From Olsenella sp. KGMB02461 (GTDB taxonomy: Bacteria; Actinomycetota; Coriobacteriia; Coriobacteriales; Atopobiaceae), in contig NZ_JABAHI010000008.1 in NCBI RefSeq assembly GCF_012584445.1, forward strand, positions 806,001 to 870,000: a DNA stretch of 64,000 nucleotides, given 5' to 3'. Of the stretch, positions 1 through 64,000 are shown piece by piece. Both the position numbers and the translations under genes were made by a program. How positions within the stretch are numbered: position 1 is the first letter of the stretch; each line of letters starts with the position of its first letter. The notes under the pieces were generated by a model. The model saw nothing but the letters and a program-made list of their open reading frames with translations, was not told where the DNA came from and did no database searches.

Positions 1-257
1 ACATATTCACCAGTAACTTTTTCAAAAGCATCCATACGAGTAAGATGACGCCCTTGATTTTGTTCATGTGTGAGCACCTTGAATCGATCATCTGCACTTG
101 CATATTTATCAAGAATGGCGGATGAATTATCAGGGCTTGCGTCGTTAACTACAATGGCTTCCCAGTCAGAAAAAGTCTGCTGTTGAAGACTGTCTAAGCA
201 TGCAGGTAAATACTCTTCCGTATTAAAGACAGGCACCACGATCGAAAACCGAGGCAT
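1..257 (-). CDS. Family 2 glycosyltransferase, N-terminal part only
   Basis: The reverse strand starts MPRFSIVVPVFNTEEYLPACLDSL and continues with a VNDASPDNS segment, the N-terminal nucleotide-sugar-binding part of a GT-A family 2 glycosyltransferase. The gene runs off the left edge, so only about 85 residues are visible. ATG at 257 is preferred over ATG at 263, because AGGAAGG lies 7 bases before the former and is almost flush with the latter. It lies upstream of nothing else on this strand within the window but follows two more GT2 genes (306-3044 and 3241-4332), as in a surface-polysaccharide cluster. Acceptor and donor sugars cannot be inferred. Confidence 0.85.
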   Translation of the reverse strand, partial: MPRFSIVVPVFNTEEYLPACLDSLQQQTFSDWEAIVVNDASPDNSSAILDKYASADDRFKVLTHEQNQGRHLTRMDAFEKVTGEY

Positions 258-305
258 GGACATTCCTTCCTAAAGAAAACGCTAACCTAATTCAAGTTAT
301 CTGAG

Positions 306-3044
306 CTAACGTACGCGTTCATAAATGCGCTGGAGAGCATGGTAGGCCCCACTCTTAGAAACCTTTGTTGCAGCTCGCTCAATAGCGGTTTTTTTCTCTT
401 CCTGTACAAGCCGCAACGCTTTCAGGCAATAGACGTTCCAGCCCATTTCACGGGTTTGGCGCATGAGAGAAAGATCGAGTGTACCCTGGATTTGTACCAG
501 TTTAAGAAACACTTCTTCATCTTCTCTGTATTCAAGTAGGGAATCAAGGTAATCGTAATCAAGACGAGTAATCTGATGTGAATAGAGTACTGGTAGTTCT
601 TTTTCTTTAGCAAACGCAAGGTTATGAGATATTCCTGTCAGTAGGTCGCGAACAGCGGGTAAAGTAAGAGCCTTATCGGGAGCCTCACGATATACATAAA
701 CCACATCTGGAATGGCATAGAATTTGCGAACTTTACTCATAACATTAGTGAAGAAAACAGGGTCTTCATACCAGCGGAGATCTGGGAATAGATTCTCAGG
801 CTTATCAAATAGCTCACGCTTATATATACAGCGTATCCAACCATAATCGAAACAGTCTTTATAAAAATCCCTCATGCCGGCACAAGGAATTATGTAAAGA
901 GCAGCATCTCCTGAAAGCTCGACTGGTTTGCCATTAGATGTTGGCTCAAGAGGCTCCACTGCGAAAGAACCAGCACACACAGATACGTCATTGGCTACTG
1001 CGGCTTCATATAGCTTTGCTAGCGTATCCTGAGCGGGATAGACATCATCAGCATCAATAAATGCGCAATATTTGCCATTAGCCATCTTTATGCCAGTATT
1101 GCGTGCACCACCCGCACCCATATTTACTTGCGAATATACACGTATACGTGGATCAGTTAGCGCCATGGACTGTAAAATCGTTAGCGAGTCATCTGGAGAA
1201 CCATCAACTATGCAGATAACTTCGATATTAACGCGTAATTGAGATAGCACTGATTGAACAGTTGCCTTAATTGTCTGTTGTGCATTATAGACAGGAATAA
1301 TTACGCTGAGGTCCGGCTGGGGTCCACTATGAGTAGCGTTAGCAACTGGATAGCTAAATTTACGCTCAGGTAAGCGGTGAGATACAACTGCACGGTCATT
1401 ATACGGCAGCTCGTCGTAGACTTTAGTAAGACGCTTCCATAAAGGGGTGATTATATATTTATCTAATACCCTATTGCTCTCTAGAGTGCTTTCATCGATT
1501 TGCATCTGCGCCCATTGAATTATTTTATTTACCAATTCACGCATCGTTGCATATTCTGCTGCCGTTACGAAACCTTGGTCAGGAAGAGTTTCTGCCCAGG
1601 TACCGAGAGACATCTCTTGTTGAACGGTAAGCCCTGCAGATAGCAACCGCACATCATAAGGAACATTTTCGCTCTTAAGCTCAGACATTGAATAGCCATG
1701 ACCATGAATGCTTGGAGCATCCCAACGATCAAACGACTCATTAGACAGAGCTTGAGCAACAGCACCCAGATCTGCTGCCGTTGCACTTTCATTTACCACT
1801 AAAGTAATGAGCTGATTGCCACGGAGTTGGTCTGGATCAATAATCGGAAACTCCGGATTTATTAGAATGCTCGATGTAATAAAGCGACTATCGGCTTCGC
1901 GAACCTGCTTTAAGGCCTCAGGCTCAAACACCCAACGCTGACATGCAATGGGATGCAAGACGTCATTTTCACCCAAACCAGCTAGGATTGACTTAGCTTG
2001 AGCGGCTACAACTTCAAAATCATGAGCCTCAAAAATAGCAACTACGGAACGCTTTACTTTAATGGGTCCGTATTCTTTTTTATAGAACTTCTCTGGGTCG
2101 TCAATAAGTTCATTAATGCGACGCCAGGAGACCTCATCGAAGTAGCTTTCATCAAGCAGACCAGCCTCTTTGATACGAGCGAAATCTTTGACAAATCGCT
2201 CATAAAATGCTGGTTGCACAACAGGCGTAAGGCGATCGAGGTTCCAGAAATAACCACCATATTGAATGCGAGGCAACTGCTTGCCCAGCGCCTCCATTGC
2301 CTCTGGGTGCGTCTCGAGATAGTTCCACATCGCATCATACTCATCACAAATACAGAAAACCTTCTTAGGTGACTTGACTGATGAGTTGACGTTATCAATT
2401 CGATAATGCAAGTAAGGAGTATCAGTAAACACTACGCGTCGTGCCGCTGCAAAAGCTCGAAAATTAAAGGATGTATCTTGAAAAGAGGCTCCTGGTGTTG
2501 GCAGGAAGCGTATGCCCTCTTGATTTAAAAGGTCACGTTGATAGATAGCAGCCCATATAGAAGGAGCTTCCAAAAAGATGTTTTGCTCTTGTAGTGGGTT
2601 CACCACCATATGCAATGGGCTGGTAGCTACAGGAGTTGCCACCTCATCATCGTTAGGGTCTAACGTATCACTATTATGAAAATAGTAATTACTTTTTACT
2701 ATATCGGCATTATTTGTTTTAGCAATGTTGTAGAGATCCTCAAACATGTTTTTAGAAGCAAAGTCATCGGACTCAACAATACCTATATATTCACCTCTCG
2801 CTTGTTCTAAACCCTTATTCATCGAGTCGCCGTAGCCAGAATTAGGCTTACTTATCACCTCAATGCGAGGATCCCGATTTGCGTATTTCTCAATAATCTG
2901 AGGTGAATTATCTGTAGACCCATCATCAATACAAATTATTTGAATATCTTTTAGTGTTTGGTTAACTAAGCTCTCAAGGCATTCCCCAAGATAGCGCTCC
3001 ACGTTGCAGATAGGAACGAGAATGGTGACCTTTGGTGAACTCAT
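306..3044 (-). CDS. Two-domain family 2 glycosyltransferase
   Basis: This 912-residue protein carries two GT-A family 2 domains. The first is at about residues 5-230 (VTILVPICNVERYL, DDGSTDNS, and ESDD as the DXD-like metal site). The second is at about 575-800 (LSVIIPVYNAQQ, VDGSPDDS, DADD). Between them are about 340 residues I do not assign. Two catalytic domains in one chain suggest addition of two sugars or alternating linkages, as in capsule or teichoic acid-like polymerases; the product is unknown. An in-frame TTG lies at 3053, but AAGGAAG sits 9 bases before ATG at 3044 and directly abuts the TTG, so the ATG is used. Low GC relative to the window is usual for polysaccharide loci. Confidence 0.9.
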   Translation of the reverse strand: MSSPKVTILVPICNVERYLGECLESLVNQTLKDIQIICIDDGSTDNSPQIIEKYANRDPRIEVISKPNSGYGDSMNKGLEQARGEYIGIVESDDFASKNMFEDLYNIAKTNNADIVKSNYYFHNSDTLDPNDDEVATPVATSPLHMVVNPLQEQNIFLEAPSIWAAIYQRDLLNQEGIRFLPTPGASFQDTSFNFRAFAAARRVVFTDTPYLHYRIDNVNSSVKSPKKVFCICDEYDAMWNYLETHPEAMEALGKQLPRIQYGGYFWNLDRLTPVVQPAFYERFVKDFARIKEAGLLDESYFDEVSWRRINELIDDPEKFYKKEYGPIKVKRSVVAIFEAHDFEVVAAQAKSILAGLGENDVLHPIACQRWVFEPEALKQVREADSRFITSSILINPEFPIIDPDQLRGNQLITLVVNESATAADLGAVAQALSNESFDRWDAPSIHGHGYSMSELKSENVPYDVRLLSAGLTVQQEMSLGTWAETLPDQGFVTAAEYATMRELVNKIIQWAQMQIDESTLESNRVLDKYIITPLWKRLTKVYDELPYNDRAVVSHRLPERKFSYPVANATHSGPQPDLSVIIPVYNAQQTIKATVQSVLSQLRVNIEVICIVDGSPDDSLTILQSMALTDPRIRVYSQVNMGAGGARNTGIKMANGKYCAFIDADDVYPAQDTLAKLYEAAVANDVSVCAGSFAVEPLEPTSNGKPVELSGDAALYIIPCAGMRDFYKDCFDYGWIRCIYKRELFDKPENLFPDLRWYEDPVFFTNVMSKVRKFYAIPDVVYVYREAPDKALTLPAVRDLLTGISHNLAFAKEKELPVLYSHQITRLDYDYLDSLLEYREDEEVFLKLVQIQGTLDLSLMRQTREMGWNVYCLKALRLVQEEKKTAIERAATKVSKSGAYHALQRIYERVR

Positions 3045-3240
3045 AGACGCCAACTTCCTTTATTTGACGGTTCTAAAGAAGTGCTTTATGCAAAACTATC
3101 CGAGTTCAGTATAACTACGCAGGCCGCTCAAACTCTCGCCTGCACGTATATGACGTAACCCTACATCGTCAAACATAATTCTTACAGCTTAGGTTGCCTC
3201 GGTAATAGAACTTAAGCACTCGTTCTTAGGCAAGTCGAGC

Positions 3241-4332
3241 CTATCGATTATCTATAAATTTTTTAATGTGTGATTTGAGCCCCGATAATCCTCCCCTATT
3301 ACGGAATTGGAAAAGAGATTCGTTTATTAGGTACTGTGTCCTGCGTGGATTGGGTAGTAAAAGTTGATTACTTCCCGTAACTTTTTGATAGAACCGTTTA
3401 CGCCTATCGCGTAGTTTAGGGTGCCAATAGACGATCTCTGGATTCATTAGACTGAATATTTGCTTTATTTTTTTACTTACAAGAAGATTATCCGGTCCAT
3501 ATTCACGAATTGCATTATCCGCATAATTGAAACCTCGTAGATAATGAGCTTCAAGAATCGGCCGATTTGCAACGCCAGCTTTTTCAAGTATGGCAAGCAT
3601 AGTCATCCAGCGATCAAATGGCATTGTCATGGCTTCAGAATTCTTGCTCACCTTCTTTTTAGGAAGTTCACAGCGATAGTTATAGAATGCCTTATCCAAA
3701 TAAACAATCGTCCGGGCTTCAGCCAGTGACTCTATCAAAAAAGGATTATCTGCCCAACCAGCACCTGGATAGGGAATAAACCGTATATCTCGACTATTGA
3801 GAAAAACTCGGTTATAGAGCGCAGACCAGATAGAAGGATGTCCTTCTATTAATAGGGGTTTCTCGGCCAATGTAAAGGGCCATTTAGAAGTGGGTAAACG
3901 CCCGGCTAGCGTACAAAGAGTTCGATGAGCTGTACGCGGATTATCCCAGTCATACCAGTCAAACCAAGGGGTTTTAACTACATCGATTGTTACGTCAAAA
4001 GAGCTAGCAAACTGAATCATAGCGCGATACATATCACGATCTATCCAGTCATCGGGCTCTATGATAGAGACCCAGGGTGCACGCGCCTCGTTTAGTCCTC
4101 TATTACAAGTTGCACCATAGCCTTCATTGGTCTTTGAGATCACACGTATACGTGGGTCTTTTACAGCCCATTGTTCTAGGATGGCTAACGAGTTATCGGT
4201 GCTGCCGTCATCTATAGCAAGTATTTCTAGTTCTGAGAGAGTTTGAGTACATATACTCTCCAGGCATTGGTCTAAGTATTTTTCAACATTACATACTGGA
4301 ATAATTACGCTTACTACTGGACTGGAAGCCAT
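3241..4332 (-). CDS. Family 2 glycosyltransferase
   Basis: 363 residues with one GT-A domain at the N-terminus: VSVIIPVCNVEKYL, DDGSTDNS, and EPDD as the probable DXD-type metal site, followed by about 250 residues with no recognised domain. The N-terminal half closely resembles the first domain of the 912-residue enzyme at 306-3044, suggesting duplication within the cluster. ATG at 4332 has AAAGG 9 bases upstream. It is probably co-transcribed with the downstream GT2 genes, although about 200 bases of AT-rich spacer separate it from the next. Likely role: transfer of a sugar to a cell-surface glycan on the cytoplasmic face of the membrane; substrate unknown. Confidence 0.88.
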   Translation of the reverse strand: MASSPVVSVIIPVCNVEKYLDQCLESICTQTLSELEILAIDDGSTDNSLAILEQWAVKDPRIRVISKTNEGYGATCNRGLNEARAPWVSIIEPDDWIDRDMYRAMIQFASSFDVTIDVVKTPWFDWYDWDNPRTAHRTLCTLAGRLPTSKWPFTLAEKPLLIEGHPSIWSALYNRVFLNSRDIRFIPYPGAGWADNPFLIESLAEARTIVYLDKAFYNYRCELPKKKVSKNSEAMTMPFDRWMTMLAILEKAGVANRPILEAHYLRGFNYADNAIREYGPDNLLVSKKIKQIFSLMNPEIVYWHPKLRDRRKRFYQKVTGSNQLLLPNPRRTQYLINESLFQFRNRGGLSGLKSHIKKFIDNR

Positions 4333-4397
4333 GAGTGAGGCCTTTCAATGAGGATCCAACACGACATATTCTAGGAGTTCAGGCCTGCCAGCCGCAG

Positions 4398-6113
4398 CTA
4401 CTTGCGCCGCTTTTTGTCGTGTTTGAGGATATCGCGCACCATGTAGACCGAAAGGCCAATGGCCAAAAGATAGCCCAAAAAGCCCAAAAGCGGCACACCC
4501 ATGATGGTGAATGAGGCGCCCGCAAAATATACGATGGACGATCCAATGAGCAGGCCGGCGATGATAATGCCCATAGTAAGGCGGTCTGCGATGTGGGACA
4601 GGTCCTCGATGGGATCCTGGGAGCCCGAGAAGTCCAGGTTCATTTTGAGCTCGCCACGGGTAAGCATGTCGGTCACAAGGCCGGCTTGAGACAGCGCCTC
4701 CAGCGTGCCATGGAGCGCCTTGCGGCTTTGCAAGGCCAGCTCTTTGAGCTCCTCTGCTGCCATCTGCTGGACATCTTGGGTGTCTTTGAGGTGATGCTCA
4801 ATGATCTCGATCATTGAGACTCCGGGCAAGAACTCGTCGATGACACCTTCGAGGGTCACCAACCCTCGGGCGATCATGGTCATGGCGCCCGGAAGCTCGA
4901 TGGCATAGCGGCGCGCCAGGCCAATGAGGTCGCTTAGGAACGCCCCCAGATCCAAATCGCTCAAGTCCATGGTGCCGTAGGTATCCAAAATATTGTCCAG
5001 CTCGGCCAATAGAGCTGCATGGTCGATATCCAAGCTGTGGTTTTCTGAGAGCTCGATCAAGCCTCGCTCCAAGCTGGCAGAATCGTGGGAAGCCACTGCC
5101 AGCAGCATGGAGCGCAGGATAGAACGGTAATAGCTTGAAAGATGACCTGCCATGCCCCAGTCGATGAACACGATTTTCTTATGGGCCACCATGACATTGC
5201 CAGGATGGGGATCGGCATGGAAAAAGCCGTCGTCCAACACCTGCTTGGCGTAATTCTCAACTAGCTTGGTGCCGATCTCTGTGAGATCGTAGCCGGCAGC
5301 AACGATGGCACGGGGGTCGGAGATGGAGATGCCGTCGATGTAGTCCATCACCAGCACATGCTGAGTGCACAGCTCTGGATAGGGCTTGGGAGCAGTCACG
5401 TAGCGGATCTCCGCATTGTTGGAGCGATACTCCTGAAGGTTCTTGGCCTCTACCAAAAAGTCGGTCTCCTCGTTGAAGGAGTCCCAAAGCTCGCTCACCA
5501 CGCTTTTGAGGTCCACAAACTGATCTCCGCCCATAAAAGGCGAAAGATGGCGCACCACCGTGCGCATGATCTCGATGTCCTGCCCCATGACCTCGCGCAC
5601 ACGCGGGCGCTGCACCTTGAGCGCCACATCTTGACCGGTGGTCAGGCGCGCCCTATGCACTTGGGCTATCGAAGCGGAACCCAAGGGCTTCTCGCCAATG
5701 ACTTCAAAAAGCTCTGCGACCGGCTTGTCGTACTCGTGCTCCAGCACCTCGAGCACAGTGTCGTACGTCATGGGCTCCACGTCGGTGCGGAGCTTCTCAA
5801 GCTCCTTGCAAAAGGGCTCGGGCAAAATCTCCGAGCGCATAGAGAGGATCTGGCCCGCCTTCACGAAGGTAGGGCCCAGATCCTCCAGCATAGACACGAA
5901 CTTCTGGGGCGTAAGCCCCTTGACCACGTCGTACTTGCGCAAAATGCCAAAGATCTCCCGCAAGCGCTTGCGGCGGGCGCCTCTCGAAAGGTCGCCGGTG
6001 CTCACAGTCCTTTCGCCAAAAATGCCAAGAAGGACTTCCTGGGAACCGGTGGAATCCAGGTCTTGGGCCACCACGCCTTCAGGCAGCGAGATTTTGCGGG
6101 AGTCTTCAGCCAT
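4398..6113 (-). CDS. ABC1/UbiB-family atypical kinase
   Basis: 571 residues of the ABC1/AarF/UbiB family. Visible family marks are the KxGQ motif (FVKAGQ, about residue 83), GSASIAQVHRA in the nucleotide-binding lobe, HADPHPGN (about 300) as the catalytic-loop equivalent and IDWG (about 318) in place of DFG. Two hydrophobic segments at about 517-557 form the membrane anchor typical of bacterial UbiB. In proteobacteria the family supports ubiquinone synthesis. No quinone pathway is visible here, so a role in isoprenoid-lipid or quinone handling is only inferred. The phasin-like gene at 6140-6586 is 26 bases upstream on the same strand, so the two probably form an operon. Confidence 0.9.
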   Translation of the reverse strand: MAEDSRKISLPEGVVAQDLDSTGSQEVLLGIFGERTVSTGDLSRGARRKRLREIFGILRKYDVVKGLTPQKFVSMLEDLGPTFVKAGQILSMRSEILPEPFCKELEKLRTDVEPMTYDTVLEVLEHEYDKPVAELFEVIGEKPLGSASIAQVHRARLTTGQDVALKVQRPRVREVMGQDIEIMRTVVRHLSPFMGGDQFVDLKSVVSELWDSFNEETDFLVEAKNLQEYRSNNAEIRYVTAPKPYPELCTQHVLVMDYIDGISISDPRAIVAAGYDLTEIGTKLVENYAKQVLDDGFFHADPHPGNVMVAHKKIVFIDWGMAGHLSSYYRSILRSMLLAVASHDSASLERGLIELSENHSLDIDHAALLAELDNILDTYGTMDLSDLDLGAFLSDLIGLARRYAIELPGAMTMIARGLVTLEGVIDEFLPGVSMIEIIEHHLKDTQDVQQMAAEELKELALQSRKALHGTLEALSQAGLVTDMLTRGELKMNLDFSGSQDPIEDLSHIADRLTMGIIIAGLLIGSSIVYFAGASFTIMGVPLLGFLGYLLAIGLSVYMVRDILKHDKKRRK

Positions 6114-6139
6114 CGATCGTTGATCCTTGTAGGGGTCTC

Positions 6140-6586
6140 TTACTTCTCGTCAGGGGTCTCGACCACGTCTGCCTCAACGGCGTCGACCTCTTCTGCCGTA
6201 GGGGTGCCCTGGGCAGGGTCTGCGCCGCCCTCGGACTCCATGGCGTCGACGCCGGCAGCAGTGGGCGCAGGCTCCTCGGCCTCAGAGGCATTGACCTCGT
6301 CCAATGCCTCCTGCATGGCATCCATGAACTTCTGGCGCTGCTCGGGAGACATGGTCTTGAGGGTGCTCTTCACGGTAGCCTGAACCGTCTCAGAGACGGC
6401 ATCGGAGGCCTTCTGGGAAAGCTCCTCGTTTACCACCTTGCCCTGCTGAACGGTGAGCTCGCCCTTCTTTACCAGGTCGTCTACCACCTGGCCGGCCTTC
6501 TCGCCTACGATGGCGGCAGCCCCTACACCTGCCAAAAACGCGTTGTGCACGAGGTCGCCAAGGCCGTTCTTTTGATTGTCTGCCAT
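6140..6586 (-). CDS. Phasin-like small coiled protein
   Basis: 148 residues. The first 105 form an amphipathic alpha-helical, heptad-like region (AGQVVDDLVKKGELTVQQGK and following) like the phasin / polyhydroxyalkanoate-granule-associated superfamily. The last 45 are acidic and rich in Ala, Glu and Pro, probably disordered. No PHA synthase is seen, so a granule role is not supported. Such proteins often sit beside ABC1/UbiB kinases, as here, and may scaffold or regulate the kinase (inference). AAGGAG lies 6 bases before the ATG. Confidence 0.65.
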   Translation of the reverse strand: MADNQKNGLGDLVHNAFLAGVGAAAIVGEKAGQVVDDLVKKGELTVQQGKVVNEELSQKASDAVSETVQATVKSTLKTMSPEQRQKFMDAMQEALDEVNASEAEEPAPTAAGVDAMESEGGADPAQGTPTAEEVDAVEADVVETPDEK

Positions 6587-6658
6587 CTTGAACTCCTTAC
6601 TGTGAAGTTTGCGCCACAGCGCAAGGCCCTATCCATATATTCAAGTTTACGTACCCAA

Positions 6659-7342
6659 CTAAAGGTCCAACAACACTTCTTCAAGTTCTGACGGAGTATC
6701 CACCAGAAGGTCAGCCCCTGCGTCTCTCAACTCTCTCGCATCGCCGGCGCCCCAGGTCACGCCAATGGAGGTGACCCCGTTGGCCAGGGCGCCGCGAATG
6801 TCGTCTGCCCTGTCGCCTATCATCACTGCCTCCTGGGGCCTCACGCCAAACGTCTGAAGCGCGCCCGCGACAATCTGCACCTTGTCGATGCTTTGTCCCG
6901 GTTGATTGGCCACCACCTGGGAGAAGTAGCCGTCAAGCCCATGGGCGCGCGCCATGGAGCAGGCCAGCTGCTCTTGCTTGCAGGTGGCAAGGCCCATAGG
7001 CTTGCCGGCGGCCGCCAGATGCTCCAGCAGCTCAGGGATTCCTGGATAAGGCATGCAGGCCTCAGGCCCTAGCTGTTTATAGGTTTCCCGGTAGAGATGG
7101 GTGATCTTCTCGGCTTCTTGGGCGTCGACACCGTACACCTGCGAAAAGGCAGCAGGAAAGGGAGGGCCGATGAGGCGGTTCACGTCGCCGATGCGCTCGT
7201 CGGGCCACCCCAGGGAGCGTAAGGTATTGACGGCGGTGGATCGGATGCCGTCGGGCGTGTTGGCGATAGTCCCGTCGAAATCGAAGAGGATCGCCTCTGC
7301 TTTGGCGGCAAGGTCGGCAGCGCGGCTGGTTCCTACAATCAT
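6659..7342 (-). CDS. HAD-superfamily phosphatase, phosphoglycolate-phosphatase-like
   Basis: 227 residues with the HAD subfamily IA layout: motif I DFDGTIANT (nucleophile and acid/base Asp) near residue 20, a helical cap, LATCKQ as motif II region, and MIGDRADDIRGA as motif IV. Length fits phosphoglycolate phosphatase/PpaX-like enzymes, but these motifs do not determine substrate, so only a phosphomonoesterase role is claimed. It is transcribed divergently from serC (180 bases apart). Confidence 0.85.
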   Translation of the reverse strand: MIVGTSRAADLAAKAEAILFDFDGTIANTPDGIRSTAVNTLRSLGWPDERIGDVNRLIGPPFPAAFSQVYGVDAQEAEKITHLYRETYKQLGPEACMPYPGIPELLEHLAAAGKPMGLATCKQEQLACSMARAHGLDGYFSQVVANQPGQSIDKVQIVAGALQTFGVRPQEAVMIGDRADDIRGALANGVTSIGVTWGAGDARELRDAGADLLVDTPSELEEVLLDL

Positions 7343-7524
7343 GGCTCCTCCTTTAAGGTCCCTTGTAGCTTACCCGACGCGCGCGATGCCGCCCACCCTC
7401 AAGCTGGGGTGCAGAATGCCGTTACCTCCTCGACATAGGGCCCGTCTATGCTAGTGAGCTAACGCGACGGCCCCATGCTTCACTCTTAAGAGACAAGCAT
7501 GCCTTGGCACAGGAAGGATTTGCT

Positions 7525-8625
7525 ATGGCTCGCGTCTACAACTTCTCTGCCGGCCCCGCAGCAATGCCGGTCTCCGTGCTCCAGGAAGCCCAGCGGGAGT
7601 TTCTGGATTATGCGGGCTCAGGCATGTCGGTGCTGGAGATGAGCCACAGGTCGGCTGCCTACCAGGAGGTCATCGACGCTGCCGAGAACAACCTGCGCTC
7701 CCTGGTTGGCATTCCCGATTCCTACGGAGTGCTCTTCTTGCAGGGAGGCGCCACGCTCCAGTTCGCCGCCATCCCCATGAACCTCATGGCCACAGGACGT
7801 GCAGGCTACATTGTGTCGGGGCATTTTGCAGAGAGCGCCTGGCTTGAGGCCGAGAAGTACGGCGTCGCAGAATGCTTGGCCTCCAGCGCAGGGACCCATT
7901 TCGACCGTATTCCTGCCCTGGGCACCATCGAGGCCAAGAGCGCGGGGCTTGACTACACCTACATCTGCCAGAACAACACCATCTTTGGCACCATGTACCA
8001 TGAGCTGCCTCGCACGGATACGACGCCGCTGGTGGCCGACGTCTCCAGCTGTTTCCTCTCGCTGCCGCTGGACTGCGAGCGCTACGGCCTGTTTTACGCC
8101 GGCGCCCAGAAGAATGCAGGCCCTGCCGGCGTCACTGTGATCTGTGTGCGCCGCGACTTGGTGGAGTTTGGCCCGGCAAGCCCCTACTGCCCCACCTACC
8201 TGGACTTTTCCAAGCAGCTTGCCAAAGGCTCCATGCTCAACACCCCCAACACCTTTGGCATCTACCTGTGTTCCAAGGTCTTTGAATGGGTGCAAGCCCA
8301 AGGCGGCCTTGAGGCCATGGGCCAATACAATCAGGCCAAGGCTGACACGTTGTATGGCGCCCTTGACGATTCTGGCTTTTACCGCGGCACCGCCCAACGC
8401 GACTCCCGCTCCATCGCCAACGTATGCTTCCGCACTCCCACCCCTGAGCTGGATGCCGCCTTCTGTCAAGAAGCGGCCGGCCAGGGCTTGATGGGGCTCA
8501 AGGGCCATCGTTTGGTAGGCGGCATCCGCGCCTCCATCTACAACGCCGTCACTCCGGAGGCGGTGGATGCCTTAGCGGGCTTCATGAAATCGTTCGAGCT
8601 GGCCCACAGCTCACGATCTTTCTAG
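7525..8625 (+). CDS. serC: Phosphoserine aminotransferase
   Basis: 366 residues starting MARVYNFSAGPAAMP, the canonical SerC N-terminus. The PLP-lysine region YAGAQKNAGPAGVTV lies at about residue 190-205. The enzyme converts 3-phosphohydroxypyruvate and glutamate to phosphoserine and 2-oxoglutarate, the second step of serine synthesis. An upstream in-frame TTG at 7504 would add seven residues, but AGGAAGG is 7 bases before ATG 7525, so the ATG is chosen. serA follows after 116 bases and a DUF1015 gene after that, all on the plus strand. No dedicated phosphoserine phosphatase is seen here, although two unassigned HAD phosphatases occur (6659-7342 and 32385-33158). Confidence 0.96.
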   Translation: MARVYNFSAGPAAMPVSVLQEAQREFLDYAGSGMSVLEMSHRSAAYQEVIDAAENNLRSLVGIPDSYGVLFLQGGATLQFAAIPMNLMATGRAGYIVSGHFAESAWLEAEKYGVAECLASSAGTHFDRIPALGTIEAKSAGLDYTYICQNNTIFGTMYHELPRTDTTPLVADVSSCFLSLPLDCERYGLFYAGAQKNAGPAGVTVICVRRDLVEFGPASPYCPTYLDFSKQLAKGSMLNTPNTFGIYLCSKVFEWVQAQGGLEAMGQYNQAKADTLYGALDDSGFYRGTAQRDSRSIANVCFRTPTPELDAAFCQEAAGQGLMGLKGHRLVGGIRASIYNAVTPEAVDALAGFMKSFELAHSSRSF

Positions 8626-8741
8626 GGCTGCCTTGTTGAGGAGGCGCGTTCGTCTCGGCATCCCCAAGACGCCGCCTCCGCCACCGGGCCGCCCATCCCA
8701 TCGCTTGCCCACCTCATGCACACCTGCCTCTAAGGAGTCTC

Positions 8742-9905
8742 ATGCGCACCATCAAGATCATCGATGACATTGTAAAAGACGGCCTCACCACCATTGGCGA
8801 GGGCTACGAGATCACCGGCGACGTCGAGGGGGCAGACGCCATCCTCATGCGCTCCACCGACATCCACGGCATGGAGATGCCCTCCTCCATCCGCTGCATC
8901 GCCCGCGCGGGCGCCGGCGTCAACAACATCCCTCACGCCCAGCTGGCAGAGCAGGGCATTGTGGTGTTCAACACCCCCGGAGCCAACTCCAACGCCGTGA
9001 AAGAGCTGGTCATAGGCCTGCTTATGATGGGCTCCCGCGACGTGCTGGGCGGCATGCAGTGGTGCCGTGCCCACGAGGACGACCCCAACGCCTACGCCGA
9101 GGCCGAGGCCCACAAGAAAGCCTTCGTGGGCCGCGAGGTCAAAGGCCGTAAGATCGGCGTAGTGGGCCTGGGCGCCGTAGGCTCCAAGGTGGCCAACGCC
9201 TGCGTGGACTTAGGCATGGAGGTCTATGGCTACGACCCCTACCTCTCGGTAGACCACGCCTGGCAGCTCTATCGCGACGTCACCCCCATCAACGACCTGG
9301 ACGAGCTCTGCCGCGAGTGCGACTACCTCACCGTGCACGTGCCCCGCAAAGAGGACACCGTGGGCATGATAGGCGCCGAGCAGCTGGCCCTCTTGAACCC
9401 CGGCGCCGTGGTGCTCAACTATGCCCGCGAGGACATCATCGACGAGGACGCCATGGAGGCCGCACTGGCGTCCGGCCAGGTGAAACAATTCTTCACCGAC
9501 TTCGCCACCCCCAAGTCGCTCCACATGCCCCACACGCTGGTGACCCCGCACTCCGGCGCCGGCACCGTGGAGGCCGAGGCCTCCTGCGCCCGCATGGCCG
9601 TGGACGAGATGTGCGACTATCTGGCCAACGGCAACATCACGAACTCGGTGAACTTCCCTGAGTGCCATATGGGCACCTGCCGCGGCGCCAGCCGCATCGC
9701 CTGCCTCCACGCCAACGTGCCCAACATGATTGGCCAGATCACCGCAATTCTGGCCGACGCCTCGGCCAACGTGCAGCGCATGACCAACGAGAACTCCGGC
9801 CGCGCCGCCTACACCATGTTTGACACCGACGAGCACCTGGAACCCCAGATCATCGAGCGTCTACGTTCCATCCCCAACATGTGGCGCGTGCGCGTCATCC
9901 AGTAG
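8742..9905 (+). CDS. serA: D-3-phosphoglycerate dehydrogenase with C-terminal ACT domain
   Basis: 387 residues. NAD-binding GLGAVGS is at about residue 143-149, the active-site Arg is in YAREDIIDE, and the catalytic His is in TPHSGAGTVEAEA. A C-terminal ACT domain (about 320-387, PNMIGQITAILADAS) would bind serine for feedback inhibition. The ASB domain of the longest SerA forms is absent, as in many anaerobe enzymes of about 390 residues. It oxidises 3-phosphoglycerate to 3-phosphohydroxypyruvate, feeding the SerC encoded just upstream. Very GC-rich codon use indicates a native, well-expressed gene. Confidence 0.96.
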   Translation: MRTIKIIDDIVKDGLTTIGEGYEITGDVEGADAILMRSTDIHGMEMPSSIRCIARAGAGVNNIPHAQLAEQGIVVFNTPGANSNAVKELVIGLLMMGSRDVLGGMQWCRAHEDDPNAYAEAEAHKKAFVGREVKGRKIGVVGLGAVGSKVANACVDLGMEVYGYDPYLSVDHAWQLYRDVTPINDLDELCRECDYLTVHVPRKEDTVGMIGAEQLALLNPGAVVLNYAREDIIDEDAMEAALASGQVKQFFTDFATPKSLHMPHTLVTPHSGAGTVEAEASCARMAVDEMCDYLANGNITNSVNFPECHMGTCRGASRIACLHANVPNMIGQITAILADASANVQRMTNENSGRAAYTMFDTDEHLEPQIIERLRSIPNMWRVRVIQ

Positions 9906-9998
9906 CCCGAACTCGCAGGTAGCGGCGGCGTGTCCTTCTTGGCGCGCCGCTTTTCTTCTCTCACGTCCCTTGCCACCCCTTGCTCACCGGGAGGTCCC

Positions 9999-11243
9999 AT
10001 GGACATCCGACCCTTTGCCGCCATCCATCCCCGCTCAGACCTCATGGCCCAGGTGGCCGCCCTTCCCTACGACGTGGTGAGCCCCCAGGAGGCCCGTGAC
10101 GCTGTGGCTGCCCACCCCAAGAGCTTCTTGGTCATCGATCTGCCTGCAGAAACCGGGTTCCCAGCCGACAAAGACCCCTACGCACCTGAGGTCTACCAGC
10201 GGGCGCAGGAGCTTTTCTCGGCAGCCATGGAATCTGGCGACTACGTCCAAGATGCCGAGCCCCACTACTACATCTACCAGCTGGAAGACGGCCAGCGCTT
10301 CCAGCGGGGCCTGGTGTGCGTGGTGGGTGTCGCCGACTACCTGGAGGGCCGGGTGAAGCGCCACGAGAACACCCGGGTGGTCAAGGAGAACGACCGCATT
10401 GCCCACATCGAGGCCGTGGGCGCTCAAACCGGCCCGGTCTTTTTGGCCTACGACGACGAGCGTGAGGACGGCTCGCTGGAAGAGCTGTTGGATGCGGCCA
10501 GCGCAGGCGAGCCCTGGGCAGACTTCGTGGACGACGAGGGGGTGCGCAACCGCCTTTGGCGAGTGGACGATCCCTGGCAGCTCTCGGCGCTCTCCGAGGC
10601 TGCCGGAGCGCTGGAGTGCGCCTATATCGCCGACGGGCATCATCGCGGCGCCTCGGCAGTGAAGGTGGCCCAGCGCCATGCCAACGACCCCGATGCCGCC
10701 GACGACGCCGACGCCTTCATGGCCGTGCTGTTCCCCGCCTCCGAGCTTTCCATCCTGGCTTACAACCGCGTGGTAGCCGACCGCGCCGGGCTCACGCCCG
10801 CCCAGCTGCTCGCTGCCGTCGAGGATGCCGGGTACACCCTAGAGCCGCTGGCTGAGGCGGCAAGTCCCTCTCGGCAGGGCAATTTCACCCTTTATACCGA
10901 CGGCCACTGGTACGAGCTCTCCCCCACCCCTGAGCTTGTGGCACGCCGCGGCTCGCTGGGGGCCGCGGAGTCGTTGGATGTGGCTCGGTTGCAGGCCGAG
11001 ATTCTGGCGCCCATCCTGGCCATTGGCGACCCCCGAGAAGACCCGCGCATCGAGTTTGTGGGAGGCATTCGGGGCCTGGGCGCACTGGAGGACGCCGCTG
11101 CCGAGAAGGGCGTTGCCATTGCCTGTTGGCCCACTTCAGTAGAGCAGCTCATGGCCGTTGCCGACGCAGGAGAGCTGATGCCCCCCAAGTCCACCTGGTT
11201 CGAGCCCAAGCTAAGAAGCGGTCTGGTGTTTCACAAGATCTAA
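9999..11243 (+). CDS. DUF1015 family protein linked to serine synthesis
   Basis: 414 residues from ATG 9999, which has GGGAGG a few bases upstream. A longer reading from 9930 would prepend 23 low-similarity residues and lacks a good ribosome site. Family marks are KRHENTR (about residue 115) and IADGHHRGASA (about 215), the most conserved motif of DUF1015. The ADGHHR block resembles the GxxR signature of ParB/sulfiredoxin-fold proteins, some of which (SerK, SbnI) are free-serine kinases. The position directly behind serC and serA fits a role in serine metabolism, but a kinase activity is my inference. Confidence 0.88.
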   Translation: MDIRPFAAIHPRSDLMAQVAALPYDVVSPQEARDAVAAHPKSFLVIDLPAETGFPADKDPYAPEVYQRAQELFSAAMESGDYVQDAEPHYYIYQLEDGQRFQRGLVCVVGVADYLEGRVKRHENTRVVKENDRIAHIEAVGAQTGPVFLAYDDEREDGSLEELLDAASAGEPWADFVDDEGVRNRLWRVDDPWQLSALSEAAGALECAYIADGHHRGASAVKVAQRHANDPDAADDADAFMAVLFPASELSILAYNRVVADRAGLTPAQLLAAVEDAGYTLEPLAEAASPSRQGNFTLYTDGHWYELSPTPELVARRGSLGAAESLDVARLQAEILAPILAIGDPREDPRIEFVGGIRGLGALEDAAAEKGVAIACWPTSVEQLMAVADAGELMPPKSTWFEPKLRSGLVFHKI

Positions 11244-11251
11244 CTCATGCG

Positions 11252-11288
11252 AAGGGGACCGCTGCACCTGCGGCCCTTGCTGCTTTTG
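11252..11288 (+). terminator. Possible terminator of the serC-serA-DUF1015 run
   Basis: A hairpin with arms AAGGG/CCCTT and CCGC/GCGG around a short loop, with a 2-base bulge, followed by a short T-run (GCTTTT). It starts about 9 bases after the DUF1015 stop codon. The stem is imperfect, so the call is moderate. Confidence 0.4.
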
Positions 11289-11337
11289 CCGCCTTTGCCT
11301 GTTTCCGACATCAATCGTGAGACTAGGCGAAGAGACT

Positions 11338-11469
11338 CTCGTTATTAGAGCCGTTTTTGCATGGTTTTGCCTAAGGGGCAGCAGGATATTGGTGCCTTCT
11401 CGTTATTAGTGCGTCTAGTTGCGCTGGGGTTTTACAAAACCCCAGCGCAGAAATCGCGATAATAACAAG
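11338..11469. repeat. 132-bp tripartite palindromic element, copy 1
   Basis: It begins with CTCGTTATTAG (11338); a second direct CTCGTTATTAG starts exactly 61 bases later (11399). A palindrome at 11420-11449 (TGCGCTGGGGTTTT, AC, then the inverse complement) follows, and an inverted TAATAAC closes the element at 11460-11469. The first half also has TTGCATGGTTTT, a partial match to one arm of the palindrome, so the element is built from three related half-sites, two direct and one inverted. The last 74 bases match copy 2 except at one position. Confidence 0.9.
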
Positions 11470-11598
11470 CCGAGAACGCAGAAGCGGAGCTACAGACCAG
11501 CCTAACGCGATGAAACGCGAGCTAGTACTTATTTTCGACTGAGACTGTTGGCCTCTGAGCGTGCATGATTTATACATATGTTGCACAATTTATTCTAA

Positions 11599-11640
11599 TT
11601 TGACAGAAATCGGTCAGACTTTTGTCAAAATATGGTCAGA
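11599..11640 (+). promoter_or_regulatory. Repeat-rich regulatory region upstream of the nuclease-like gene
   Basis: Two GGTCAGA direct repeats (11612-11618 and 11634-11640) are spaced 22 bases, about two helical turns. An inverted pair TTTGACA / TGTCAAA lies at 11599-11605 and 11623-11629. TTGACA at 11600 could also serve as a -35 box, but no convincing -10 is seen. The arrangement, 54-95 bases before the start codon, suggests an autoregulatory or promoter site; no binding protein is known. Confidence 0.4.
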
Positions 11641-11693
11641 AGACCTCAAAATTGTCTCTTTATTACACTTGCCTTCAGACTACGCTCTAGTCT

Positions 11694-12722
11694 ATGAACG
11701 CGATTGTATGTGACATTGTCGCATGGATGTACTTTGCATCCCAGCTGCCTGCGACGCCTTTAAATGCAGCTCAAGCCCAAGAGCGCCTCTCTAGGGCTAT
11801 CGCTACTGCTGGAGCTGCAAAGTCTATTCGCTCCCTGCCCTGGTGGAAGTCTTTCTCGGCATTGGGACATAGCTTAATAGCAGCCCCTTCCAGCCAAGAG
11901 ATACCTATGCATCTCTTGGTAACTCCCAAGCATTTCCATGGAGCACAAAAAGGCATCGTATTACATACCATCTCTGGACCATTGCCAGATGGCTTTCTAT
12001 TTGATATCCACGCACCAAAACCGCTGGATTCTCTGCAAATAGTGGGACCCGCAGGATACGTGATCTTGAGATCGCGCCATCTAGATATGATTGATCTTGC
12101 AGTGTTGATATCAACTCTCTGCGGTGACTACCTATGCGCACCGCATCAGAACTCGATAAAATACCTGGCATCACCCCTGTGCACTGTGGAAGTCATCAAA
12201 GCTATAGCAGATAGGATGCCAGCACAAACCCGAGGTGTTTCGACAGTGAAAGATGTGCTCCCCTATGTTGCAAGTAGGGCGCATTCACCAATGGAAACTG
12301 TCATTCAACTAGCACTATGCCTGCCTAAAAAGTTAGGAGGCTGCGGGCTGCCACTTCCCTCCCTCAATACCCCTATAGAGATCAGCGAAGAACACTCTTA
12401 TATTTTGAATGGTTCTAAACATATAATCCCTGATGGCCTCTGGTTAAATAAACAAATTTGCTATGAGTACGACAGTTATCAAGAACACGACACTCAAGAA
12501 TCCCAGATAGAGAGGGATCGAAGGCGCCGCGACGTAATGGAGCGCCTGGGTTTTCAGATGGTGGTTATCGACAGAAGCGTTTGTCGCGATGAGTTATTGC
12601 GCAATCTCACTTTTGAGCGGCTCTCATCTATGTTAGGCGTATCTTTTGATTGGAGTAGCGAAGCCCAACGTCGACGCCGTAAGTTATGGGCTTTCCTGAG
12701 AACTAACCACCTGTGTTGGTAG
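11694..12722 (+). CDS. Predicted PD-(D/E)XK-like protein, AbiEi/DUF559-type
   Basis: 342 residues, lower in GC than its neighbours. The C-terminal 110 residues read like a Vsr/DUF559-type PD-(D/E)XK fold: IIPDGLWLNKQICYEYDS supplies D and E positions, followed by QEH, ERDRRRRD and LGFQMVVID as the usual helix and core strand. The N-terminal two-thirds (pairs of Trp, a LVTPKHFHG segment, a helical middle) resemble the AbiEi-like antitoxin/regulator plus nuclease architecture common in actinobacteria. It could be a DNA-binding regulator, a toxin-antitoxin component or a nuclease. No partner gene is adjacent. The gene stands alone between copies 1 and 2 of the 132-bp element, suggesting acquisition as a cassette. 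Confidence 0.6.
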   Translation: MNAIVCDIVAWMYFASQLPATPLNAAQAQERLSRAIATAGAAKSIRSLPWWKSFSALGHSLIAAPSSQEIPMHLLVTPKHFHGAQKGIVLHTISGPLPDGFLFDIHAPKPLDSLQIVGPAGYVILRSRHLDMIDLAVLISTLCGDYLCAPHQNSIKYLASPLCTVEVIKAIADRMPAQTRGVSTVKDVLPYVASRAHSPMETVIQLALCLPKKLGGCGLPLPSLNTPIEISEEHSYILNGSKHIIPDGLWLNKQICYEYDSYQEHDTQESQIERDRRRRDVMERLGFQMVVIDRSVCRDELLRNLTFERLSSMLGVSFDWSSEAQRRRRKLWAFLRTNHLCW

Positions 12723-12842
12723 AGGTCCACATACTACAGCTCTTATGCGACACTTCTTGGATGGCTGACGGCTCCTCGCCATCGGTGGTTCATCAAGCTT
12801 TGCCCAATATCTTTGTGTAGAGGCGGCCTTCTCTTTGCCAAT

Positions 12843-12974
12843 CTCGTTATTAGAGCCGTTTTTGCATGGTTTTGCCAAAATGGCTCTCGAATGCTGGCGC
12901 CTTCTCGTTATTAGTGCGTCTAGTTGCGCTGGGGTTTTACAAAACCCCAGCGCAGAAATCGCGATAATAACGAG
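12843..12974. repeat. 132-bp tripartite palindromic element, copy 2
   Basis: Same layout and orientation as copy 1: CTCGTTATTAG at 12843 and again at 12904 (61 bases apart), a palindrome with 14-base arms at 12925-12954, and inverted TAATAACGAG at 12965-12974. Here the outer repeat CTCGTTATTA/TAATAACGAG is perfect. Only about 27 bases in the middle of the first half (roughly 12877-12903) differ freely from copy 1. Confidence 0.9.
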
Positions 12975-13000
12975 CCGGCTGCCTAAGCAGCATGCCGGCT
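12973..13000. other. Short hairpin abutting repeat copy 2
   Basis: AGCCGGC (12973-12979) and GCCGGCT (12994-13000) are inverse complements with TGC/GCA inside. There is no T-run. It overlaps the right edge of copy 2 and could form after transcription of the nuclease-like gene; function unknown. The rest of 12979-13119 shows nothing convincing. Confidence 0.35.
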
Positions 13001-13119
13001 GTCAAAGCGACCAGTCAATGTCACATGGCAGCCTTATTTCTCAACGCCCACTACTCCCACATTCTCTGCGTTCCCTCAAACACTGTGGAACAAAGGAAAG
13101 CCCAGCATGTGCTCTGCAT

Positions 13120-13157
13120 AAAAGCCCTCTTGGCCCGCAAGGGTCAAGAGGGCTTTT
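13120..13157. terminator. Bidirectional intrinsic terminator
   Basis: A perfect 13-bp stem, AAAAGCCCTCTTG (13120-13132) and CAAGAGGGCTTTT (13145-13157), with a 12-base loop. T-runs follow on both strands. It lies about 70 bases past the stop of the large surface-protein gene on the minus strand and would also stop plus-strand transcription from the cassette. Confidence 0.85.
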
Positions 13158-13184
13158 AACGGTGCGAACGGTGCGAACGGTGCG
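13158..13184. repeat. Three tandem copies of AACGGTGCG
   Basis: Exact 9-base unit repeated three times immediately next to the terminator. Non-coding. Probably a slippage-prone microsatellite; no function is implied. Confidence 0.9.
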
Positions 13185-13229
13185 AGCTTAGCGTCATTTC
13201 AAGCTCGACGCCACTCCCGTCTAGGACAA

Positions 13230-16200
13230 CTAGGCGCGACGCCTGCGCAGGTAAACCAGGGTAGTGGTGGCGCCCGCAGCCAGAAGCACCAGCGCGCCCC
13301 AGAAGACGGGTTCGTCGCCCATGCGCCCCAGGCGGCCAAAGCGCCCGTTCACCGGGTACACGATGGAGGCCGCGGCGGTGGCCTTGGCCTCGATCTCGGT
13401 GGCGGCAGCGCCTTCACCGGGAGCAAGGGAGCCAGCTTCGCCCGAGCCCACCGCCGAGACGCTGTTGACGATCTTGCCAGGCATGGAAGGCTCGCGGATG
13501 GCAGCCTCATAGGTCAGGGTTACCTGTTGGCCGCCTGCCAGATCGCCCACCGGCACACGCAGGGTGTTGCTCGCGCGGTCAAACTCCACGTCGCTCATGG
13601 CCAACGGCTGCGTGGCGCCGTCGGGCAGCGTGAGCTTGAGAGAAGAAACATCCAGCTCGAGCCCGTCGCTCATGACGTCCACCAACAGCGTGTCAAAGCT
13701 CATGGACATGTCCAGAGTATTGGTCAGCTTGACGGTATAGCCCACCTTGTCACCCAGATACCACTCGTCGGTATGGGTGAGGTTCTCGGCAGCCTTTTCG
13801 AGGCTGAGCTGAGGATCGGCCCACACCACCGGATGCTCAGGGTCTTGCTCGCTGGGGAAGGCGACCTCGGATTCGGTGCCGCCGCGAGGCGCCGGGTCGG
13901 TCCAGGGGTCTCCAGGCTTCACCGTGTCATTGGGTCCTACCAGCAGGTTTGTGCCCACCGCCACATTGGGGATCATGAGGCCGTGAGCAGCCTGGGCGAC
14001 AGCTGCCTCGAAGGTGAGCTTTGCGACCTCTCCCTTCATGAGGGTGCCGCAGGTAACGCTCAAGGTGCGGGTCTCAGGGTCGTAGGCTTCAGGGGCTACC
14101 GAGAAGGGCTCGCCCTCCTTGATTTGGAGCTTGAGGGTGGAAAGGTCGATCTCGAGACCTTCGGGGAGAGTGTCGGTGATAAGGCCGTTTTCGATGGCAG
14201 AGTCATCCTTGGTGGTAGTGAGTTCGATGGTATAGGCCAGGCGGTCGCCCACGCGGGTAATGGGGGCGTCGGGGGCGGTGAGGTTCTGGGCGTCCTTGAC
14301 GATGGAGATGTCCGGCGATGCCCAGTGGACGGCGCCGTCGTCAGGAAGCACCACGTCGGTGGTGAGGCCGCCGGCAGGGCCTGCGGGGACGTCGGGGAGA
14401 TCGGGGTCGTCGGGATGATCGGGATCTTCAGGCGTGCGAGTGCCATCGGTGGTGCCCAGCACGCTGGCGCTGTTTTGCACCGGGGTGCCCAGAGGGAGGT
14501 CCTTTAAGGCGTCGGTGGTGAGCGACGCGTCAAACACCAGGGTCTTCGCCGTGCCAGGCGCCACATCGCCCAGATTGTAAGTCACGCGACGGGTGACAGC
14601 GTCATAGGCGCTGTCAGGCACCGCCAATGCAGTGCCGCCCTCCAAGTTGGCAAGATCGCGCAGGATGAGCTTCATGGTCCCCGCCTGAGGCACCACCCCT
14701 ACCGGTAGAGGATCAGAAACCGCCACGTTTTGCCAGTTGGCCAAGCGGTTGTTTTGTGCGGTGATGTAGTAGCGCACCGTGTCGCCGATGCGGTTCACGC
14801 CGCGAGGATGGGTGAGGTTGCGCAGCACCTTGGTGATAAAAGTGTCGCCTTCCTTTGTGAGATCGACGGTGGGGTCGTGCGTGGGAGTGACATTGGGCGC
14901 ACCTGGGTCGACGGGCTCGCTTTCGGGGTCGACGGGCTTGTCGGGCGAATCCGGGTCGCTGGGGTTATCGGGATCGTCCGGGTTGTCAGGGTTGTCAGGA
15001 TTATCCGGGTTGTCAGGGTTGTCAGGATCGCTGGGGTTGTCAGGGTCGCTGGGGTTGTCTGGATCTGCGGGGCCGCTGGGCGTGTTGGAAGGCGCGCCCT
15101 TGTGGGAAGAGGCGCCAAAGACGGGATAGACAGTGGTGTAACCCTGGGAGAGCACGTCGTTGGTGGTCAGGAGCACCGGGGCTTCCGGCGTAGTGGTCCA
15201 CCCCAGGAAGGAGCGGTTGTGTTTCTCGGCAAGGGAGGTGGCCCAGGCGGCAGCCTCGTTCTCATTGAGCGATTCCAACGTGGAGAGCACCTTGGAGCCC
15301 GGCTGGGTGCCGTTGTAGACGAAGGCGGCGATCCCATCGGGCAGCTCTTTGACCTTGAGGCCGGAGCCGGCGCGGGCCTTCTCGACCACCACTTTGACGG
15401 AGGCGTCGGCCTGGAGGTCGTTCAAGTCAACAGAGCCGGCGGCAAGGAGGTCGGGACGAGCCTGGCCGTTCACAAAGACGCCGGTGACGGTGAAGCCCTC
15501 CGGGACGTCCCAGGATACAGGGTAGTTTGAGCCCTTGGCTAGTGCGTTGGCGCTGGCGGTGATGGAGCCGGGGCCCTCGCTCACGATCTGAGTCTCGACG
15601 CGGCAGGTGTCTTCTTGGTGGTCCTCGGGCTTGGTAGTGATGGCATCGGCCTTCACAAAGGTGGCATGGATGGTGTGGTTGCGATCCACCTCATAGAAGG
15701 GATAGGAGCCCGTATCGTCGATGACCGCGTCAGGCTTGGGAGCCACAGGGTCCTCGCTGGCAGCGGGATCACCAGGGCCGTCGGCCAGAAGGGAGCTCAG
15801 GCGCTCGGGCGAGGCCATCTTGAGCATGGAGCGCAGCAGGCTCTGGCTTTGAGAGACGTCGGTCTCCTTGGTGGACAGGCGATCGGCCAGGGAGCGCTCG
15901 GGATAGAAGGAGCGAACCGTGTCGATGGTCACGCCCTGGAGCATCCAGCCTTCGGCGGGTTCCCAGGCTACCGGGTAGTCGCTGCCGCGCTTGACGATGG
16001 CCGAGGGCGTGATGGTCCCCTGGCCCGTCACCTGGGTGTCGATGGAGATCTGCTCCTCCTCAGACAGGGTGATGTTTCCTGCCTGATCCTTGGGCGTGAG
16101 CTTGACCTCCACCGTGCAGTCCTTGGAGCCGGCAGGCAGCTCGATAGCCACCGAACCGTCATCCTGCACCGTGATGCTCAAGGGGTTCACCTTGGCGCCG

Positions 16201-18884
16201 TCGGCGTCGGTGACGGTGATGTTTTCTTGTTTGATGTCGTAGGAAGAGGCGTACTCAGGGTCGATGGCCGCCGTCACCGTGGCGCCTTGGCCGTCAGCCA
16301 CCCGCGCGGTGGGGCTCACCGTGCCAGGGCCGCCTGTGAGGCGCGTGGCCACCTGGTGATCTCCCGCCGAGCTGGAAGTGCCTGCCGGCTTGAGCTTCAC
16401 CTCGACCTCGTGGTCGCGGTCCACCTGGGAGAAGGTGACCGACTTTGCCCCTGCTGCCACCAGGTCCGGGCGCTCCACGCCGTCGATGTAGATCATCTCC
16501 AGCTCGCGGGTGGAATCGAGCTTCCACTCCACCTTGTAGTTGGATGCCCCGCTGTCGTCGGTAGCCACGATGGTGGACTTGGTGATGGTAGAGCTGCCTG
16601 CATCGCCGGTAAGCTTGGTGGCCACCTGAGCGTAGCCTGCAGGATCTACCGGTGCCGACAAGTACTCCACCACCACATGATGACTTGCCTCCAGCGCCCC
16701 AAGGTTCAGGGTGCCTCCGGCATATCGTGCGGGGTCCAGCAGCTCGTCGTCCAGCCAGACAGCGCCGATGGAGCCGCCCTCGGCTGCCTTGAGGTTCACC
16801 GAGAGCTTGGTGCCCGCGTCATAGGTATGGGCCTGGCTGTCGATAGGCGCAGGGTCTTGGCCCTCCACCTGGATGCTGGTGGTGCCGTTGCCCTTTTGGC
16901 TCACCCTGAGATCCCAGGTCTTCACCCACTTGGCGTAGACATGGAAGGGCTCTTTGGTGTCTGCGCCAGAAGGCGGGTAGGTTCCCTCAGACACGATCTT
17001 CTCTCCAGTACCTGCGTTGTCAAGGTACCAGCCGTCAAAGCGGTACCCCTCGCGCACGGGGTCGTCGGGGTAACTGGCAATGATGTGGTTGTTGGTAAAG
17101 AGGGACTGGGCCTCGTCATCAGCGGTCGCCGGCTCGGAGGCTCCGTCTTCATTGCGATGGAAGTGAGCCCGACGTTCCAGCACCTGGATGGGCACCACCA
17201 CGTCGCCGCTCACATTGCCTGCCCAGTCCACGGCATAGACATGGGCGTAGTACTGAGTGTCCAGATTCAGGTTCTGAGCCGAGGTATAGGTCACCGTGTC
17301 GGTGCTGTTGGAGGCAGGAATGATCTGAGAGGCCATCACCTGTGACTTGGTGATGGCCACAGGATCCTTGTTTGTGTCCACTGCCCGCACATAGTAGCCG
17401 CGCAGACCAGAGAGGGCTGTCTGCACCAGGGAGGCGGTTTTATCGGCAGGAGCGTCATCGAAGGTCTCAGGATCGCTCCACACCTCCACATACTCGGGGG
17501 CGTTTTGCAGGGTTGCCTGGGGGATGCCCTGGATCTTGTAGGCAAACTGGGTGCCCGCGTCCACCGAGCCGCGCAAATTGAGCGTGGCCGAGTAGTGCCA
17601 GCCATCAGGAGTGAGATTCACTCGGCGCAGGGAGGCGTTGGCGGCAGAGGGGGCGTCCTCGTCGGCAAAAGAGAGGTCGGAGCCCGAGGTGTAGCGCGAG
17701 CCCTGGGCGATGTAGAGCAGGGTGTTGGCGAAGACCTTGCACTCGTCTTCTGTAGCCGATCCGTTGGAGTGGCCGGTCTGGATCATGGCGTTTGAGCCAT
17801 TGGTGACCAGATAGTAGTTGTCGGTGCCGTTGCCCTGCGTGAAACGGATTCCCTGCACATTGCCTGCGCCATCGCTCATCTGCATCCACACGCGAGCATT
17901 GGAGCCGGCCAGCACCCTTTGCCCCAACACATGAGTGGTGGGAATGGAAAGCGTTTTGCCGTTGAGGTCCCAGGGACGCGAGGTCAAAAAGCCCGTGTCG
18001 ATGACCTTGCAGTTGTTGAGCACATAGGTGGAGCCGCCCTGCCCGGGGAAGATATCCAGGAAATCCTCGCGGGCGAAGCGGTTGAAGTAGGGGTGGTGCA
18101 GTCGCTTGGAAGCGTTGTCGGCATAGGGATCGGAGGTAGATGAGGCCGAGCCGGTGATAGTGTCGTGGCCAAACATGAGGCCGCCGCCATGCTGGGCAAA
18201 AGCCACAGTGGCATCGCGGGAGGCAGCATTGAGGTCGCCGCCGTCGTTGGCATCGTAAGTGCCAAACATGATGACGTCGTACTTGTACTGTTGAATGTCG
18301 TTTCCTTGGGCATCCTTCACGGTTTCCATGAGATAGCCGTTGGGGTTGGCGTTGTAGTCGGCCAAGGTGATGGCCGTGATGTCCATAAGGTCGCGGCCCA
18401 CCGTCACGCGCTGGCCAGTGGTGGGATCTGTGGTAGGAGTGTTCATCCAGTTTTTGAGATAGGCCGTGGAGGCGCCGTTGGGCGCCACGTTGAGCACACG
18501 GATCTTGTTGGAATCGCTGTAGGCGCTTCTGGATTCCCAGGCGCTCCAGGCATTGGAGCTGGTAGCCTTCTTCGACTGCCAGATGATGTATTTGTAGGGA
18601 CGGCCAGGGTCTGCAATGCCCTCGCCCGGACGCAGCGGATTCTCAAAGGGGAAGGTCCACTTGAGGTCTTGGACCAGTTGCTTGTCCGAAGCCACGGTCA
18701 CCTTGCCCGAAACCTTGATGTGGCCTTCTTTAAACTGAAGGTCATCGCTGTCCACCTGCGCAGAGACGCTTCTGGCGCCATTCTCCGCCAACGCCGGCTG
18801 CGGCGCCACAGGCACCAGAGTGAGCGCCATCACAAAGGAGAGCAGCCAGGCAAAGATCTTCGTCGCCAGTCCCTTGCGTTTCAT
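13230..18884 (-). CDS. Large DUF5057/DUF11 cell-surface protein
   Basis: 1,884 residues. Residues 1-33 are a Sec signal peptide (KRKG, long hydrophobic core, ALAEN cleavage region). Residues 40-430 resemble DUF5057 (VIMFGTYDANDGG, GGGLMFGHDT). An InlB/Listeria-Bacteroides B-repeat lies near 566-656 (REGYRFDGWY). Several beta-sandwich repeats follow (VTGVFVNGQARPDLLAAG type), then an Asp-Pro-Asn stalk (about 1261-1331) and three DUF11-like adhesin repeats starting near 1333, 1520 and 1690. The C-terminus has a membrane helix and RRRRA. The expected LPXTG is replaced by LGRMGDE, so sortase anchoring is uncertain. Likely an adhesin projecting through the cell wall; ligand unknown. GGGGGT precedes the ATG by 5 bases. 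Confidence 0.9.
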   Translation of the reverse strand: MKRKGLATKIFAWLLSFVMALTLVPVAPQPALAENGARSVSAQVDSDDLQFKEGHIKVSGKVTVASDKQLVQDLKWTFPFENPLRPGEGIADPGRPYKYIIWQSKKATSSNAWSAWESRSAYSDSNKIRVLNVAPNGASTAYLKNWMNTPTTDPTTGQRVTVGRDLMDITAITLADYNANPNGYLMETVKDAQGNDIQQYKYDVIMFGTYDANDGGDLNAASRDATVAFAQHGGGLMFGHDTITGSASSTSDPYADNASKRLHHPYFNRFAREDFLDIFPGQGGSTYVLNNCKVIDTGFLTSRPWDLNGKTLSIPTTHVLGQRVLAGSNARVWMQMSDGAGNVQGIRFTQGNGTDNYYLVTNGSNAMIQTGHSNGSATEDECKVFANTLLYIAQGSRYTSGSDLSFADEDAPSAANASLRRVNLTPDGWHYSATLNLRGSVDAGTQFAYKIQGIPQATLQNAPEYVEVWSDPETFDDAPADKTASLVQTALSGLRGYYVRAVDTNKDPVAITKSQVMASQIIPASNSTDTVTYTSAQNLNLDTQYYAHVYAVDWAGNVSGDVVVPIQVLERRAHFHRNEDGASEPATADDEAQSLFTNNHIIASYPDDPVREGYRFDGWYLDNAGTGEKIVSEGTYPPSGADTKEPFHVYAKWVKTWDLRVSQKGNGTTSIQVEGQDPAPIDSQAHTYDAGTKLSVNLKAAEGGSIGAVWLDDELLDPARYAGGTLNLGALEASHHVVVEYLSAPVDPAGYAQVATKLTGDAGSSTITKSTIVATDDSGASNYKVEWKLDSTRELEMIYIDGVERPDLVAAGAKSVTFSQVDRDHEVEVKLKPAGTSSSAGDHQVATRLTGGPGTVSPTARVADGQGATVTAAIDPEYASSYDIKQENITVTDADGAKVNPLSITVQDDGSVAIELPAGSKDCTVEVKLTPKDQAGNITLSEEEQISIDTQVTGQGTITPSAIVKRGSDYPVAWEPAEGWMLQGVTIDTVRSFYPERSLADRLSTKETDVSQSQSLLRSMLKMASPERLSSLLADGPGDPAASEDPVAPKPDAVIDDTGSYPFYEVDRNHTIHATFVKADAITTKPEDHQEDTCRVETQIVSEGPGSITASANALAKGSNYPVSWDVPEGFTVTGVFVNGQARPDLLAAGSVDLNDLQADASVKVVVEKARAGSGLKVKELPDGIAAFVYNGTQPGSKVLSTLESLNENEAAAWATSLAEKHNRSFLGWTTTPEAPVLLTTNDVLSQGYTTVYPVFGASSHKGAPSNTPSGPADPDNPSDPDNPSDPDNPDNPDNPDNPDNPDDPDNPSDPDSPDKPVDPESEPVDPGAPNVTPTHDPTVDLTKEGDTFITKVLRNLTHPRGVNRIGDTVRYYITAQNNRLANWQNVAVSDPLPVGVVPQAGTMKLILRDLANLEGGTALAVPDSAYDAVTRRVTYNLGDVAPGTAKTLVFDASLTTDALKDLPLGTPVQNSASVLGTTDGTRTPEDPDHPDDPDLPDVPAGPAGGLTTDVVLPDDGAVHWASPDISIVKDAQNLTAPDAPITRVGDRLAYTIELTTTKDDSAIENGLITDTLPEGLEIDLSTLKLQIKEGEPFSVAPEAYDPETRTLSVTCGTLMKGEVAKLTFEAAVAQAAHGLMIPNVAVGTNLLVGPNDTVKPGDPWTDPAPRGGTESEVAFPSEQDPEHPVVWADPQLSLEKAAENLTHTDEWYLGDKVGYTVKLTNTLDMSMSFDTLLVDVMSDGLELDVSSLKLTLPDGATQPLAMSDVEFDRASNTLRVPVGDLAGGQQVTLTYEAAIREPSMPGKIVNSVSAVGSGEAGSLAPGEGAAATEIEAKATAAASIVYPVNGRFGRLGRMGDEPVFWGALVLLAAGATTTLVYLRRRRA
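14949..15069 (-). repeat. Asp-Pro-Asn tandem repeat in the surface protein
   Basis: Degenerate 9- and 18-base units (GTTGTCAGG and variants on the plus strand) encode runs of DNP, DNPS and DDP in the stalk of the 1,884-residue protein. Such tracts act as rigid spacers and vary in length by slippage. Confidence 0.85.
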
Positions 18885-18908
18885 TTCTACCCCCGTAGAT
18901 GTATATAG

Positions 18909-19364
18909 CCCGTTTATAGCTGCGTTTCAGCATACTTATGCCTTAATATATGGCTATCGATATCTTTGGGGCAATAATTAAACTTCGCACTATTGCGCGA
19001 CATTTTCTTTTTGCGACGGTTGAGCCTAGCGGCTTTGCTGGTCTAAAGCATGATTATTCCACGTTTACCTTGTGATGTATCAAGATTCTTTAGGGGCGTC
19101 TTGGCTTTCGACTGGTCCTGGCACACCTGCTTTTCAAGTAGCTCCCTTGGACATTAGGACACTGTTTGCCAGTCTTCATTCAGAGAATCATGAAATTGGA
19201 TTTCATCATATAATGAATTTTATGACGTATTATTGTGACACCAGTTACGTATATTTTTCCTAAATTGTATAGTTATTTAGTATATAGGGCCAATGGTGGC
19301 CTTTTTGGTACCTGCACCGCTTTTTGAAAAGCTTCCCCACGTGCTTGCCGCAGGTCTTTCTGCG
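18909..19364. other. AT-rich intergenic region with no supported gene
   Basis: This stretch upstream of the surface-protein gene is much lower in GC than the flanks. A 63-codon reading frame at 19072-19263 lacks a ribosome-binding site and recognisable sequence. Likely promoter elements for the minus-strand surface gene lie near its left end (TATATA at about 18903), but no full promoter can be fixed. Confidence 0.5.
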
Positions 19365-19404
19365 GAGTCACTTGCTCACAAAGCGAGTCACTTGCTCACA
19401 GCAC
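19365..19404. repeat. 20-bp tandem direct repeat
   Basis: GAGTCACTTGCTCACA occurs at 19365-19380 and again at 19385-19400, a 20-base period, about 70 bases before element copy 3. Non-coding. Confidence 0.85.
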
Positions 19405-19472
19405 TGATAAGCATGCTGGATCCTCAGCCACCACCTCACTGTGGCCGCTCGCAGCCTCGTTCGCCCATGATT

Positions 19473-19605
19473 CTCGTTATTAGAGCCTCTCTTGCATGGT
19501 TTTAGCCCGAAAAACAACGCGTAACATGAGTTTCTCGTTATTACCACCCTCGACTGCACTGGGGTTTTATAAAACCCCAGTGCACCTAACTCCACTAATA
19601 ACGAA
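19473..19605. repeat. Tripartite palindromic element, copy 3 (diverged)
   Basis: CTCGTTATTAG at 19473 and CTCGTTATTA at 19534, again exactly 61 bases apart. A perfect 30-base palindrome lies at 19555-19584 (TGCACTGGGGTTTTA and its complement), with inverted TAATAACGA at 19596. Compared with copies 1 and 2, one arm base changed G to A and its partner C to T, so the palindrome is preserved, while the linkers on both sides have diverged. Total 133 bases. Confidence 0.9.
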
Positions 19606-19699
19606 TCCCTATGACCTGCCGCGCGCTTTCCGCGCGAGCAAGACGGACGAACACACATGCACAAGCGCCTCCGCCAACCCCCATGGGAATCGTCAAGCC

Positions 19700-20602
19700 T
19701 TACAACCCCTTGAGCTCTGCAATGGCGCGCCGGGTCTCTTCCAGCAATGCCGCATGGGCAGCCGCATCGCCTGGAGTGCCAGGGTACTCTGGCAAGTCGG
19801 TCTCCAGCAGCAGCTGCGCTGCGGGAATCTGGCGCGCGTACTCCCTGCCTCGACGGCTCTTGAGCATGAAAGGCCCTACCGAGAAAAAGCACCCTGCCTC
19901 CCGGGCCCTCGCCAGCTCTTTGGAAGTGCCGCTGAACCAGTGGAAGATGCAGGTACAATCGGCCAAGCGGCCGCTGGCCTCCAGCACATCGAGCACTGCA
20001 GATGCCGAGCGCACGCTGTGGATCGACATCACCGAGCCCGGCTGCACCGCCTCGCACACCCGGGCAAACGCCGCCCGCTGCCGCTCCGCGCTCTCCTGGT
20101 GCGCCTTGCCAAAGTCCAGCCCCACCTCGCCAATAAAGCGCGTCTTCTGTGCCAGCTGGCAAAAGGCGTCCAGCTTGCGCAGCAAGAGCAGCTTCTCCCC
20201 CATATACCAGGGGTGCAGCCCCAGGGCCGGATGCACCCGCTCGACGCCGGCCACCAGCGATGTCAGCGTCTCATAGCCACAAGGCTCCACCGTGCAGCCC
20301 AAGCAGCCCGCATCGTGCGCGCTCAGCCCCCGAGCGAACGCCCCGGGATCGCCATACCAATCCAGATGCAGGTGCATGTCCACCAGAGGCGCGGCGTTAT
20401 GCCAAGAAGCATCCTGGCTGCCTTGCCGAGAAACCCCTGCCTCGGCAGCTGCTCCATCTTGCTGAGGCGTGCTCTTCTCGGCAGCAGGGGCGCAGAAGGG
20501 GCGCGCGGCCAGCGCAAAGACGCGGGCCGGCGAGGCAGGCACAGAGGGTGATGCGGGCGAGGCATAGCTGGGTTTTGTGAGATGGGCGGCTCGCGCGTTC
20601 AT
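19700..20602 (-). CDS. TatD-family metal-dependent hydrolase
   Basis: 300 residues of the TatD amidohydrolase-fold family: DMHLHLDWY carries the first metal histidines (about residue 78), then PALGLHPW, FIGEVGLDF (metal Glu), MSIHSVRSA (His), IFHWFSG (His), and LLLETDLP (final Asp). The ~75-residue Ala/Ser/Pro-rich N-terminus is unusual, since TatD proteins normally begin just before the first His motif. It also contains the dispersed 20-base motif. The start at 20602 is supported by a 4-base ATGA overlap with the upstream tcdA gene. Family members are 3'-5' DNases or related hydrolases; the substrate here is unproven. Confidence 0.85.
   Translation of the reverse strand: MNARAAHLTKPSYASPASPSVPASPARVFALAARPFCAPAAEKSTPQQDGAAAEAGVSRQGSQDASWHNAAPLVDMHLHLDWYGDPGAFARGLSAHDAGCLGCTVEPCGYETLTSLVAGVERVHPALGLHPWYMGEKLLLLRKLDAFCQLAQKTRFIGEVGLDFGKAHQESAERQRAAFARVCEAVQPGSVMSIHSVRSASAVLDVLEASGRLADCTCIFHWFSGTSKELARAREAGCFFSVGPFMLKSRRGREYARQIPAAQLLLETDLPEYPGTPGDAAAHAALLEETRRAIAELKGL
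20421..20440 (+). repeat. Dispersed 20-base motif, copy A
   Basis: CCTTGCCGAGAAACCCCTGC, identical to 61497-61516. It lies inside the low-complexity N-terminal extension of the tatD-like gene. Confidence 0.8.
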
Positions 20603-21465
20603 GATTCGATCCCGGTGAGTTGACGGATGATGGCGCCCGCCATGGTCATCCCCATGATCGGCGGCACGAAGGAGCTGGTGCCCAGGTTGGTGCGCTCTTT
20701 GCGGGCAGTGCCTGGAGCCATGGGCACTGGGACGGGATGCTCGGGGGTGTAGACCATCTGCAGGCGCCGAATGCCCCGTTTGCGGCATTCTTTGCGCAGG
20801 ATGCGGCAGATGGGGTCGTTCACAGTGCGGGCGATGTCTGCCACCTGGACCAGGTCGGGGCAGACCTTGTTGGCGCCGCCGGCCGAGCTTATGAGGGCGA
20901 AGCCTCGGTCTTGGGCGGCCTGGGCCAAGGCCAGCTTGGTGGCGATGGAGTCGATGCAGTCGGCCACGTAGTCAACGGGTCCCATCTCGTCCAAAAGGGC
21001 CGGGACGTCTTTTGAGAGCACAAATCGGTCATAGAGTTGCAGCTGGATGGCAGGGTCTATGCGCCGCACCAGCTGAGCTGCTGCCTCCACCTTGCGCTGG
21101 CCCACCGTGTCGCGAAAGGCGATGGCCTGGCGGTTGATGTTGGAGAGCGCCACCCGGTCGCCGTCAACCAGCACCAGGGCGCCCACACCGCCGCGAGCCA
21201 GGGCCTCCATGCACCAGGAGCCCACACCGCCTAGGCCGAAGACCGCCACTCGGCTTGCAGCAAGGCGCCCGAGGGCCTCGGGACCAAAAAGGCGGTAGAG
21301 ACGCTGCTTGGGGTCATCCTCGCCGGGCAGGTGGGGCGCTGTCGCGGCATCGGCGCTGCCGGCTGCGCACAACCGATCGCCCGACCCAAAAGCGTCGGCT
21401 GGCACAGGCGCGCCCTTCTCGGCAGCTTGAGGCTGGCAGTCAGGGTGTGCGTAGGGATAGGTCAT
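20599..21465 (-). CDS. tcdA: tRNA threonylcarbamoyladenosine dehydratase (ThiF/MoeB-like)
   Basis: 288 residues of the E1-like ThiF superfamily. VFGLGGVGSWCMEAL is the ATP-binding loop (about residue 66-80), followed by LVDGDRVALSNINRQ and DCIDSIATKLAL, which match the TcdA/CsdL subfamily that cyclises t6A37 of tRNA to ct6A using ATP. Cysteines of a structural zinc site are not obvious. ATG at 21465 has GGAGGT 8 bases upstream. It overlaps the thrE-like gene upstream and the tatD gene downstream by 4 bases each (ATGA), suggesting translational coupling. A non-tRNA ThiF-like role cannot be excluded. Confidence 0.87.
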   Translation of the reverse strand: MTYPYAHPDCQPQAAEKGAPVPADAFGSGDRLCAAGSADAATAPHLPGEDDPKQRLYRLFGPEALGRLAASRVAVFGLGGVGSWCMEALARGGVGALVLVDGDRVALSNINRQAIAFRDTVGQRKVEAAAQLVRRIDPAIQLQLYDRFVLSKDVPALLDEMGPVDYVADCIDSIATKLALAQAAQDRGFALISSAGGANKVCPDLVQVADIARTVNDPICRILRKECRKRGIRRLQMVYTPEHPVPVPMAPGTARKERTNLGTSSFVPPIMGMTMAGAIIRQLTGIES

Positions 21466-22817
21466 GAGCTGCACCTCCAACGCTCGTCGGTCAAGACGCG
21501 GGCGGCCAAAAGGCCGATGGGCAAAAAGACCACGATGATGGCGGCGCGGATGAGCCAGTCGATGGCGTCGGTGGCTTGGGCCACGCCCATGTAGTAGACC
21601 GCGCGATACATGTAGAGCCCGGGAACCATGATGACGATGGAAGGCACGGTGATGGCGGTGCGGGGGATGGCATGGCGCTTGTTGCAGACGGCCGCCAACA
21701 GCCCGGCCACAAAGGCGCCGATAAACGCAGCCGCCTCGGATGGCCAGCCTCCAAAGCTGGCAAGCGAGAGGCGGGCCGTGTTGGCCAGAGCGCCTATGCA
21801 GGCGGCAGTGAAGCACATTTTGGGGGTGGAGTTGAACATGACCGAGAAGCCATAGACTCCCAAGAAGGAAAAGACCAGCCGCAGGAGCGTAAGGGCGAGA
21901 GGGCCTAAGCCCTGAGGCTGGAAGTCGGCTGGGGAAAGCTGTACCGCCATGGCCACCAAAAGCCCCATGGCCGTGCCGGTGAGGATGATGGAGAGCGCAT
22001 AGGCCAGCCGCTCGATGCCGCTTCGCATCTCGAACTGGAAGAGGTCGAAGCCCGAGGTGATGAGAGGGAATCCCGGAATCACGAAGAGCAGCGCGCCAAT
22101 GTAGCCTTCCTCGTGGGAGAAGGCGTCGGGAAGCCCCAGGCTCAAGGCCAACAGCCAGAGGAAATAGACGATGCAGGAGCCCGCCACGGCAGCCGCCACG
22201 CAGACGAACTGGTTGATGTGGCGCTCGCCCAGGCGTTTGCGCACGTACTGGCCAAAGCCGGCGCCTAGGGCCGCCCCGCCCATCTGGATGAGGTCGCCGC
22301 CCAGCAAGAAGACGAAGGAGCCGCAGGCGATGCCTGAGGCAAGGCCGCTCTGCCAGGCGGTGCGCGCCGGGGGCCTGGACTCGATGACGTCCAACAGGTC
22401 GTGGAAGGCGCCGATGGTAAGCTCGGGACCCAAAGCCTCCACCTCATGGATATAGTGCTCGAGGTAGAGCACGCGCTCGGTGTTGACGCCGGCTTGCGCG
22501 TTGGCCACCACCTCGGTGATGGACTGATCCCCCTGAATGCAGGTGGCCTCGATGTTCACCAGGGAGATATCCGCATGGACCGTGACTCCCAGCACATGGG
22601 CCACCCGGTTCATGAAATCGCGCACCCGCCAGGCCGAGTCCCCCGAAGAGAGGGTCAGCTGACCGGTGCGCAATATCACAGAGACCTTGTCGTCCAGCGG
22701 CGCCTCAGGGGCACAGACGTCGGGATCGGTGAGGTATTCATGCCAGGCCACACCCATGTGGTGAGGGCGTTTGGCATCCAAATAAGAGGTAAGCGGGGCG
22801 GCAGCGGTGCGCTTCAA
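21462..22817 (-). CDS. Threonine/serine exporter family membrane protein (ThrE-like)
   Basis: 451 residues. A cytoplasmic N-terminal portion is followed by about ten hydrophobic segments in two blocks: ThrE/DUF1212 (about 35-280, with the soluble RTGQLTLSSGDSAWRVRDFM segment typical of the family) and ThrE_2/DUF3815 (about 300-450). It would export threonine or serine by proton motive force. This fits a cell that synthesises serine and ferments amino acids, but direction and substrate are inferred from the family. First gene of a three-gene overlapping run with tcdA and tatD. Confidence 0.85.
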   Translation of the reverse strand: MKRTAAAPLTSYLDAKRPHHMGVAWHEYLTDPDVCAPEAPLDDKVSVILRTGQLTLSSGDSAWRVRDFMNRVAHVLGVTVHADISLVNIEATCIQGDQSITEVVANAQAGVNTERVLYLEHYIHEVEALGPELTIGAFHDLLDVIESRPPARTAWQSGLASGIACGSFVFLLGGDLIQMGGAALGAGFGQYVRKRLGERHINQFVCVAAAVAGSCIVYFLWLLALSLGLPDAFSHEEGYIGALLFVIPGFPLITSGFDLFQFEMRSGIERLAYALSIILTGTAMGLLVAMAVQLSPADFQPQGLGPLALTLLRLVFSFLGVYGFSVMFNSTPKMCFTAACIGALANTARLSLASFGGWPSEAAAFIGAFVAGLLAAVCNKRHAIPRTAITVPSIVIMVPGLYMYRAVYYMGVAQATDAIDWLIRAAIIVVFLPIGLLAARVLTDERWRCSS

Positions 22818-22873
22818 CAGAGCTCTCCTTGCCTTAGGGTGACAGACAGCTCCTTAAGAGTAGCCCTCGAAGC

Positions 22874-25258
22874 CTAGAAGCGGGTGTCCCAGGCGGTCAT
22901 AAGACGCATTCCGTTAAGAACCACCAAAAGCGCCACGCCGGTGTCGGCAAAGATGGCGGCCCCCATGCCCGCCAGGCCCATTACCGCGAGCACCAGCACC
23001 GCTGCCTTCACCGCGATGGCGAAGAAGATGTTCTCGCGCACCACCGCCATGGTGCGCCGGGACAACCTGAAGAACGCAGGAAGCTGGGAGAGGTCCCCTG
23101 CCATAAGGGCCACATCTGCCACCTCCAGCGCTGTATCAGAGGCAGCGGCGCCCATGGTGACGCCCAGGTTGGCGCCGGCCAGCGCCGGGGCGTCGTTGAT
23201 GCCGTCGCCCACCATGGCCACCACGTGGTCTTGAGCCTGCAGCTCCTTGATGGCCTGCACCTTGTCGGCAGGCAGCAGCTCGGCGGCCACCTGGATCTCG
23301 CCTAGGCCCCTAGCCACCACTTGGGCCACTTGAGCGCTGTCACCGGTGAGCATCACCTGGGTGCGGATGCCATCATGAGCCAACCACTTCAGCGCAGCCG
23401 GAGTGGTGGGGCGCACCGAGTCTGCCAGGCCGATGACGCCCAGCAGCTCCTGAGGAGTCCTCACCACCAACGCCGTAGCGCCCTGGGCAGCCGCAGCCTC
23501 GATGGCAGCCTGGGCCTCGTCGCTCAGCGCTCCCTGCTCGGCGACGAAAGCCGGCTTGCCACAGGAGAGCTCCAAGCCATCTACCTGCCCCGTCATGCCG
23601 TTGCCGGCCTTCTCGGCCACCTGGGTGGCCACCAGCGTGGGCGCGCCCTCGTCTTTGGCGGCCCTCACCACGGCTTGAGCCAAAGGATGGGTGGAGTTGG
23701 CCTCCAGCGCCGCAGCCAAGGCCAGCAGGCGCTGGCGCGACACCCTATCGCTCAGCACCGCCACACTCAGCAGCGCAGGCTCGCCCTGAGTCAGCGTGCC
23801 GGTCTTGTCAAAGGCGATGGCGTCCACCTTGGACCCAATGTCAAAGTAGGCGCCGCCCTTGACCAGCACGCCCAGATGGGCAGCGCGGCTGATGGCCGAC
23901 ACAAAGGACACCGGCGTAGAGATCACCAGCGCGCAGGGGCAGGCGATCACCAGCAGGGTGAGGGCGCGCCAGATCCAGGCAGACCAGTCGGGCATAGGCA
24001 TGCCGAGAAGAGCCGCCACCAAGCTAAGGCACGCAGGGACCCCTAGGCCCACCGCGCAGGCGATGGCCACCACTGCCGGGGTGTAGACGGCAGCAAAGCG
24101 GTCTACGAAGGCCTCATAGGGGGCCTTCTCGGCCTGGGCGCCTTGGACCTGGGAGATGATGCGGGCCAGCATGCCGCAGTCGGCGTCGGAGGTGACACGC
24201 ACATCCACCGCGGCAATGGTGTTGAGGGTGCCCCCAAAGACCTCGGCCCCCTCGCCTTTGTCCTGAGGCACAGACTCGCCGGTCACCGGCGCTTCATCAA
24301 AACTGGAGGCGCCTGCAATGACGGTGCCGTCCAGAGGCACGCGCTCGCCGGGAAGCACTCGGACAACCTCGCCCTCCTCGACCTGATCAAGCTCCACATC
24401 CTTGGTGGTGCCGTCGGGACGCACCACATGGGCGATATCGGGCGCCAGCTGCGCCAGCGACTCCACCGAGCCGCGGGTCTTGCGCATGGACCAGCCTTCG
24501 AGCCACTCGCCGATCTGGTCCAAGAAGATGACCACGGCGCCGTCTCTGAAGACATCCAGGTCGAGGTCGCCCTGGGCCCACTGGACAAAGCCCATGACGA
24601 GGGCCCCGGCCACAGCGATACCCATGAGCAGGTTCATGTCTGCGGTGTGGCGGCGCAGGCTGGCGATGGCCATGGGCCCTACAAAAGTCAGGCCCGCCAA
24701 CGCGGCCGCCACATAGCAGCCAAGAGCGGCCAGCGGCGCAGCAAAGCCGTACTCGGCGACAAGGCCGCCCAGAATCCCAACGCCAGAGACTGCCATAAGC
24801 ACCAGCTCGCGATGGGTCTCAAACCAGGAGCGCTCGGCATCCAGGCGGTCTGCCTGAGCTTGGGTAAGCTCCAAGTCTTCTCCGCAGGAGCGCACGCAGG
24901 AGAGCACGGCACGCTCCACGTCCACTGGAAGGGCGGCAGGATCGGCCACCACTGCCAGGGTGGCCGTCGCATAGTTCACACTGGCGTCTTTGACGCCAGG
25001 GGTCACCCTCACAGCGTTTTCCACCGCTTTGGCGCAGCTGGGGCAGTCCATATCCAATACCTTGAAGATAAAGGTGGGCTCTTCTTGAAGCTCGCGAGCG
25101 GGCGCTGCCTGATGGTGATGATGGAGGCCTCCGTGCTCGCCTGCGCATGACCCGCCGGAGCAACGATGCCCTTCATGGGCTTCCACGTCGCAGGCTTTGG
25201 CAGCTTCGCGCGTCTGAGCCTCCAGCCCGCCAAGCTGGGAAGATTTGTTCGCACTCAT
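22874..25258 (-). CDS. Zinc/cadmium-translocating P1B-type ATPase
   Basis: 794 residues. The N-terminus is His/Cys-rich (EGHRCSGGSCAGEHGG, HHHH) and is followed by an HMA domain with MDCPSCAK (about residue 73). The core has TGES, the membrane CPC motif (about 438), phosphorylation site DKTGTLT (about 482) and GDGINDAP (about 683). The CPC motif, HMA domain and neighbouring SmtB-type repressor indicate ZntA/CadA-type export of Zn, Cd or Pb rather than copper. It begins 3 bases after the repressor stop codon, so the pair is one operon. Confidence 0.92.
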   Translation of the reverse strand: MSANKSSQLGGLEAQTREAAKACDVEAHEGHRCSGGSCAGEHGGLHHHHQAAPARELQEEPTFIFKVLDMDCPSCAKAVENAVRVTPGVKDASVNYATATLAVVADPAALPVDVERAVLSCVRSCGEDLELTQAQADRLDAERSWFETHRELVLMAVSGVGILGGLVAEYGFAAPLAALGCYVAAALAGLTFVGPMAIASLRRHTADMNLLMGIAVAGALVMGFVQWAQGDLDLDVFRDGAVVIFLDQIGEWLEGWSMRKTRGSVESLAQLAPDIAHVVRPDGTTKDVELDQVEEGEVVRVLPGERVPLDGTVIAGASSFDEAPVTGESVPQDKGEGAEVFGGTLNTIAAVDVRVTSDADCGMLARIISQVQGAQAEKAPYEAFVDRFAAVYTPAVVAIACAVGLGVPACLSLVAALLGMPMPDWSAWIWRALTLLVIACPCALVISTPVSFVSAISRAAHLGVLVKGGAYFDIGSKVDAIAFDKTGTLTQGEPALLSVAVLSDRVSRQRLLALAAALEANSTHPLAQAVVRAAKDEGAPTLVATQVAEKAGNGMTGQVDGLELSCGKPAFVAEQGALSDEAQAAIEAAAAQGATALVVRTPQELLGVIGLADSVRPTTPAALKWLAHDGIRTQVMLTGDSAQVAQVVARGLGEIQVAAELLPADKVQAIKELQAQDHVVAMVGDGINDAPALAGANLGVTMGAAASDTALEVADVALMAGDLSQLPAFFRLSRRTMAVVRENIFFAIAVKAAVLVLAVMGLAGMGAAIFADTGVALLVVLNGMRLMTAWDTRF

Positions 25259-25261
25259 AAC

Positions 25262-25630
25262 CTACACTCCGATCTTCATCTCATTGGCGTGCTCCAAGCC
25301 CACGGCGATGAGCATGGCCACATGGTCGTCAGCCAGCGCGTAGATGGATCGCTGACCCTCGCGACGTTGAGTCACCAGTCCTCGATCACGCAGAAGGCGC
25401 AGCTGATGGGAGATGGCCGATTGAGACACCGAGCAAATCTCCTGCAGCTCTCCCACTGACCGCTCTCCCACCATGAGCGCCGACAAGATTTGGAAGCGCG
25501 TGTAGTCAGAGAGGGCGTCGAAGATTTGAGTGGCGGTATAGACCACCTCTTCATCGCCCAGAAGATCCGAAAGCTCCAGGGGCTGCGCCAAAGGAGTCGG
25601 CGGGGTGAGGGGGAGTTGAGAATCGCTCAT
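25262..25630 (-). CDS. ArsR/SmtB-family zinc-responsive repressor
   Basis: 122 residues with a winged helix (SVSQSAISHQLRLLRDRGLV as recognition region). The C-terminal helix carries D-x-H-x10-H-x2-E (DDH through HANE), which matches exactly the alpha-5 metal site of SmtB and CzrA, the zinc/cobalt sensing arrangement. The alpha-3 Cys-x-Cys of cadmium/arsenic sensors is missing. Metal binding at the dimer interface would release DNA and derepress the ATPase gene that follows. Its operator is the palindrome at 25685-25720. Confidence 0.92.
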   Translation of the reverse strand: MSDSQLPLTPPTPLAQPLELSDLLGDEEVVYTATQIFDALSDYTRFQILSALMVGERSVGELQEICSVSQSAISHQLRLLRDRGLVTQRREGQRSIYALADDHVAMLIAVGLEHANEMKIGV

Positions 25631-25684
25631 AGGGTCTCCTCGAGAACAATGGGCACGAGTAGCTAGGCTGCCGGGCAGCTAGTT

Positions 25685-25720
25685 TTGTGAGTATATGAGC
25701 ATCTGCTCATATACTCACAA
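25685..25720. promoter_or_regulatory. SmtB-type operator/promoter, perfect inverted repeat
   Basis: Arms TTGTGAGTATATGAGCA (25685-25701) and its exact complement (25704-25720) surround two bases. The core resembles the ATATGA/TCATAT operators of SmtB/CzrA. It lies 55 bases before the repressor start and 120 before the divergent TPR-like gene. Because of symmetry, a TTGTGA-19 bp-TATACT promoter-like pair reads in both directions inside the operator, so one site may control both sides. Confidence 0.85.
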
Positions 25721-25839
25721 ATAATCTAGCCCTTGCCCTCTCTCAATGCAAGGAAAACTTGGCACAACCCGCAAAAAGGCGGCTCAGCGGCACTTCTCCT
25801 ATACTGAGAAGCGCCACGCTGACCTGAAGGGAGGGAGCC

Positions 25840-28260
25840 ATGAAGCCGCACGTTCCCGCGTCTCACGCATTGAACGACTTCAAAAGCCGCCTGTGCGCCT
25901 TTGGGGCCTTCCTGTGCCTTATGGGTTTTGTGGGCTGTGCCAATGCCTCGACCCCTTCTCATGGGGCTGTCGCCCCTCTGGCCTTTTGGTCTCTGGCCAT
26001 CCTTGGCATCCTCTTGGGCGGCGCAGCGCTCTTCTATAGGGCGCGGCTCTCTGGCCGCCGCGCCCCTGAGGCGCCATCAGGCAACGCCCAGGCGCTGGAC
26101 CCTTTGGCGCTGCACAGGGTCCAAGAGCTTCTGGAAGGGGCGCCCGCACTCCAAGAGGACTCCTTCGACCTCGCCTCTTTCTTCCAGCAGCTGCTGCAAG
26201 CCGCAGAGCCCCTGACCTTTTTGAAAGATGCCCTGGGAGACATCCGCACCCGCGAGGCTAAGGCAGACGGTCTCTTTGAAAACCCCGAGCACGCCAGCGC
26301 CCCCAGCGCCTATGAGCGTTTCTTGGCTCAAGAGCTGGAGGATGCCAAGCTGCTCGAGGCGGCTTCACAGCCCATACCCCTGCGCTTCGTGGCCCAGCCT
26401 ACCCGGCATCTGGTGGGCTACCGCATAGACCTGGCCGCCTACCCCTTCAGCTATGAGGTGGCAGCCCAACGCCTCACCGCCGCCCTCAACCGGCTGCTCA
26501 TGGCGCATCACCATTGCAAAAACACCCCCTCCCCTACCTTGGAGCAGCTCTTGCAGGCCGCCACTTACCTGGAAGCCATGCCCCAGCGGCAGTTGCGCGC
26601 CCTCGTCGACCCGGCAGCCCAAGAAGGCGCCTACCGCGAGTGGGACGCCCGCCATGCCATCGCTTGGGGTTTGGAGCGCCTGCGCACCCCTTATCCCTTC
26701 GAGGCCCAATTTCGCCTGAACCTCCAGGCAGGCCTCGCCGCCTTTGCCATTCCTGCCACAGATCCCGAGGTCATGGCTTCGCGCCGTTGGTCGTTCGACC
26801 TGGACCGCCAGGTGAGCGCCACCGCCTCCATGCGCACCCAAGCCTCTTTGGACCTTTGCTGCAAAGAAGCGCTCACCTGCGCCTCTCTGGCCTTCGCCCT
26901 CTGCCCTCAGCTTTCCTTTGTGTGGGTGCAGGGCTATGTAGACAACCCTCAGGGCCACTCCTGCCTCCTGTGGGCCAAGCTCTCCCGCAGGCAGATGAAA
27001 GAAGCCCGTTTAAGCTCCTCTCAAGACGGCATCGACCTCTTTTGCCGCCTAGGGGGCACCGTGGGTTGGGACGGCGCCCAATGCACGCCAGTAGACGCCG
27101 GCTTCTCTTTGGAGGACCCTCAGCTCTCCCCTGCCTGGCGCACCCAGCGCCCTGAGTATTCCTGCCGAGAAATACCTGCCAGCTATCAAGGGCCTCTCAA
27201 GGCCCAAGAAGTGGCGGAGCTAAGCATCGATGAAAGCCAGCTGCGCTCCTCGCTGATGGAGCGGATCCTGCCCAGCTTGGGGCCTCGCTGCCAAGATGCC
27301 GTCTCCCAAGTGCTGGCGCTAGGCGGCCAACATCCCGAGCCCACGGTGGCCCAGGCGCGCACCCGCGTGGCTCGGCACCTGGTAGAGGGCGAGCTCGACG
27401 TGACCAACGGCTGGGAGGTGCTGGCAGACTTTACCAGCCCGGACCCCGTGGAGCAGATGCTGGGGCATGCCATGGGCTCGCTGCGCCAGGAGGGAATCCC
27501 GGCTTTGGTGGCACGCCTTTCTCGGCAGCTCAAAGAACACCAGGCATCTTTAGAGGCCACGGTGGACGACGGGCGTCCCTGGCGCTGTTTCGCCAACTAC
27601 GCCGAGCGCAGCCTCTACAACCAGTTTTATGGCGACTCGGAGCCTGCACCCCATTTGGCGCCGCTCTCCCATCTCCACGGGCAGCTGGCCTTGAGCCTGC
27701 TGGAGAGCCAGCAGGGCCACCACGACCAGGCGCTGCTGTGGGCGCTCAATGCCAGGGACCTCGCCCCGCTCTACCCGGCAGCCCGGCTGCAAGTGGCCAG
27801 GGCCTATCTGGAACTGGGCGACGGCGCCATGGCAGCCCAAACGCTCATAGACCTTCTGGCCTCAACCTACGACCCAGAGGCGGCCGCCCAGGCCTATCAT
27901 CTGTTGAGCTCGGTGGCTATGACTCTGGAAAACACCGAGCTGGCGGTGGCCTCCATGGCCATGGCCACCACCTATCCCACGCCGGTGGCGGCGCTCTCAG
28001 CCGTCTTTCTCTCCGGGCTTGTCGCCTCCCTCGACGATCCTGACGAGGCCGGGCGCATGATCCTGGAGACGCCGCGCATTTTAGAATCCCATCAAATACC
28101 TAACGCGCCCACTCAAGAGGTGCTGGATGCTCTGCGCCAGGGGGCGCAAGCCGCCACCAACGCTGAGATCTTCTGGGTAGCCACAGATCTCACGGCACTC
28201 TTAGCCCAGCTAGAAAGCGACCAAGTCATGCGTTCAATCTCTAAATCTATGGCCCTTTAA
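25840..28260 (+). CDS. Membrane-anchored TPR-like protein of unknown function
   Basis: 806 residues. Two hydrophobic segments near the N-terminus (about 19-37 and 46-66, the first ending GFVGC, a poor lipobox) are followed by RARLSGRR, so the large remainder is probably cytoplasmic. Residues about 580-720 form helical pairs of TPR type (ALLWALNARDLAPLYPAARLQVARAYLELG). I recognise no family for the middle. It is paralogous to the next gene: shared motifs include FRLN near 305, YAERxLYN near 585, LAPLY and a C-terminal SISKS/SMVKS block. AGGGAGGGAGCC precedes the ATG. It is divergent from the zinc repressor across its operator, so zinc control is possible. Confidence 0.8.
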   Translation: MKPHVPASHALNDFKSRLCAFGAFLCLMGFVGCANASTPSHGAVAPLAFWSLAILGILLGGAALFYRARLSGRRAPEAPSGNAQALDPLALHRVQELLEGAPALQEDSFDLASFFQQLLQAAEPLTFLKDALGDIRTREAKADGLFENPEHASAPSAYERFLAQELEDAKLLEAASQPIPLRFVAQPTRHLVGYRIDLAAYPFSYEVAAQRLTAALNRLLMAHHHCKNTPSPTLEQLLQAATYLEAMPQRQLRALVDPAAQEGAYREWDARHAIAWGLERLRTPYPFEAQFRLNLQAGLAAFAIPATDPEVMASRRWSFDLDRQVSATASMRTQASLDLCCKEALTCASLAFALCPQLSFVWVQGYVDNPQGHSCLLWAKLSRRQMKEARLSSSQDGIDLFCRLGGTVGWDGAQCTPVDAGFSLEDPQLSPAWRTQRPEYSCREIPASYQGPLKAQEVAELSIDESQLRSSLMERILPSLGPRCQDAVSQVLALGGQHPEPTVAQARTRVARHLVEGELDVTNGWEVLADFTSPDPVEQMLGHAMGSLRQEGIPALVARLSRQLKEHQASLEATVDDGRPWRCFANYAERSLYNQFYGDSEPAPHLAPLSHLHGQLALSLLESQQGHHDQALLWALNARDLAPLYPAARLQVARAYLELGDGAMAAQTLIDLLASTYDPEAAAQAYHLLSSVAMTLENTELAVASMAMATTYPTPVAALSAVFLSGLVASLDDPDEAGRMILETPRILESHQIPNAPTQEVLDALRQGAQAATNAEIFWVATDLTALLAQLESDQVMRSISKSMAL

Positions 28261-28280
28261 GAAGACTCGGGGTCTTTTAG
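28261..28280 (+). terminator. Weak hairpin after the first TPR-like gene
   Basis: AAGAC/GTCTT 5-bp stem followed by TTT directly after the stop codon. Too short to be a strong terminator; it may give partial readthrough into the paralogue. Confidence 0.3.
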
Positions 28281-28447
28281 AGCATCACTATTTCATCCAC
28301 TATGCACCCTTTTGCATAATTTTGTGATATGCAGGAAAAAAGCTGGACAAAAGCCACACAAGGAATTGGCATAGCTCAAAGCATCCTTAACGAAATTGAG
28401 GAAAATTAGGGGAATAGTAGAGATACCAGCCACGAAAGGGTGCGCAC

Positions 28448-30652
28448 ATGGTATCGATGCCCGTAAATTCCCAGGACGCTCGAGGGGACGCCGGTTCCCT
28501 GCGCGCTACGTCGCCCAGCCTCTTCAACGCTGAGCGCGCGGCTCAGCGTCTGGTGGCAGACATCTATCCCATCGAGTCCCTCAAAGCCCAGGTTCACAGC
28601 CTTTGCACCAGCACCGCCCAAGATCCAGTGGCCCACTTCTTTTGCGAATCCCTTAAAGACGCCGGGCTCTATGAGCTGCCTGACGACGCTCCTGTATGGG
28701 CTTCTTGGAACCGCATCTCTCACCTGCCCTGCCTCGATATCCAAGGGCGGGTCACTCCCGCCACCGTCAAGGGCGTGCGCAGGGTGGAGACCGCGCTCAT
28801 CCGCAGCGTCTGGGCTTTTCGCGTGGCGATGTTCCAGGGCGTCTCTGACCCCGCGTTCTTCTATGAGGTGGCCACTCAGATGGACTGCCATCTGGCAAGC
28901 ACCCTGGCGCCGGATCTGCATCCTGCCACGGCCCCTCAAAGCGAGTGGCAGTGCCGTTCCTCTGTGGCACAGATGCTCACCTCGCTGCCCATCTCTTTTC
29001 GCACAGACCCAGACTTTCGCCTCAACCGCGCCCAAGGCCTCATGGCCTTCTCCTTCACCGCCCCAGACCCAGAGCTTGTTCCCAGGCGCCTCGCTCCCAC
29101 CGGCGGAAAAGCCACGCGTTCCGAGCGTGCCAGCTATGCCGCCCAGGTGAGCTGCAGCCTGACATTGGCCCTCTGCGCCTTGGGGTTCTCGACTTCCTCT
29201 GACATCTCCCAGGTGTGGGTCGAGGCCAGAAACCCTGCCGACCCCGCATGCCCTTGCCTGCTCTCTGCCCAGATAGACAGGGCTGCCTTTGACACTGTCG
29301 ATTTGGACCGCTGTGATGCCCGCGAGGTCCTCGCAACCTGGGATGCCGTCCATCTGGCTGCCGATAAGAGCCTGGCCCCCATCGCCGCCACGTTCTCCTT
29401 AGCCCATCCGGCCCTGAGCCCCAAAGATTGTCAGCGGGCTCCTCTACAAACATCGTCGCCCCTTGAAGGTTCGCAAGCCCAGGGGCTCGGCGCCTCCTGG
29501 GAAGCGGATCTAGCCTGCTCCAGCGACCCTGCCCGCGAGCTGGCGGCAGAGACGCTGTGCCGGCAGCTCACCGGCTCCTGCGCCCACGACGTCCATGTGA
29601 TCCTTGCGGCCGTCCGCAAGAGCCCAGACGACCTGTTTTGCCAGGCAGGCGAGCATGTGGTGCAGTCCCTGATCGATGGCACGCTCGATGGCGACGACCC
29701 TGATGCGCTGGTGGAAGCCTTCGTGGGAGTCGACACCATCGCCCCGCTCCTCAAAGAGGCCCACCGCCTGCTTTGCACCCCAGGCGCCAGCCCCAACCGC
29801 CTCAGGCAGCTCAAAGACGCCATCTATGGGCAGCTGCTGGCCCGGGGCGACCTCAATCAGCCAGATACTGCCAATGAGTGCTATCGCTGGTTTAGCACCT
29901 ACGCAGAGCGCCAGCTCTACAACTGCCTCATCTCAGACGAACGCCAGGTGCATCTGGTCTCCAACCTCTCCTTCCAAGCATTGGGCATCCTCACCCGCCT
30001 GGCTATCCGCCTTAAAGACTTCGATCAGGCGCTTGCTTGGGGCCTGCGCGCCGTAGGCATCGCCCCCCTCTATGCCAATGCGTCGCTGCGTCTGGCTCGC
30101 ATCTTGAGGATGACCGGCGATCAAAAGGCCGCCAAGACTACCCTGTGCTCTGCGCTCCTCTGGGCCCATGACCCCGAGGCCATCGGCGCCCTCTACTTGA
30201 GCCTTGGCTCGCTTTTGGCAGACATTGGCGCCACGCATCAGGCGCGAGCAGCCCTCAAAAAGGCTGCCCATCTGGGAGTCACCGTATCCGGCGAAGCACA
30301 GGTGCGCTTGTCCAACCTGGAAAAACTCCCTGCCCATGTACCCCATGCACAAAGTGTCGGGGACTACCCAGCGGCCGCCGTTGCCCAAGGCACGTCCTTC
30401 TCGGCGTCCGGGGGCGCTGCCGCGCCAGACCCTAGGGACGCCTCTGACGCCCCCAGCCTCGCCGACGAGGAGATCTTGGAGTCCGCGGGCATTCCTCTCG
30501 CCCCTACGCCCCAGGTAGACGCAGCCGTTGCCCATGGCGCAGAGGCTGCGGTGGACGCTGGCCTCTTTTGTGTGGGCCGCGACCTGGCAGGGCTTTTGGG
30601 CCTTATGCGCCAGGATCGCACCATGGTTTCCATGGTGAAGTCGCTGGTGTAG
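28448..30652 (+). CDS. Soluble TPR-like paralogue of the preceding gene
   Basis: 734 residues without signal peptide or membrane segment. Its similarity to the protein at 25840-28260 runs over most of the length: DFRLN and DPEL blocks near 180-200, FSTYAERQLYN (about 480), TPR-like helices at 500-620 (ALAWGLRAVGIAPLYANASLRLARILRMTG), then a low-complexity linker and a conserved C-terminal block (GLFCVGRDLAGLLGLM). Cysteines are frequent but not in metal-site spacing. Function unknown; the membrane/soluble pairing suggests a scaffold acting with its neighbour. GAAAGGG lies 7 bases before the ATG. Confidence 0.8.
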   Translation: MVSMPVNSQDARGDAGSLRATSPSLFNAERAAQRLVADIYPIESLKAQVHSLCTSTAQDPVAHFFCESLKDAGLYELPDDAPVWASWNRISHLPCLDIQGRVTPATVKGVRRVETALIRSVWAFRVAMFQGVSDPAFFYEVATQMDCHLASTLAPDLHPATAPQSEWQCRSSVAQMLTSLPISFRTDPDFRLNRAQGLMAFSFTAPDPELVPRRLAPTGGKATRSERASYAAQVSCSLTLALCALGFSTSSDISQVWVEARNPADPACPCLLSAQIDRAAFDTVDLDRCDAREVLATWDAVHLAADKSLAPIAATFSLAHPALSPKDCQRAPLQTSSPLEGSQAQGLGASWEADLACSSDPARELAAETLCRQLTGSCAHDVHVILAAVRKSPDDLFCQAGEHVVQSLIDGTLDGDDPDALVEAFVGVDTIAPLLKEAHRLLCTPGASPNRLRQLKDAIYGQLLARGDLNQPDTANECYRWFSTYAERQLYNCLISDERQVHLVSNLSFQALGILTRLAIRLKDFDQALAWGLRAVGIAPLYANASLRLARILRMTGDQKAAKTTLCSALLWAHDPEAIGALYLSLGSLLADIGATHQARAALKKAAHLGVTVSGEAQVRLSNLEKLPAHVPHAQSVGDYPAAAVAQGTSFSASGGAAAPDPRDASDAPSLADEEILESAGIPLAPTPQVDAAVAHGAEAAVDAGLFCVGRDLAGLLGLMRQDRTMVSMVKSLV

Positions 30653-30732
30653 CGAGCCTGGGTGCGGCTCAAGGACAAGTGGGCCGCCGCTCCCGTTGGC
30701 ACACCGTCTCACACGCTTTTCAACAGGAAAAA

Positions 30733-30770
30733 GCTGCAGGAGCTTGTCTTGAGAGGCAAGCTCCTGCAGC
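30733..30770. terminator. Strong 14-bp hairpin between convergent genes
   Basis: GCTGCAGGAGCTTG (30733-30746) and its exact complement (30757-30770) with a 10-base loop. An A-run (GGAAAAA) precedes it, so on the minus strand the stem ends in a T-run, consistent with termination of the pepV-like transcript. Confidence 0.7.
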
Positions 30771-30780
30771 CCTGGCGATC

Positions 30781-30823
30781 ACTTGGCGCCTTTAGGCTTG
30801 CGGCATAAGCCTAAAGGCCAAGG
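30781..30823. terminator. Second hairpin between TPR-like gene and pepV
   Basis: CCTTTAGGCTT and AAGCCTAAAGG (about 30789-30817) around a 7-base loop, extended outward by ACTTGG/CCAAGGT and followed by TTTT on the plus strand. It probably ends plus-strand transcription of the TPR-like pair. Confidence 0.65.
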
Positions 30824-30832
30824 TTTTGGCGA

Positions 30833-32242
30833 TCAGCCCAGATCCAGGTTCATAAGGCGCGCGATGGCATCGATGTAGATGGCCATGGAATCGCGGAGCA
30901 GCTGCTCGGATACGCCCTCATTGGCGCCGTGCATGGGCCCCACCCAGGCAGGGGTAGGCACACCGCGCTCCTCGGGGCCAAAGGAGGCCGCGTTCTTGAA
31001 TTCGCGGGCATAGGTGCCGCCGCCGATGGTGAAGGGCTTCTCGTCTTTTCCTGTGTGGTCGTTGTAGGTTTGGATGAGCGTCTGGATCTCAGGGCTCGAG
31101 GGATCCACATAGAAGGGCGGGAGCATGAGGTCCACAGTGAGCTTGCAGCCGTAGCGCTCGCCTAAAGGACGCACGCGAGCCTCGATTTCCTCGCCGGTGA
31201 TGGACTTGGGGAAGCGGGAGTCGATGGTCTGCACGAAGCAGCCGTCTTGAGTGTACACGGTGCCGCCAATGCAGGTGAGAGGCTCAAAGACGTCGTCGGT
31301 AGCGGCGATGTCCAGCGTGGAGCCGTCGGTGGAGCCCATGATAAGGCGCTCCAGCTCCATAAAAGGCTGCTGGTCAGGGCTGTAGAGACCGTTGTCCCAG
31401 AGGTAGTCGACGAGCATACCGATGGCGTTGCGGGTGCCCTCGGGCAGCGAGGCATGTCCGCCAATGCCGTGAGCCGTGAGCTTCACCAAGCCGTCGCCAG
31501 CATCCTCGATATCGATGCCGTCTGCTGCGGGCAGATCTGCTGCAGAGGCGCGGATCACCGCAGTGGCCAGCGCAGGGATGGCGTTGCCTGCCGTGCCGCC
31601 GTCCAGCTCGACGATAGTGCCACCGGCCACAGGCTCGGAGGTGAAGGTGGCGGAGAAGCCGCCCTTCTCGCCGCAGCATACGGGGAACTCGGCATCGGGG
31701 GTGAACAGGAAGGCCGGCTGCTCGAAGTGCTCATTGTAGTAATCGACGTCGCCTAGACCAGTCTCCTCGTTGGCGCCCACGATACAGCGGATGGTATAAG
31801 GCAGCTTTTGGCCGCGTTCCGCAAAGAAGTGGGCAGCCCAAAGGGCCAGCACCAGCGGCCCCTTGTCGTCCAGCGTGCCGCGGCCCAGCAGGTAGCCGTC
31901 CTTTCTCACCATGGTGAAAGGATCGGTGTCCCAGCCCACACCCACGGGCACAATGTCCACGTGACCAATGACGGCCACCTGCCTTTGAGAGTCGCCCGGC
32001 AGGTCGGCATAGCCAATGTAACCGTCACAATCGTGAGGCTCCATGCCCAGGCGCTCAGCGATGTTGAGCGTGGCATCCAGAGCCGCCTTAGGGCCTGGGC
32101 CCCAGGGGGCGCCGGGAGCCGCCGCATCCAGATCCTCTACCGAGTCGATGGACACCAGCGTCGCAATGTCTTCGAGCACCTCAGGCCACACGCGCTCGAC
32201 ATAGGCCTCAAGCTCTTCTTTGGTGACAGAGATCTTCTCCAT
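30833..32242 (-). CDS. pepV: M20-family dipeptidase (PepV/Sapep-like)
   Basis: 469 residues, the usual PepV length. Metal-site motifs are GHVDIVPVG (His, about residue 93), GRGTLDDKGP (bridging Asp, about 121), NEETG (catalytic and metal Glu, about 157) and FTPDAEFPV (Asp). It would hydrolyse dipeptides with a free N-terminus in the cytosol, completing breakdown of imported peptides. AAGGGAAGG lies before the ATG. Divergent from the HAD gene at 32385. Confidence 0.9.
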   Translation of the reverse strand: MEKISVTKEELEAYVERVWPEVLEDIATLVSIDSVEDLDAAAPGAPWGPGPKAALDATLNIAERLGMEPHDCDGYIGYADLPGDSQRQVAVIGHVDIVPVGVGWDTDPFTMVRKDGYLLGRGTLDDKGPLVLALWAAHFFAERGQKLPYTIRCIVGANEETGLGDVDYYNEHFEQPAFLFTPDAEFPVCCGEKGGFSATFTSEPVAGGTIVELDGGTAGNAIPALATAVIRASAADLPAADGIDIEDAGDGLVKLTAHGIGGHASLPEGTRNAIGMLVDYLWDNGLYSPDQQPFMELERLIMGSTDGSTLDIAATDDVFEPLTCIGGTVYTQDGCFVQTIDSRFPKSITGEEIEARVRPLGERYGCKLTVDLMLPPFYVDPSSPEIQTLIQTYNDHTGKDEKPFTIGGGTYAREFKNAASFGPEERGVPTPAWVGPMHGANEGVSEQLLRDSMAIYIDAIARLMNLDLG

Positions 32243-32384
32243 GCCAATCCTTCCCTTTAGAAGACCGGCCCGCCCCTCTCAGAGTGCGCAGCCGATCGCC
32301 ACATATCCCTTCCACCATAGCCTTCCCACAGCTCCCTGAAGCTTTTGTATACTGCCTTCAGCATCTTCCCATCGGCAGAAGGCA

Positions 32385-33158
32385 ATGTGCATAACGATGA
32401 ACCCCGCTCCTCGCTCCTCAGAGGCGGCTCGCCGCCCTTCCCTCTCGAAGGCGTCCGTAGAGTTCGCCTCTCCCCAAAATTCCCGCCCCCTCTCTCTGGA
32501 CGGCCTGCGCCCCGGCTCCTTTGCTTTTGACGGCGCCATCTTTGACTTCGACGGGACCTTGGCCAACTCATGGAACGTCTGGCACCAGGTCGACGACCTC
32601 TTCTTGTCCCAGCATGGCTTCGAGCGCCCCGCTGACTTCTCCGAGCAGATGGCAGGGAGGAGCTTTATGGAAGGCGCCCGGTGGGTAGTTGAAGCCTTTC
32701 ATCTTAAGGAGACTCCCCAGGAGGTCTGCGATCAGTGGAATGCCCTGGGCCAAAGGCTCTACAAAACCCAGGTCTCCCTGCTTCCCGGCGCGCTAGACTA
32801 CCTGCGCGCCCTCAAGGGCGCCGGCGTGCCTTTGGCCCTGGCTACCACCAACGATCCTGAAGTGCTCTCTTCGCTGGCTCACCTTATCGATTTCGAGGAT
32901 CTCTTCGATGCCTGCCTCTACGGCTGCGACGTCGCCCGAGACAAGCGCTTCCCCGACATCTACGAGGCTGCGGCCCGCAGGCTTAACATCTCGCCGGCGT
33001 CCACCGTAGTCTTCGAAGACATCCCCCAGGGCCTGCAGGTGGCCTCCTCCGCCGGCTTCACTGCCGTAGGCGTCCTCAATGAAGACCCCGAGCAGCGGCA
33101 GTCCGAGGTGCGCCAGGCTGCCCACCTTACCCTCTCCCACTGGAGCCAGCTCCTCTAA
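32385..33158 (+). CDS. HAD-superfamily phosphatase
   Basis: Up to 257 residues. Motif I DFDGTLANS is at about residue 55, ALATTN is motif II, and VVFEDIPQGLQ is motif III/IV, all of subfamily IA. The 50 residues before motif I are low-complexity and unusual. Starts at 32385 and 32397 are both possible: AGAAGG is very close to the first and 14 bases from the second. Substrate unknown; a phosphosugar or nucleotide is typical. Confidence 0.85.
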   Translation: MCITMNPAPRSSEAARRPSLSKASVEFASPQNSRPLSLDGLRPGSFAFDGAIFDFDGTLANSWNVWHQVDDLFLSQHGFERPADFSEQMAGRSFMEGARWVVEAFHLKETPQEVCDQWNALGQRLYKTQVSLLPGALDYLRALKGAGVPLALATTNDPEVLSSLAHLIDFEDLFDACLYGCDVARDKRFPDIYEAAARRLNISPASTVVFEDIPQGLQVASSAGFTAVGVLNEDPEQRQSEVRQAAHLTLSHWSQLL

Positions 33159-33169
33159 GACTCCTCGAC

Positions 33170-33194
33170 CCTCACCGAGAAACCCTTGCCTCGC
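33170..33194 (+). repeat. Diverged copy of the dispersed motif (intergenic)
   Basis: CCTCACCGAGAAACCCTTGC followed by CTCG, matching 20421-20445 at about 21 of the 24 bases compared. It lies between the HAD phosphatase and the fluoride channel. Confidence 0.6.
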
Positions 33195-33239
33195 ACTCCC
33201 CGTTTTTCAAGTCGCAGCACCCTACAGAAAGAAGGAATT

Positions 33240-33602
33240 GTGCTTGTCAGTTGCATGGTGGTAGGAATTGGCGGCTTTGCAGGCTCTGTCCTGCGCTACC
33301 TCTGCTCTTCGCTGGCGCCTTCCGCGCCCATGGGCCTTCCCACGCTCCTCATCAACGCAGTAGGCTCCTTTGTGCTCGCCACCCTTACCACTTGGACGCT
33401 CAAAGGGGCGCTCGGCAACGAGCAGCTCTCCCTCATGCTGCGCGTGGGCCTCTGTGGCGGCTTCACCACCTTTTCCACCTTCAGCGTCGAGGCCCTGCAG
33501 CTGCTAGAGGGAGACAAGCCCTACCTAGGCCTCGTCTACCTGACACTTTCTTGTGCCTTGGGCCTCGGCGCCGCCTATTTGGGGAGCGCCTTGGCCCGAT
33601 AG
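33240..33602 (+). CDS. fluC: Fluoride channel FluC/CrcB
   Basis: 120 residues and four hydrophobic segments. The family signature GGFTTFSTFSVE, carrying the fluoride-path Phe and Ser/Thr residues, and NAVGSF (conserved Asn) are present. It forms dual-topology dimers that let fluoride leave the cell. GTG at 33240 is chosen because GAAGGA lies 3 bases upstream and the resulting N-terminus aligns in length with known FluC; ATG 33255 is the alternative. No fluoride riboswitch is seen in the short leader. The last 78 bases overlap the convergent acyltransferase gene. Confidence 0.9.
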   Translation: MLVSCMVVGIGGFAGSVLRYLCSSLAPSAPMGLPTLLINAVGSFVLATLTTWTLKGALGNEQLSLMLRVGLCGGFTTFSTFSVEALQLLEGDKPYLGLVYLTLSCALGLGAAYLGSALAR

Positions 33603-34358
33603 CGCCCCTTCCATCGCAGTGCGCACCTGCTCTTCCAGCCCCTCCACCGCCCCTTTGGAAAGCCGCCCGTGAGGCGCCGCGACAGGCTGGCCAATGTGCA
33701 CTTCGAAGGCCGGGCGGCCCAAAAGCCTATTGATGCAAAAGCGCGTTTGCTGCTTCAACACCACCGGCACCAGCGGGGCCTTGGTCATGGCCGCAAGGCG
33801 AAAGGCCCCCGTTTTGAAGGGCAGCAACCCCGGATGATAGGGCTCCAAATCCCCTGAGGGATAGATGGCCAGCAGGTCGCCCGCCCCCAGCACCTCTTGG
33901 GCGCGCTCGAACATGAATCGAGTCTCGCTCAATGTCTCCCCAGTAAACACTGAGCCCAAATGCGCCACCAACGGCCCATAGACAGGCGCCGTGCCATTTT
34001 CTGGCAATGTCAAAAAGTGCACCTGCTCTGGCCATAGCGCGATGGCCACCATAGGGGCATCCAGCAGGCTTACATGATTGATGCAAAGGATGCATCCTTT
34101 GAGGAGGCTCTTGTCGACAACTTCCGAGGTAACCCTGAGCCCAAACCAAAGCTTGCAGTGGAGCTTCAATAGGGGCAGCACCAGCCGATACAAGCGACGG
34201 TCTGCGGCTGCGCGCTTAGGGGTGGGCTCCTGATAGAGGGCCTTGGTGCGCCGCGCCTTGAGGGTCGCCCTCAGCCTCTTTATGGGATTGGGGCGCAAAA
34301 GGGGGCCGAGAGGCCGACTTTCAAAAAGCGGGCCCATAGCCTTAGGAAACCCTTTCAT
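33525..34358 (-). CDS. 1-acyl-glycerol-3-phosphate acyltransferase-like (PlsC family)
   Basis: 277 residues. The acyltransferase motif INHVSLLDAP (HxxxxD, about residue 95-104) and YPSGD (about 165, equivalent to the EGTR block) fit the PlsC/LPLAT fold. Substrates are probably acyl donors and a lysophospholipid or glycolipid. ATG 34358 is preferred over TTG 34379. It overlaps the end of the upstream GT4 gene by 17 bases, which suggests co-translation and a joint role in a glycolipid or lipoglycan. The C-terminal ~26 residues (rich in Gly, Ala and Gln) are encoded antisense to fluC. Confidence 0.87.
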   Translation of the reverse strand: MKGFPKAMGPLFESRPLGPLLRPNPIKRLRATLKARRTKALYQEPTPKRAAADRRLYRLVLPLLKLHCKLWFGLRVTSEVVDKSLLKGCILCINHVSLLDAPMVAIALWPEQVHFLTLPENGTAPVYGPLVAHLGSVFTGETLSETRFMFERAQEVLGAGDLLAIYPSGDLEPYHPGLLPFKTGAFRLAAMTKAPLVPVVLKQQTRFCINRLLGRPAFEVHIGQPVAAPHGRLSKGAVEGLEEQVRTAMEGALSGQGAPQIGGAEAQGTRKCQVDEA

Positions 34359-35616
34359 GTGCGGGAGCCTCGCGCACAAAGGTATTGGGAACCGCCGCGC
34401 TCAGAGGCGCCTTGCCATAGGCTGCCAAATCATCAAAGATGGCACGCTCCTCCATGGCGAGGAACTGCTGGACCACTTTTGGCAAGCGCAGACTGTCCGC
34501 CTCTTTGAGATAGGCGGGGCGCCAGGCAGCCATGGCCTCAGGTTGGCTCAACCAGCTGTCTATGCGCGCTGCCAGTGCCGAGGCATCTTTGGCAGGAAAG
34601 AGGCTCTGAGGGCATAGGGCAAACTCTGAGGGGGCGCTCAGGGGAGCCTCGCCGATAATGGGGATGCACCCTGCAGCCACTGCCTCGATCACCGAGATGG
34701 CCTCGATATCTGCGACCGAGGCATGGATGTAGAGAGGGCAGCGATGCTCCAGCGCGATGAGGGCATCGTGATCAAGAAAGACGAAGTGGCAGCGCACGCC
34801 TTCCTTTTGAGCCAGCAACTCCAACCGCCGCCTTTCAGGGCCCGCGCCACATACATAGAGCTCCACCTGATCGCGATAGTGGGACCTCCCCACGGCTTCA
34901 ATGATGGTGCGCTGGTTTTTCTCGGGAGCCAAACGGCCCACAGTCACAAGCGGAATGAGACTTTCTGGCTTTTTGAACAACAGCGATTGGTTTGCGGCGC
35001 CGGTGCCATCTGCCACTTGGGCGATGGGCTCGTAGGGGCCGTTGATCACGCTGTCAGGCAATGGTTGGAATTCTTGAGGCACGCCGTTGGAGATCACCGA
35101 GAGCTGGGCTTCATAGCGGTGGTCTTTGAGCTGCTGGGCGATCATGTGGCTGGGGCAATGGATGTGGCGCACTTGGCCGTACGCCCAGCGGCGAAAGAGC
35201 CCAAAGATGCCGTCGCACACCAAGGGAGCCGCTCCAATGCCCGCGTTGTAGGTCACATTTTGGGGTTGGAGGTGGAAAGCCGCCGAAACAGGCACCTCAT
35301 GGGAGCGCGCCCAAGCCAATGCCTGCTGCTCTAGGGCGAAAGGCAGGAAGAGGTGCACGATATCGACATCCCAAAAAGCGTTGTCAAAGACCTTCTCATT
35401 GGGGGAGGCAAAGGTAAAGCCGTTATGTTTAGCGACGGCGGAGACCAGAGGTATCTTGTGCTCTGGCACAGGATAGGCATCTTGCCCCGAAGCCTCACAG
35501 CCTACCAGCCGCACTTCGTGGCCTGCCTGGCGAAGCGCTTGAGCATAGCGCAGCGCAGTCACACTCGTTCCGTTCGAATGGACGCCCAGAGAGTCCATTA
35601 CGAAAGCAATGACCAT
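34342..35616 (-). CDS. Family 4 glycosyltransferase
   Basis: 424 residues of the GT-B fold. The N-terminal domain starts IAFVMDSLGVHSNGTS with a GT4-type loop. The C-terminal domain has VTVGRLAPEKNQRTIIEA (about 225-242) and IEAISVIEAVAAGCIP, the E-x7-E sugar-nucleotide motif. A DAG or phosphatidylinositol glycosyltransferase is plausible, given the overlapping acyltransferase gene. ATG 35616 has GAGGTG 6 bases upstream; the frame stays open to 35766 but without similarity. The inverted repeat at 35639-35664 lies just upstream. Confidence 0.88.
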   Translation of the reverse strand: MVIAFVMDSLGVHSNGTSVTALRYAQALRQAGHEVRLVGCEASGQDAYPVPEHKIPLVSAVAKHNGFTFASPNEKVFDNAFWDVDIVHLFLPFALEQQALAWARSHEVPVSAAFHLQPQNVTYNAGIGAAPLVCDGIFGLFRRWAYGQVRHIHCPSHMIAQQLKDHRYEAQLSVISNGVPQEFQPLPDSVINGPYEPIAQVADGTGAANQSLLFKKPESLIPLVTVGRLAPEKNQRTIIEAVGRSHYRDQVELYVCGAGPERRRLELLAQKEGVRCHFVFLDHDALIALEHRCPLYIHASVADIEAISVIEAVAAGCIPIIGEAPLSAPSEFALCPQSLFPAKDASALAARIDSWLSQPEAMAAWRPAYLKEADSLRLPKVVQQFLAMEERAIFDDLAAYGKAPLSAAVPNTFVREAPAHERVS

Positions 35617-35638
35617 GATTGCACCTCGGCATTCCTCG

Positions 35639-35664
35639 CAAGTAAGTCCCTTTTTACTTACTTG
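35639..35664 (-). promoter_or_regulatory. Inverted repeat upstream of the GT4 gene
   Basis: CAAGTAAGT (35639-35647) and ACTTACTTG (35656-35664) with an 8-base A/T-rich spacer, 23 bases before the GT4 start codon. Size and placement fit a repressor operator for the GT4-acyltransferase pair; no regulator is nearby. Confidence 0.45.
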
Positions 35665-35749
35665 CCTATACCCATCTTGGCAAGAAAGCCGGACTCGCCC
35701 ATCCACTGAGATGGAAGCGTGAGGGCCTCGCCATTCCTTAGCCAGAAAA

Positions 35750-35780
35750 AAGGCCCGCCTCTCCATGAGAAGCGGGCCTT
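35750..35780 (-). terminator. Intrinsic terminator of the cold-shock gene
   Basis: On the minus strand AAGGCCCGC and GCGGGCCTT form a 9-bp stem followed by TTTTTC. It lies 26 bases past the cold-shock gene stop. Confidence 0.88.
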
Positions 35781-35805
35781 GGGTGTCTATCAGGCGAATG
35801 CCGGA

Positions 35806-36009
35806 TTAGAGCTTGTGAACGTTGGAAGCCTGGAGCTTGCCGTTCTGACCGGTGGTGATGTCAAACTCGACGACCTGGCCCTCGTCGAGGGTCTTGAAGC
35901 CGTCCATCTGAATCTCGGAGTAGTGCACGAACAGATCGTCGCCGTCCTCGCGAGAGATGAAACCGTAGCCCTTGTCCGGATTGAACCACTTAACAGTACC
36001 CTGAGCCAT
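35806..36009 (-). CDS. cspA: Cold-shock domain protein
   Basis: 67 residues, standard length for CspA-type proteins. RNP1 KGYGFISRE and RNP2 DLFVHYSEI (FVHFS-like with Tyr) form the single-stranded nucleic-acid binding face. It acts as an RNA chaperone. AGAAAGG is 6 bases before the ATG. The 5' leader holds three short hairpins (36027-36101), consistent with structure-dependent translation as for other cold-shock genes. Its own terminator follows, so the gene is monocistronic. Confidence 0.95.
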
Positions 36010-36026
36010 GACGTGCCTTTCTATCT

Positions 36027-36101
36027 GTCGCCTCCTATAGGCGACGCTGGTGCGCGCTGGGTGGCGCGCTTGTACAACACTGGCTGAGAGCTCGTCTCAG
36101 C
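36027..36101 (-). promoter_or_regulatory. Structured 5' leader of the cold-shock gene
   Basis: Three perfect stems within 75 bases: GTCGCCT/AGGCGAC (36027-36033 with 36039-36045), GCGCGC/GCGCGC (36052-36057 with 36064-36069) and GCTGAGA/TCTCAGC (36083-36089 with 36095-36101). The first hides an AGGAGG on the transcript, while the functional AGAAAGG nearer the start stays free. This is consistent with a temperature-responsive leader; the promoter is not located. Confidence 0.5.
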
Positions 36102-36376
36102 ACAGCAAGAGCTAGTGTACCTGATTGGCTCGCCTCCTTGGCTACCAATCTGGCCGCCAGCGGCGCCTTTGGAAAGAAAAACGGCTCTTTTAGCTCAGGC
36201 ACCTGCAGCTACACGGATACTGCAGCGGTCTCTGACACCTTAAAAACCCTTCTGCTTTTGCCGGAGAGGCGCGTCTCCCTACGAGATCTTCACTGAAAAT
36301 CTCCTGATAATGATAATGCCACATCTATCGATGTATTGGCGTCAGAGTTTTCACTAGAGGCGCTTCTCGTAACCAC
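36102..36376. other. Intergenic region between cspA leader and fhs
   Basis: About 275 bases holding the presumed cspA promoter and the 3' end of the fhs transcript. No gene, convincing terminator or known riboswitch is seen. Confidence 0.4.
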
Positions 36377-38044
36377 CTAGAAAAGGCCGATGATGACCCC
36401 CTCGTCGGTAACGTCGATTTTCTCGGCTGCAGGACGCTTGGGAAGACCCGGCATGGTCATGATGGCGCCTGTGAGTGCCACCACAAAACCAGCGCCGGCA
36501 TCCACCTTGACCTCGCGCACGGTGATGCGGAAGTGTTCAGGGGCGCCAAGCTTGGTCTGGTCGTCAGTGAAGGAATACTGGGTCTTGGCGATGCATACCG
36601 GCAGAGAGCCAAAGCCGTTTTTCTCCAGCTCTGCCAACTGGCGAGCGGCGCCAGGCGTGAAGTCGACGCCGTCTGCACGGTAGATGCGCTTAGCCACCGC
36701 TTCGATAGCGCTTTTGACCGGAGTGCCTGTGGCATAGCAAAAGTCGAAGTGGTTGGGCTCATCCACCAGGCGAAGCACCTCTTGTGCCAACTCCTTGCCA
36801 CCTGCCCCGCCCTTGGCCCACACCTCCGAGAGGCACACGTTGACACCTTGGGCCTTGAGAGTATCGGCTACCAGTGCAAGTTCCGCCTCGGTATCTGTGG
36901 GGAAGCGATTGATGGCAACCACGCAGGGCAGGCCGTAGACATCCGTCATGTTGGAGACATGGCGAGAAAGGTTGGGGATGCCTGCTGCCAAGGCGTCCAG
37001 ATTCTCCTCGCCCAGCTGGTCTTTGGGCGCACCGCCGTTGTATTTGAGAGCACGAACCGTGGCCACCACCACCACCGCGTCAGGCTTGAAGCCGCCCATG
37101 CGACAGGTGATGTCCAAGAACTTCTCTGCACCCAGATCTGCTCCAAAGCCAGCCTCGGTAAGGGCAATGTCTCCATAATGCATGGCCATGCGCGTAGCCA
37201 TCACAGAGTTGCAGCCATGAGCGATATTCGCGAAGGGGCCGCCATGCACAAAGGCAGGAGTGCCCTCAAGGGTCTGTACCAAATTGGGCATCAACGCATC
37301 TTTGAGCAGGGCAGCCATAGCGCCCTGAGCATGGAGGTCACCAGCGGTCACAGGCTTCCTGTCGAAGGTGTAGCCCACCACAATGCGGGACAGGCGCTCT
37401 TTTAGGTCGTGGATGGAAGAAGACAGGCAAAGCACTGCCATAACCTCGGAAGCCACCGTAATGTCAAAGCCGTCTTGACGCGGCATGCCATCGGCCACGC
37501 CACCAAGGCCATCCACCACGTTGCGCAGCTGGCGGTCGTTCATATCCACGCAGCGCTTCCAGGTGATGCGGCGAGGATCGATGCCCAGCTCATTGCCTTG
37601 CTTGATATGGTTGTCCACCATGGCAGCCAAGAGGTTGTTGGCGGCGCCAATGGCATGAAAGTCCCCAGTAAAATGAAGATTGATATCCTCCATGGGCACC
37701 ACCTGAGCATAGCCGCCGCCGGCAGCTCCGCCCTTGATGCCAAAAACAGGGCCTAGAGAAGGCTCGCGAAGCGCTACCACCGCGTTGCTCCCGCACTGAC
37801 GTAGCGCATCTGCCAAACCAATGGTGGTGGTGGTCTTGCCCTCGCCTGCCGGGGTGGGGTTGATGGCGGTCACCAACACCAGCTTGGCCTGATGGCCCGG
37901 ATCCTGCTTTAAGACCGAATAGTCCACCTTTGCCTTATCGCGCCCATAGGGGATCCAGTCCTTCTCGGGGATGCCCAGCTTGTCTGCGATAAGGGCAATG
38001 GGCTCGGTCTTTGCAGCTTGAGCAATTTCGATATCTGACAGCAT
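36377..38044 (-). CDS. fhs: Formate-tetrahydrofolate ligase
   Basis: 555 residues, the normal length. The ATP loop [18 protein letters not shown] is at about residue 65-80 and the family signature [18 protein letters not shown] follows. It makes 10-formyl-THF from formate, ATP and THF, feeding purine and one-carbon metabolism in anaerobes, or yields ATP in reverse. ATG 38044 has GATAGGAG 4-5 bases upstream. A strong hairpin at 38089-38113 lies in its leader. Confidence 0.96.
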
Positions 38045-38088
38045 AACGCTCCTATCTCGCACAGGTTAGCTCGACAGAACACCAGCAC

Positions 38089-38113
38089 GCCGACGGGAGA
38101 TCCTCCCATCGGC
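38089..38113. other. Hairpin between DUF6483 gene and fhs
   Basis: GCCGA-C-GGGAG pairs with CTCCC-A-TCGGC around three bases, a 10-bp stem with one mismatch and no T-run. It sits 45 bases before fhs and may be a leader structure or processing site. It does not match the tetrahydrofolate riboswitch consensus. Confidence 0.4.
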
Positions 38114-38175
38114 ACCTATTACTCAGGTTATTTTAATGGATGGAAGCTCATCGACCTACAGGACTCCGGCCGCCC

Positions 38176-38595
38176 TTAGATGAAGCGGCCTTGGGCACGC
38201 GCATCTTGAATCTCCTTGTCCAACTCCTTGAATTGCTCCGGCACGATCTGATTGTTGAAGCCAAAGCCCAATGCCACTGCACGAGCCTGCTGGCGCCTAA
38301 GAGCGGCAGTCTCCTTGTCGCCCCTCTGCGCCTCTGCATCGCCCAGGCGCGCCAGGACGTACGCCACCGAGTCTCCCAGGGCATCCCCGTTGCCTCCTAA
38401 AGCAATCATAGTAACCAGGGAATCTGGAGAGAGGGACAAAAGCATGTCGGGATCGAGCTCCAAAAGCTCTCCCAGCGCCTCCTCCACTTCGCCGATGGAC
38501 TCGGTTTTGCGCAAGATGACCGCGTCTTTGAGATACACCTCCATCTGCTTGGTGAAAGACTCAATGATCTTAGAAAGATAGTCGCGCTGAAGCAT
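38176..38595 (-). CDS. DUF6483 family protein
   Basis: 139 residues, all-helical and soluble, starting MLQRDYLSKIIESFTKQM. The sequence looks like the DUF6483 family of small cytosolic proteins of Bacillota and Actinomycetota; no catalytic motif is visible. It sits 44 bases after ruvB, at the end of the ruvCAB run, and could be co-transcribed. Function unknown. Confidence 0.7.
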   Translation of the reverse strand: MLQRDYLSKIIESFTKQMEVYLKDAVILRKTESIGEVEEALGELLELDPDMLLSLSPDSLVTMIALGGNGDALGDSVAYVLARLGDAEAQRGDKETAALRRQQARAVALGFGFNNQIVPEQFKELDKEIQDARAQGRFI

Positions 38596-38639
38596 TGGAC
38601 GCTCCTTAAGGGGAAGGCGAGTGGGAAGGCACAGGGAGC

Positions 38640-39701
38640 CTAATCGGTAGGCGGAGTTATACCCATATGCTCAAAGGCTGCCAGAGTGGCCTGGCGCCCT
38701 TGAGGGGTGCGGGTCATGAGGCCGTGTTGGAGCAGAAAAGGCTCGTAGACTTCCTCCAGTGTAGAGGCATCCTCGCCCACTGCGCTTGCGATGGTGGAAA
38801 GGCCGACGGGACGGCCTCGGAACGTTTCACAAAGGGTGGACAGTATTTTGCTGTCCATCCAATCGAGCCCCAACTCGTCGATCTCGAAGAACGAGAGGGC
38901 GTCGGCCGCGACATCCCAAGTGATCTTCCCAGAAGCTCGCACTTGAGCGTAGTCTCGCACGCGCTTGAGCAGGCGGTTGGCCAAACGGGGCGTACCTCGA
39001 CTGCGGCTGGCGATCTCCGCTGCCCCCTGCATGTCGATATCCACTCCTAGGATGCCTGCTGAACGGGCGACGATCTGCGCCAACTCTGCATTTGTGTAGT
39101 AATCGAGCCGGTAGGAAATGCCAAAGCGATCGCGCAGAGGGCCCGTGAGAAGGCCGGTGCGCGTAGTGGCTCCCACCAGCGTGAAGGGCGGGATCTCGAA
39201 ACGCATAGATCGGGCGCCAGGGCCATCGCCAATCATAATGTCCAGATAGAAATCCTCCATTGCCGAATAGAGGATCTCTTCCACGTTGTGGCTGAGACGA
39301 TGGATCTCGTCGATGAAGAGGACGTCGCCTTCGCTCAGATTGGTAAGCGTGGCAGAAAGCTCGACCGGCCTGGTGATGGCAGGACCGGAAGTGGTGTGCA
39401 GAGCACCGCCCATCTCGTTGGCCACGATGGCTGCCAACGTGGTTTTGCCGAGGCCTGGAGGGCCGGAGAAAAGCACATGGTCCAACACTTCGCCACGAGA
39501 TCTCGCAGCGTCGATGAGCACGCGAAGGTTCTCCTTGATGCGGCTTTGCCCGCAATAATCCTCTAAGGTTTGGGGACGCAGGCTGCGGTCGATGTCCACG
39601 TCTTCTGGCGCAAGCTCAGCCGAAACGCTTCTGCGCTGGCCTGCAATGCGATTGTGAGCACTGCCTGCAAAGAGATCCGAGCCAGCGTCTGCCTCCCACA
39701 T
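38640..39701 (-). CDS. ruvB: Holliday junction branch migration ATPase RuvB
   Basis: 353 residues. Walker [12 protein letters not shown] (about residue 65), Walker B FIDEIHRL, sensor 1 GATTRTGLL and the C-terminal winged helix ([20 protein letters not shown]) are all present. The hexameric motor drives branch migration with RuvA. Its ATG overlaps the ruvA TAA by one base (TAATG). Confidence 0.97.
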
Positions 39702-40348
39702 TACAACCCACCCCCTACTCGTTTGAGACCATAGCGAATCGCCTCTTCAAAAGTCGCGTCTTGAGGCAAGCCTTCGAACACCACATCTGCTTCTTGCGGA
39801 GTAAGCCCCATGCCCAGCAGCGCTTGGCGGGCCTGTGCCACCACAGCCGAGCCCGGGCCTGCATCTGCCGCAGTGGGAGCGGCTGAGCCTATGGACATGG
39901 GCTCAGCCTGCATGAGCATTTTAAGCTCTGCATCCTTGGCGAAGAGATCGAGTAGCTCTGGCAACAACCTGGTGGCAGACTTCTTGCCAACCCCGGGCAC
40001 TGAAGTAAGCATGTCCACGTCTTGGGCGGCCACTACCGACGCCAGTTGCTTTGGCGAAAAACTCGAGAGGACCTTGAGCGCCAATGCAGGGCCTACCTTG
40101 GCGATGGATATCAGTTTGTCAAATACGATGCGTTCTTCTTTGCCCGAGAAGCCATAAAGAGTCACTGCGCTCTCTGTGACGCGCATGCGCACGTACAAGG
40201 TGACCCCTGAGCTGCCCTGTGCCGGGAGATCCGAAAGCGTGGTGCGCGACACCAACAGCTCGTAGCCCACACCCGCCACATCCAAAACGATAAGAGAGGG
40301 AACTTCAGGGCTCACCTCTACCAGCGTTCCACAGAGCCGTGCAATCAT
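39701..40348 (-). CDS. ruvA: Holliday junction DNA-binding subunit RuvA
   Basis: 215 residues. The OB-fold begins [12 protein letters not shown], and VGYELLVS is typical. HhH motifs ([31 protein letters not shown]) cover about 70-125. A C-terminal three-helix domain ([16 protein letters not shown]) binds RuvB. It follows ruvC with no gap. Confidence 0.96.
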
Positions 40349-40900
40349 TTATCTGCTCCTCTCGAGAGCGCCCCCAGGACAGCGCTGAAGACCCGCTACC
40401 GCCTCGTGAGCCCGTTGCGCCCTGCGCTCATTCTGCACAGTATGGGCATGACACACTGCGGCAGCGAGGGCGTCGGCACAGTGGTCTGGCTTAGGATCAT
40501 GATCGAGCGCCAAAAGAATGCGCGTCATAGTAGTGACCTGATGCTTGTCTGCGGCACCAGTACCGGCCACCGCTTTTTTGATTTGCATAGGAGTGTACTC
40601 CCCCACTATGCACCCGCCGCACGCACAGGCAACCAGGGCCGCTCCTCGCGCATGGGCGGTCGCGATGGCGCTCTTGGTGTTTTGGCCGAAGAAAATCTGT
40701 TCGATGGCCACCTCAGAAGGGTGATAGCGGTCTATCACCTGCCGGATTTCCTTATAAATTGAGTGCAAACGCACATCCATGGGCTCCTCTGTCCCTGTAG
40801 CGCAGCACCCATAGGCGCGCGCGCGACAGAGAGACCCTTTGGTCTCTATGACACCCCAGCCTGTGTGTGCCAAGCCTGGGTCGATACCTAGAATAACCAC
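40349..40900 (-). CDS. ruvC: Holliday junction resolvase RuvC
   Basis: 183 residues from GTG 40900, which has GGAGG 4 bases before it and gives the canonical start MVILGIDPGLAHTGWG. An ATG at 40942 would add 14 unrelated residues. Catalytic acids: Asp in GIDPG, Glu in AIEQIFFGQN, and the Asp pair around DHCADALAAAVCHA. It cleaves four-way junctions recognised by RuvAB. Confidence 0.95.
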   Translation of the reverse strand: MVILGIDPGLAHTGWGVIETKGSLCRARAYGCCATGTEEPMDVRLHSIYKEIRQVIDRYHPSEVAIEQIFFGQNTKSAIATAHARGAALVACACGGCIVGEYTPMQIKKAVAGTGAADKHQVTTMTRILLALDHDPKPDHCADALAAAVCHAHTVQNERRAQRAHEAVAGLQRCPGGALERSR

Positions 40901-41056
40901 TGCGCCTCCGAACAACCGTTCTATGGTGCAGTAGTCTACCACACAACCCCGACAGCGTCGGAATGCAGGATGCTCAGATGTCCCGTCTGCCCCTCATGAC
41001 GCCTGCAACCAAAGGCCCCAAAGGGAATCAGCGAGTCTTTTGAGAATCACTTGGAT

Positions 41057-42865
41057 TTAGTTTTTGGAAAAGAGGCCTGATCCCCAAAGGTCATCCCCGT
41101 TGGTAGAAAAACCCCCGGATGAGGCGAAATCTTGCAGATAGCTGTGGAGATCGTGCGGGAGATCCAAAGACGCAGGGTCGGCAACATCTTCGAAAGCGCC
41201 CGCAAGTGTTTGGAGGCGCTCCATAAGACTCATGATATCTGCATTGTTCATAGTGGTGGAAAGGCCGGCAACCACTTCTGGCATTGCAGACACATGTGCG
41301 GTGCTAGGTGCTCTATGAATAGCGATCGGGGTGCGGCGCTCTACCAAGGCGCGCTCCGAGACAATGGGGCCCGCAGGGCAATTGCGGCGAGAAAGCTCGC
41401 CTTTGCCAACCGCACTCAAGATGCCCAAGGTCTCCTCGAGGTTGCCGCCCTCACGCACTACATCGGTGACAGACTCGCCTCGCTCAATGACACTTAAGAG
41501 CACCGAATCCAGCTCCGAGAGTGTACGGGCGTCTGAAAGCGCATGCGCGTCGGCCACCAAATCACGGGGCACATCAAGGCGAGCCAATACCGAGCGCGGA
41601 ATCACTGGGCTTTTGCCATTGCGGTCTGAAGCCAGTGCCAAGATATCTGTACGGTAGACATCCGAGAAGGGCGCGAACGATGCGGCATGGTAGCAGTCTG
41701 GATCTTGCTGAAGAGCCAGCGCTGTTTTATCCACTGCAGTGAGCATGAGCAGGCCGGGGCCCAAGATTTGAGGCGCAGCGGCACGGGCTAACAGTCGAAT
41801 CACCGCAAGCGGATTGCTGTCTATAAGCTCGGCAGCCTGCTTAAAGTCCGACTTATTGACTTCTTCTGCATGAATCCTTAGGTTATGCGCCAGATGACGG
41901 GCGTCTTTTAACGCATCTTCGTCAGCAGAGGGGACAAGAAGGCCCCATACGCGCATAGGTCCTAGCGCATCTACCGCAAGCGCAGCAAGCACCGAGGTCA
42001 GAAGGTCGCCAGTGAGCAAGAGGCCCACCCCGCGCACCCCTTGCTTATCCACAAAATCACGCAACGCCAATGTAAGCGCGCCCCATATCATACGCGTGCG
42101 CTGATAAGGCGCAGGGGCCAAGGGCTCCTCAAGAGGTCCCTCCGACAGAGGCTCGACTTCCACAAGCTCCATGGCTTCTTCGAAGTTGGGAAGCGCTGCA
42201 GCGATTTCTCCCCAGGGGGAAATAACAAAAGAGCCGCCCGAGTAGACGATCTCATCCTGTGCGCCGATGGAATTGACTCCCACTAGCCAACTATTCGCTT
42301 TTGTAGCCTCCCCAATATAGAAGCCATCACCCAATGTTGCGCCCATAGAGGTGACCTCGTCGTCTGCGCAAAAACCGCTAAAAGGCAGATAGATGATGAC
42401 ATCTGCATTCTCTGAGCCGGCACTGTAGGCGGCAAGACCCTCAAGATCAAGGGCGACTCCGAAGTCTGTATCCTGTTGCACAAACTGCATTACAGGCTCA
42501 TCCTCTGGCATGTGACCATGAGCCTTGAGGTAGGCCACGCTTGCCCCCATACGCAAAGGAACGATTTTCTTATCGTGGATGTAGGCCACCTCTGGCACAG
42601 GCTGGCCAGAGCTCTCGAAGAGAAACGGCACTAGGATGGGCACAGAGGCGCGCTCTGCCAATTCATCGAGCACCAAGGCGATATCTGTCTCGACCCCTTC
42701 TTGATTGAGCAGAGATTGAGGATTGAATCCCGTAAGGGTAGTTGCAGGAAAGATTACGAGATCAGCCCCTTGACGCTCGAAGGTGGAAGCAGCAGAGAGC
42801 ATACGCGCTATGGTCTCCTCATAGGCGCACATGGTTGCATTAATTTGTACTAATGCGATTTTCAC
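41057..42865 (-). CDS. NAD synthetase-like protein lacking catalytic motifs
   Basis: 602 residues with the domain order of glutamine-dependent NAD synthetase: nitrilase-like (about 1-270) then NadE-like (about 280-510), plus a C-terminal tail. Alignment by eye shows losses. The nitrilase Glu region is FPATTLTGF (usually FPE), the Cys region is FGVALDLEG (usually ICxD), and the ATP-loop SGGxDS is LLLTGDLLTS. Flanking family sequence is still recognisable (AALAVDALGPMRVWGLLVPS, AASFAPFSDVYRTDILALA). It is probably a pseudoenzyme or regulatory paralogue. GTG 42865 is chosen because AGGAGG lies 8 bases upstream and an earlier GTG lies inside that site. Confidence 0.8.
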   Translation of the reverse strand: MKIALVQINATMCAYEETIARMLSAASTFERQGADLVIFPATTLTGFNPQSLLNQEGVETDIALVLDELAERASVPILVPFLFESSGQPVPEVAYIHDKKIVPLRMGASVAYLKAHGHMPEDEPVMQFVQQDTDFGVALDLEGLAAYSAGSENADVIIYLPFSGFCADDEVTSMGATLGDGFYIGEATKANSWLVGVNSIGAQDEIVYSGGSFVISPWGEIAAALPNFEEAMELVEVEPLSEGPLEEPLAPAPYQRTRMIWGALTLALRDFVDKQGVRGVGLLLTGDLLTSVLAALAVDALGPMRVWGLLVPSADEDALKDARHLAHNLRIHAEEVNKSDFKQAAELIDSNPLAVIRLLARAAAPQILGPGLLMLTAVDKTALALQQDPDCYHAASFAPFSDVYRTDILALASDRNGKSPVIPRSVLARLDVPRDLVADAHALSDARTLSELDSVLLSVIERGESVTDVVREGGNLEETLGILSAVGKGELSRRNCPAGPIVSERALVERRTPIAIHRAPSTAHVSAMPEVVAGLSTTMNNADIMSLMERLQTLAGAFEDVADPASLDLPHDLHSYLQDFASSGGFSTNGDDLWGSGLFSKN

Positions 42866-42937
42866 AACTCCCACCTCCTCTTGTCGTCTCTAGGATACAC
42901 CACAATACTATCCGCAGGTATGAAGGGTATTTTATTG

Positions 42938-42961
42938 ATCAATCGTCATGTATTGATTGAT
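42938..42961. promoter_or_regulatory. Inverted repeat upstream of the NadE-like gene
   Basis: ATCAATC (42938-42944) and GATTGAT (42955-42961), 10-base spacer, about 75 bases before the start codon. Possible operator; no regulator is assigned. Confidence 0.35.
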
Positions 42962-43484
42962 GGAATAGAAGATCTCGCTCAAGGTTATGGTTGTCCCCCT
43001 ATTTTATAGTTCATGTTGATACATTTTGATTATATATTTACATTTGATTTCGTATTCAATATTAGAGCCTCAGGTGCATCTCCAGTATCTGAAGGGCAGC
43101 TATTATTCACATCTTGTTTATTAGATATGTTTATCCCCAAGAACTGGTGAAGCCTAGGCTGTTAGGCAACCATTGGCTCATCCACTTATCGACGTTGCCA
43201 TATCAAAGAGTACGAAGGGGAATCTACGACCCTTTGCTCGAAGACTTCTGAGCATGCCCAAATTCATAGTGGAAAGAATACCGCAGTGAACCCCGGCAAA
43301 TCAGCGGGCAAAGCATAAACAATATAAGTTTGTCCATCTAAAAAATGTCGCAACAAGAAAAAGAGGATTCTGGCGAAGGCAGCGAATCAACACACTAACC
43401 GCAAAGCCTTTAAGCAAGAAACCTACTGGAACAGATAATAGCTTGTTCGTCCCTCTATTTTATGCAGGGATTGTGAAACTATAT
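42962..43484. other. AT-rich intergenic segment bounded by short direct repeats
   Basis: About 520 bases without a supportable gene, clearly lower in GC than the surroundings. A direct repeat of the form GTCCCNCTATTTTAT occurs at 42993-43007 and 43449-43463. Short coding-like stretches on the minus strand are interrupted by stops, so a decayed gene or mobile remnant is possible but not shown. Confidence 0.4.
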
Positions 43485-43525
43485 AAAAAAGCGGGCAAAG
43501 CTAAGGAATCGCTCGCTTTACCCGC
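43485..43525 (-). terminator. Terminator of the desulfoferrodoxin gene
   Basis: On the minus strand GCGGGTAAAGC pairs with GCTTTGCCCGC (one mismatch), followed by TTTTTT. It lies 45 bases past the stop codon. Confidence 0.85.
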
Positions 43526-43570
43526 CCTAAGCGCAAAAACGCCATCTTTGCCTCAAAAGAGGCTCCCAGA

Positions 43571-43960
43571 CTACTTGGAGACCTCTGCCTTCCAGAGGCC
43601 ATGGAGGTTGCAATAGGCATACACAGTGCCATGCTCGAGATTCTTGCCGCAGAAGCGAACATGAGGGGCATCCTCAGGAGCAAGGCGCTTAATGGTGACG
43701 TCGCCGTTGTCGGCCACCAGAGCCACCCACTCGATAAGGTGCTCGGGCGTCATAGGATGGTCCACAGAGCCCACGTTGACCTCGATATGGTTGCCGTCCC
43801 AAGCAATCGAGGGCACGTGCTTCTCGGTAGCGGCATCCACGGAATCGGCCACCAAGAGCTCCATGGGCTCGCCGCAGCACTGAGGGGTCACGCCACCATC
43901 GACGATGGTGTAAAAAAGATTGCCGCAATGATTGCAGCGCCAAAACTTAACATCAGCCAT
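43571..43960 (-). CDS. dfx: Desulfoferrodoxin (superoxide reductase)
   Basis: 129 residues. The N-terminal desulforedoxin-type iron site has CNHCGN and CCGEPM. The C-terminal neelaredoxin domain keeps the Fe(His)4Cys ligands: HVPSI, HPMTPEHLIEW and CNLHGLW. It reduces superoxide to peroxide using rubredoxin-type donors, the typical oxygen defence of strict anaerobes. AAGGAG precedes the ATG. Monocistronic, with its own terminator. Confidence 0.95.
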   Translation of the reverse strand: MADVKFWRCNHCGNLFYTIVDGGVTPQCCGEPMELLVADSVDAATEKHVPSIAWDGNHIEVNVGSVDHPMTPEHLIEWVALVADNGDVTIKRLAPEDAPHVRFCGKNLEHGTVYAYCNLHGLWKAEVSK

Positions 43961-44132
43961 GATGTCTCCTTTCGAAGAAACGGCACAAGAGATCCTCCTG
44001 TGCTCTCATGTAGCTTACCTACCCAAAGCGTCAGATATTCGGTGGCAGAGGAGAAGCCAAAGAGTTCCACAAGTTGGCCAAAGGGCAAAGGCTATGCCCA
44101 TGGCTCGCAACGAAGCGCGCCTCTTTTTGCCC

Positions 44133-46268
44133 CTAGCTCTTGGTGGCGGCCGGCAGCGGCTCGATGCGGTAGAGGGCCATGTCGCCCTCAGAGAGGACCA
44201 GCTTGAAGCCTGGGGTGTCAGGGGTTATGGACGCGATGCCCACCCAGTCATCCACTCGATTGCGGTCGTAGTCTGCATAGTTGGCGCCGTAGGGGCCCTT
44301 TGCAGAGAGTTGGAGCACGTATTTGGCATCCAAGTCTTTCACCGCCTGCTGTACCTGAGGATTTGTAGCGTATTCACTAAGATGCAAACGAATGGCCTGG
44401 CTCTGTGCCGAATCTTCGCCGGTGATCTCTCGCTTATAGAGGACATTCACGCCATCCACCGGGTAAGCATACATAGAGCCATCGAGAGGGATATTGAGGA
44501 TCAGGTCCTTCGTACCTGTGACACGCTTCACCTGTTGCATGAACCACGCATCGTTTTGGTTATAGAACATTGATACAGCTGGATCCGACACCCACTGCAG
44601 CTCCCTTTCCTGCCAGGCAAAGGCGCCCCCAGGCAGATCTCTCGAAGGGCCCAAATAGATATGGTTCTCATCCTTTGGATACTCGCTGATGGCAAGGGCT
44701 TCCCCATAGTTGCCTGCCGCAAAAAGGATGCATACCACCAGTGCCACCTTGGGAAGAAGGGTTTTCCGCACCCCCCTTTCAGTGGTCCGGTCTCGGATTG
44801 CAGTTATGACCTTGATAAAGCCGCGATAGATGGCATACAGGCCAAAGGCGGCTACCACCGACGCCCAAAGACCCACCAGCGCAGCCGTTCTGTCTGGATC
44901 GGTGTAGAAGAAGCCCGCAAACACCTTCTTGATGTCCGCCGTTCCCGCCGCATTCGCAAAGAATATTGTGACTAGTGCCCCGTAGGCGAGAGCAATCCAA
45001 CCTGTGCCTCTATGGGTGACGCACCAGATAAAGCCGACAAGCACCACCGCCGCAAGCACAGGTTGAGCCACCTCGATCCTCAACCCCAAAAGAGCCACTT
45101 GTTTGAGCGCCTCCGGCACGGGGATCGTCCACTCCCAAAGAAAGCCTACCGTAGCGGCAAAGACGGGAGAGAGAAGGCAGGCAGTCCAAATGCCGAGGCA
45201 AAGGGCGATCACTCCAGCCTCCAAGCCGAGGAATTTCAAGAGTGACGAGGGCTTTTGGGGGAGGCTTCTTCCCCAAGCAGGGATAAGGCTGCCTATCGCG
45301 TAGCAGCCGCCTATCACACCGCTGGCAATGGCTGCATTGGGATGCAGATCAACGAGCCCTATCAGAGAAACAAAGAAGAGCGCCAGCGTCGCCCTATTGA
45401 GCTCTAGCTTGAAGGAGCCGTCTTCAGTCTTGGAGTGCACCGCTGACACCAGAAGGCACACCACGAGAGGAACAAGGCAAAAGGCCACCACATTGGGGTA
45501 GTTCTGATGGATCACCAGCGCTCGCAGCGGAAAAGCATAGCTGGCCCCGCACGTGACAGACCCGCATAGCAGAAGCTGTTTGTCGCTTCTGCTGATTTGA
45601 GAGAGAAGCACGCAGACTCCCAAAGGGAAGGCCACTGCGCAAAAGATCGCGTTCACTGCGTTTTGGGCCACCAAGATGGGCGCCACCCCCGAAGCAAGAA
45701 TCAGAGCCGCGAGGTTGTGATAGGCCACAGGATAAAAGCCTGTATACGCCGAGACGCCCGAAGTGCCGTCAGAGAATGGCGCTTGATTTGCACGCACGTT
45801 GGACCCATACATCATGGAGTGCACAGGGGAAGTCGTAGCGCCGTCAACCATGGCCTTTATGCGAGTGAGATGGGCAGAGTTGTCGTTATATTGCAAGAAC
45901 CAGTCAAAGCCGCCAGCATTATTGAGAAATAGCCCCACGAACAACAGGGTCCCAAAAACCGCATAGAGCGCCATTATCGGCAAAGAAGGCTCTAGGATCT
46001 CGATGCTCCATGGATGTGCCTTTCTGATCAAGAAGATCGCAGCACTTACCACCAGCGCAAGCCCCAGCACCCCCGCTGCAAGCGGGGCCACGCCATCTAT
46101 AGAGGCAAATCCCAGAAAAAGGCTGACAACAAAGTAGAAGAAGACAGAGGGCCCCGGGGCAAGACAGAGGGCTGCACGATATCCCACTCCGCTTGCAACA
46201 CATAGGAGCAAGCCTGGAACCGCCAGCAGGCAAAGGCCCAAAAGAAATGCAAGGATGAACGACACCAC
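44133..46268 (-). CDS. DUF6541-like polytopic membrane protein
   Basis: 711 residues with about 13 membrane helices followed by a ~180-residue extracytoplasmic C-terminal domain. The layout and the loop after helix 4 (GFDWFLQYNDNSAHLTRIKAMVDG) match the actinobacterial DUF6541 group, which resembles GT-C glycosyltransferases; the DN pair may be the catalytic acid region. GTG 46268 has AAAGGA 7 bases upstream and is 3 bases after the acyltransferase stop, so the two are coupled. A role in cell-envelope glycan assembly is inferred. Confidence 0.75.
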   Translation of the reverse strand: MVSFILAFLLGLCLLAVPGLLLCVASGVGYRAALCLAPGPSVFFYFVVSLFLGFASIDGVAPLAAGVLGLALVVSAAIFLIRKAHPWSIEILEPSLPIMALYAVFGTLLFVGLFLNNAGGFDWFLQYNDNSAHLTRIKAMVDGATTSPVHSMMYGSNVRANQAPFSDGTSGVSAYTGFYPVAYHNLAALILASGVAPILVAQNAVNAIFCAVAFPLGVCVLLSQISRSDKQLLLCGSVTCGASYAFPLRALVIHQNYPNVVAFCLVPLVVCLLVSAVHSKTEDGSFKLELNRATLALFFVSLIGLVDLHPNAAIASGVIGGCYAIGSLIPAWGRSLPQKPSSLLKFLGLEAGVIALCLGIWTACLLSPVFAATVGFLWEWTIPVPEALKQVALLGLRIEVAQPVLAAVVLVGFIWCVTHRGTGWIALAYGALVTIFFANAAGTADIKKVFAGFFYTDPDRTAALVGLWASVVAAFGLYAIYRGFIKVITAIRDRTTERGVRKTLLPKVALVVCILFAAGNYGEALAISEYPKDENHIYLGPSRDLPGGAFAWQERELQWVSDPAVSMFYNQNDAWFMQQVKRVTGTKDLILNIPLDGSMYAYPVDGVNVLYKREITGEDSAQSQAIRLHLSEYATNPQVQQAVKDLDAKYVLQLSAKGPYGANYADYDRNRVDDWVGIASITPDTPGFKLVLSEGDMALYRIEPLPAATKS

Positions 46269-46271
46269 GAA

Positions 46272-47375
46272 CTATTCCTTTCTCAGGACAACCTGTTTAA
46301 GGCGCCCCCAGAGCTCGCACCAAATCAAAGAGACGGCCAGTGCCACGAAGAAGACCACAAGGCCTCGCACGACCGTGTTTTGCAGCCATTGATAATGGGG
46401 CCAATAGAGCCTAAGGCCAATCCAATTGATGATAGGCATTTGAATGAGATAGACGCCCAGAGAGGCTCCCGACACTTTTGCCAGCACTCGCTGGGAACCC
46501 TCCTTCAGGCTTTGCAGGCGAGGCTCAAGAGCTTGGGCACACAAGAATACGGCGGCAGCTTGAACCATGCAGAAGGGAGAGTTGACAGAAATCCAATAGG
46601 GGTTGTACTCGGCGGGAACTGCATCGAACCCAATAAAGCCGTTAGATCCTGCAGAGACGGCAGCCATTGCCGCTGTCGCTGCCAGATAAAGCAGGAGCAT
46701 GGGCCACCAAGATATAGAGACTCCCCCAGAACGTTTCAGGTAACGGGCAAGATAGAAACCGCCAACATAGTAGAGAAGGGCCACATTGGCAAAAGCCGCC
46801 CAGCCAAAGAGCGGATCTAAATAGGAGCGGTCAAAACCCAGTGCCGCTGCCAACGGAATGAGCACAGAGGCCAACAGGGAACATCCCATGATGTACTCAA
46901 GTAACTGTTTGCGCTGAGCCGCAAGCGACAAGAGAGGGGTAAGCATATAGAGGTAGATGATGGTATATAGAAACCAGTAGGTGTCGTTGATGGTGTTTGA
47001 AAGCAGTCCCTTTATAAAGCCTTTGAAGGTGAGCGTTGCATTTTCTGCGCCCCAGAAGCTCGAAGGAAAAAGGCCGTAGAGCAAATAGCACACCGCACTG
47101 CCAAACAGCAGCACCACCCCTACACGCTTAACGCGCTTGATGAAGAACGTTTTGGTGTCGTATTTGGATCGATAGTCCAAAAGGTTCATCCCGCTCACCG
47201 CAAAAAAGACGGGCACTGCAAAGATGAAAGCCGCCTGCAAAAAGAACGAGGCGAACCACTTTGGGTCCCCTCCCCCTTGAGGAGCGAACACATCAAGGGA
47301 CACGTGGAGCATCACCACTGCAAAGGCAGCGAGAATGTTCAACCCATATACAAACACGAGACGCTTCTTGGCCAT
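46272..47375 (-). CDS. Acyltransferase family 3 membrane protein
   Basis: 367 residues from ATG 47375 (AGGA upstream); ATG 47471 would add 32 residues without similarity. About ten membrane helices; helix 1 carries NILAAFAVVMLHVS with the conserved His, and PVFFAVSGMNLLDY follows, as in OatA/WecH-type O-acetyltransferases. It probably acetylates a surface glycan made with the adjacent DUF6541 protein. Substrate unknown. Confidence 0.85.
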   Translation of the reverse strand: MAKKRLVFVYGLNILAAFAVVMLHVSLDVFAPQGGGDPKWFASFFLQAAFIFAVPVFFAVSGMNLLDYRSKYDTKTFFIKRVKRVGVVLLFGSAVCYLLYGLFPSSFWGAENATLTFKGFIKGLLSNTINDTYWFLYTIIYLYMLTPLLSLAAQRKQLLEYIMGCSLLASVLIPLAAALGFDRSYLDPLFGWAAFANVALLYYVGGFYLARYLKRSGGVSISWWPMLLLYLAATAAMAAVSAGSNGFIGFDAVPAEYNPYWISVNSPFCMVQAAAVFLCAQALEPRLQSLKEGSQRVLAKVSGASLGVYLIQMPIINWIGLRLYWPHYQWLQNTVVRGLVVFFVALAVSLIWCELWGRLKQVVLRKE

Positions 47376-47495
47376 GAGGTCCTGCATTTCTACCGTTTCA
47401 CGCCCCTTGAAAACGCGGGCGCTCCTGATCTGCGCAGCCGAGAAGAGAGCCTCGCTGCAGCGGTGAGACATATTACCTGAGACAGATGAACAGTC

Positions 47496-48944
47496 TTAGA
47501 TTAGCCCCACCATAGAACAGATGCCCACAATTGCGGCGATCACGATGATTACTGCAAGACATGCCTCGCTTTTGGTAAACACTTGCTCTTTTCGGCGCGC
47601 CCAAAGATAGATGGGAAACCCTATGACAAAGATGGTGCACGCGACCACAAGCAGCTCGATATTGGCCTCATAAATGAGATAGCAAGAGAACAAGGTGGCT
47701 GCCAAGCCAAAGGCAAGCCCGGTAGAACGGCGGACGCAAGAGGACCAGGGGCCATGCAAGGCCAGCTTGAATAGGTAGAGGCTGCACACCAAATAGCACG
47801 GCATGGCCATCACGGCAGTGATGTTTACCATAGCCTGCCAAGCGTTGCCTTGCACAAAGTGAGCCAGCACAATAAGGCCCTGCACCACCAACGTGGTGGC
47901 CAAGAGCGACGGCACCGGGGCGCCAACACGGTTCTCTTTGCAAAACACTTGGGGAAAGACCTGATCTTTTGCGGCATAGAACGGCATCTGGCCCAGCATT
48001 ACCGTCCACACAAGCCAGGCAGACAGCACAGAGATCACGATGCCCACGTTCACCAGCACGGCGCCCCAAAGACCAAAATGCGAGGCAAGCAGTGCTGCCA
48101 TCGAGGGATTGGCCATAGCGCCGATCTCATCTTGCGTGAACGAGCCATAAGGAACGATAGATACCAATACATAGAGCACCAGGGTGACCGTAAAGCCGAT
48201 CATGGTGGCGCGCGACACTGCCTTGGCATTGACCGCCTCGCCAGAAACCACCACGGCACCCTCGATGCCTATGAAAAGGAAGAGGGTGATCATCATGGTG
48301 CTTCCTACTTGATCGAAGAACTGCGCGCGCTCGAGGGTGGCCGCCCCCTGGCTTCCCAGAGCATGCTGGGCAAAGAAGTCACCGGAAAAACAAGAGCCCA
48401 TGAGCAGGATAAACAGGACGATAGGCACCACTTTGCCAATGGTGCCTATGGCGTTGATGATGGCAGTGCTCTGGGCTCCTCGACAGGCCAACACGAACAT
48501 GAGCCAGGTAATGCCTGAGGAGAGCCCAATGGAGGCCCAATTGGTGCCATCGCCAAAGACCCCCGGGAAGAACAGGTCCAAGGTGGAAGGCAGCAAGATG
48601 GCATAGACCACCATGGCGAAACAGTTGCAGATCCAATAGCCATAGGCCACCAGGAAGCCCATGAAGCGGCCGAAGCCTTTCTCGGCATAGGAATAAATGC
48701 CGTTTTTTAGCTCGGGCTTTTCGATCGAGAGGATCCTAAAGACATTGGCCAAGCAAAGCATGCCTAGGCCGGTGACGATCCATGCAAACAGCACGGCGAC
48801 GGCGCTTGCACCCTGCGCCACAGATTGAGGCAGGTTGTAAACGCCGCCGCCCAACATGGCTGAAATGACAAGGCACACCAGGCCGAAGAGTCCCACTCGT
48901 TTGGGCTGAGCAGGCGTCTTCGCCCGGGAGTCATTTGAAGCCAC
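47496..48944 (-). CDS. Basic amino acid/polyamine antiporter, APC superfamily
   Basis: About 482 residues and 12-13 membrane helices. VISAMLGGGVYNLP in helix 1 is the G-x-G substrate loop of the arginine:ornithine (ArcD/AdiC-like) antiporters. GIEGAVVVSGEAVN and KNGIYSYAEKGFG are also characteristic. It resembles the transporter at 55787-57256 closely. GTG 48944 has TGGAG 6 bases upstream and is preferred over GTG 48956. It follows the next APC gene directly. Confidence 0.9.
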   Translation of the reverse strand: MASNDSRAKTPAQPKRVGLFGLVCLVISAMLGGGVYNLPQSVAQGASAVAVLFAWIVTGLGMLCLANVFRILSIEKPELKNGIYSYAEKGFGRFMGFLVAYGYWICNCFAMVVYAILLPSTLDLFFPGVFGDGTNWASIGLSSGITWLMFVLACRGAQSTAIINAIGTIGKVVPIVLFILLMGSCFSGDFFAQHALGSQGAATLERAQFFDQVGSTMMITLFLFIGIEGAVVVSGEAVNAKAVSRATMIGFTVTLVLYVLVSIVPYGSFTQDEIGAMANPSMAALLASHFGLWGAVLVNVGIVISVLSAWLVWTVMLGQMPFYAAKDQVFPQVFCKENRVGAPVPSLLATTLVVQGLIVLAHFVQGNAWQAMVNITAVMAMPCYLVCSLYLFKLALHGPWSSCVRRSTGLAFGLAATLFSCYLIYEANIELLVVACTIFVIGFPIYLWARRKEQVFTKSEACLAVIIVIAAIVGICSMVGLI

Positions 48945-48955
48945 AGCTATCTCCA

Positions 48956-50437
48956 CTAACTAAAGTCGATCTCGTGCTTGAAGATCCTCGTTTGGATGAG
49001 GTAATAGATTACACCGATAAGCACCCAACCCCATCCGATGAGAGCGATGTCGAAGTCGATAGAGAAGAAGATGGCACCGGTGACCAGGGCGCCCAATACC
49101 GGGAAGACAAGCGAGCGCAGAACAGGAAGCTTTGTCTTCTTGCGGATAAAGGCGTACCAGATCACGCAGAGATTAAGCAGGCAGTAGGTGGACAGCGCGC
49201 CAAAATTGGAAAGCTTGGCCACCTGGGTCATGCCTAGCGGGATAAGGAACAGGAGCATCACCAAAGAGAGGCCGCAGACAAAGAGGGTGGCTACCTGAGG
49301 GACGCCGGTCTTCTTATCCATGATGCCCAGCTCCTTGGGAAGGGCGCCCGAACGGCTCATGACGTAAAGCACGCGCGAGATGGAGGTGGTGGCAGTAAGG
49401 CCGGTAAAGGCGCCCAGGGCGATGGCATTGGCCACTGCGCACACTACGCCAAACCAGGGGCCTCCTACCGCGCCAGCCAGAAGATAGAAGCCCGTGTTCT
49501 CATGACCTGCCATGATGGAGCCGGTGGGGTCTACCCAGGTGGCCACGAGGCACATGCCCACGAACATGCATGCCAAGATGATCACGATGAGGAGCATGGA
49601 ATGGGCAGGGCCCTTCTTGGGGTCCTTGGCCTCCTCGGTGAGGGTGGCCACGCAGCCGAAGCCCACAAAGGACATGGCGCCCAGCGAGACAGAGCCCATC
49701 ATGCCGCTGAAGCTGAACTTCTGGGGGTTGAAGAGCGCAGTGAGGCTAAATCCCGAGGTCTCAGGATGTTGGAAGATGTAGACCAGGCCAAAGACGATGA
49801 ACATGGCGAAGACCACGATCTCGCAGATGAGCGCGATCTTCTCTACCTTGATGGCATTGTTGAGGCTGCGGATGGACAGGAACGTGACAAACGCCAAGAA
49901 CAGCAAGCACCATCCCCACACCGGCACCTGGGGCACGTATTGGTTAAGCGCCTGGCCCGCCTGGATGAACATGAGGTCGGGGGTGACCAAATACTGCAGC
50001 AACATGAGCCAACCCGCCACAAAGCCCACCGCCGGAGCCATGGTCTGAGAGGCATAGGTGTAGATGGAGCCCGAAGAGGGGAAGAGCGGGATCATCACGC
50101 CAAAGGAGAACACCGTGAAGAGCATGCCCACTGCGCCGATGAGGTAGGACAGGGCCGGCATGCCGCCGGACATCTGGAAGATGGAGGCATAGAGGGCGAA
50201 AGGTGCGATGGGCACCATCATGATCATGCCGTAGGAGACCATGTCCTTCACGGTGAGCTTGCCGGACAGCTCTTTTTTAGAAGGCGTGGTGGGAGGCTTG
50301 CCGCCTGCCGTCTCTGCATCGTGGTGATATTTGAGCCCCCGCTCAGAGGGGGTTGCAGCTACCTGTTGCGGGGCAGCCGCCGCGGGCGACGCCTTCGCGG
50401 TGGCGGAAGGCTGAGACCCTAAATCGCTCTGTGTCAT
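48956..50437 (-). CDS. APC-superfamily amino acid/amine permease
   Basis: 493 residues. An unusual polar ~58-residue N-terminus rich in Ala, Pro and Lys precedes 12 membrane helices (GMIMMVPIAPFALYASIF; FPSSGSIYTYASQTMAP). The core is closest to the putrescine importer (PuuP) or YhdG-like group. Substrate is an amino acid or polyamine. The short spacing to its neighbours on both sides suggests one transcript with the antiporter genes. Confidence 0.88.
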   Translation of the reverse strand: MTQSDLGSQPSATAKASPAAAAPQQVAATPSERGLKYHHDAETAGGKPPTTPSKKELSGKLTVKDMVSYGMIMMVPIAPFALYASIFQMSGGMPALSYLIGAVGMLFTVFSFGVMIPLFPSSGSIYTYASQTMAPAVGFVAGWLMLLQYLVTPDLMFIQAGQALNQYVPQVPVWGWCLLFLAFVTFLSIRSLNNAIKVEKIALICEIVVFAMFIVFGLVYIFQHPETSGFSLTALFNPQKFSFSGMMGSVSLGAMSFVGFGCVATLTEEAKDPKKGPAHSMLLIVIILACMFVGMCLVATWVDPTGSIMAGHENTGFYLLAGAVGGPWFGVVCAVANAIALGAFTGLTATTSISRVLYVMSRSGALPKELGIMDKKTGVPQVATLFVCGLSLVMLLFLIPLGMTQVAKLSNFGALSTYCLLNLCVIWYAFIRKKTKLPVLRSLVFPVLGALVTGAIFFSIDFDIALIGWGWVLIGVIYYLIQTRIFKHEIDFS

Positions 50438-50487
50438 AGAGCCCTGCTTTCATTGGACAGAATCGAGTACTGACAATCCGATAGACG

Positions 50488-52695
50488 CTACTTCCCAGTG
50501 GAGGATGGGGCGCTGCCGGAAGCCGAGGGATCTTTCTGAGCGCCATCGGCGCTCTTATCGGCAGCCTTAGATGCCTCTTGCTCGGCAGCCAGCGCCTCTT
50601 TGGCGGCGCGCTCGGCCGAGGCCAACTGGGAGTCTGCCTGGATGCGGTTCTTCTCGGCTTGGATACGCACCTCTGCCTGAGCGGCAGCAGACTGAGCCGA
50701 GGCCAAGGCAGCTTCATCCTCCTTCTCGGCAGCCTGGGCAGCCCGCGCGTCGGCGGCGGGGTCCTGAGGCACCGACTCTTGAGCCACCATATCGGCCGGG
50801 GCGGCAGGGACATCGGGAGCCTGCTTGACGGCCACCTCGCTGGACGGGGTCGCAGCCTCCTCTTTGAGCCCCGCATCGGCAGAGGTGCCGATCTTTGCCG
50901 CCTTGGAGATCTGAGGCGGCTGGCTTAGCGGGATGCCTCCGCCAGCGACGCCGGCAGCATCGGCCGCAGGCTTCACGGGGTGATTGAGGGCTGCAGGGTC
51001 ATCGTCGGGGACAGTGCCCTTTTGCGCCGCTTTGATGGCTGCCTCAGGCAGCTGCTCGTTGGGATTCCAGAGCTTCTTGATGGGCATGCCCATGGGGTTC
51101 TGGCCGTCGGCCAGCATGTCGGAGGGAACGTTGGACAGCACTTTCTGGGGCTTCTTGAGACCCTCGACCTCCCAGGTGAAGGGAGCGAATTGATTGGACG
51201 CGTCCACCCAGTCATGCTTGCGGGAAGCGCGATAGATGGCAAAGCACACGCCAAGCACCACGACGATGAGCGCCAGGATGACGCCCACGTAAATGGCGGG
51301 GCTGCCCACCTCTTGGGAGACCTGGGCGGGAGGAATGATGGCCAGCACGATGCCAAAGACGCAGGCAGCTAATCCAAGGCCCGCCACCAGGTAGGCGCCT
51401 ACCTTGCCACCGGGCACCTTGAAGCCGCGGGGACGGTTGGGCTGGTCGCGGCGGAGCCTCAGGAAAGACACGAACATGAGCACGTAATAGAGCATGTAGA
51501 GGATGGTGATGGCCTGGGTGATCAGGATCACGAAGCCCTCGATGTTGGGGATGAGGAAGCACAGGAACGCGATGACGGTCATGAATGCCATCTGCAGGTA
51601 CATCAAGCGGCTAGGCATGCCATGCTTGTTGTTGGACTGCAGGGCCTTGGGCAAAAAGCCCGAGCGGCCAGCCTGGCCAAGCATATAGGAAGGGCCGGCC
51701 ATGTTGGTGACCAGCGACGCCATGGAAGCGCCCAAGCCTGCCCACACGAACAGGACGTAAATCCAGGGCGCCCCGAAGCACTGGCCGAGGATCTTGTAGG
51801 TCTGGTTGAGGCCGTAGACCAGGTTCATTTGGGATTCGGGCGTCACGATGGCGATGACCAAAGTGCCTGCGATGAAGATGACGAGCGTAAGGATCATGCA
51901 GATGAAGATGGAGAGCGGGAACTCCTTTTGGGGGTTCTTGAGCTGCTTGATGTGCGCAGCGTTCATATCGATGCCTGCATAGGAGAAGAACACTCCGGCG
52001 GCCAGCGAGAGCGTGGAGAGCTTGATGCCGTCACGGAAGGGGTTGAACGCCTCGGGGCTCACTTCCACATTGGGGGTGTTGCCCTGAGCCAGCCACACAA
52101 CGCACATGACGATCATGAAGGCCAGAGGGATAAACGTGCCGATAAGCACGCCGTACTTGGTGATACGCGCGAAGGCCTTGACGCCCTTGGTGGAGATCCA
52201 GGTAAGGATCCAGTAGTAGGCCAGCCATGCCAGGATGATGAAGAACTGGAACTTGGGATGGTTCATGAAGTTGACAGCCCAGTCCCAATCGGGCGTAAAG
52301 AAGCCGATGGTGGTGGAGGCGGTGGCTACGCCGGATCCAAAGTTGATGGCCGTTTGGAACCACAAGACCAGAAGGCAGGTAAAGGCGAGCCCGGGGCCCA
52401 TGGCCTCGCCGACCCACCTAAAGATGCCGCCGCGCTGGCCCCAGCCGCTGGCGAGCTCGGCCGCCACAAGGCCTGTGGGCAGGAAGAAGACGATGGCGCC
52501 GATGATAAAGAGCGTCACAGAGGAAAGGCCGTAATAGGCCTGCTGCACGTCATTGGCCACCGAGCCAATGATGGTGACGTTCATCATGACCAGAGCCATG
52601 AGGGAGATATACTGACCGGATTTATTGGGCTTGGGCGCAGCCGTGACCGCCTTGGAGTGCCCCGCCACCTTATCGAGATGATGGTGTCCGAACAT
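50488..52695 (-). CDS. GadC-like glutamate/GABA-type antiporter with long C-terminal tail
   Basis: 735 residues. The first ~500 form 12 helices like GadC/YjeM transporters (LPTGLVAAELASGWGQRGGIFRW; FFSYAGIDMNAAHIKQLKNP). The last ~230 are soluble: a partly conserved segment (KHDWVDASNQFAPF) and then 150 residues of Ala, Glu, Gln, Lys and Pro with likely coiled coil (about 650-705). In E. coli GadC a short C-terminal plug closes the pore at neutral pH, so a regulatory role of this longer tail is conceivable. Hairpins lie in the 67-base gap to pepC. Confidence 0.88.
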   Translation of the reverse strand: MFGHHHLDKVAGHSKAVTAAPKPNKSGQYISLMALVMMNVTIIGSVANDVQQAYYGLSSVTLFIIGAIVFFLPTGLVAAELASGWGQRGGIFRWVGEAMGPGLAFTCLLVLWFQTAINFGSGVATASTTIGFFTPDWDWAVNFMNHPKFQFFIILAWLAYYWILTWISTKGVKAFARITKYGVLIGTFIPLAFMIVMCVVWLAQGNTPNVEVSPEAFNPFRDGIKLSTLSLAAGVFFSYAGIDMNAAHIKQLKNPQKEFPLSIFICMILTLVIFIAGTLVIAIVTPESQMNLVYGLNQTYKILGQCFGAPWIYVLFVWAGLGASMASLVTNMAGPSYMLGQAGRSGFLPKALQSNNKHGMPSRLMYLQMAFMTVIAFLCFLIPNIEGFVILITQAITILYMLYYVLMFVSFLRLRRDQPNRPRGFKVPGGKVGAYLVAGLGLAACVFGIVLAIIPPAQVSQEVGSPAIYVGVILALIVVVLGVCFAIYRASRKHDWVDASNQFAPFTWEVEGLKKPQKVLSNVPSDMLADGQNPMGMPIKKLWNPNEQLPEAAIKAAQKGTVPDDDPAALNHPVKPAADAAGVAGGGIPLSQPPQISKAAKIGTSADAGLKEEAATPSSEVAVKQAPDVPAAPADMVAQESVPQDPAADARAAQAAEKEDEAALASAQSAAAQAEVRIQAEKNRIQADSQLASAERAAKEALAAEQEASKAADKSADGAQKDPSASGSAPSSTGK

Positions 52696-52702
52696 CAGAG
52701 GA

Positions 52703-52752
52703 CCTTTCGTTTAAAGACACGAAAGGCGGAGGAGCCTCTTTGCCCCTCCGCC
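52703..52752 (-). terminator. Two overlapping hairpins between pepC and the GadC-like gene
   Basis: GGCGGAGG/CCTCCGCC (52725-52732 with 52745-52752) and CCTTTCGT/ACGAAAGG (52703-52710 with 52719-52726). The second includes the AAGG ribosome site of the GadC-like gene. They share bases at 52725-52726, so they may be alternative structures: attenuator or mRNA processing. No strong T-run. Confidence 0.45.
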
Positions 52753-52762
52753 CCACGAGGAG

Positions 52763-54121
52763 TTAGTAGGCAGACACGGGGTTGAAGGTGCACCAGAAAG
52801 GCCAGACGATAGGCTCGGTCTCCAACACCTTTTGCAGCTCGTCGGAGAGCAGCGACTTCTTGATGGCCACCTCGTACACGAAGTTGTCGAACCACTCATC
52901 GCCGCAGACGTAGTAGCCGTTGTGGCCGACCTTCTTGCCATGGACCTCGGTGCCCCAGGAGTTTTCGATCTTCCACTTGTCGGGCTTGCCGTCGACCAGG
53001 TTGACGCCGGCGATCATCATGGCATGGGTAGGCAGGCTTTCGCGAGTGAGGTAGCGCTGGGCCTTATCCATGGAGAAGTCAACGCCAAAGAGCTCGTCGA
53101 AATCGTAGAGGTCCATGTCCATGACGCCGGCCTCTTCATCGCAGTGCTGCAGCACGTCGCAGCCAAACCAGACAGGCTCGCCGCTCTTGAGCTGGTCGAT
53201 GACCAAGCCCTTGAGGGTGTCCATGTCCACATTGAGATAGAGGTTCTCGCGCTCAGGGATCTGATCGGAATCCTCGATGGCATAGAGGCGCTTGTAGGGG
53301 TTGCCCTCGCCTGGGACATTGATGACGCCAATGTAGTCATCGAGGTCGATGCCCACGTACTTCTTGTAGAACTCCAGAGGGGTAAGCCCATAGATGCCAT
53401 GGAACTTCTTCTTGGTGTCGGTGTACTCGAAATCCACCTTCACCGGGGGCTCGCCGAAGGCAACGCACAGCATGCGATAGACCTCGTCGAGCATCTGGGC
53501 CTGGGCTTCCTCGATCTTCTTGTCATCCGCACCTTCGCGCACCAGCGAGCGGATCTTGAGGCCGTCCTGGCGCAGCAGGTGGGAGAGCTGGGTGTTGATC
53601 TGGGCGGTGTTGTTGGTGCACGCGGTCTCCACCATGGCGGCATGAGGCACTACGCCGTACTTCTTGATAAGGCCGCAGACCATATCCCAGTCGCCGCCGT
53701 CCTGCATAGGGGCGCCGAAGAGCCAGGTGACCTCGCGGTCGTCGAAAGGCCTGCTCGCAGTGGCCGCCACATGCTCCAAGAACCAATTGGCACGCTCGAG
53801 CTTGTTGTAGAAGGCCAGATAGGCCTGGGAGAGCTCGAAGGTGCCCTGGGGCAAATCCAGGGTCTTCTCCACATGGAAGCGGCAGAAGTTCAAGCAGGCG
53901 AACATCCAGCAGCGGCCGGACTGCTTCTGATTGGCCACCGCCTGGCTGTCTACGTCGATAGAGAAGGCAAAGGCAGGCGTGGAGAGGTCTTTTGCCACCT
54001 GAGAGTTCTCAGAGGCGGCAAGGATGCCGTTCTTGGTGACCGCATTCTCTGCCACATGCTGGGTTTTTGCCTCGCTGTAAGACTTCGACATCTTGGCGAT
54101 GGCTTCTTTGGTAAGTTTCAT
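52763..54121 (-). CDS. pepC: Aminopeptidase C (bleomycin hydrolase family, C1B)
   Basis: 452 residues. The papain-like triad is visible: QKQSGRCWMFA (Gln and Cys, about residue 69), THAMMIAG (His, about 368) and KIENSWG (Asn, about 387). It forms cytosolic hexamers that remove N-terminal residues from peptides, giving amino acids for the transporters nearby. ATG 54121 has AAGGTGG 8 bases upstream; an upstream in-frame start gives four extra residues. Confidence 0.95.
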   Translation of the reverse strand: MKLTKEAIAKMSKSYSEAKTQHVAENAVTKNGILAASENSQVAKDLSTPAFAFSIDVDSQAVANQKQSGRCWMFACLNFCRFHVEKTLDLPQGTFELSQAYLAFYNKLERANWFLEHVAATASRPFDDREVTWLFGAPMQDGGDWDMVCGLIKKYGVVPHAAMVETACTNNTAQINTQLSHLLRQDGLKIRSLVREGADDKKIEEAQAQMLDEVYRMLCVAFGEPPVKVDFEYTDTKKKFHGIYGLTPLEFYKKYVGIDLDDYIGVINVPGEGNPYKRLYAIEDSDQIPERENLYLNVDMDTLKGLVIDQLKSGEPVWFGCDVLQHCDEEAGVMDMDLYDFDELFGVDFSMDKAQRYLTRESLPTHAMMIAGVNLVDGKPDKWKIENSWGTEVHGKKVGHNGYYVCGDEWFDNFVYEVAIKKSLLSDELQKVLETEPIVWPFWCTFNPVSAY

Positions 54122-54199
54122 AATGTATACCACCTTTACCGGGTTTGGTGTGAATAATTATGATTACGCCAGGGTGGGTCAGCACCCGTGCGGGATTGC

Positions 54200-55567
54200 C
54201 TATTCGAAGAGCGTCCAAGGCTCGCTGGGGCGGCTCTTGGTGTAGCCCTTCTGCCAATTCCAGAGGGGATGCTGCTCAAAGAAAGCGTCGGCATCGAACT
54301 CCACGCCGTCTGCGCGGCCGTAGCGGCCCCACATGCGCATGGCGCGGATATCGTCATAGCCGGCAGCCTTGCCGTCGCAGGAGCCTGCGGGATAGAAGGG
54401 GACGTTCCATACAGCATTGGGGTCGTCAGCCCAATACTGGGGATCCACGTCGTAATGGCTGCAGATGGTGCGGCTGGAGGGGTTGTTGTAGCCCACATAG
54501 ACGTCGTAGGTGTCTGCCAGCATCTTCTTGGCCAGCTCGCAGTCGATGGCGCCGGAATACTGATCGATAAGCTCCATCCACCGCTGGCGACGTGCCCCAG
54601 TCTGCTGGCGAGGGTCGTTGAATCCGTTGTCCTTGCACTCCAGGTTGCGAATGCGCGGGTCGAAGACCGCATTGCAGCCAAAGAAGCAGCCATCGGTCTT
54701 GCGCTCCAGCGCCTGGAACTTGAGCCCCTGCTCGTAGCGGGCGATCTCGCCTGTGTTGGTGTCTGCAATCAGCCAGGCATTGGCGTAACCGCCGTTGTTG
54801 CCCTTGTCGATGATCTCCACAAACTCGTCGATGGTAGTGGCGAACTGAGCGGCCTCGCGGACGCGCACATACTCAGGAACGCCCGACTCGTCATAGCCGT
54901 TGAAGCCCGCCAGCGTGGTCTCGGTGATAGCAAGGCCTGCCGAGGTCACGTAATAGTCTGTCATGGAATCCAGATAGCAAGGGACCGTTTGCATCACGAT
55001 GCGGTTACCCTCGTTGGGAGTGATGTCCAAGCAGACGTTGAAATACTGGCCGCTCCAAAAATCATCGAAGGACTCATGGGCCAGCACTGGATGACCGTCC
55101 TTGGTGGCAGAGCCGGTGGCGGCGATAGCCGAGCAGTGCGAGGCGCGGGGCACCATGACGTTGTTGGGCATGGCGCCAATGACTTTGGCGGCGTTGAGAG
55201 GCCACCAATAGCCGGTGATCTCGTAATAGGCGTTCCAGCCGATAAGCTCATCCACCGTTTGCGGGACCCCTGCGGCACTCAGGCCGTCGGCCATGCCTTG
55301 AAGCTCGTCGAGATAGCGCTCAGGGATCTTGTCCTTATGAAGGCGTACCGCCTGTTGACAGAACCAGTCATAGGTCATGCCGTAGACCTGAAGCGTCATG
55401 TACTTGTAAACCCTCTGGGCGTCGGCATACTCGTCGGCGAGCAGATACCCTTCTTGAAAGCCACATTCATAGGGGGTGCCAACGACCTTCACATGATGCC
55501 AGCCATTGACATCTTGTCGGCTAGCCTTCTCGAGCATTTTCTTTTGCTCAACGCTCATCTCACCCAT
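54200..55567 (-). CDS. C45-like Ntn-hydrolase (autoproteolytic acyltransferase/peptidase)
   Basis: 455 residues. The segment ASHCSAIAATGSATKDG near residue 143 carries the putative nucleophile Cys, followed by PVLAHESFDDFW, as in the C45/phospholipase B-like/acyl-coenzyme A:6-APA acyltransferase clan of N-terminal nucleophile hydrolases. About 140 residues precede the Cys and would be a propeptide or separate chain. No signal peptide. ATG 55567 has AGAGGT 5 bases upstream; an ATG at 55630 gives 21 extra residues. It lies between pepC and another APC gene; a peptide or N-acyl amide hydrolase role is inferred. Confidence 0.75.
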   Translation of the reverse strand: MGEMSVEQKKMLEKASRQDVNGWHHVKVVGTPYECGFQEGYLLADEYADAQRVYKYMTLQVYGMTYDWFCQQAVRLHKDKIPERYLDELQGMADGLSAAGVPQTVDELIGWNAYYEITGYWWPLNAAKVIGAMPNNVMVPRASHCSAIAATGSATKDGHPVLAHESFDDFWSGQYFNVCLDITPNEGNRIVMQTVPCYLDSMTDYYVTSAGLAITETTLAGFNGYDESGVPEYVRVREAAQFATTIDEFVEIIDKGNNGGYANAWLIADTNTGEIARYEQGLKFQALERKTDGCFFGCNAVFDPRIRNLECKDNGFNDPRQQTGARRQRWMELIDQYSGAIDCELAKKMLADTYDVYVGYNNPSSRTICSHYDVDPQYWADDPNAVWNVPFYPAGSCDGKAAGYDDIRAMRMWGRYGRADGVEFDADAFFEQHPLWNWQKGYTKSRPSEPWTLFE

Positions 55568-55786
55568 AGAGACCTCTTTTGCATTGGGTTCAACGGTTTT
55601 CGATGGGATATATATCCACGGTTTTCGCAAGTAATCCTTTTAATTATCCTGAAAGGCCCGCTCCATAGCGCTGCTACATCAGCCAAAACAAACCCTATGC
55701 GCCCTCCTGCGACGACCAGCGCAAAGGCCCATGCACACACCTGCATAAGGTGTTTTGGCGCGAGTGTCTCCCGGGGCTGCGTTGCG

Positions 55787-57256
55787 CTAGAAGGCTGCCA
55801 TGGAGAACAGGCAAAGCGCGGCCAGCGCCGCACAGAGCACGCAGCAGACGATGACTTTCTCATAACGTTTGAGGGTGCCGGCCTGACCGTTGGCCTTGAG
55901 GCCAAAGAAGAACAGCGGCAGCCCCAGAGCGAAGATGATGGAAGCCAGCATGAGGTTTTCGAGGCCCGCCGCGAAGACGAGGATGACGCCGAAGAGCGAC
56001 CCGGCAAGCCCTATGACAAAGGCGCGCGGCCTCGATGCCAGCTCGTGCGGCCACCCCTCGTAGCCCACCGCTTGCTTTACCAAGAACGCGCAGCAAAAGA
56101 AGTAGGCCGGCATGGTCATCACCGAAGTGATCGACACCAAAGTATCCCAGGCGTCAGGCCCCAACACGCAAGCGAACACAAGGAACAGCTGGGTGACCGC
56201 CGCGCTCCACAGAAGGGAGTGCCCTGGCGCACCATAGGCGTTGCGCTCTTTGAAGAAGGCGGGAAAGATCCCGTACTCGGCAGCCGAAGTGGGCATCTGC
56301 CCCTGCAGGCACATCCACACCAGCCAGGAAGACAAAATGGCCACCACGATGCCCGCAGACACCAGCACCCTTCCCCAGGGCCCCACAAGCCCTTGGAGGA
56401 TGGCGGCCGTAGAAGGGGAGCTCATGGATGCGATCTCATCCTGCGTAAAAGCGCCATAGGGCACCAGCGACACCAAGATGTAGAAGACCAAGGCCACAGT
56501 AAACGCGATACCCACCGCCCGGCCCACGGCCTTCTGGCTCACCGCGTCGCCCGAGACCACCACGGCGCCTTCGATGCCGATAAACACCCACAGCGTGGTC
56601 ATGAGCGCCGAAAGCGCTTGGGTCACCACGCCGTCAAAAGTGCCTCCTGCAGCACCTGTGGCAGCCGCATTGTAAAAGGACCCCTGAAAAAGGCCCCAGT
56701 CAAAGGAGCCGATGCACACCAGCACCAAAACCACGATAGGCACGAACTTGGCGATGGTACCCACCACATTGACGGACGCCGCCGTCTCGACGCCCCTGCG
56801 CGCCAATGCGTAGATAGCCCACACCACCACCGACGCACCCACGCAGGCCACAGGGGTGTTGCCAGCCCCCAGCGCCGGCACGAGCGGAGAGAACGTCGCC
56901 ATGATGAGCACGCCGTACGTGGCCATGGCGCAACAGGAAGTGCACCAATAGCCCAGCGCGACCAGGAATGCCACAAGTTTGCCAAAGCCGGTGTCGGCAT
57001 AGGAGAAGATGCCGTTGGTAAGGTCTGGCCTCACCTGCGCCAGAATGCGGAAGGTGGCGACCACAAACCCCATGCCCAACCCTGTCACCAGCCAGGCAAT
57101 GAGCGTGGCCGCGGGGCATGCCAGGCCCGCAAGCGTCGACGGCAGCGAGTAGATGCCGCCGCCCACCATGGCGGAGACGCTGATAGCCACAAGCCCCAAA
57201 AGGCCCACCCGGGCCGGTTGCACGGGTTTCTCGGCAGCAGTACGGCGAGACGACAC
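55787..57256 (-). CDS. Arginine/ornithine-type antiporter, APC superfamily
   Basis: About 489 residues, 12-13 membrane helices. SAMVGGGIYSLPS is the substrate loop, and GIEGAVVVSGDAVSQKA and TNGIFSYADTGFGKL are shared with the transporter at 47496-48944, so they are paralogues. Likely exchanges a basic amino acid for its decarboxylated or deiminated product. GTG 57256 has AGGGAG 5 bases upstream; ATG 57271 lacks a site. Confidence 0.9.
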   Translation of the reverse strand: MSSRRTAAEKPVQPARVGLLGLVAISVSAMVGGGIYSLPSTLAGLACPAATLIAWLVTGLGMGFVVATFRILAQVRPDLTNGIFSYADTGFGKLVAFLVALGYWCTSCCAMATYGVLIMATFSPLVPALGAGNTPVACVGASVVVWAIYALARRGVETAASVNVVGTIAKFVPIVVLVLVCIGSFDWGLFQGSFYNAAATGAAGGTFDGVVTQALSALMTTLWVFIGIEGAVVVSGDAVSQKAVGRAVGIAFTVALVFYILVSLVPYGAFTQDEIASMSSPSTAAILQGLVGPWGRVLVSAGIVVAILSSWLVWMCLQGQMPTSAAEYGIFPAFFKERNAYGAPGHSLLWSAAVTQLFLVFACVLGPDAWDTLVSITSVMTMPAYFFCCAFLVKQAVGYEGWPHELASRPRAFVIGLAGSLFGVILVFAAGLENLMLASIIFALGLPLFFFGLKANGQAGTLKRYEKVIVCCVLCAALAALCLFSMAAF

Positions 57257-57480
57257 AGAGGCTCCCTTCACATGACTTCGAGAAGGCAGCCATGACGCCC
57301 CTCCCCTCCAAGGATTACTTCCCTAGAGAAGAGGGGCGCAGAGGCGGCAAAGGCCAATCACTCAGCTCTTTCAAGAACCCGAGAAAGGCTTAAAGCCCGA
57401 AGGGCCCTCGTAGGCGCAGGCGCCTCGGGCAAGGACGGGCTCAGAGCCTGCGTCTCTGAGTGCAGAAAGACTGGCGGACA

Positions 57481-60400
57481 TCAGGCGATCATAACGCGGC
57501 CGGCGGGCTCCACAAGATAGGCCACCTCGGCATAGAGCTGGACAGACCCCGCGTCCACCTTGAGGGGGACGCCCAATCGCAGCGGGACGTCCTCCCCCGA
57601 GTCCACGAAGAGCTCCACGGAGTCCAGGCCGCGGTGGCGGTCGAGGATCTGGGCGAAGCGGCTGACGAACCCTTCGTCTAGCTGCCCGCTTGCCATGAGC
57701 ACCTCGAACACCTTGGGCTTGTTGGCGCGGTCATCCAGCTCCAAGGCCTCGATGGCGCGGGCCTTGAACTGGTCGCCGCGGTCGGAGCGATCCACAGACC
57801 CCAGGACGCGGATGAAGATGTCGCCCTCTACCTCGTCTGTGGTCAGGAGGCTGGCCGCCTCCTTGTAGGTCTTGGGAAACACCACCACGTCGATCTTGTT
57901 CTCCAAGTCTTCCAAGGTCACGATGGCCATGGGGTCGCCCTTTTTGGTGGTGCGCTTCTGGACGTCTGAAGCCATGCCGGCGATCCAGATCTCGCGATCG
58001 TCGCTCACCTGCTTGATTGTGGCGATGCCGTCGTCTCCCATCTGCTCATAGCCGTTGAGCACCTCGCCAATGGAGTAGCTGCGGGCCTTGGTGAGGGCGT
58101 ACTCGTAGGGCGCCAAGGGATGGTCTGAGACGTAGATGCCCAGCACGTCCTTTTCGAAGGCGAGCTTGAGATTGCGGTCCCACTCCTCGCCGTTGGGCTC
58201 CGGCAGGTCTTGGGAGAAGGCTGCGTCCGAGGCGTCGTTGAACATGTCGAAGAACGACACCTGGCCTGCGGCGCGGTCTTTTTGCCGCTTGGCAGCGGCA
58301 TCGATGATGTTGGAAGGGTCGGTCTTGTCCACAAAGCCCATCATCTGCTTGCGGGGGTAGCCGGTGGAGTCGAAGGCGCCGGCCTTGATGAGGGCCTCGA
58401 TGACGCGGCGCCCCACCTGGGAGGTGTCCACGCGGTCCACGAAGTCGTGGAGCGTCTTGAAGGGGCCGCCAGCGGCGCGCTCTTGGAGGATCACCTCGGC
58501 TGCGCCTTCGCCCACGCCGCGGATGCCGGCCAAACCAAAGCGCACGCCTTCGTCGGTGGCGGTGAACTCGGTGCCGGACTCATTGACGTCTGGAGGCAAG
58601 ACGTCGATGCCCTCAGAGCGGCAGGCGCTGATGTAGTGGACGATCTTCTCGGTTTTACCCGTATAGCTGGTGAGCACGGCCGCCATGTACTCGCGGGGGT
58701 AGTAGGCCTTGAGCCAGGCCGTCTGCATGACCAGGATGGCGTAGCCTGCCGAGTGGCTCTTGTTGAAGGCGTAAGAGGCGAACTCGAGGACGTCGTCCCA
58801 GATCTTCTGGGCCACCTCGCGCTTGTAGCCGTTCTTGACCGCGCCGTTGATCCAGTGGTCGTAGGTGGTCTCGTCGGAGCCGTCGTCCCAGTGAAAGACC
58901 GTGCTGGTGAGGAGCTTGATCTTCTTCTTGGCCACGGGCTTCCTGATGCGGGAGTCAGACTCGCCTGCGGAGAAGCCGCTCATCTGCACCGAGATCTTCA
59001 TGACCTGCTCCTGGTAGACCATGGTGCCATAGGTCTCGTCCAGGATGTCTGAGAGGCGCTCGTCGTAGAAGGCCACCGGCTCGCGGCCGTTCATGCGGTT
59101 GATGTAGGAGTCCACCATGCCGGCGCCCAGGGGGCCGGGGCGATAGAGGGCGATCAACGCCACTACCTGGCGATACTCCTTGGGCTGCATGGACTTGATG
59201 GTGGCGGTCATGCCGCCGGACTCCACCTGGAAGACGCCGGCGGTATGGCCTGCGCCCAGAAGCCTGTAGATGGCCGGGTCGTCGAAGGGGATCTTCTCCA
59301 CGTCGATGTCCACGCCGGTCGAGCCGGGCTTCAGCGTGGAGCGCACCGCCTCGGGAGCCGCGGCAGCGCTGGCGGCGTCTGCATTGTTGGCCAGGATGTT
59401 TTTGAGGGCCTTGGAGATCACCGTGAGGGTGCGAAGGCCCAGAAAGTCCATTTTGAGCAGGCCCATGTCTGCCACCGAATGGCCCTCGTACTGGGTGATC
59501 TCGTACTCGCTCTTGGTGTCCAGCTTGGTGGGCACGTGGTCGTTCACCGGCGTGGGGGCGATGAGCACCGCGCAGGCGTGGACGCCCTCGCCGCGGGTGA
59601 GGCCCTCGATGGAGAGGGCGGTGTCGATGACCTTGTGGGCCTCGGGGTCGTGGGCGTAGGCATCGGCGAAGTCAGGGCTGTAGAGGTCCTCTTTGCCGGG
59701 AGTCTTGTTGAGCACCATCTTGAGCTTGGCCTTGGGGTCGCCAGAGACCATCTTGGAGAGCTTCTGGCCCACATACACCGGGTTGTCCAGCACGCGGTTG
59801 GCGTCGTTGATGGCTTGCTTGGCCTTGATGGTGGAGAAGGTGATGACATGGCATACGCGCTCGGGGCCATAGAGCTCGCGCACGTGCTGCACGACCTCCA
59901 GGCGGCGCTCGTCGTCGAAGTCCATGTCGATATCGGGCATCTCGGAGCGCTCGGGCGACAGGAAGCGCTCGAACATGAGGCCGTTTTCCAGCGGGTCGAA
60001 GGAGGTGATGTTCATGGCATAGGCCACGATGGCGCCGGCGGCCGAGCCGCGGCCAGGGCCAACGCCGATGCCGTTGTCTTTGGCCCACTGCACGTACTCC
60101 TGCACGATGAGGAAGTAGTCGGCGAAGCCCTTCTCGCAGATGACCTTGTACTCGTACTCGAAACGCTCCAGGATGGACTCGCCGCCAATGCTGCGCTCGC
60201 GCCAGTCGTCGCCGTAGCGCAGGGCCAAGCCGCGCTCGCACTCCTCGCGGAAGCGCTGCTCCGAGGTCTCCCCTTCTTTCAGGCCAGGGAACTTGGGCAG
60301 GTACATGGACGACCAGTCCAGCTCGAAGTGGCACTTGTTGGCGATCTCGACGGTGTTGTCGCAGGCCTCAGGGCACCAATCGAAGAGGGCGCGCATCTCC

Positions 60401-61338
60401 TCCTCGGTCTTCATGTAGAACTCGCCCTCGCCAGGAGCCGTTTGGGTCATGCGCATGCGGCTCTCGTCGTCCAAGGTCTTGCCCATGCCAATGCACTGCA
60501 CCACGTCCTGGACGCCGGCGTCTCCGCGCAACAGGTAGTGGAAGTCGTTGGTGGCCACCACCTTGACGCCTATGGTGCGGGCCATCTCCACCAGCGTCTC
60601 CGAGAGCCGGCGGTCTGTCCAGCCGTCGCGCACCTCAAGGTGGTGCTCCTGGAGCTCCAGGTAGAAGTCGTCTGCCCCAAAGGTGTCGCGAAAGGTCGTG
60701 GCCCAGCGCAGCGCCTCGCCGGGGTTGTTGGCCATGATGTTTCGGGGAACGATGCCCGCCACGCAGGCCGAGGTGCAGATGACCCCCTCGTGATGCTCCT
60801 GGAGCATCTCCAACGTGACGCGGGGCTTGTAGTAGAAGCCCCTGGTGGCCGCATCAGAGACGATCTTCATGAGGTTCACGTAGCCGGTCTCGTTCTTAGC
60901 CAGCAGGATGAGGTGGTAGAGCTCGGGCTTATGGTCGCGGGACAGGGTGGAGTCCGGCGTGAAATAGACCTCGCAGCCAAAGATGGGCTTGATGCGAGGC
61001 TCCGGCTTCACCGTGTCAAGATCTTCGCCCCGCTCATGGCAGGCCATGTCGCGCTCCCACTGGGCATGGCGCACGGCATCTGCCGCGTCGGGCTCTTCTA
61101 CCGCACGGCCTTTCGCCAGGTTGTCCTTGTCGTGGAACCACTGGTCATAGTCTGGTTCTTGATGATTGATGGCATCGGTGGCCAACGCCAGCTCGGGCAC
61201 GCCGCACATGTTGCCGTGGTCGGTGATGGCCACGGCCGGCATCCCCAGATCCACGGCACGCTGCACCATGTCGCCCACACGGGTAGCGCCGTCCAGCATG
61301 GAGAAATCGGTGTGGTTGTGAAGGTGAACGAACGCCAT
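57481..61338 (-). CDS. dnaE: DNA polymerase III alpha subunit
   Basis: 1,285 residues. The PHP domain starts AFVHLHNHTDFSMLDGATRV. Polymerase active-site acids lie in MPDIDMDFDDERR (about 466-478) with GVGPGRGSAAGAIVAYA before them. Helix-hairpin-helix (GLAGIRGVGEGAAEVIL, about 940), OB (about 1130) and C-terminal clamp/tau-interaction regions follow. ATG 61338 is used because the canonical MAFVHLHNH begins there; 61371 would add 11 residues. Replicative polymerase of DnaE1 type. Confidence 0.97.
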   Translation of the reverse strand: MAFVHLHNHTDFSMLDGATRVGDMVQRAVDLGMPAVAITDHGNMCGVPELALATDAINHQEPDYDQWFHDKDNLAKGRAVEEPDAADAVRHAQWERDMACHERGEDLDTVKPEPRIKPIFGCEVYFTPDSTLSRDHKPELYHLILLAKNETGYVNLMKIVSDAATRGFYYKPRVTLEMLQEHHEGVICTSACVAGIVPRNIMANNPGEALRWATTFRDTFGADDFYLELQEHHLEVRDGWTDRRLSETLVEMARTIGVKVVATNDFHYLLRGDAGVQDVVQCIGMGKTLDDESRMRMTQTAPGEGEFYMKTEEEMRALFDWCPEACDNTVEIANKCHFELDWSSMYLPKFPGLKEGETSEQRFREECERGLALRYGDDWRERSIGGESILERFEYEYKVICEKGFADYFLIVQEYVQWAKDNGIGVGPGRGSAAGAIVAYAMNITSFDPLENGLMFERFLSPERSEMPDIDMDFDDERRLEVVQHVRELYGPERVCHVITFSTIKAKQAINDANRVLDNPVYVGQKLSKMVSGDPKAKLKMVLNKTPGKEDLYSPDFADAYAHDPEAHKVIDTALSIEGLTRGEGVHACAVLIAPTPVNDHVPTKLDTKSEYEITQYEGHSVADMGLLKMDFLGLRTLTVISKALKNILANNADAASAAAAPEAVRSTLKPGSTGVDIDVEKIPFDDPAIYRLLGAGHTAGVFQVESGGMTATIKSMQPKEYRQVVALIALYRPGPLGAGMVDSYINRMNGREPVAFYDERLSDILDETYGTMVYQEQVMKISVQMSGFSAGESDSRIRKPVAKKKIKLLTSTVFHWDDGSDETTYDHWINGAVKNGYKREVAQKIWDDVLEFASYAFNKSHSAGYAILVMQTAWLKAYYPREYMAAVLTSYTGKTEKIVHYISACRSEGIDVLPPDVNESGTEFTATDEGVRFGLAGIRGVGEGAAEVILQERAAGGPFKTLHDFVDRVDTSQVGRRVIEALIKAGAFDSTGYPRKQMMGFVDKTDPSNIIDAAAKRQKDRAAGQVSFFDMFNDASDAAFSQDLPEPNGEEWDRNLKLAFEKDVLGIYVSDHPLAPYEYALTKARSYSIGEVLNGYEQMGDDGIATIKQVSDDREIWIAGMASDVQKRTTKKGDPMAIVTLEDLENKIDVVVFPKTYKEAASLLTTDEVEGDIFIRVLGSVDRSDRGDQFKARAIEALELDDRANKPKVFEVLMASGQLDEGFVSRFAQILDRHRGLDSVELFVDSGEDVPLRLGVPLKVDAGSVQLYAEVAYLVEPAGRVMIA

Positions 61339-61660
61339 AAGACAGCTGCCTCTCGATAAAAAAGGAGTCACATTGCGCTTGGGACTATTGATAGTACCTG
61401 ACTCACCGCAGGTCTCGGGCTTTTGGCAGAAGGTTTTTCTCGGCAGATTCTATGACGTTGCCGTCAGGTAGTTCTATTTAATTTTTATATATTCTTCCTT
61501 GCCGAGAAACCCCTGCGTCCCGGCCTGTCGCCTAAGGAGTGGATGGCAACCTGTCGCGCCTGCGCGCCTCACAGGCCTTGAGGCGCCCTGAGGTTGTCGC
61601 GCCAAGAATCCCTTGATTGGGGGACAAACCTTGACACAGCCACAAGGTTAAGGAGCGCCG
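61339..61660. other. Intergenic region upstream of dnaE and the right-edge gene
   Basis: A 322-base divergent region that must hold promoters of dnaE and the plus-strand membrane gene. It contains an AT-rich core (about 61470-61498), a GTTTTTCTCGGCAG stretch near 61431, and the dispersed 20-base motif at 61497-61516 in the opposite orientation. No small gene seen. Confidence 0.6.
61497..61516 (+). repeat. Dispersed 20-base motif, copy B (intergenic)
   Basis: CCTTGCCGAGAAACCCCTGC, identical over 20 bases to 20421-20440, within the dnaE upstream region. Confidence 0.8.
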
Positions 61661-64000
61661 ATGGCCCAGGCGGACACCCATACACTTCACAGCGCAGCCA
61701 ATGACGTGCTGCATACCACCAATGTCGCCGAGCATCGCTTTGTGGACCTTTCCGAGGCCGACCCTTTAGCCGCCTTCTGCTTTGCGGTGGGTGTGCTGGC
61801 CATCGTCGTCATCATCGCCGCGGTGGTGTCGCCCGCGCTCAAGAGCCGGTTCAAATGGCTGGGCACCATGGGCGGCAAGTTTTTCCTGGTCATTGTGGGG
61901 GCGTTCTTCCTGCTGCTGCCTATCGCCATCCATCTGCCGGGCACCTCCGGAGCGCTGTGGCCCACCTTGGCCCAGGCGATCCCCGCGACGTTTTACTACA
62001 CCGTCAACATCACAGGCCTCTCGGGCGAGTTGGAGCTTTGGACGCCGGTGATCTATTCCATGCTGGGCCATGGCCTGTTGGCGACCCTCTATTACCAAGT
62101 GCTGTGCTTTTATACCGTGGCCGCCCCCATCATGCTGGCCTTGACGGCGGTGGATCTTATCGCCAACGGCATCACCGGGGCCGCCCTGTTTGTGGAAAGC
62201 CTCAAGAAGAGCGTCTTTCGCCGCCATATCTACGTGTTCTACGGCCTCAACGAGAGCACCTGCACGCTGGCCATCGACCTGTTGAGCCAGGTGCAAAACG
62301 TGTCCAGCCCCATCAAGTCCATCGCGCACCCGCTGCGAAGGGAGGCCAAGAAGCCCTCGGTGCCGCTGCTCATCTTTTGCAACTCCCAGAGCAACGCCGA
62401 GGACAACGGCCTTTTGGCCCAGCAAGTGCGCCAGGAGGCCTATGGGTGCGCCACGGTGCTCTTCACGCCGCTGGCCATCGACGTGATTCCCAACCGCCTT
62501 TCCTACCTGGCCCAAACCCGCTGCCCCACCTATTACCTCATCATCTCAGGAGACACCAACGAGAATGTGCGCGCCGCCTTGGAGCTCTGCGACTCCTTTG
62601 GGTCTCAGATGGCTCAGTGGGAGATGGACCGCCGTCGATGGGACCTCACTCGCATTGGCGAGAAGCCCGACCTTTGCTCGCGCACCAAGACCTACGCCCG
62701 CAATATCCACGTATGGTGCGCCCATTCGAACCCCGACGATGGCCTGGTGTTTGACGCCCTTCCCCAACGCCGCGCCCCGTTGGAGCTCATCGACCGCCTC
62801 GCCCGACACGATCGCAGCGAAGCCGTCTCGGCCAAGCAACATCGCCGTGCCGCAGCCGCGCTCGCTCCCTTGATGGAACGCGTGCGCAACCTCATCGAGG
62901 TGCGCCTTATCTCTGAGGAGCGGGAGGTTATCTGGGACACCCTGGTGGCGCACCCTCTGACTTCCGTCCTCGACGATGTGGACCTGTCCTCTCAAATAGT
63001 CCCTGTCCAGCATCTCTATGTGGTGGTGCTGGGCCTTGGGGCGTTTGGGTCAGAAGCCGTGCGCGCTGCCTTCTGGCTTGGCCGCCTTCCCGGCGTGGAG
63101 CTGCGCATCATAGGCATCGACAAAGAGGGGAAGGCTGCCGCCAGCCGACTGGCCGCCCTCTGGCCCTCCATGATGGCCGAGACCACCAGGCAGGGCCAGC
63201 CTAGCTGCGTCGTTTCTATGCCTCAGGGTCCTTCTGACCCTCACGACAGCCCTTCTGCCGTCTCCAACGCCTCTCGACCAAGCTCTCAAATCACCGGTAC
63301 AGCAGCCTCAGATGCCGCGCCCTCTGAGGCAGCCCCTGAGCCTTCTGAGCCTTCTGAGCCTTCTGAGCCTTCTGAGCCCGTTGCCCCAGAGCCCTCTGCG
63401 CCCGTTGCCCCCACCGTCTCAGTCATAGAGATGGATGCCGAGGGCGAAGAGCTGCGGCCTTTCCTTCGCGGCCAGGCCCAAAAGGCCTGGTTCCAAGGGT
63501 CCGACGGATTGACTGACTGCGAGGTCTCGCTGCCCCAAAACGGACGCCTCTACTTCATGGTATGCCTGGGGGACGACGAGCGCTCCATCGATGTGGCGCT
63601 ACGCTGCCAGCGCGAGCTGGCAATGCGCGTCTTGGACCGCCAGCTGGACGCAGGCACCCCGCCGCATCTCAACCCGCTGGTGGCGGTGCTGGTGCGCAAC
63701 CAGGAGATGCTGGAATCTGTGGACTGCGCCCTAAGGGCTCACGAGCACTTCTCGGTAGTGCCCTTTGGGTCCACCGCCCAGGCCTTCTCGTTCGCGTCGA
63801 TCATCGCGGCGCCCTGGGAGACGGCGGCCATCCGCCTCCAAGGCATCTACCAAGCCATGGACCACCTCGTCAAAGAAGACCGTACTCCCGTCACCCACAC
63901 CGAGGTCATGGAGGCCTACAACGCCTTCGAAGTCACCAAGCTTTCCAACAGGGCCGCCACTCGCTTCACCCCTTACCGCCTGTGGTGCGTGGGGCTCAAG
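61661..64000 (+). CDS. Membrane protein with Rossmann-like segments, C-terminus missing
   Basis: 780 codons from ATG 61661 (AAGGAG 5 bases upstream) are open to the window edge. A hydrophobic segment at about 37-60 and three or four more at 72-175 are followed by a cytoplasmic part. Two alpha/beta segments look nucleotide-binding: HIYVFYGLNESTCTLAIDLL (about 188) and YVVVLGLGAFGSEAVRAAF (about 453, GxGxxG). A Ser/Pro/Glu linker (about 500-590) includes a tandem PSE repeat. Near the edge, KLSNRAATRF recalls SNR-type motifs beside RyR-like domains, a weak resemblance. No family is assigned; an NAD-sensing or ion-channel-like role is speculation. Confidence 0.75.
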   Translation, partial: MAQADTHTLHSAANDVLHTTNVAEHRFVDLSEADPLAAFCFAVGVLAIVVIIAAVVSPALKSRFKWLGTMGGKFFLVIVGAFFLLLPIAIHLPGTSGALWPTLAQAIPATFYYTVNITGLSGELELWTPVIYSMLGHGLLATLYYQVLCFYTVAAPIMLALTAVDLIANGITGAALFVESLKKSVFRRHIYVFYGLNESTCTLAIDLLSQVQNVSSPIKSIAHPLRREAKKPSVPLLIFCNSQSNAEDNGLLAQQVRQEAYGCATVLFTPLAIDVIPNRLSYLAQTRCPTYYLIISGDTNENVRAALELCDSFGSQMAQWEMDRRRWDLTRIGEKPDLCSRTKTYARNIHVWCAHSNPDDGLVFDALPQRRAPLELIDRLARHDRSEAVSAKQHRRAAAALAPLMERVRNLIEVRLISEEREVIWDTLVAHPLTSVLDDVDLSSQIVPVQHLYVVVLGLGAFGSEAVRAAFWLGRLPGVELRIIGIDKEGKAAASRLAALWPSMMAETTRQGQPSCVVSMPQGPSDPHDSPSAVSNASRPSSQITGTAASDAAPSEAAPEPSEPSEPSEPSEPVAPEPSAPVAPTVSVIEMDAEGEELRPFLRGQAQKAWFQGSDGLTDCEVSLPQNGRLYFMVCLGDDERSIDVALRCQRELAMRVLDRQLDAGTPPHLNPLVAVLVRNQEMLESVDCALRAHEHFSVVPFGSTAQAFSFASIIAAPWETAAIRLQGIYQAMDHLVKEDRTPVTHTEVMEAYNAFEVTKLSNRAATRFTPYRLWCVGLK
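63338..63373 (+). repeat. Tandem GAGCCTTCT repeat encoding Pro-Ser-Glu
   Basis: Four exact 9-base units in the linker of the right-edge membrane protein. Length can vary by slippage without frameshift, since the unit is a multiple of three. Confidence 0.9.

Follow-up and report, generated by a model that had tools for sequence, protein, structure and literature searches.

The 64,000-nucleotide stretch of DNA analysed here (the window), from Olsenella sp. KGMB02461, carries three copies of a palindromic arrangement with fixed internal spacing, and the question it raises is what kind of element this is and what maintains it. The first-pass annotation described the copies and left unremarked the gene for a 342-aa protein between two of them, on which an understanding of the element turns. 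The features concerned are the following.

11338-11469: copy 1, on the left flank of the 342-aa gene; direct boxes 11338-11347 and 11399-11408, core palindrome 11420-11449, inverted box 11460-11469 (TAATAACAAG)
11470-12842 (+ strand): DNA between copies 1 and 2, GC ~47% against ~64% around; absent from the sister species (G001)
11694-12722 (+ strand): gene for the 342-aa protein, a variable N-terminal region followed by a predicted C-terminal Vsr/DUF559/I-Bth0305I-like nuclease domain
12843-12974: copy 2, on the right flank of the 342-aa gene; boxes 12843-12852, 12904-12913 and 12965-12974 (inverted), core palindrome 12925-12954
19473-19605: copy 3, a dispersed array between TatD-like and adhesin-like genes, with a G001 array at the equivalent place; boxes 19473-19482, 19534-19543 and 19596-19605 (inverted), core palindrome 19555-19584

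All three copies lie, exact to the base, where they had been annotated, and comparison of the window sequence with its shuffles puts them far beyond chance. The box CTCGTTATTA, with at most one mismatch, has 12 matches in the window, and 100 shuffles of it average 0.80 and never exceed 4; TTGCATGGTTTT by itself, with 8 matches where 3.9 are expected, is weak evidence. The internal geometry also proved to be as first described, with a 61-base start-to-start spacing of the direct CTCGTTATTA boxes, a 30-base palindrome that starts 21 bases past the start of the second box, and an inverted box that closes the array, each in three of three copies. The tripartite layout of two direct boxes plus one inverted box holds for the window copies, but it is only one of several in the genome, where other arrays have an extra box on the opposite side, one box more, or arm boxes of another kind around the same core. 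Between copies 1 and 2 identity reaches 90.9%; copy 3, at 64-66% identity to either, retains mainly the boxes, the core and the spacing. Just upstream of copy 3, at 19371-19402, are two CTTGCTCAC boxes 20 bp apart that are conserved in G001; at C12:1480144 (L065), CTTGCTCAC is found again, around a core whose arm is different, and these boxes probably represent another box family. The minus strand between copies 2 and 3 (13230-18884) encodes a secreted adhesin-like protein of 1884 aa, in which DUF11 and Listeria-Bacteroides repeat domains are recognised.

The gene between copies 1 and 2 has a GC content of 48%, against 65% in its surroundings. Its product belongs to no family above cut-off in NCBIfam, PADLOC or Pfam, and the insert between the two copies contains no transposase. 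At this place G001 has one array and no gene, with the left linker of copy 1 and the right flank of copy 2. As a correction to the first-pass annotation, copies 1 and 2 are not independent of each other: they flank a single gene, which the sister species lacks. Judged by sequence, the present state may have arisen either by entry of a cassette through recombination between arrays or by loss of the gene in G001 through such recombination between two flanking arrays. The shared spacers do not decide; because flanked genes are widespread, loss in G001 is at least as likely.

The search for further copies proposed in the first-pass annotation recovered them elsewhere in the window genome (G000, 2.19 Mb) and in G001. 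By BLAST and pattern searches, G000 has 14 cores matching CTGGGGTTTTNNAAAACCCCAG with at most three mismatches, and none matching a reversed control pattern; G001 has 11, found with a shorter core and at most one mismatch. The core has no match in the 138 other genomes of the bacterial family (140 in the set), and the exact core pattern has none in a wider contig collection that may leave out records close to the window genome. The looser pattern CTCGTTATTA...TGCRNTGG gave 66 single matches in viral contigs, which were taken as chance. Eight fetched locus pairs, together with the window loci, are syntenic between G000 and G001, so that most arrays have been inherited in place. The arrays are extragenic and arranged as inverted pairs, and the gene map places several of them between convergent genes or at gene 3′ ends, not upstream. 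Their arm boxes vary among cores, with CGTTATTA in most, GCGATGTAG or close variants in L059, L062 and L071, CTGCCAATCTG in L064, and a CTTGCTCAC-like box in L065. At one locus pair (L060/L076), about 100 bp to the right of the core, the two species agree through the array and its outermost box and then diverge for the rest of the fetched ~4 kb, which points to a larger gain or loss that ends at the array.

Genes of the same family as the 342-aa gene number seven in G000 and seven in G001; sequence identity and common flanks make six of them orthologues, and related genes occur in 132 of the 140 genomes of the bacterial family. In a phylum sample, strong matches are confined to the same order, with weak and mostly C-terminal matches elsewhere. 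A search of contigs with a five-row alignment added 12 distant loci, and the named relatives are from Atopobiaceae, Olsenella and Eggerthellaceae. The GC content of the genes differs from that of their surroundings by a median of -1.7 points and is lower in 21 of 29 cases; because it is not uniformly low, foreign origin is suggested for some family genes only.

An AlphaFold2 model of the 342-aa protein has a mean pLDDT of 74, with most of the C-terminal domain above 90 and residues 19-70 below 50. In VIA-align comparisons, residues 198-316 align with the homing endonuclease I-Bth0305I (3r3p; Z 10.2, rmsd 2.9, 97 aligned), and the same domain aligns with the DUF559 protein 3hrl (Z 9.0) and with Vsr (1cw0; Z 8.3). 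A better-modelled relative (mean pLDDT 84) ranks the structural matches similarly, at lower Z; taken alone, the Foldseek E-values for this fold fall short of significance. Residues E201, D247, E258-Y-D260 and H265 are invariant or nearly so across the gene family, distant paralogues included. These are residues of an active-site type, and the C-terminal domain is predicted to be nuclease-like. The best sequence relatives of this domain are DUF559 and REase_MTES_1575 (PF04480, PF18741), with an E-value of 8.9e-8 for L140 against PF18741, every match to the two models falling under the curated cut-off; the literature searched yielded no repeat partner for either family. The N-terminal residues 1-193 match the AbiEi antitoxin (6y8q, Z 5.3) and Rv2827c (1zel, Z 5.1) weakly.

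Many paralogues are adjoined by palindromic boxes of their own that differ from one gene to the next, and most of the seven genes in G000 have a recognisable set. When the same 9-mer is required on each side of a gene, with at least four occurrences in total, an identical box is found on both flanks of 23 of 56 genes, the window gene included, against 79 of 3068 mismatched flank pairs (2.6%). The binomial p-value of this comparison (4e-22) overstates its strength, since orthologues are not independent genes. An earlier both-sides comparison with random genes had given a moderate result (p 0.0026), raw shared k-mers not being significant (p 0.21), and the null was then changed from random genes to mismatched flank pairs. 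Arrays of matching boxes on both gene sides occur at L083 (the window), L090, L091/L092, L127, L140 and L141. The remaining 33 genes are below the both-sides threshold, and in L086/L087 and others the boxes are one-sided or weak. L090, with its gene in G001 only, is a possible second case of gene absence; the G000 contig ends at that place. Box clusters are also present in randomly chosen control regions (L149, L154, L155 and L160, in G019, G023 and G007). As random stretches hold repeated boxes, arrays are probably common in these three genomes; an array near a gene is therefore weak evidence by itself, and it is the same box on both sides that discriminates.

The pairing extends to comparisons among proteins. 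Pairs of genes with at least 45% N-terminal identity share repeated boxes in 15 of 48 cases, against 12 of 1605 other pairs, a difference owed in part to common descent. Across genera, L090 (G001) and L126 (G019) have N-termini that are 65% identical, and GCTCACTGA boxes lie on both sides of each. Co-change of the N-terminal region with the boxes is seen in one orthologue pair, L093/L094, whose identity is 30-50% at residues ~20-100 and 75-98% beyond. The main boxes of these two genes differ (TAGGAGGT vs GCCGGAAAGTGC), and two boxes of the other type persist at L093. In none of the remaining five orthologue pairs does identity drop comparably within the protein, and their boxes are common to both members.

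The core itself is conserved as a palindrome. Over 20 pairs and 23 distinct copies, its covariation score is 0.176 against 0.111 +/- 0.015 in shuffles, none of 500 reaching the observed value; 43 palindrome cells are changed on both sides, against 25, and slide controls agree. Because a palindrome is symmetric in DNA too, this covariation indicates dyad symmetry and not RNA as such. Spacing is constrained as well. In the window family the boxes are 59-61 bp apart, and same-strand spacings are mostly 61 bp; in a G019 box family same-strand spacings are 31/32 or 63 bp, and opposite-strand spacings are mainly 23, 53 and 84 bp. A period fit over 15 box families, using one spacing per family and scanning the period in the null too, gives 10.25 bp (p = 0.0002), which matches what proteins bound on one face of the DNA would need. 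At L140 (G007), 14 GACTTGTGCG boxes exactly 31 bp apart (1662-2065) lie upstream of the family gene and six more (3335-3521) downstream of it, as a phased tandem array.

Arrays and genes also turn over in other genera. In G019, the interval between the orthologous DUF1015 and TatD genes holds an array of similar layout, direct and inverted, built from a different box, CACCTGAACGCGGTTGAGG, which has 119 matches across the 2.1-Mb genome against one for the reversed control. The cognate gene of this abundant box was not found among six fetched genes. A second G019 variant, CGCCTGAAAGCGRTTGAGG, accompanies the CACCTGAACGC family and is arranged as compact inverted pairs at a 23-bp spacing. In genus g33 (L277-L306), 6 of 30 genomes carry a family gene upstream of an aroA-like one; at the same place G102 (L290) has an array without the gene, and the inspected others have neither. 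The locus thus has three allele states: empty, array only, and array-gene-array. Within a genome the flanking arrays share 87-98% identity in their best local alignments (52 to 127 bases), against 80-86% between species, which indicates that the two flanking arrays evolve in concert.

Together, we consider it somewhat more probable than otherwise that the copies are dispersed arrays that serve as cognate sites of a dedicated nuclease-like protein and form a repeat family maintained by it. The system is apparently undescribed in coriobacteria and looks like a set of mobile or selfish repeats that rewire their DNA specificity. The first-pass annotation had suggested a bound or folded structure; its reading as a bound site array of a non-autonomous repeat fits the further copies, the compensatory changes in the palindrome, the helical phasing and the nuclease-like genes with cognate arrays, and the RNA part of the suggestion is not borne out. 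What the sequence itself shows is that genes and box families are paired, that many genes have matching boxes on either side, that the palindrome is dyad-symmetric with compensatory change, that boxes are helically phased, that arrays and genes are gained or lost at fixed places, and that the two flanking arrays evolve in concert; binding, cutting and the mode of spread are inferred. The variable N-terminal region would read the boxes, and several molecules would bind along the same face of the DNA and come together at the palindrome in the middle. The Vsr-like C-terminal domain may then nick or cut at the arrays, and repair may copy or exchange array DNA between sites, the gene being gained or lost through recombination between arrays. 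By structural analogy with I-Bth0305I, one could guess that a dimer spans the inverted box pair, 59-61 bp apart.

An RNA role, in which the arrays would act as a terminator, attenuator or mRNA-stabilising hairpin and the link to the gene would be incidental, could draw on a strong predicted hairpin of -31 to -42 kcal/mol for 71-72 nt, on the compensatory changes and on the location of several arrays at the ends of genes. The stem is not followed by a T-run, however, and the best Rfam matches for the array are far under gathering scores; phasing and dyad symmetry point to DNA, and RNA gives no reason for phasing across many unrelated box sequences or for co-change with a protein region. We regard this role as very improbable. 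It is scarcely credible that the arrays derive from a known insertion sequence, as its ends or remnants, or that they are RAYT-type REPs or an ordinary MITE, even though they are small, inverted in structure and dispersed between genes. No known IS end was found to explain the copies, an explanation that the first-pass annotation had named as one that would refute its reading, and the arrays differ among gene paralogues and are not the two ends of one element. The RAYT transposase domain Y1_Tnp (PF01797) has no match in G000 or G001, although PF01797 does pick up members in 9 of 25 relatives and in 5 control genomes.

If the family consisted of AbiEi-like transcription regulators, the arrays would be operators for autoregulation and a small regulon, and the nuclease fold would be inactive or secondary. 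AbiEi antitoxins have an N-terminal winged HTH and a C-terminal antitoxin domain, with the AbiEii toxin adjacent; the N-terminal region of the window protein has its weak structural similarity to these type IV toxin-antitoxin regulators, fused here to a nuclease-type domain, and no toxin gene was noticed adjoining the window gene. AbiEi and Rv2827c bind inverted repeat sets in their own promoter (PMC7319586), and helical phasing suits bound regulators. Against operators stand the arrays between convergent genes or at 3′ ends, the boxes on both gene sides and elsewhere, a box with more than a hundred matches in one genome, the coming and going of arrays and genes at fixed places, and the retention of active-site-type residues across distant paralogues, so we take regulation as the main function to be unlikely. 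Homing is a quite unlikely explanation, under which the gene would cut gene-free arrays and be copied in by repair, the dispersed arrays being passive targets. In homing, the gene inserts within its recognition site and, by dividing it, protects filled sites; here the array on either side of the gene is full or nearly so, and six of the seven genes are orthologous in both species. Many arrays can belong to a box family that has a single gene, which means that arrays rather than genes multiply. In favour of homing, the top structural match of the catalytic domain is a homing endonuclease, gene-free and gene-bearing arrays occupy one place, and the window gene is low in GC. For I-Bth0305I, dimer formation on a target of nearly 60 bp has been reported (PMC3943268), a length comparable to the box spacing in the window. 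The EDxHD/Vsr-like homing endonucleases (PMC3943268) resemble the present family in catalytic fold and in presence or absence of the gene at a fixed place, and differ from it in that complete or nearly complete arrays flank the gene here and cognate arrays are dispersed genome-wide.

For the arrays as cognate sites of a nuclease-like protein, the closest comparison in organisation is the REPIN-RAYT system (PMC3116915), which likewise has short palindromes in inverted pairs between genes, several families per genome, a gene flanked by cognate repeats and mostly vertical inheritance. The RAYT protein, however, is a Y1 HUH transposase and the fold found here is the unrelated Vsr/PD-(D/E)XK type, and the boxes here stand in phased arrays of several direct and inverted copies. 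By this analogy, the system would in effect have reached the organisation of REPIN-RAYT independently, with a PD-(D/E)XK-type nuclease taking the place of the HUH transposase. The chances are about even that it represents a selfish or domesticated class in which multi-copy Vsr-like nuclease genes each have a private phased repeat family, the N-terminus switches specificity and the repeats follow, with several lineages per genome. No report of such gene-repeat pairing was found in the literature searched, which mostly did not reach subscription journals.

The origin and persistence of dispersed bacterial palindromes is a long-standing question, for which REPIN-RAYT is the main worked example. 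If the present reading is true, gene-plus-repeat partnerships would have arisen more than once, and the coriobacterial system would offer a comparison for testing how repeats spread. The aroA-like locus of genus g33 is a ready-made set for dating gain and loss. Co-change of the protein region and its boxes would, in turn, amount to a natural library of DNA specificities, with seven genes in the window genome and hundreds across the family.
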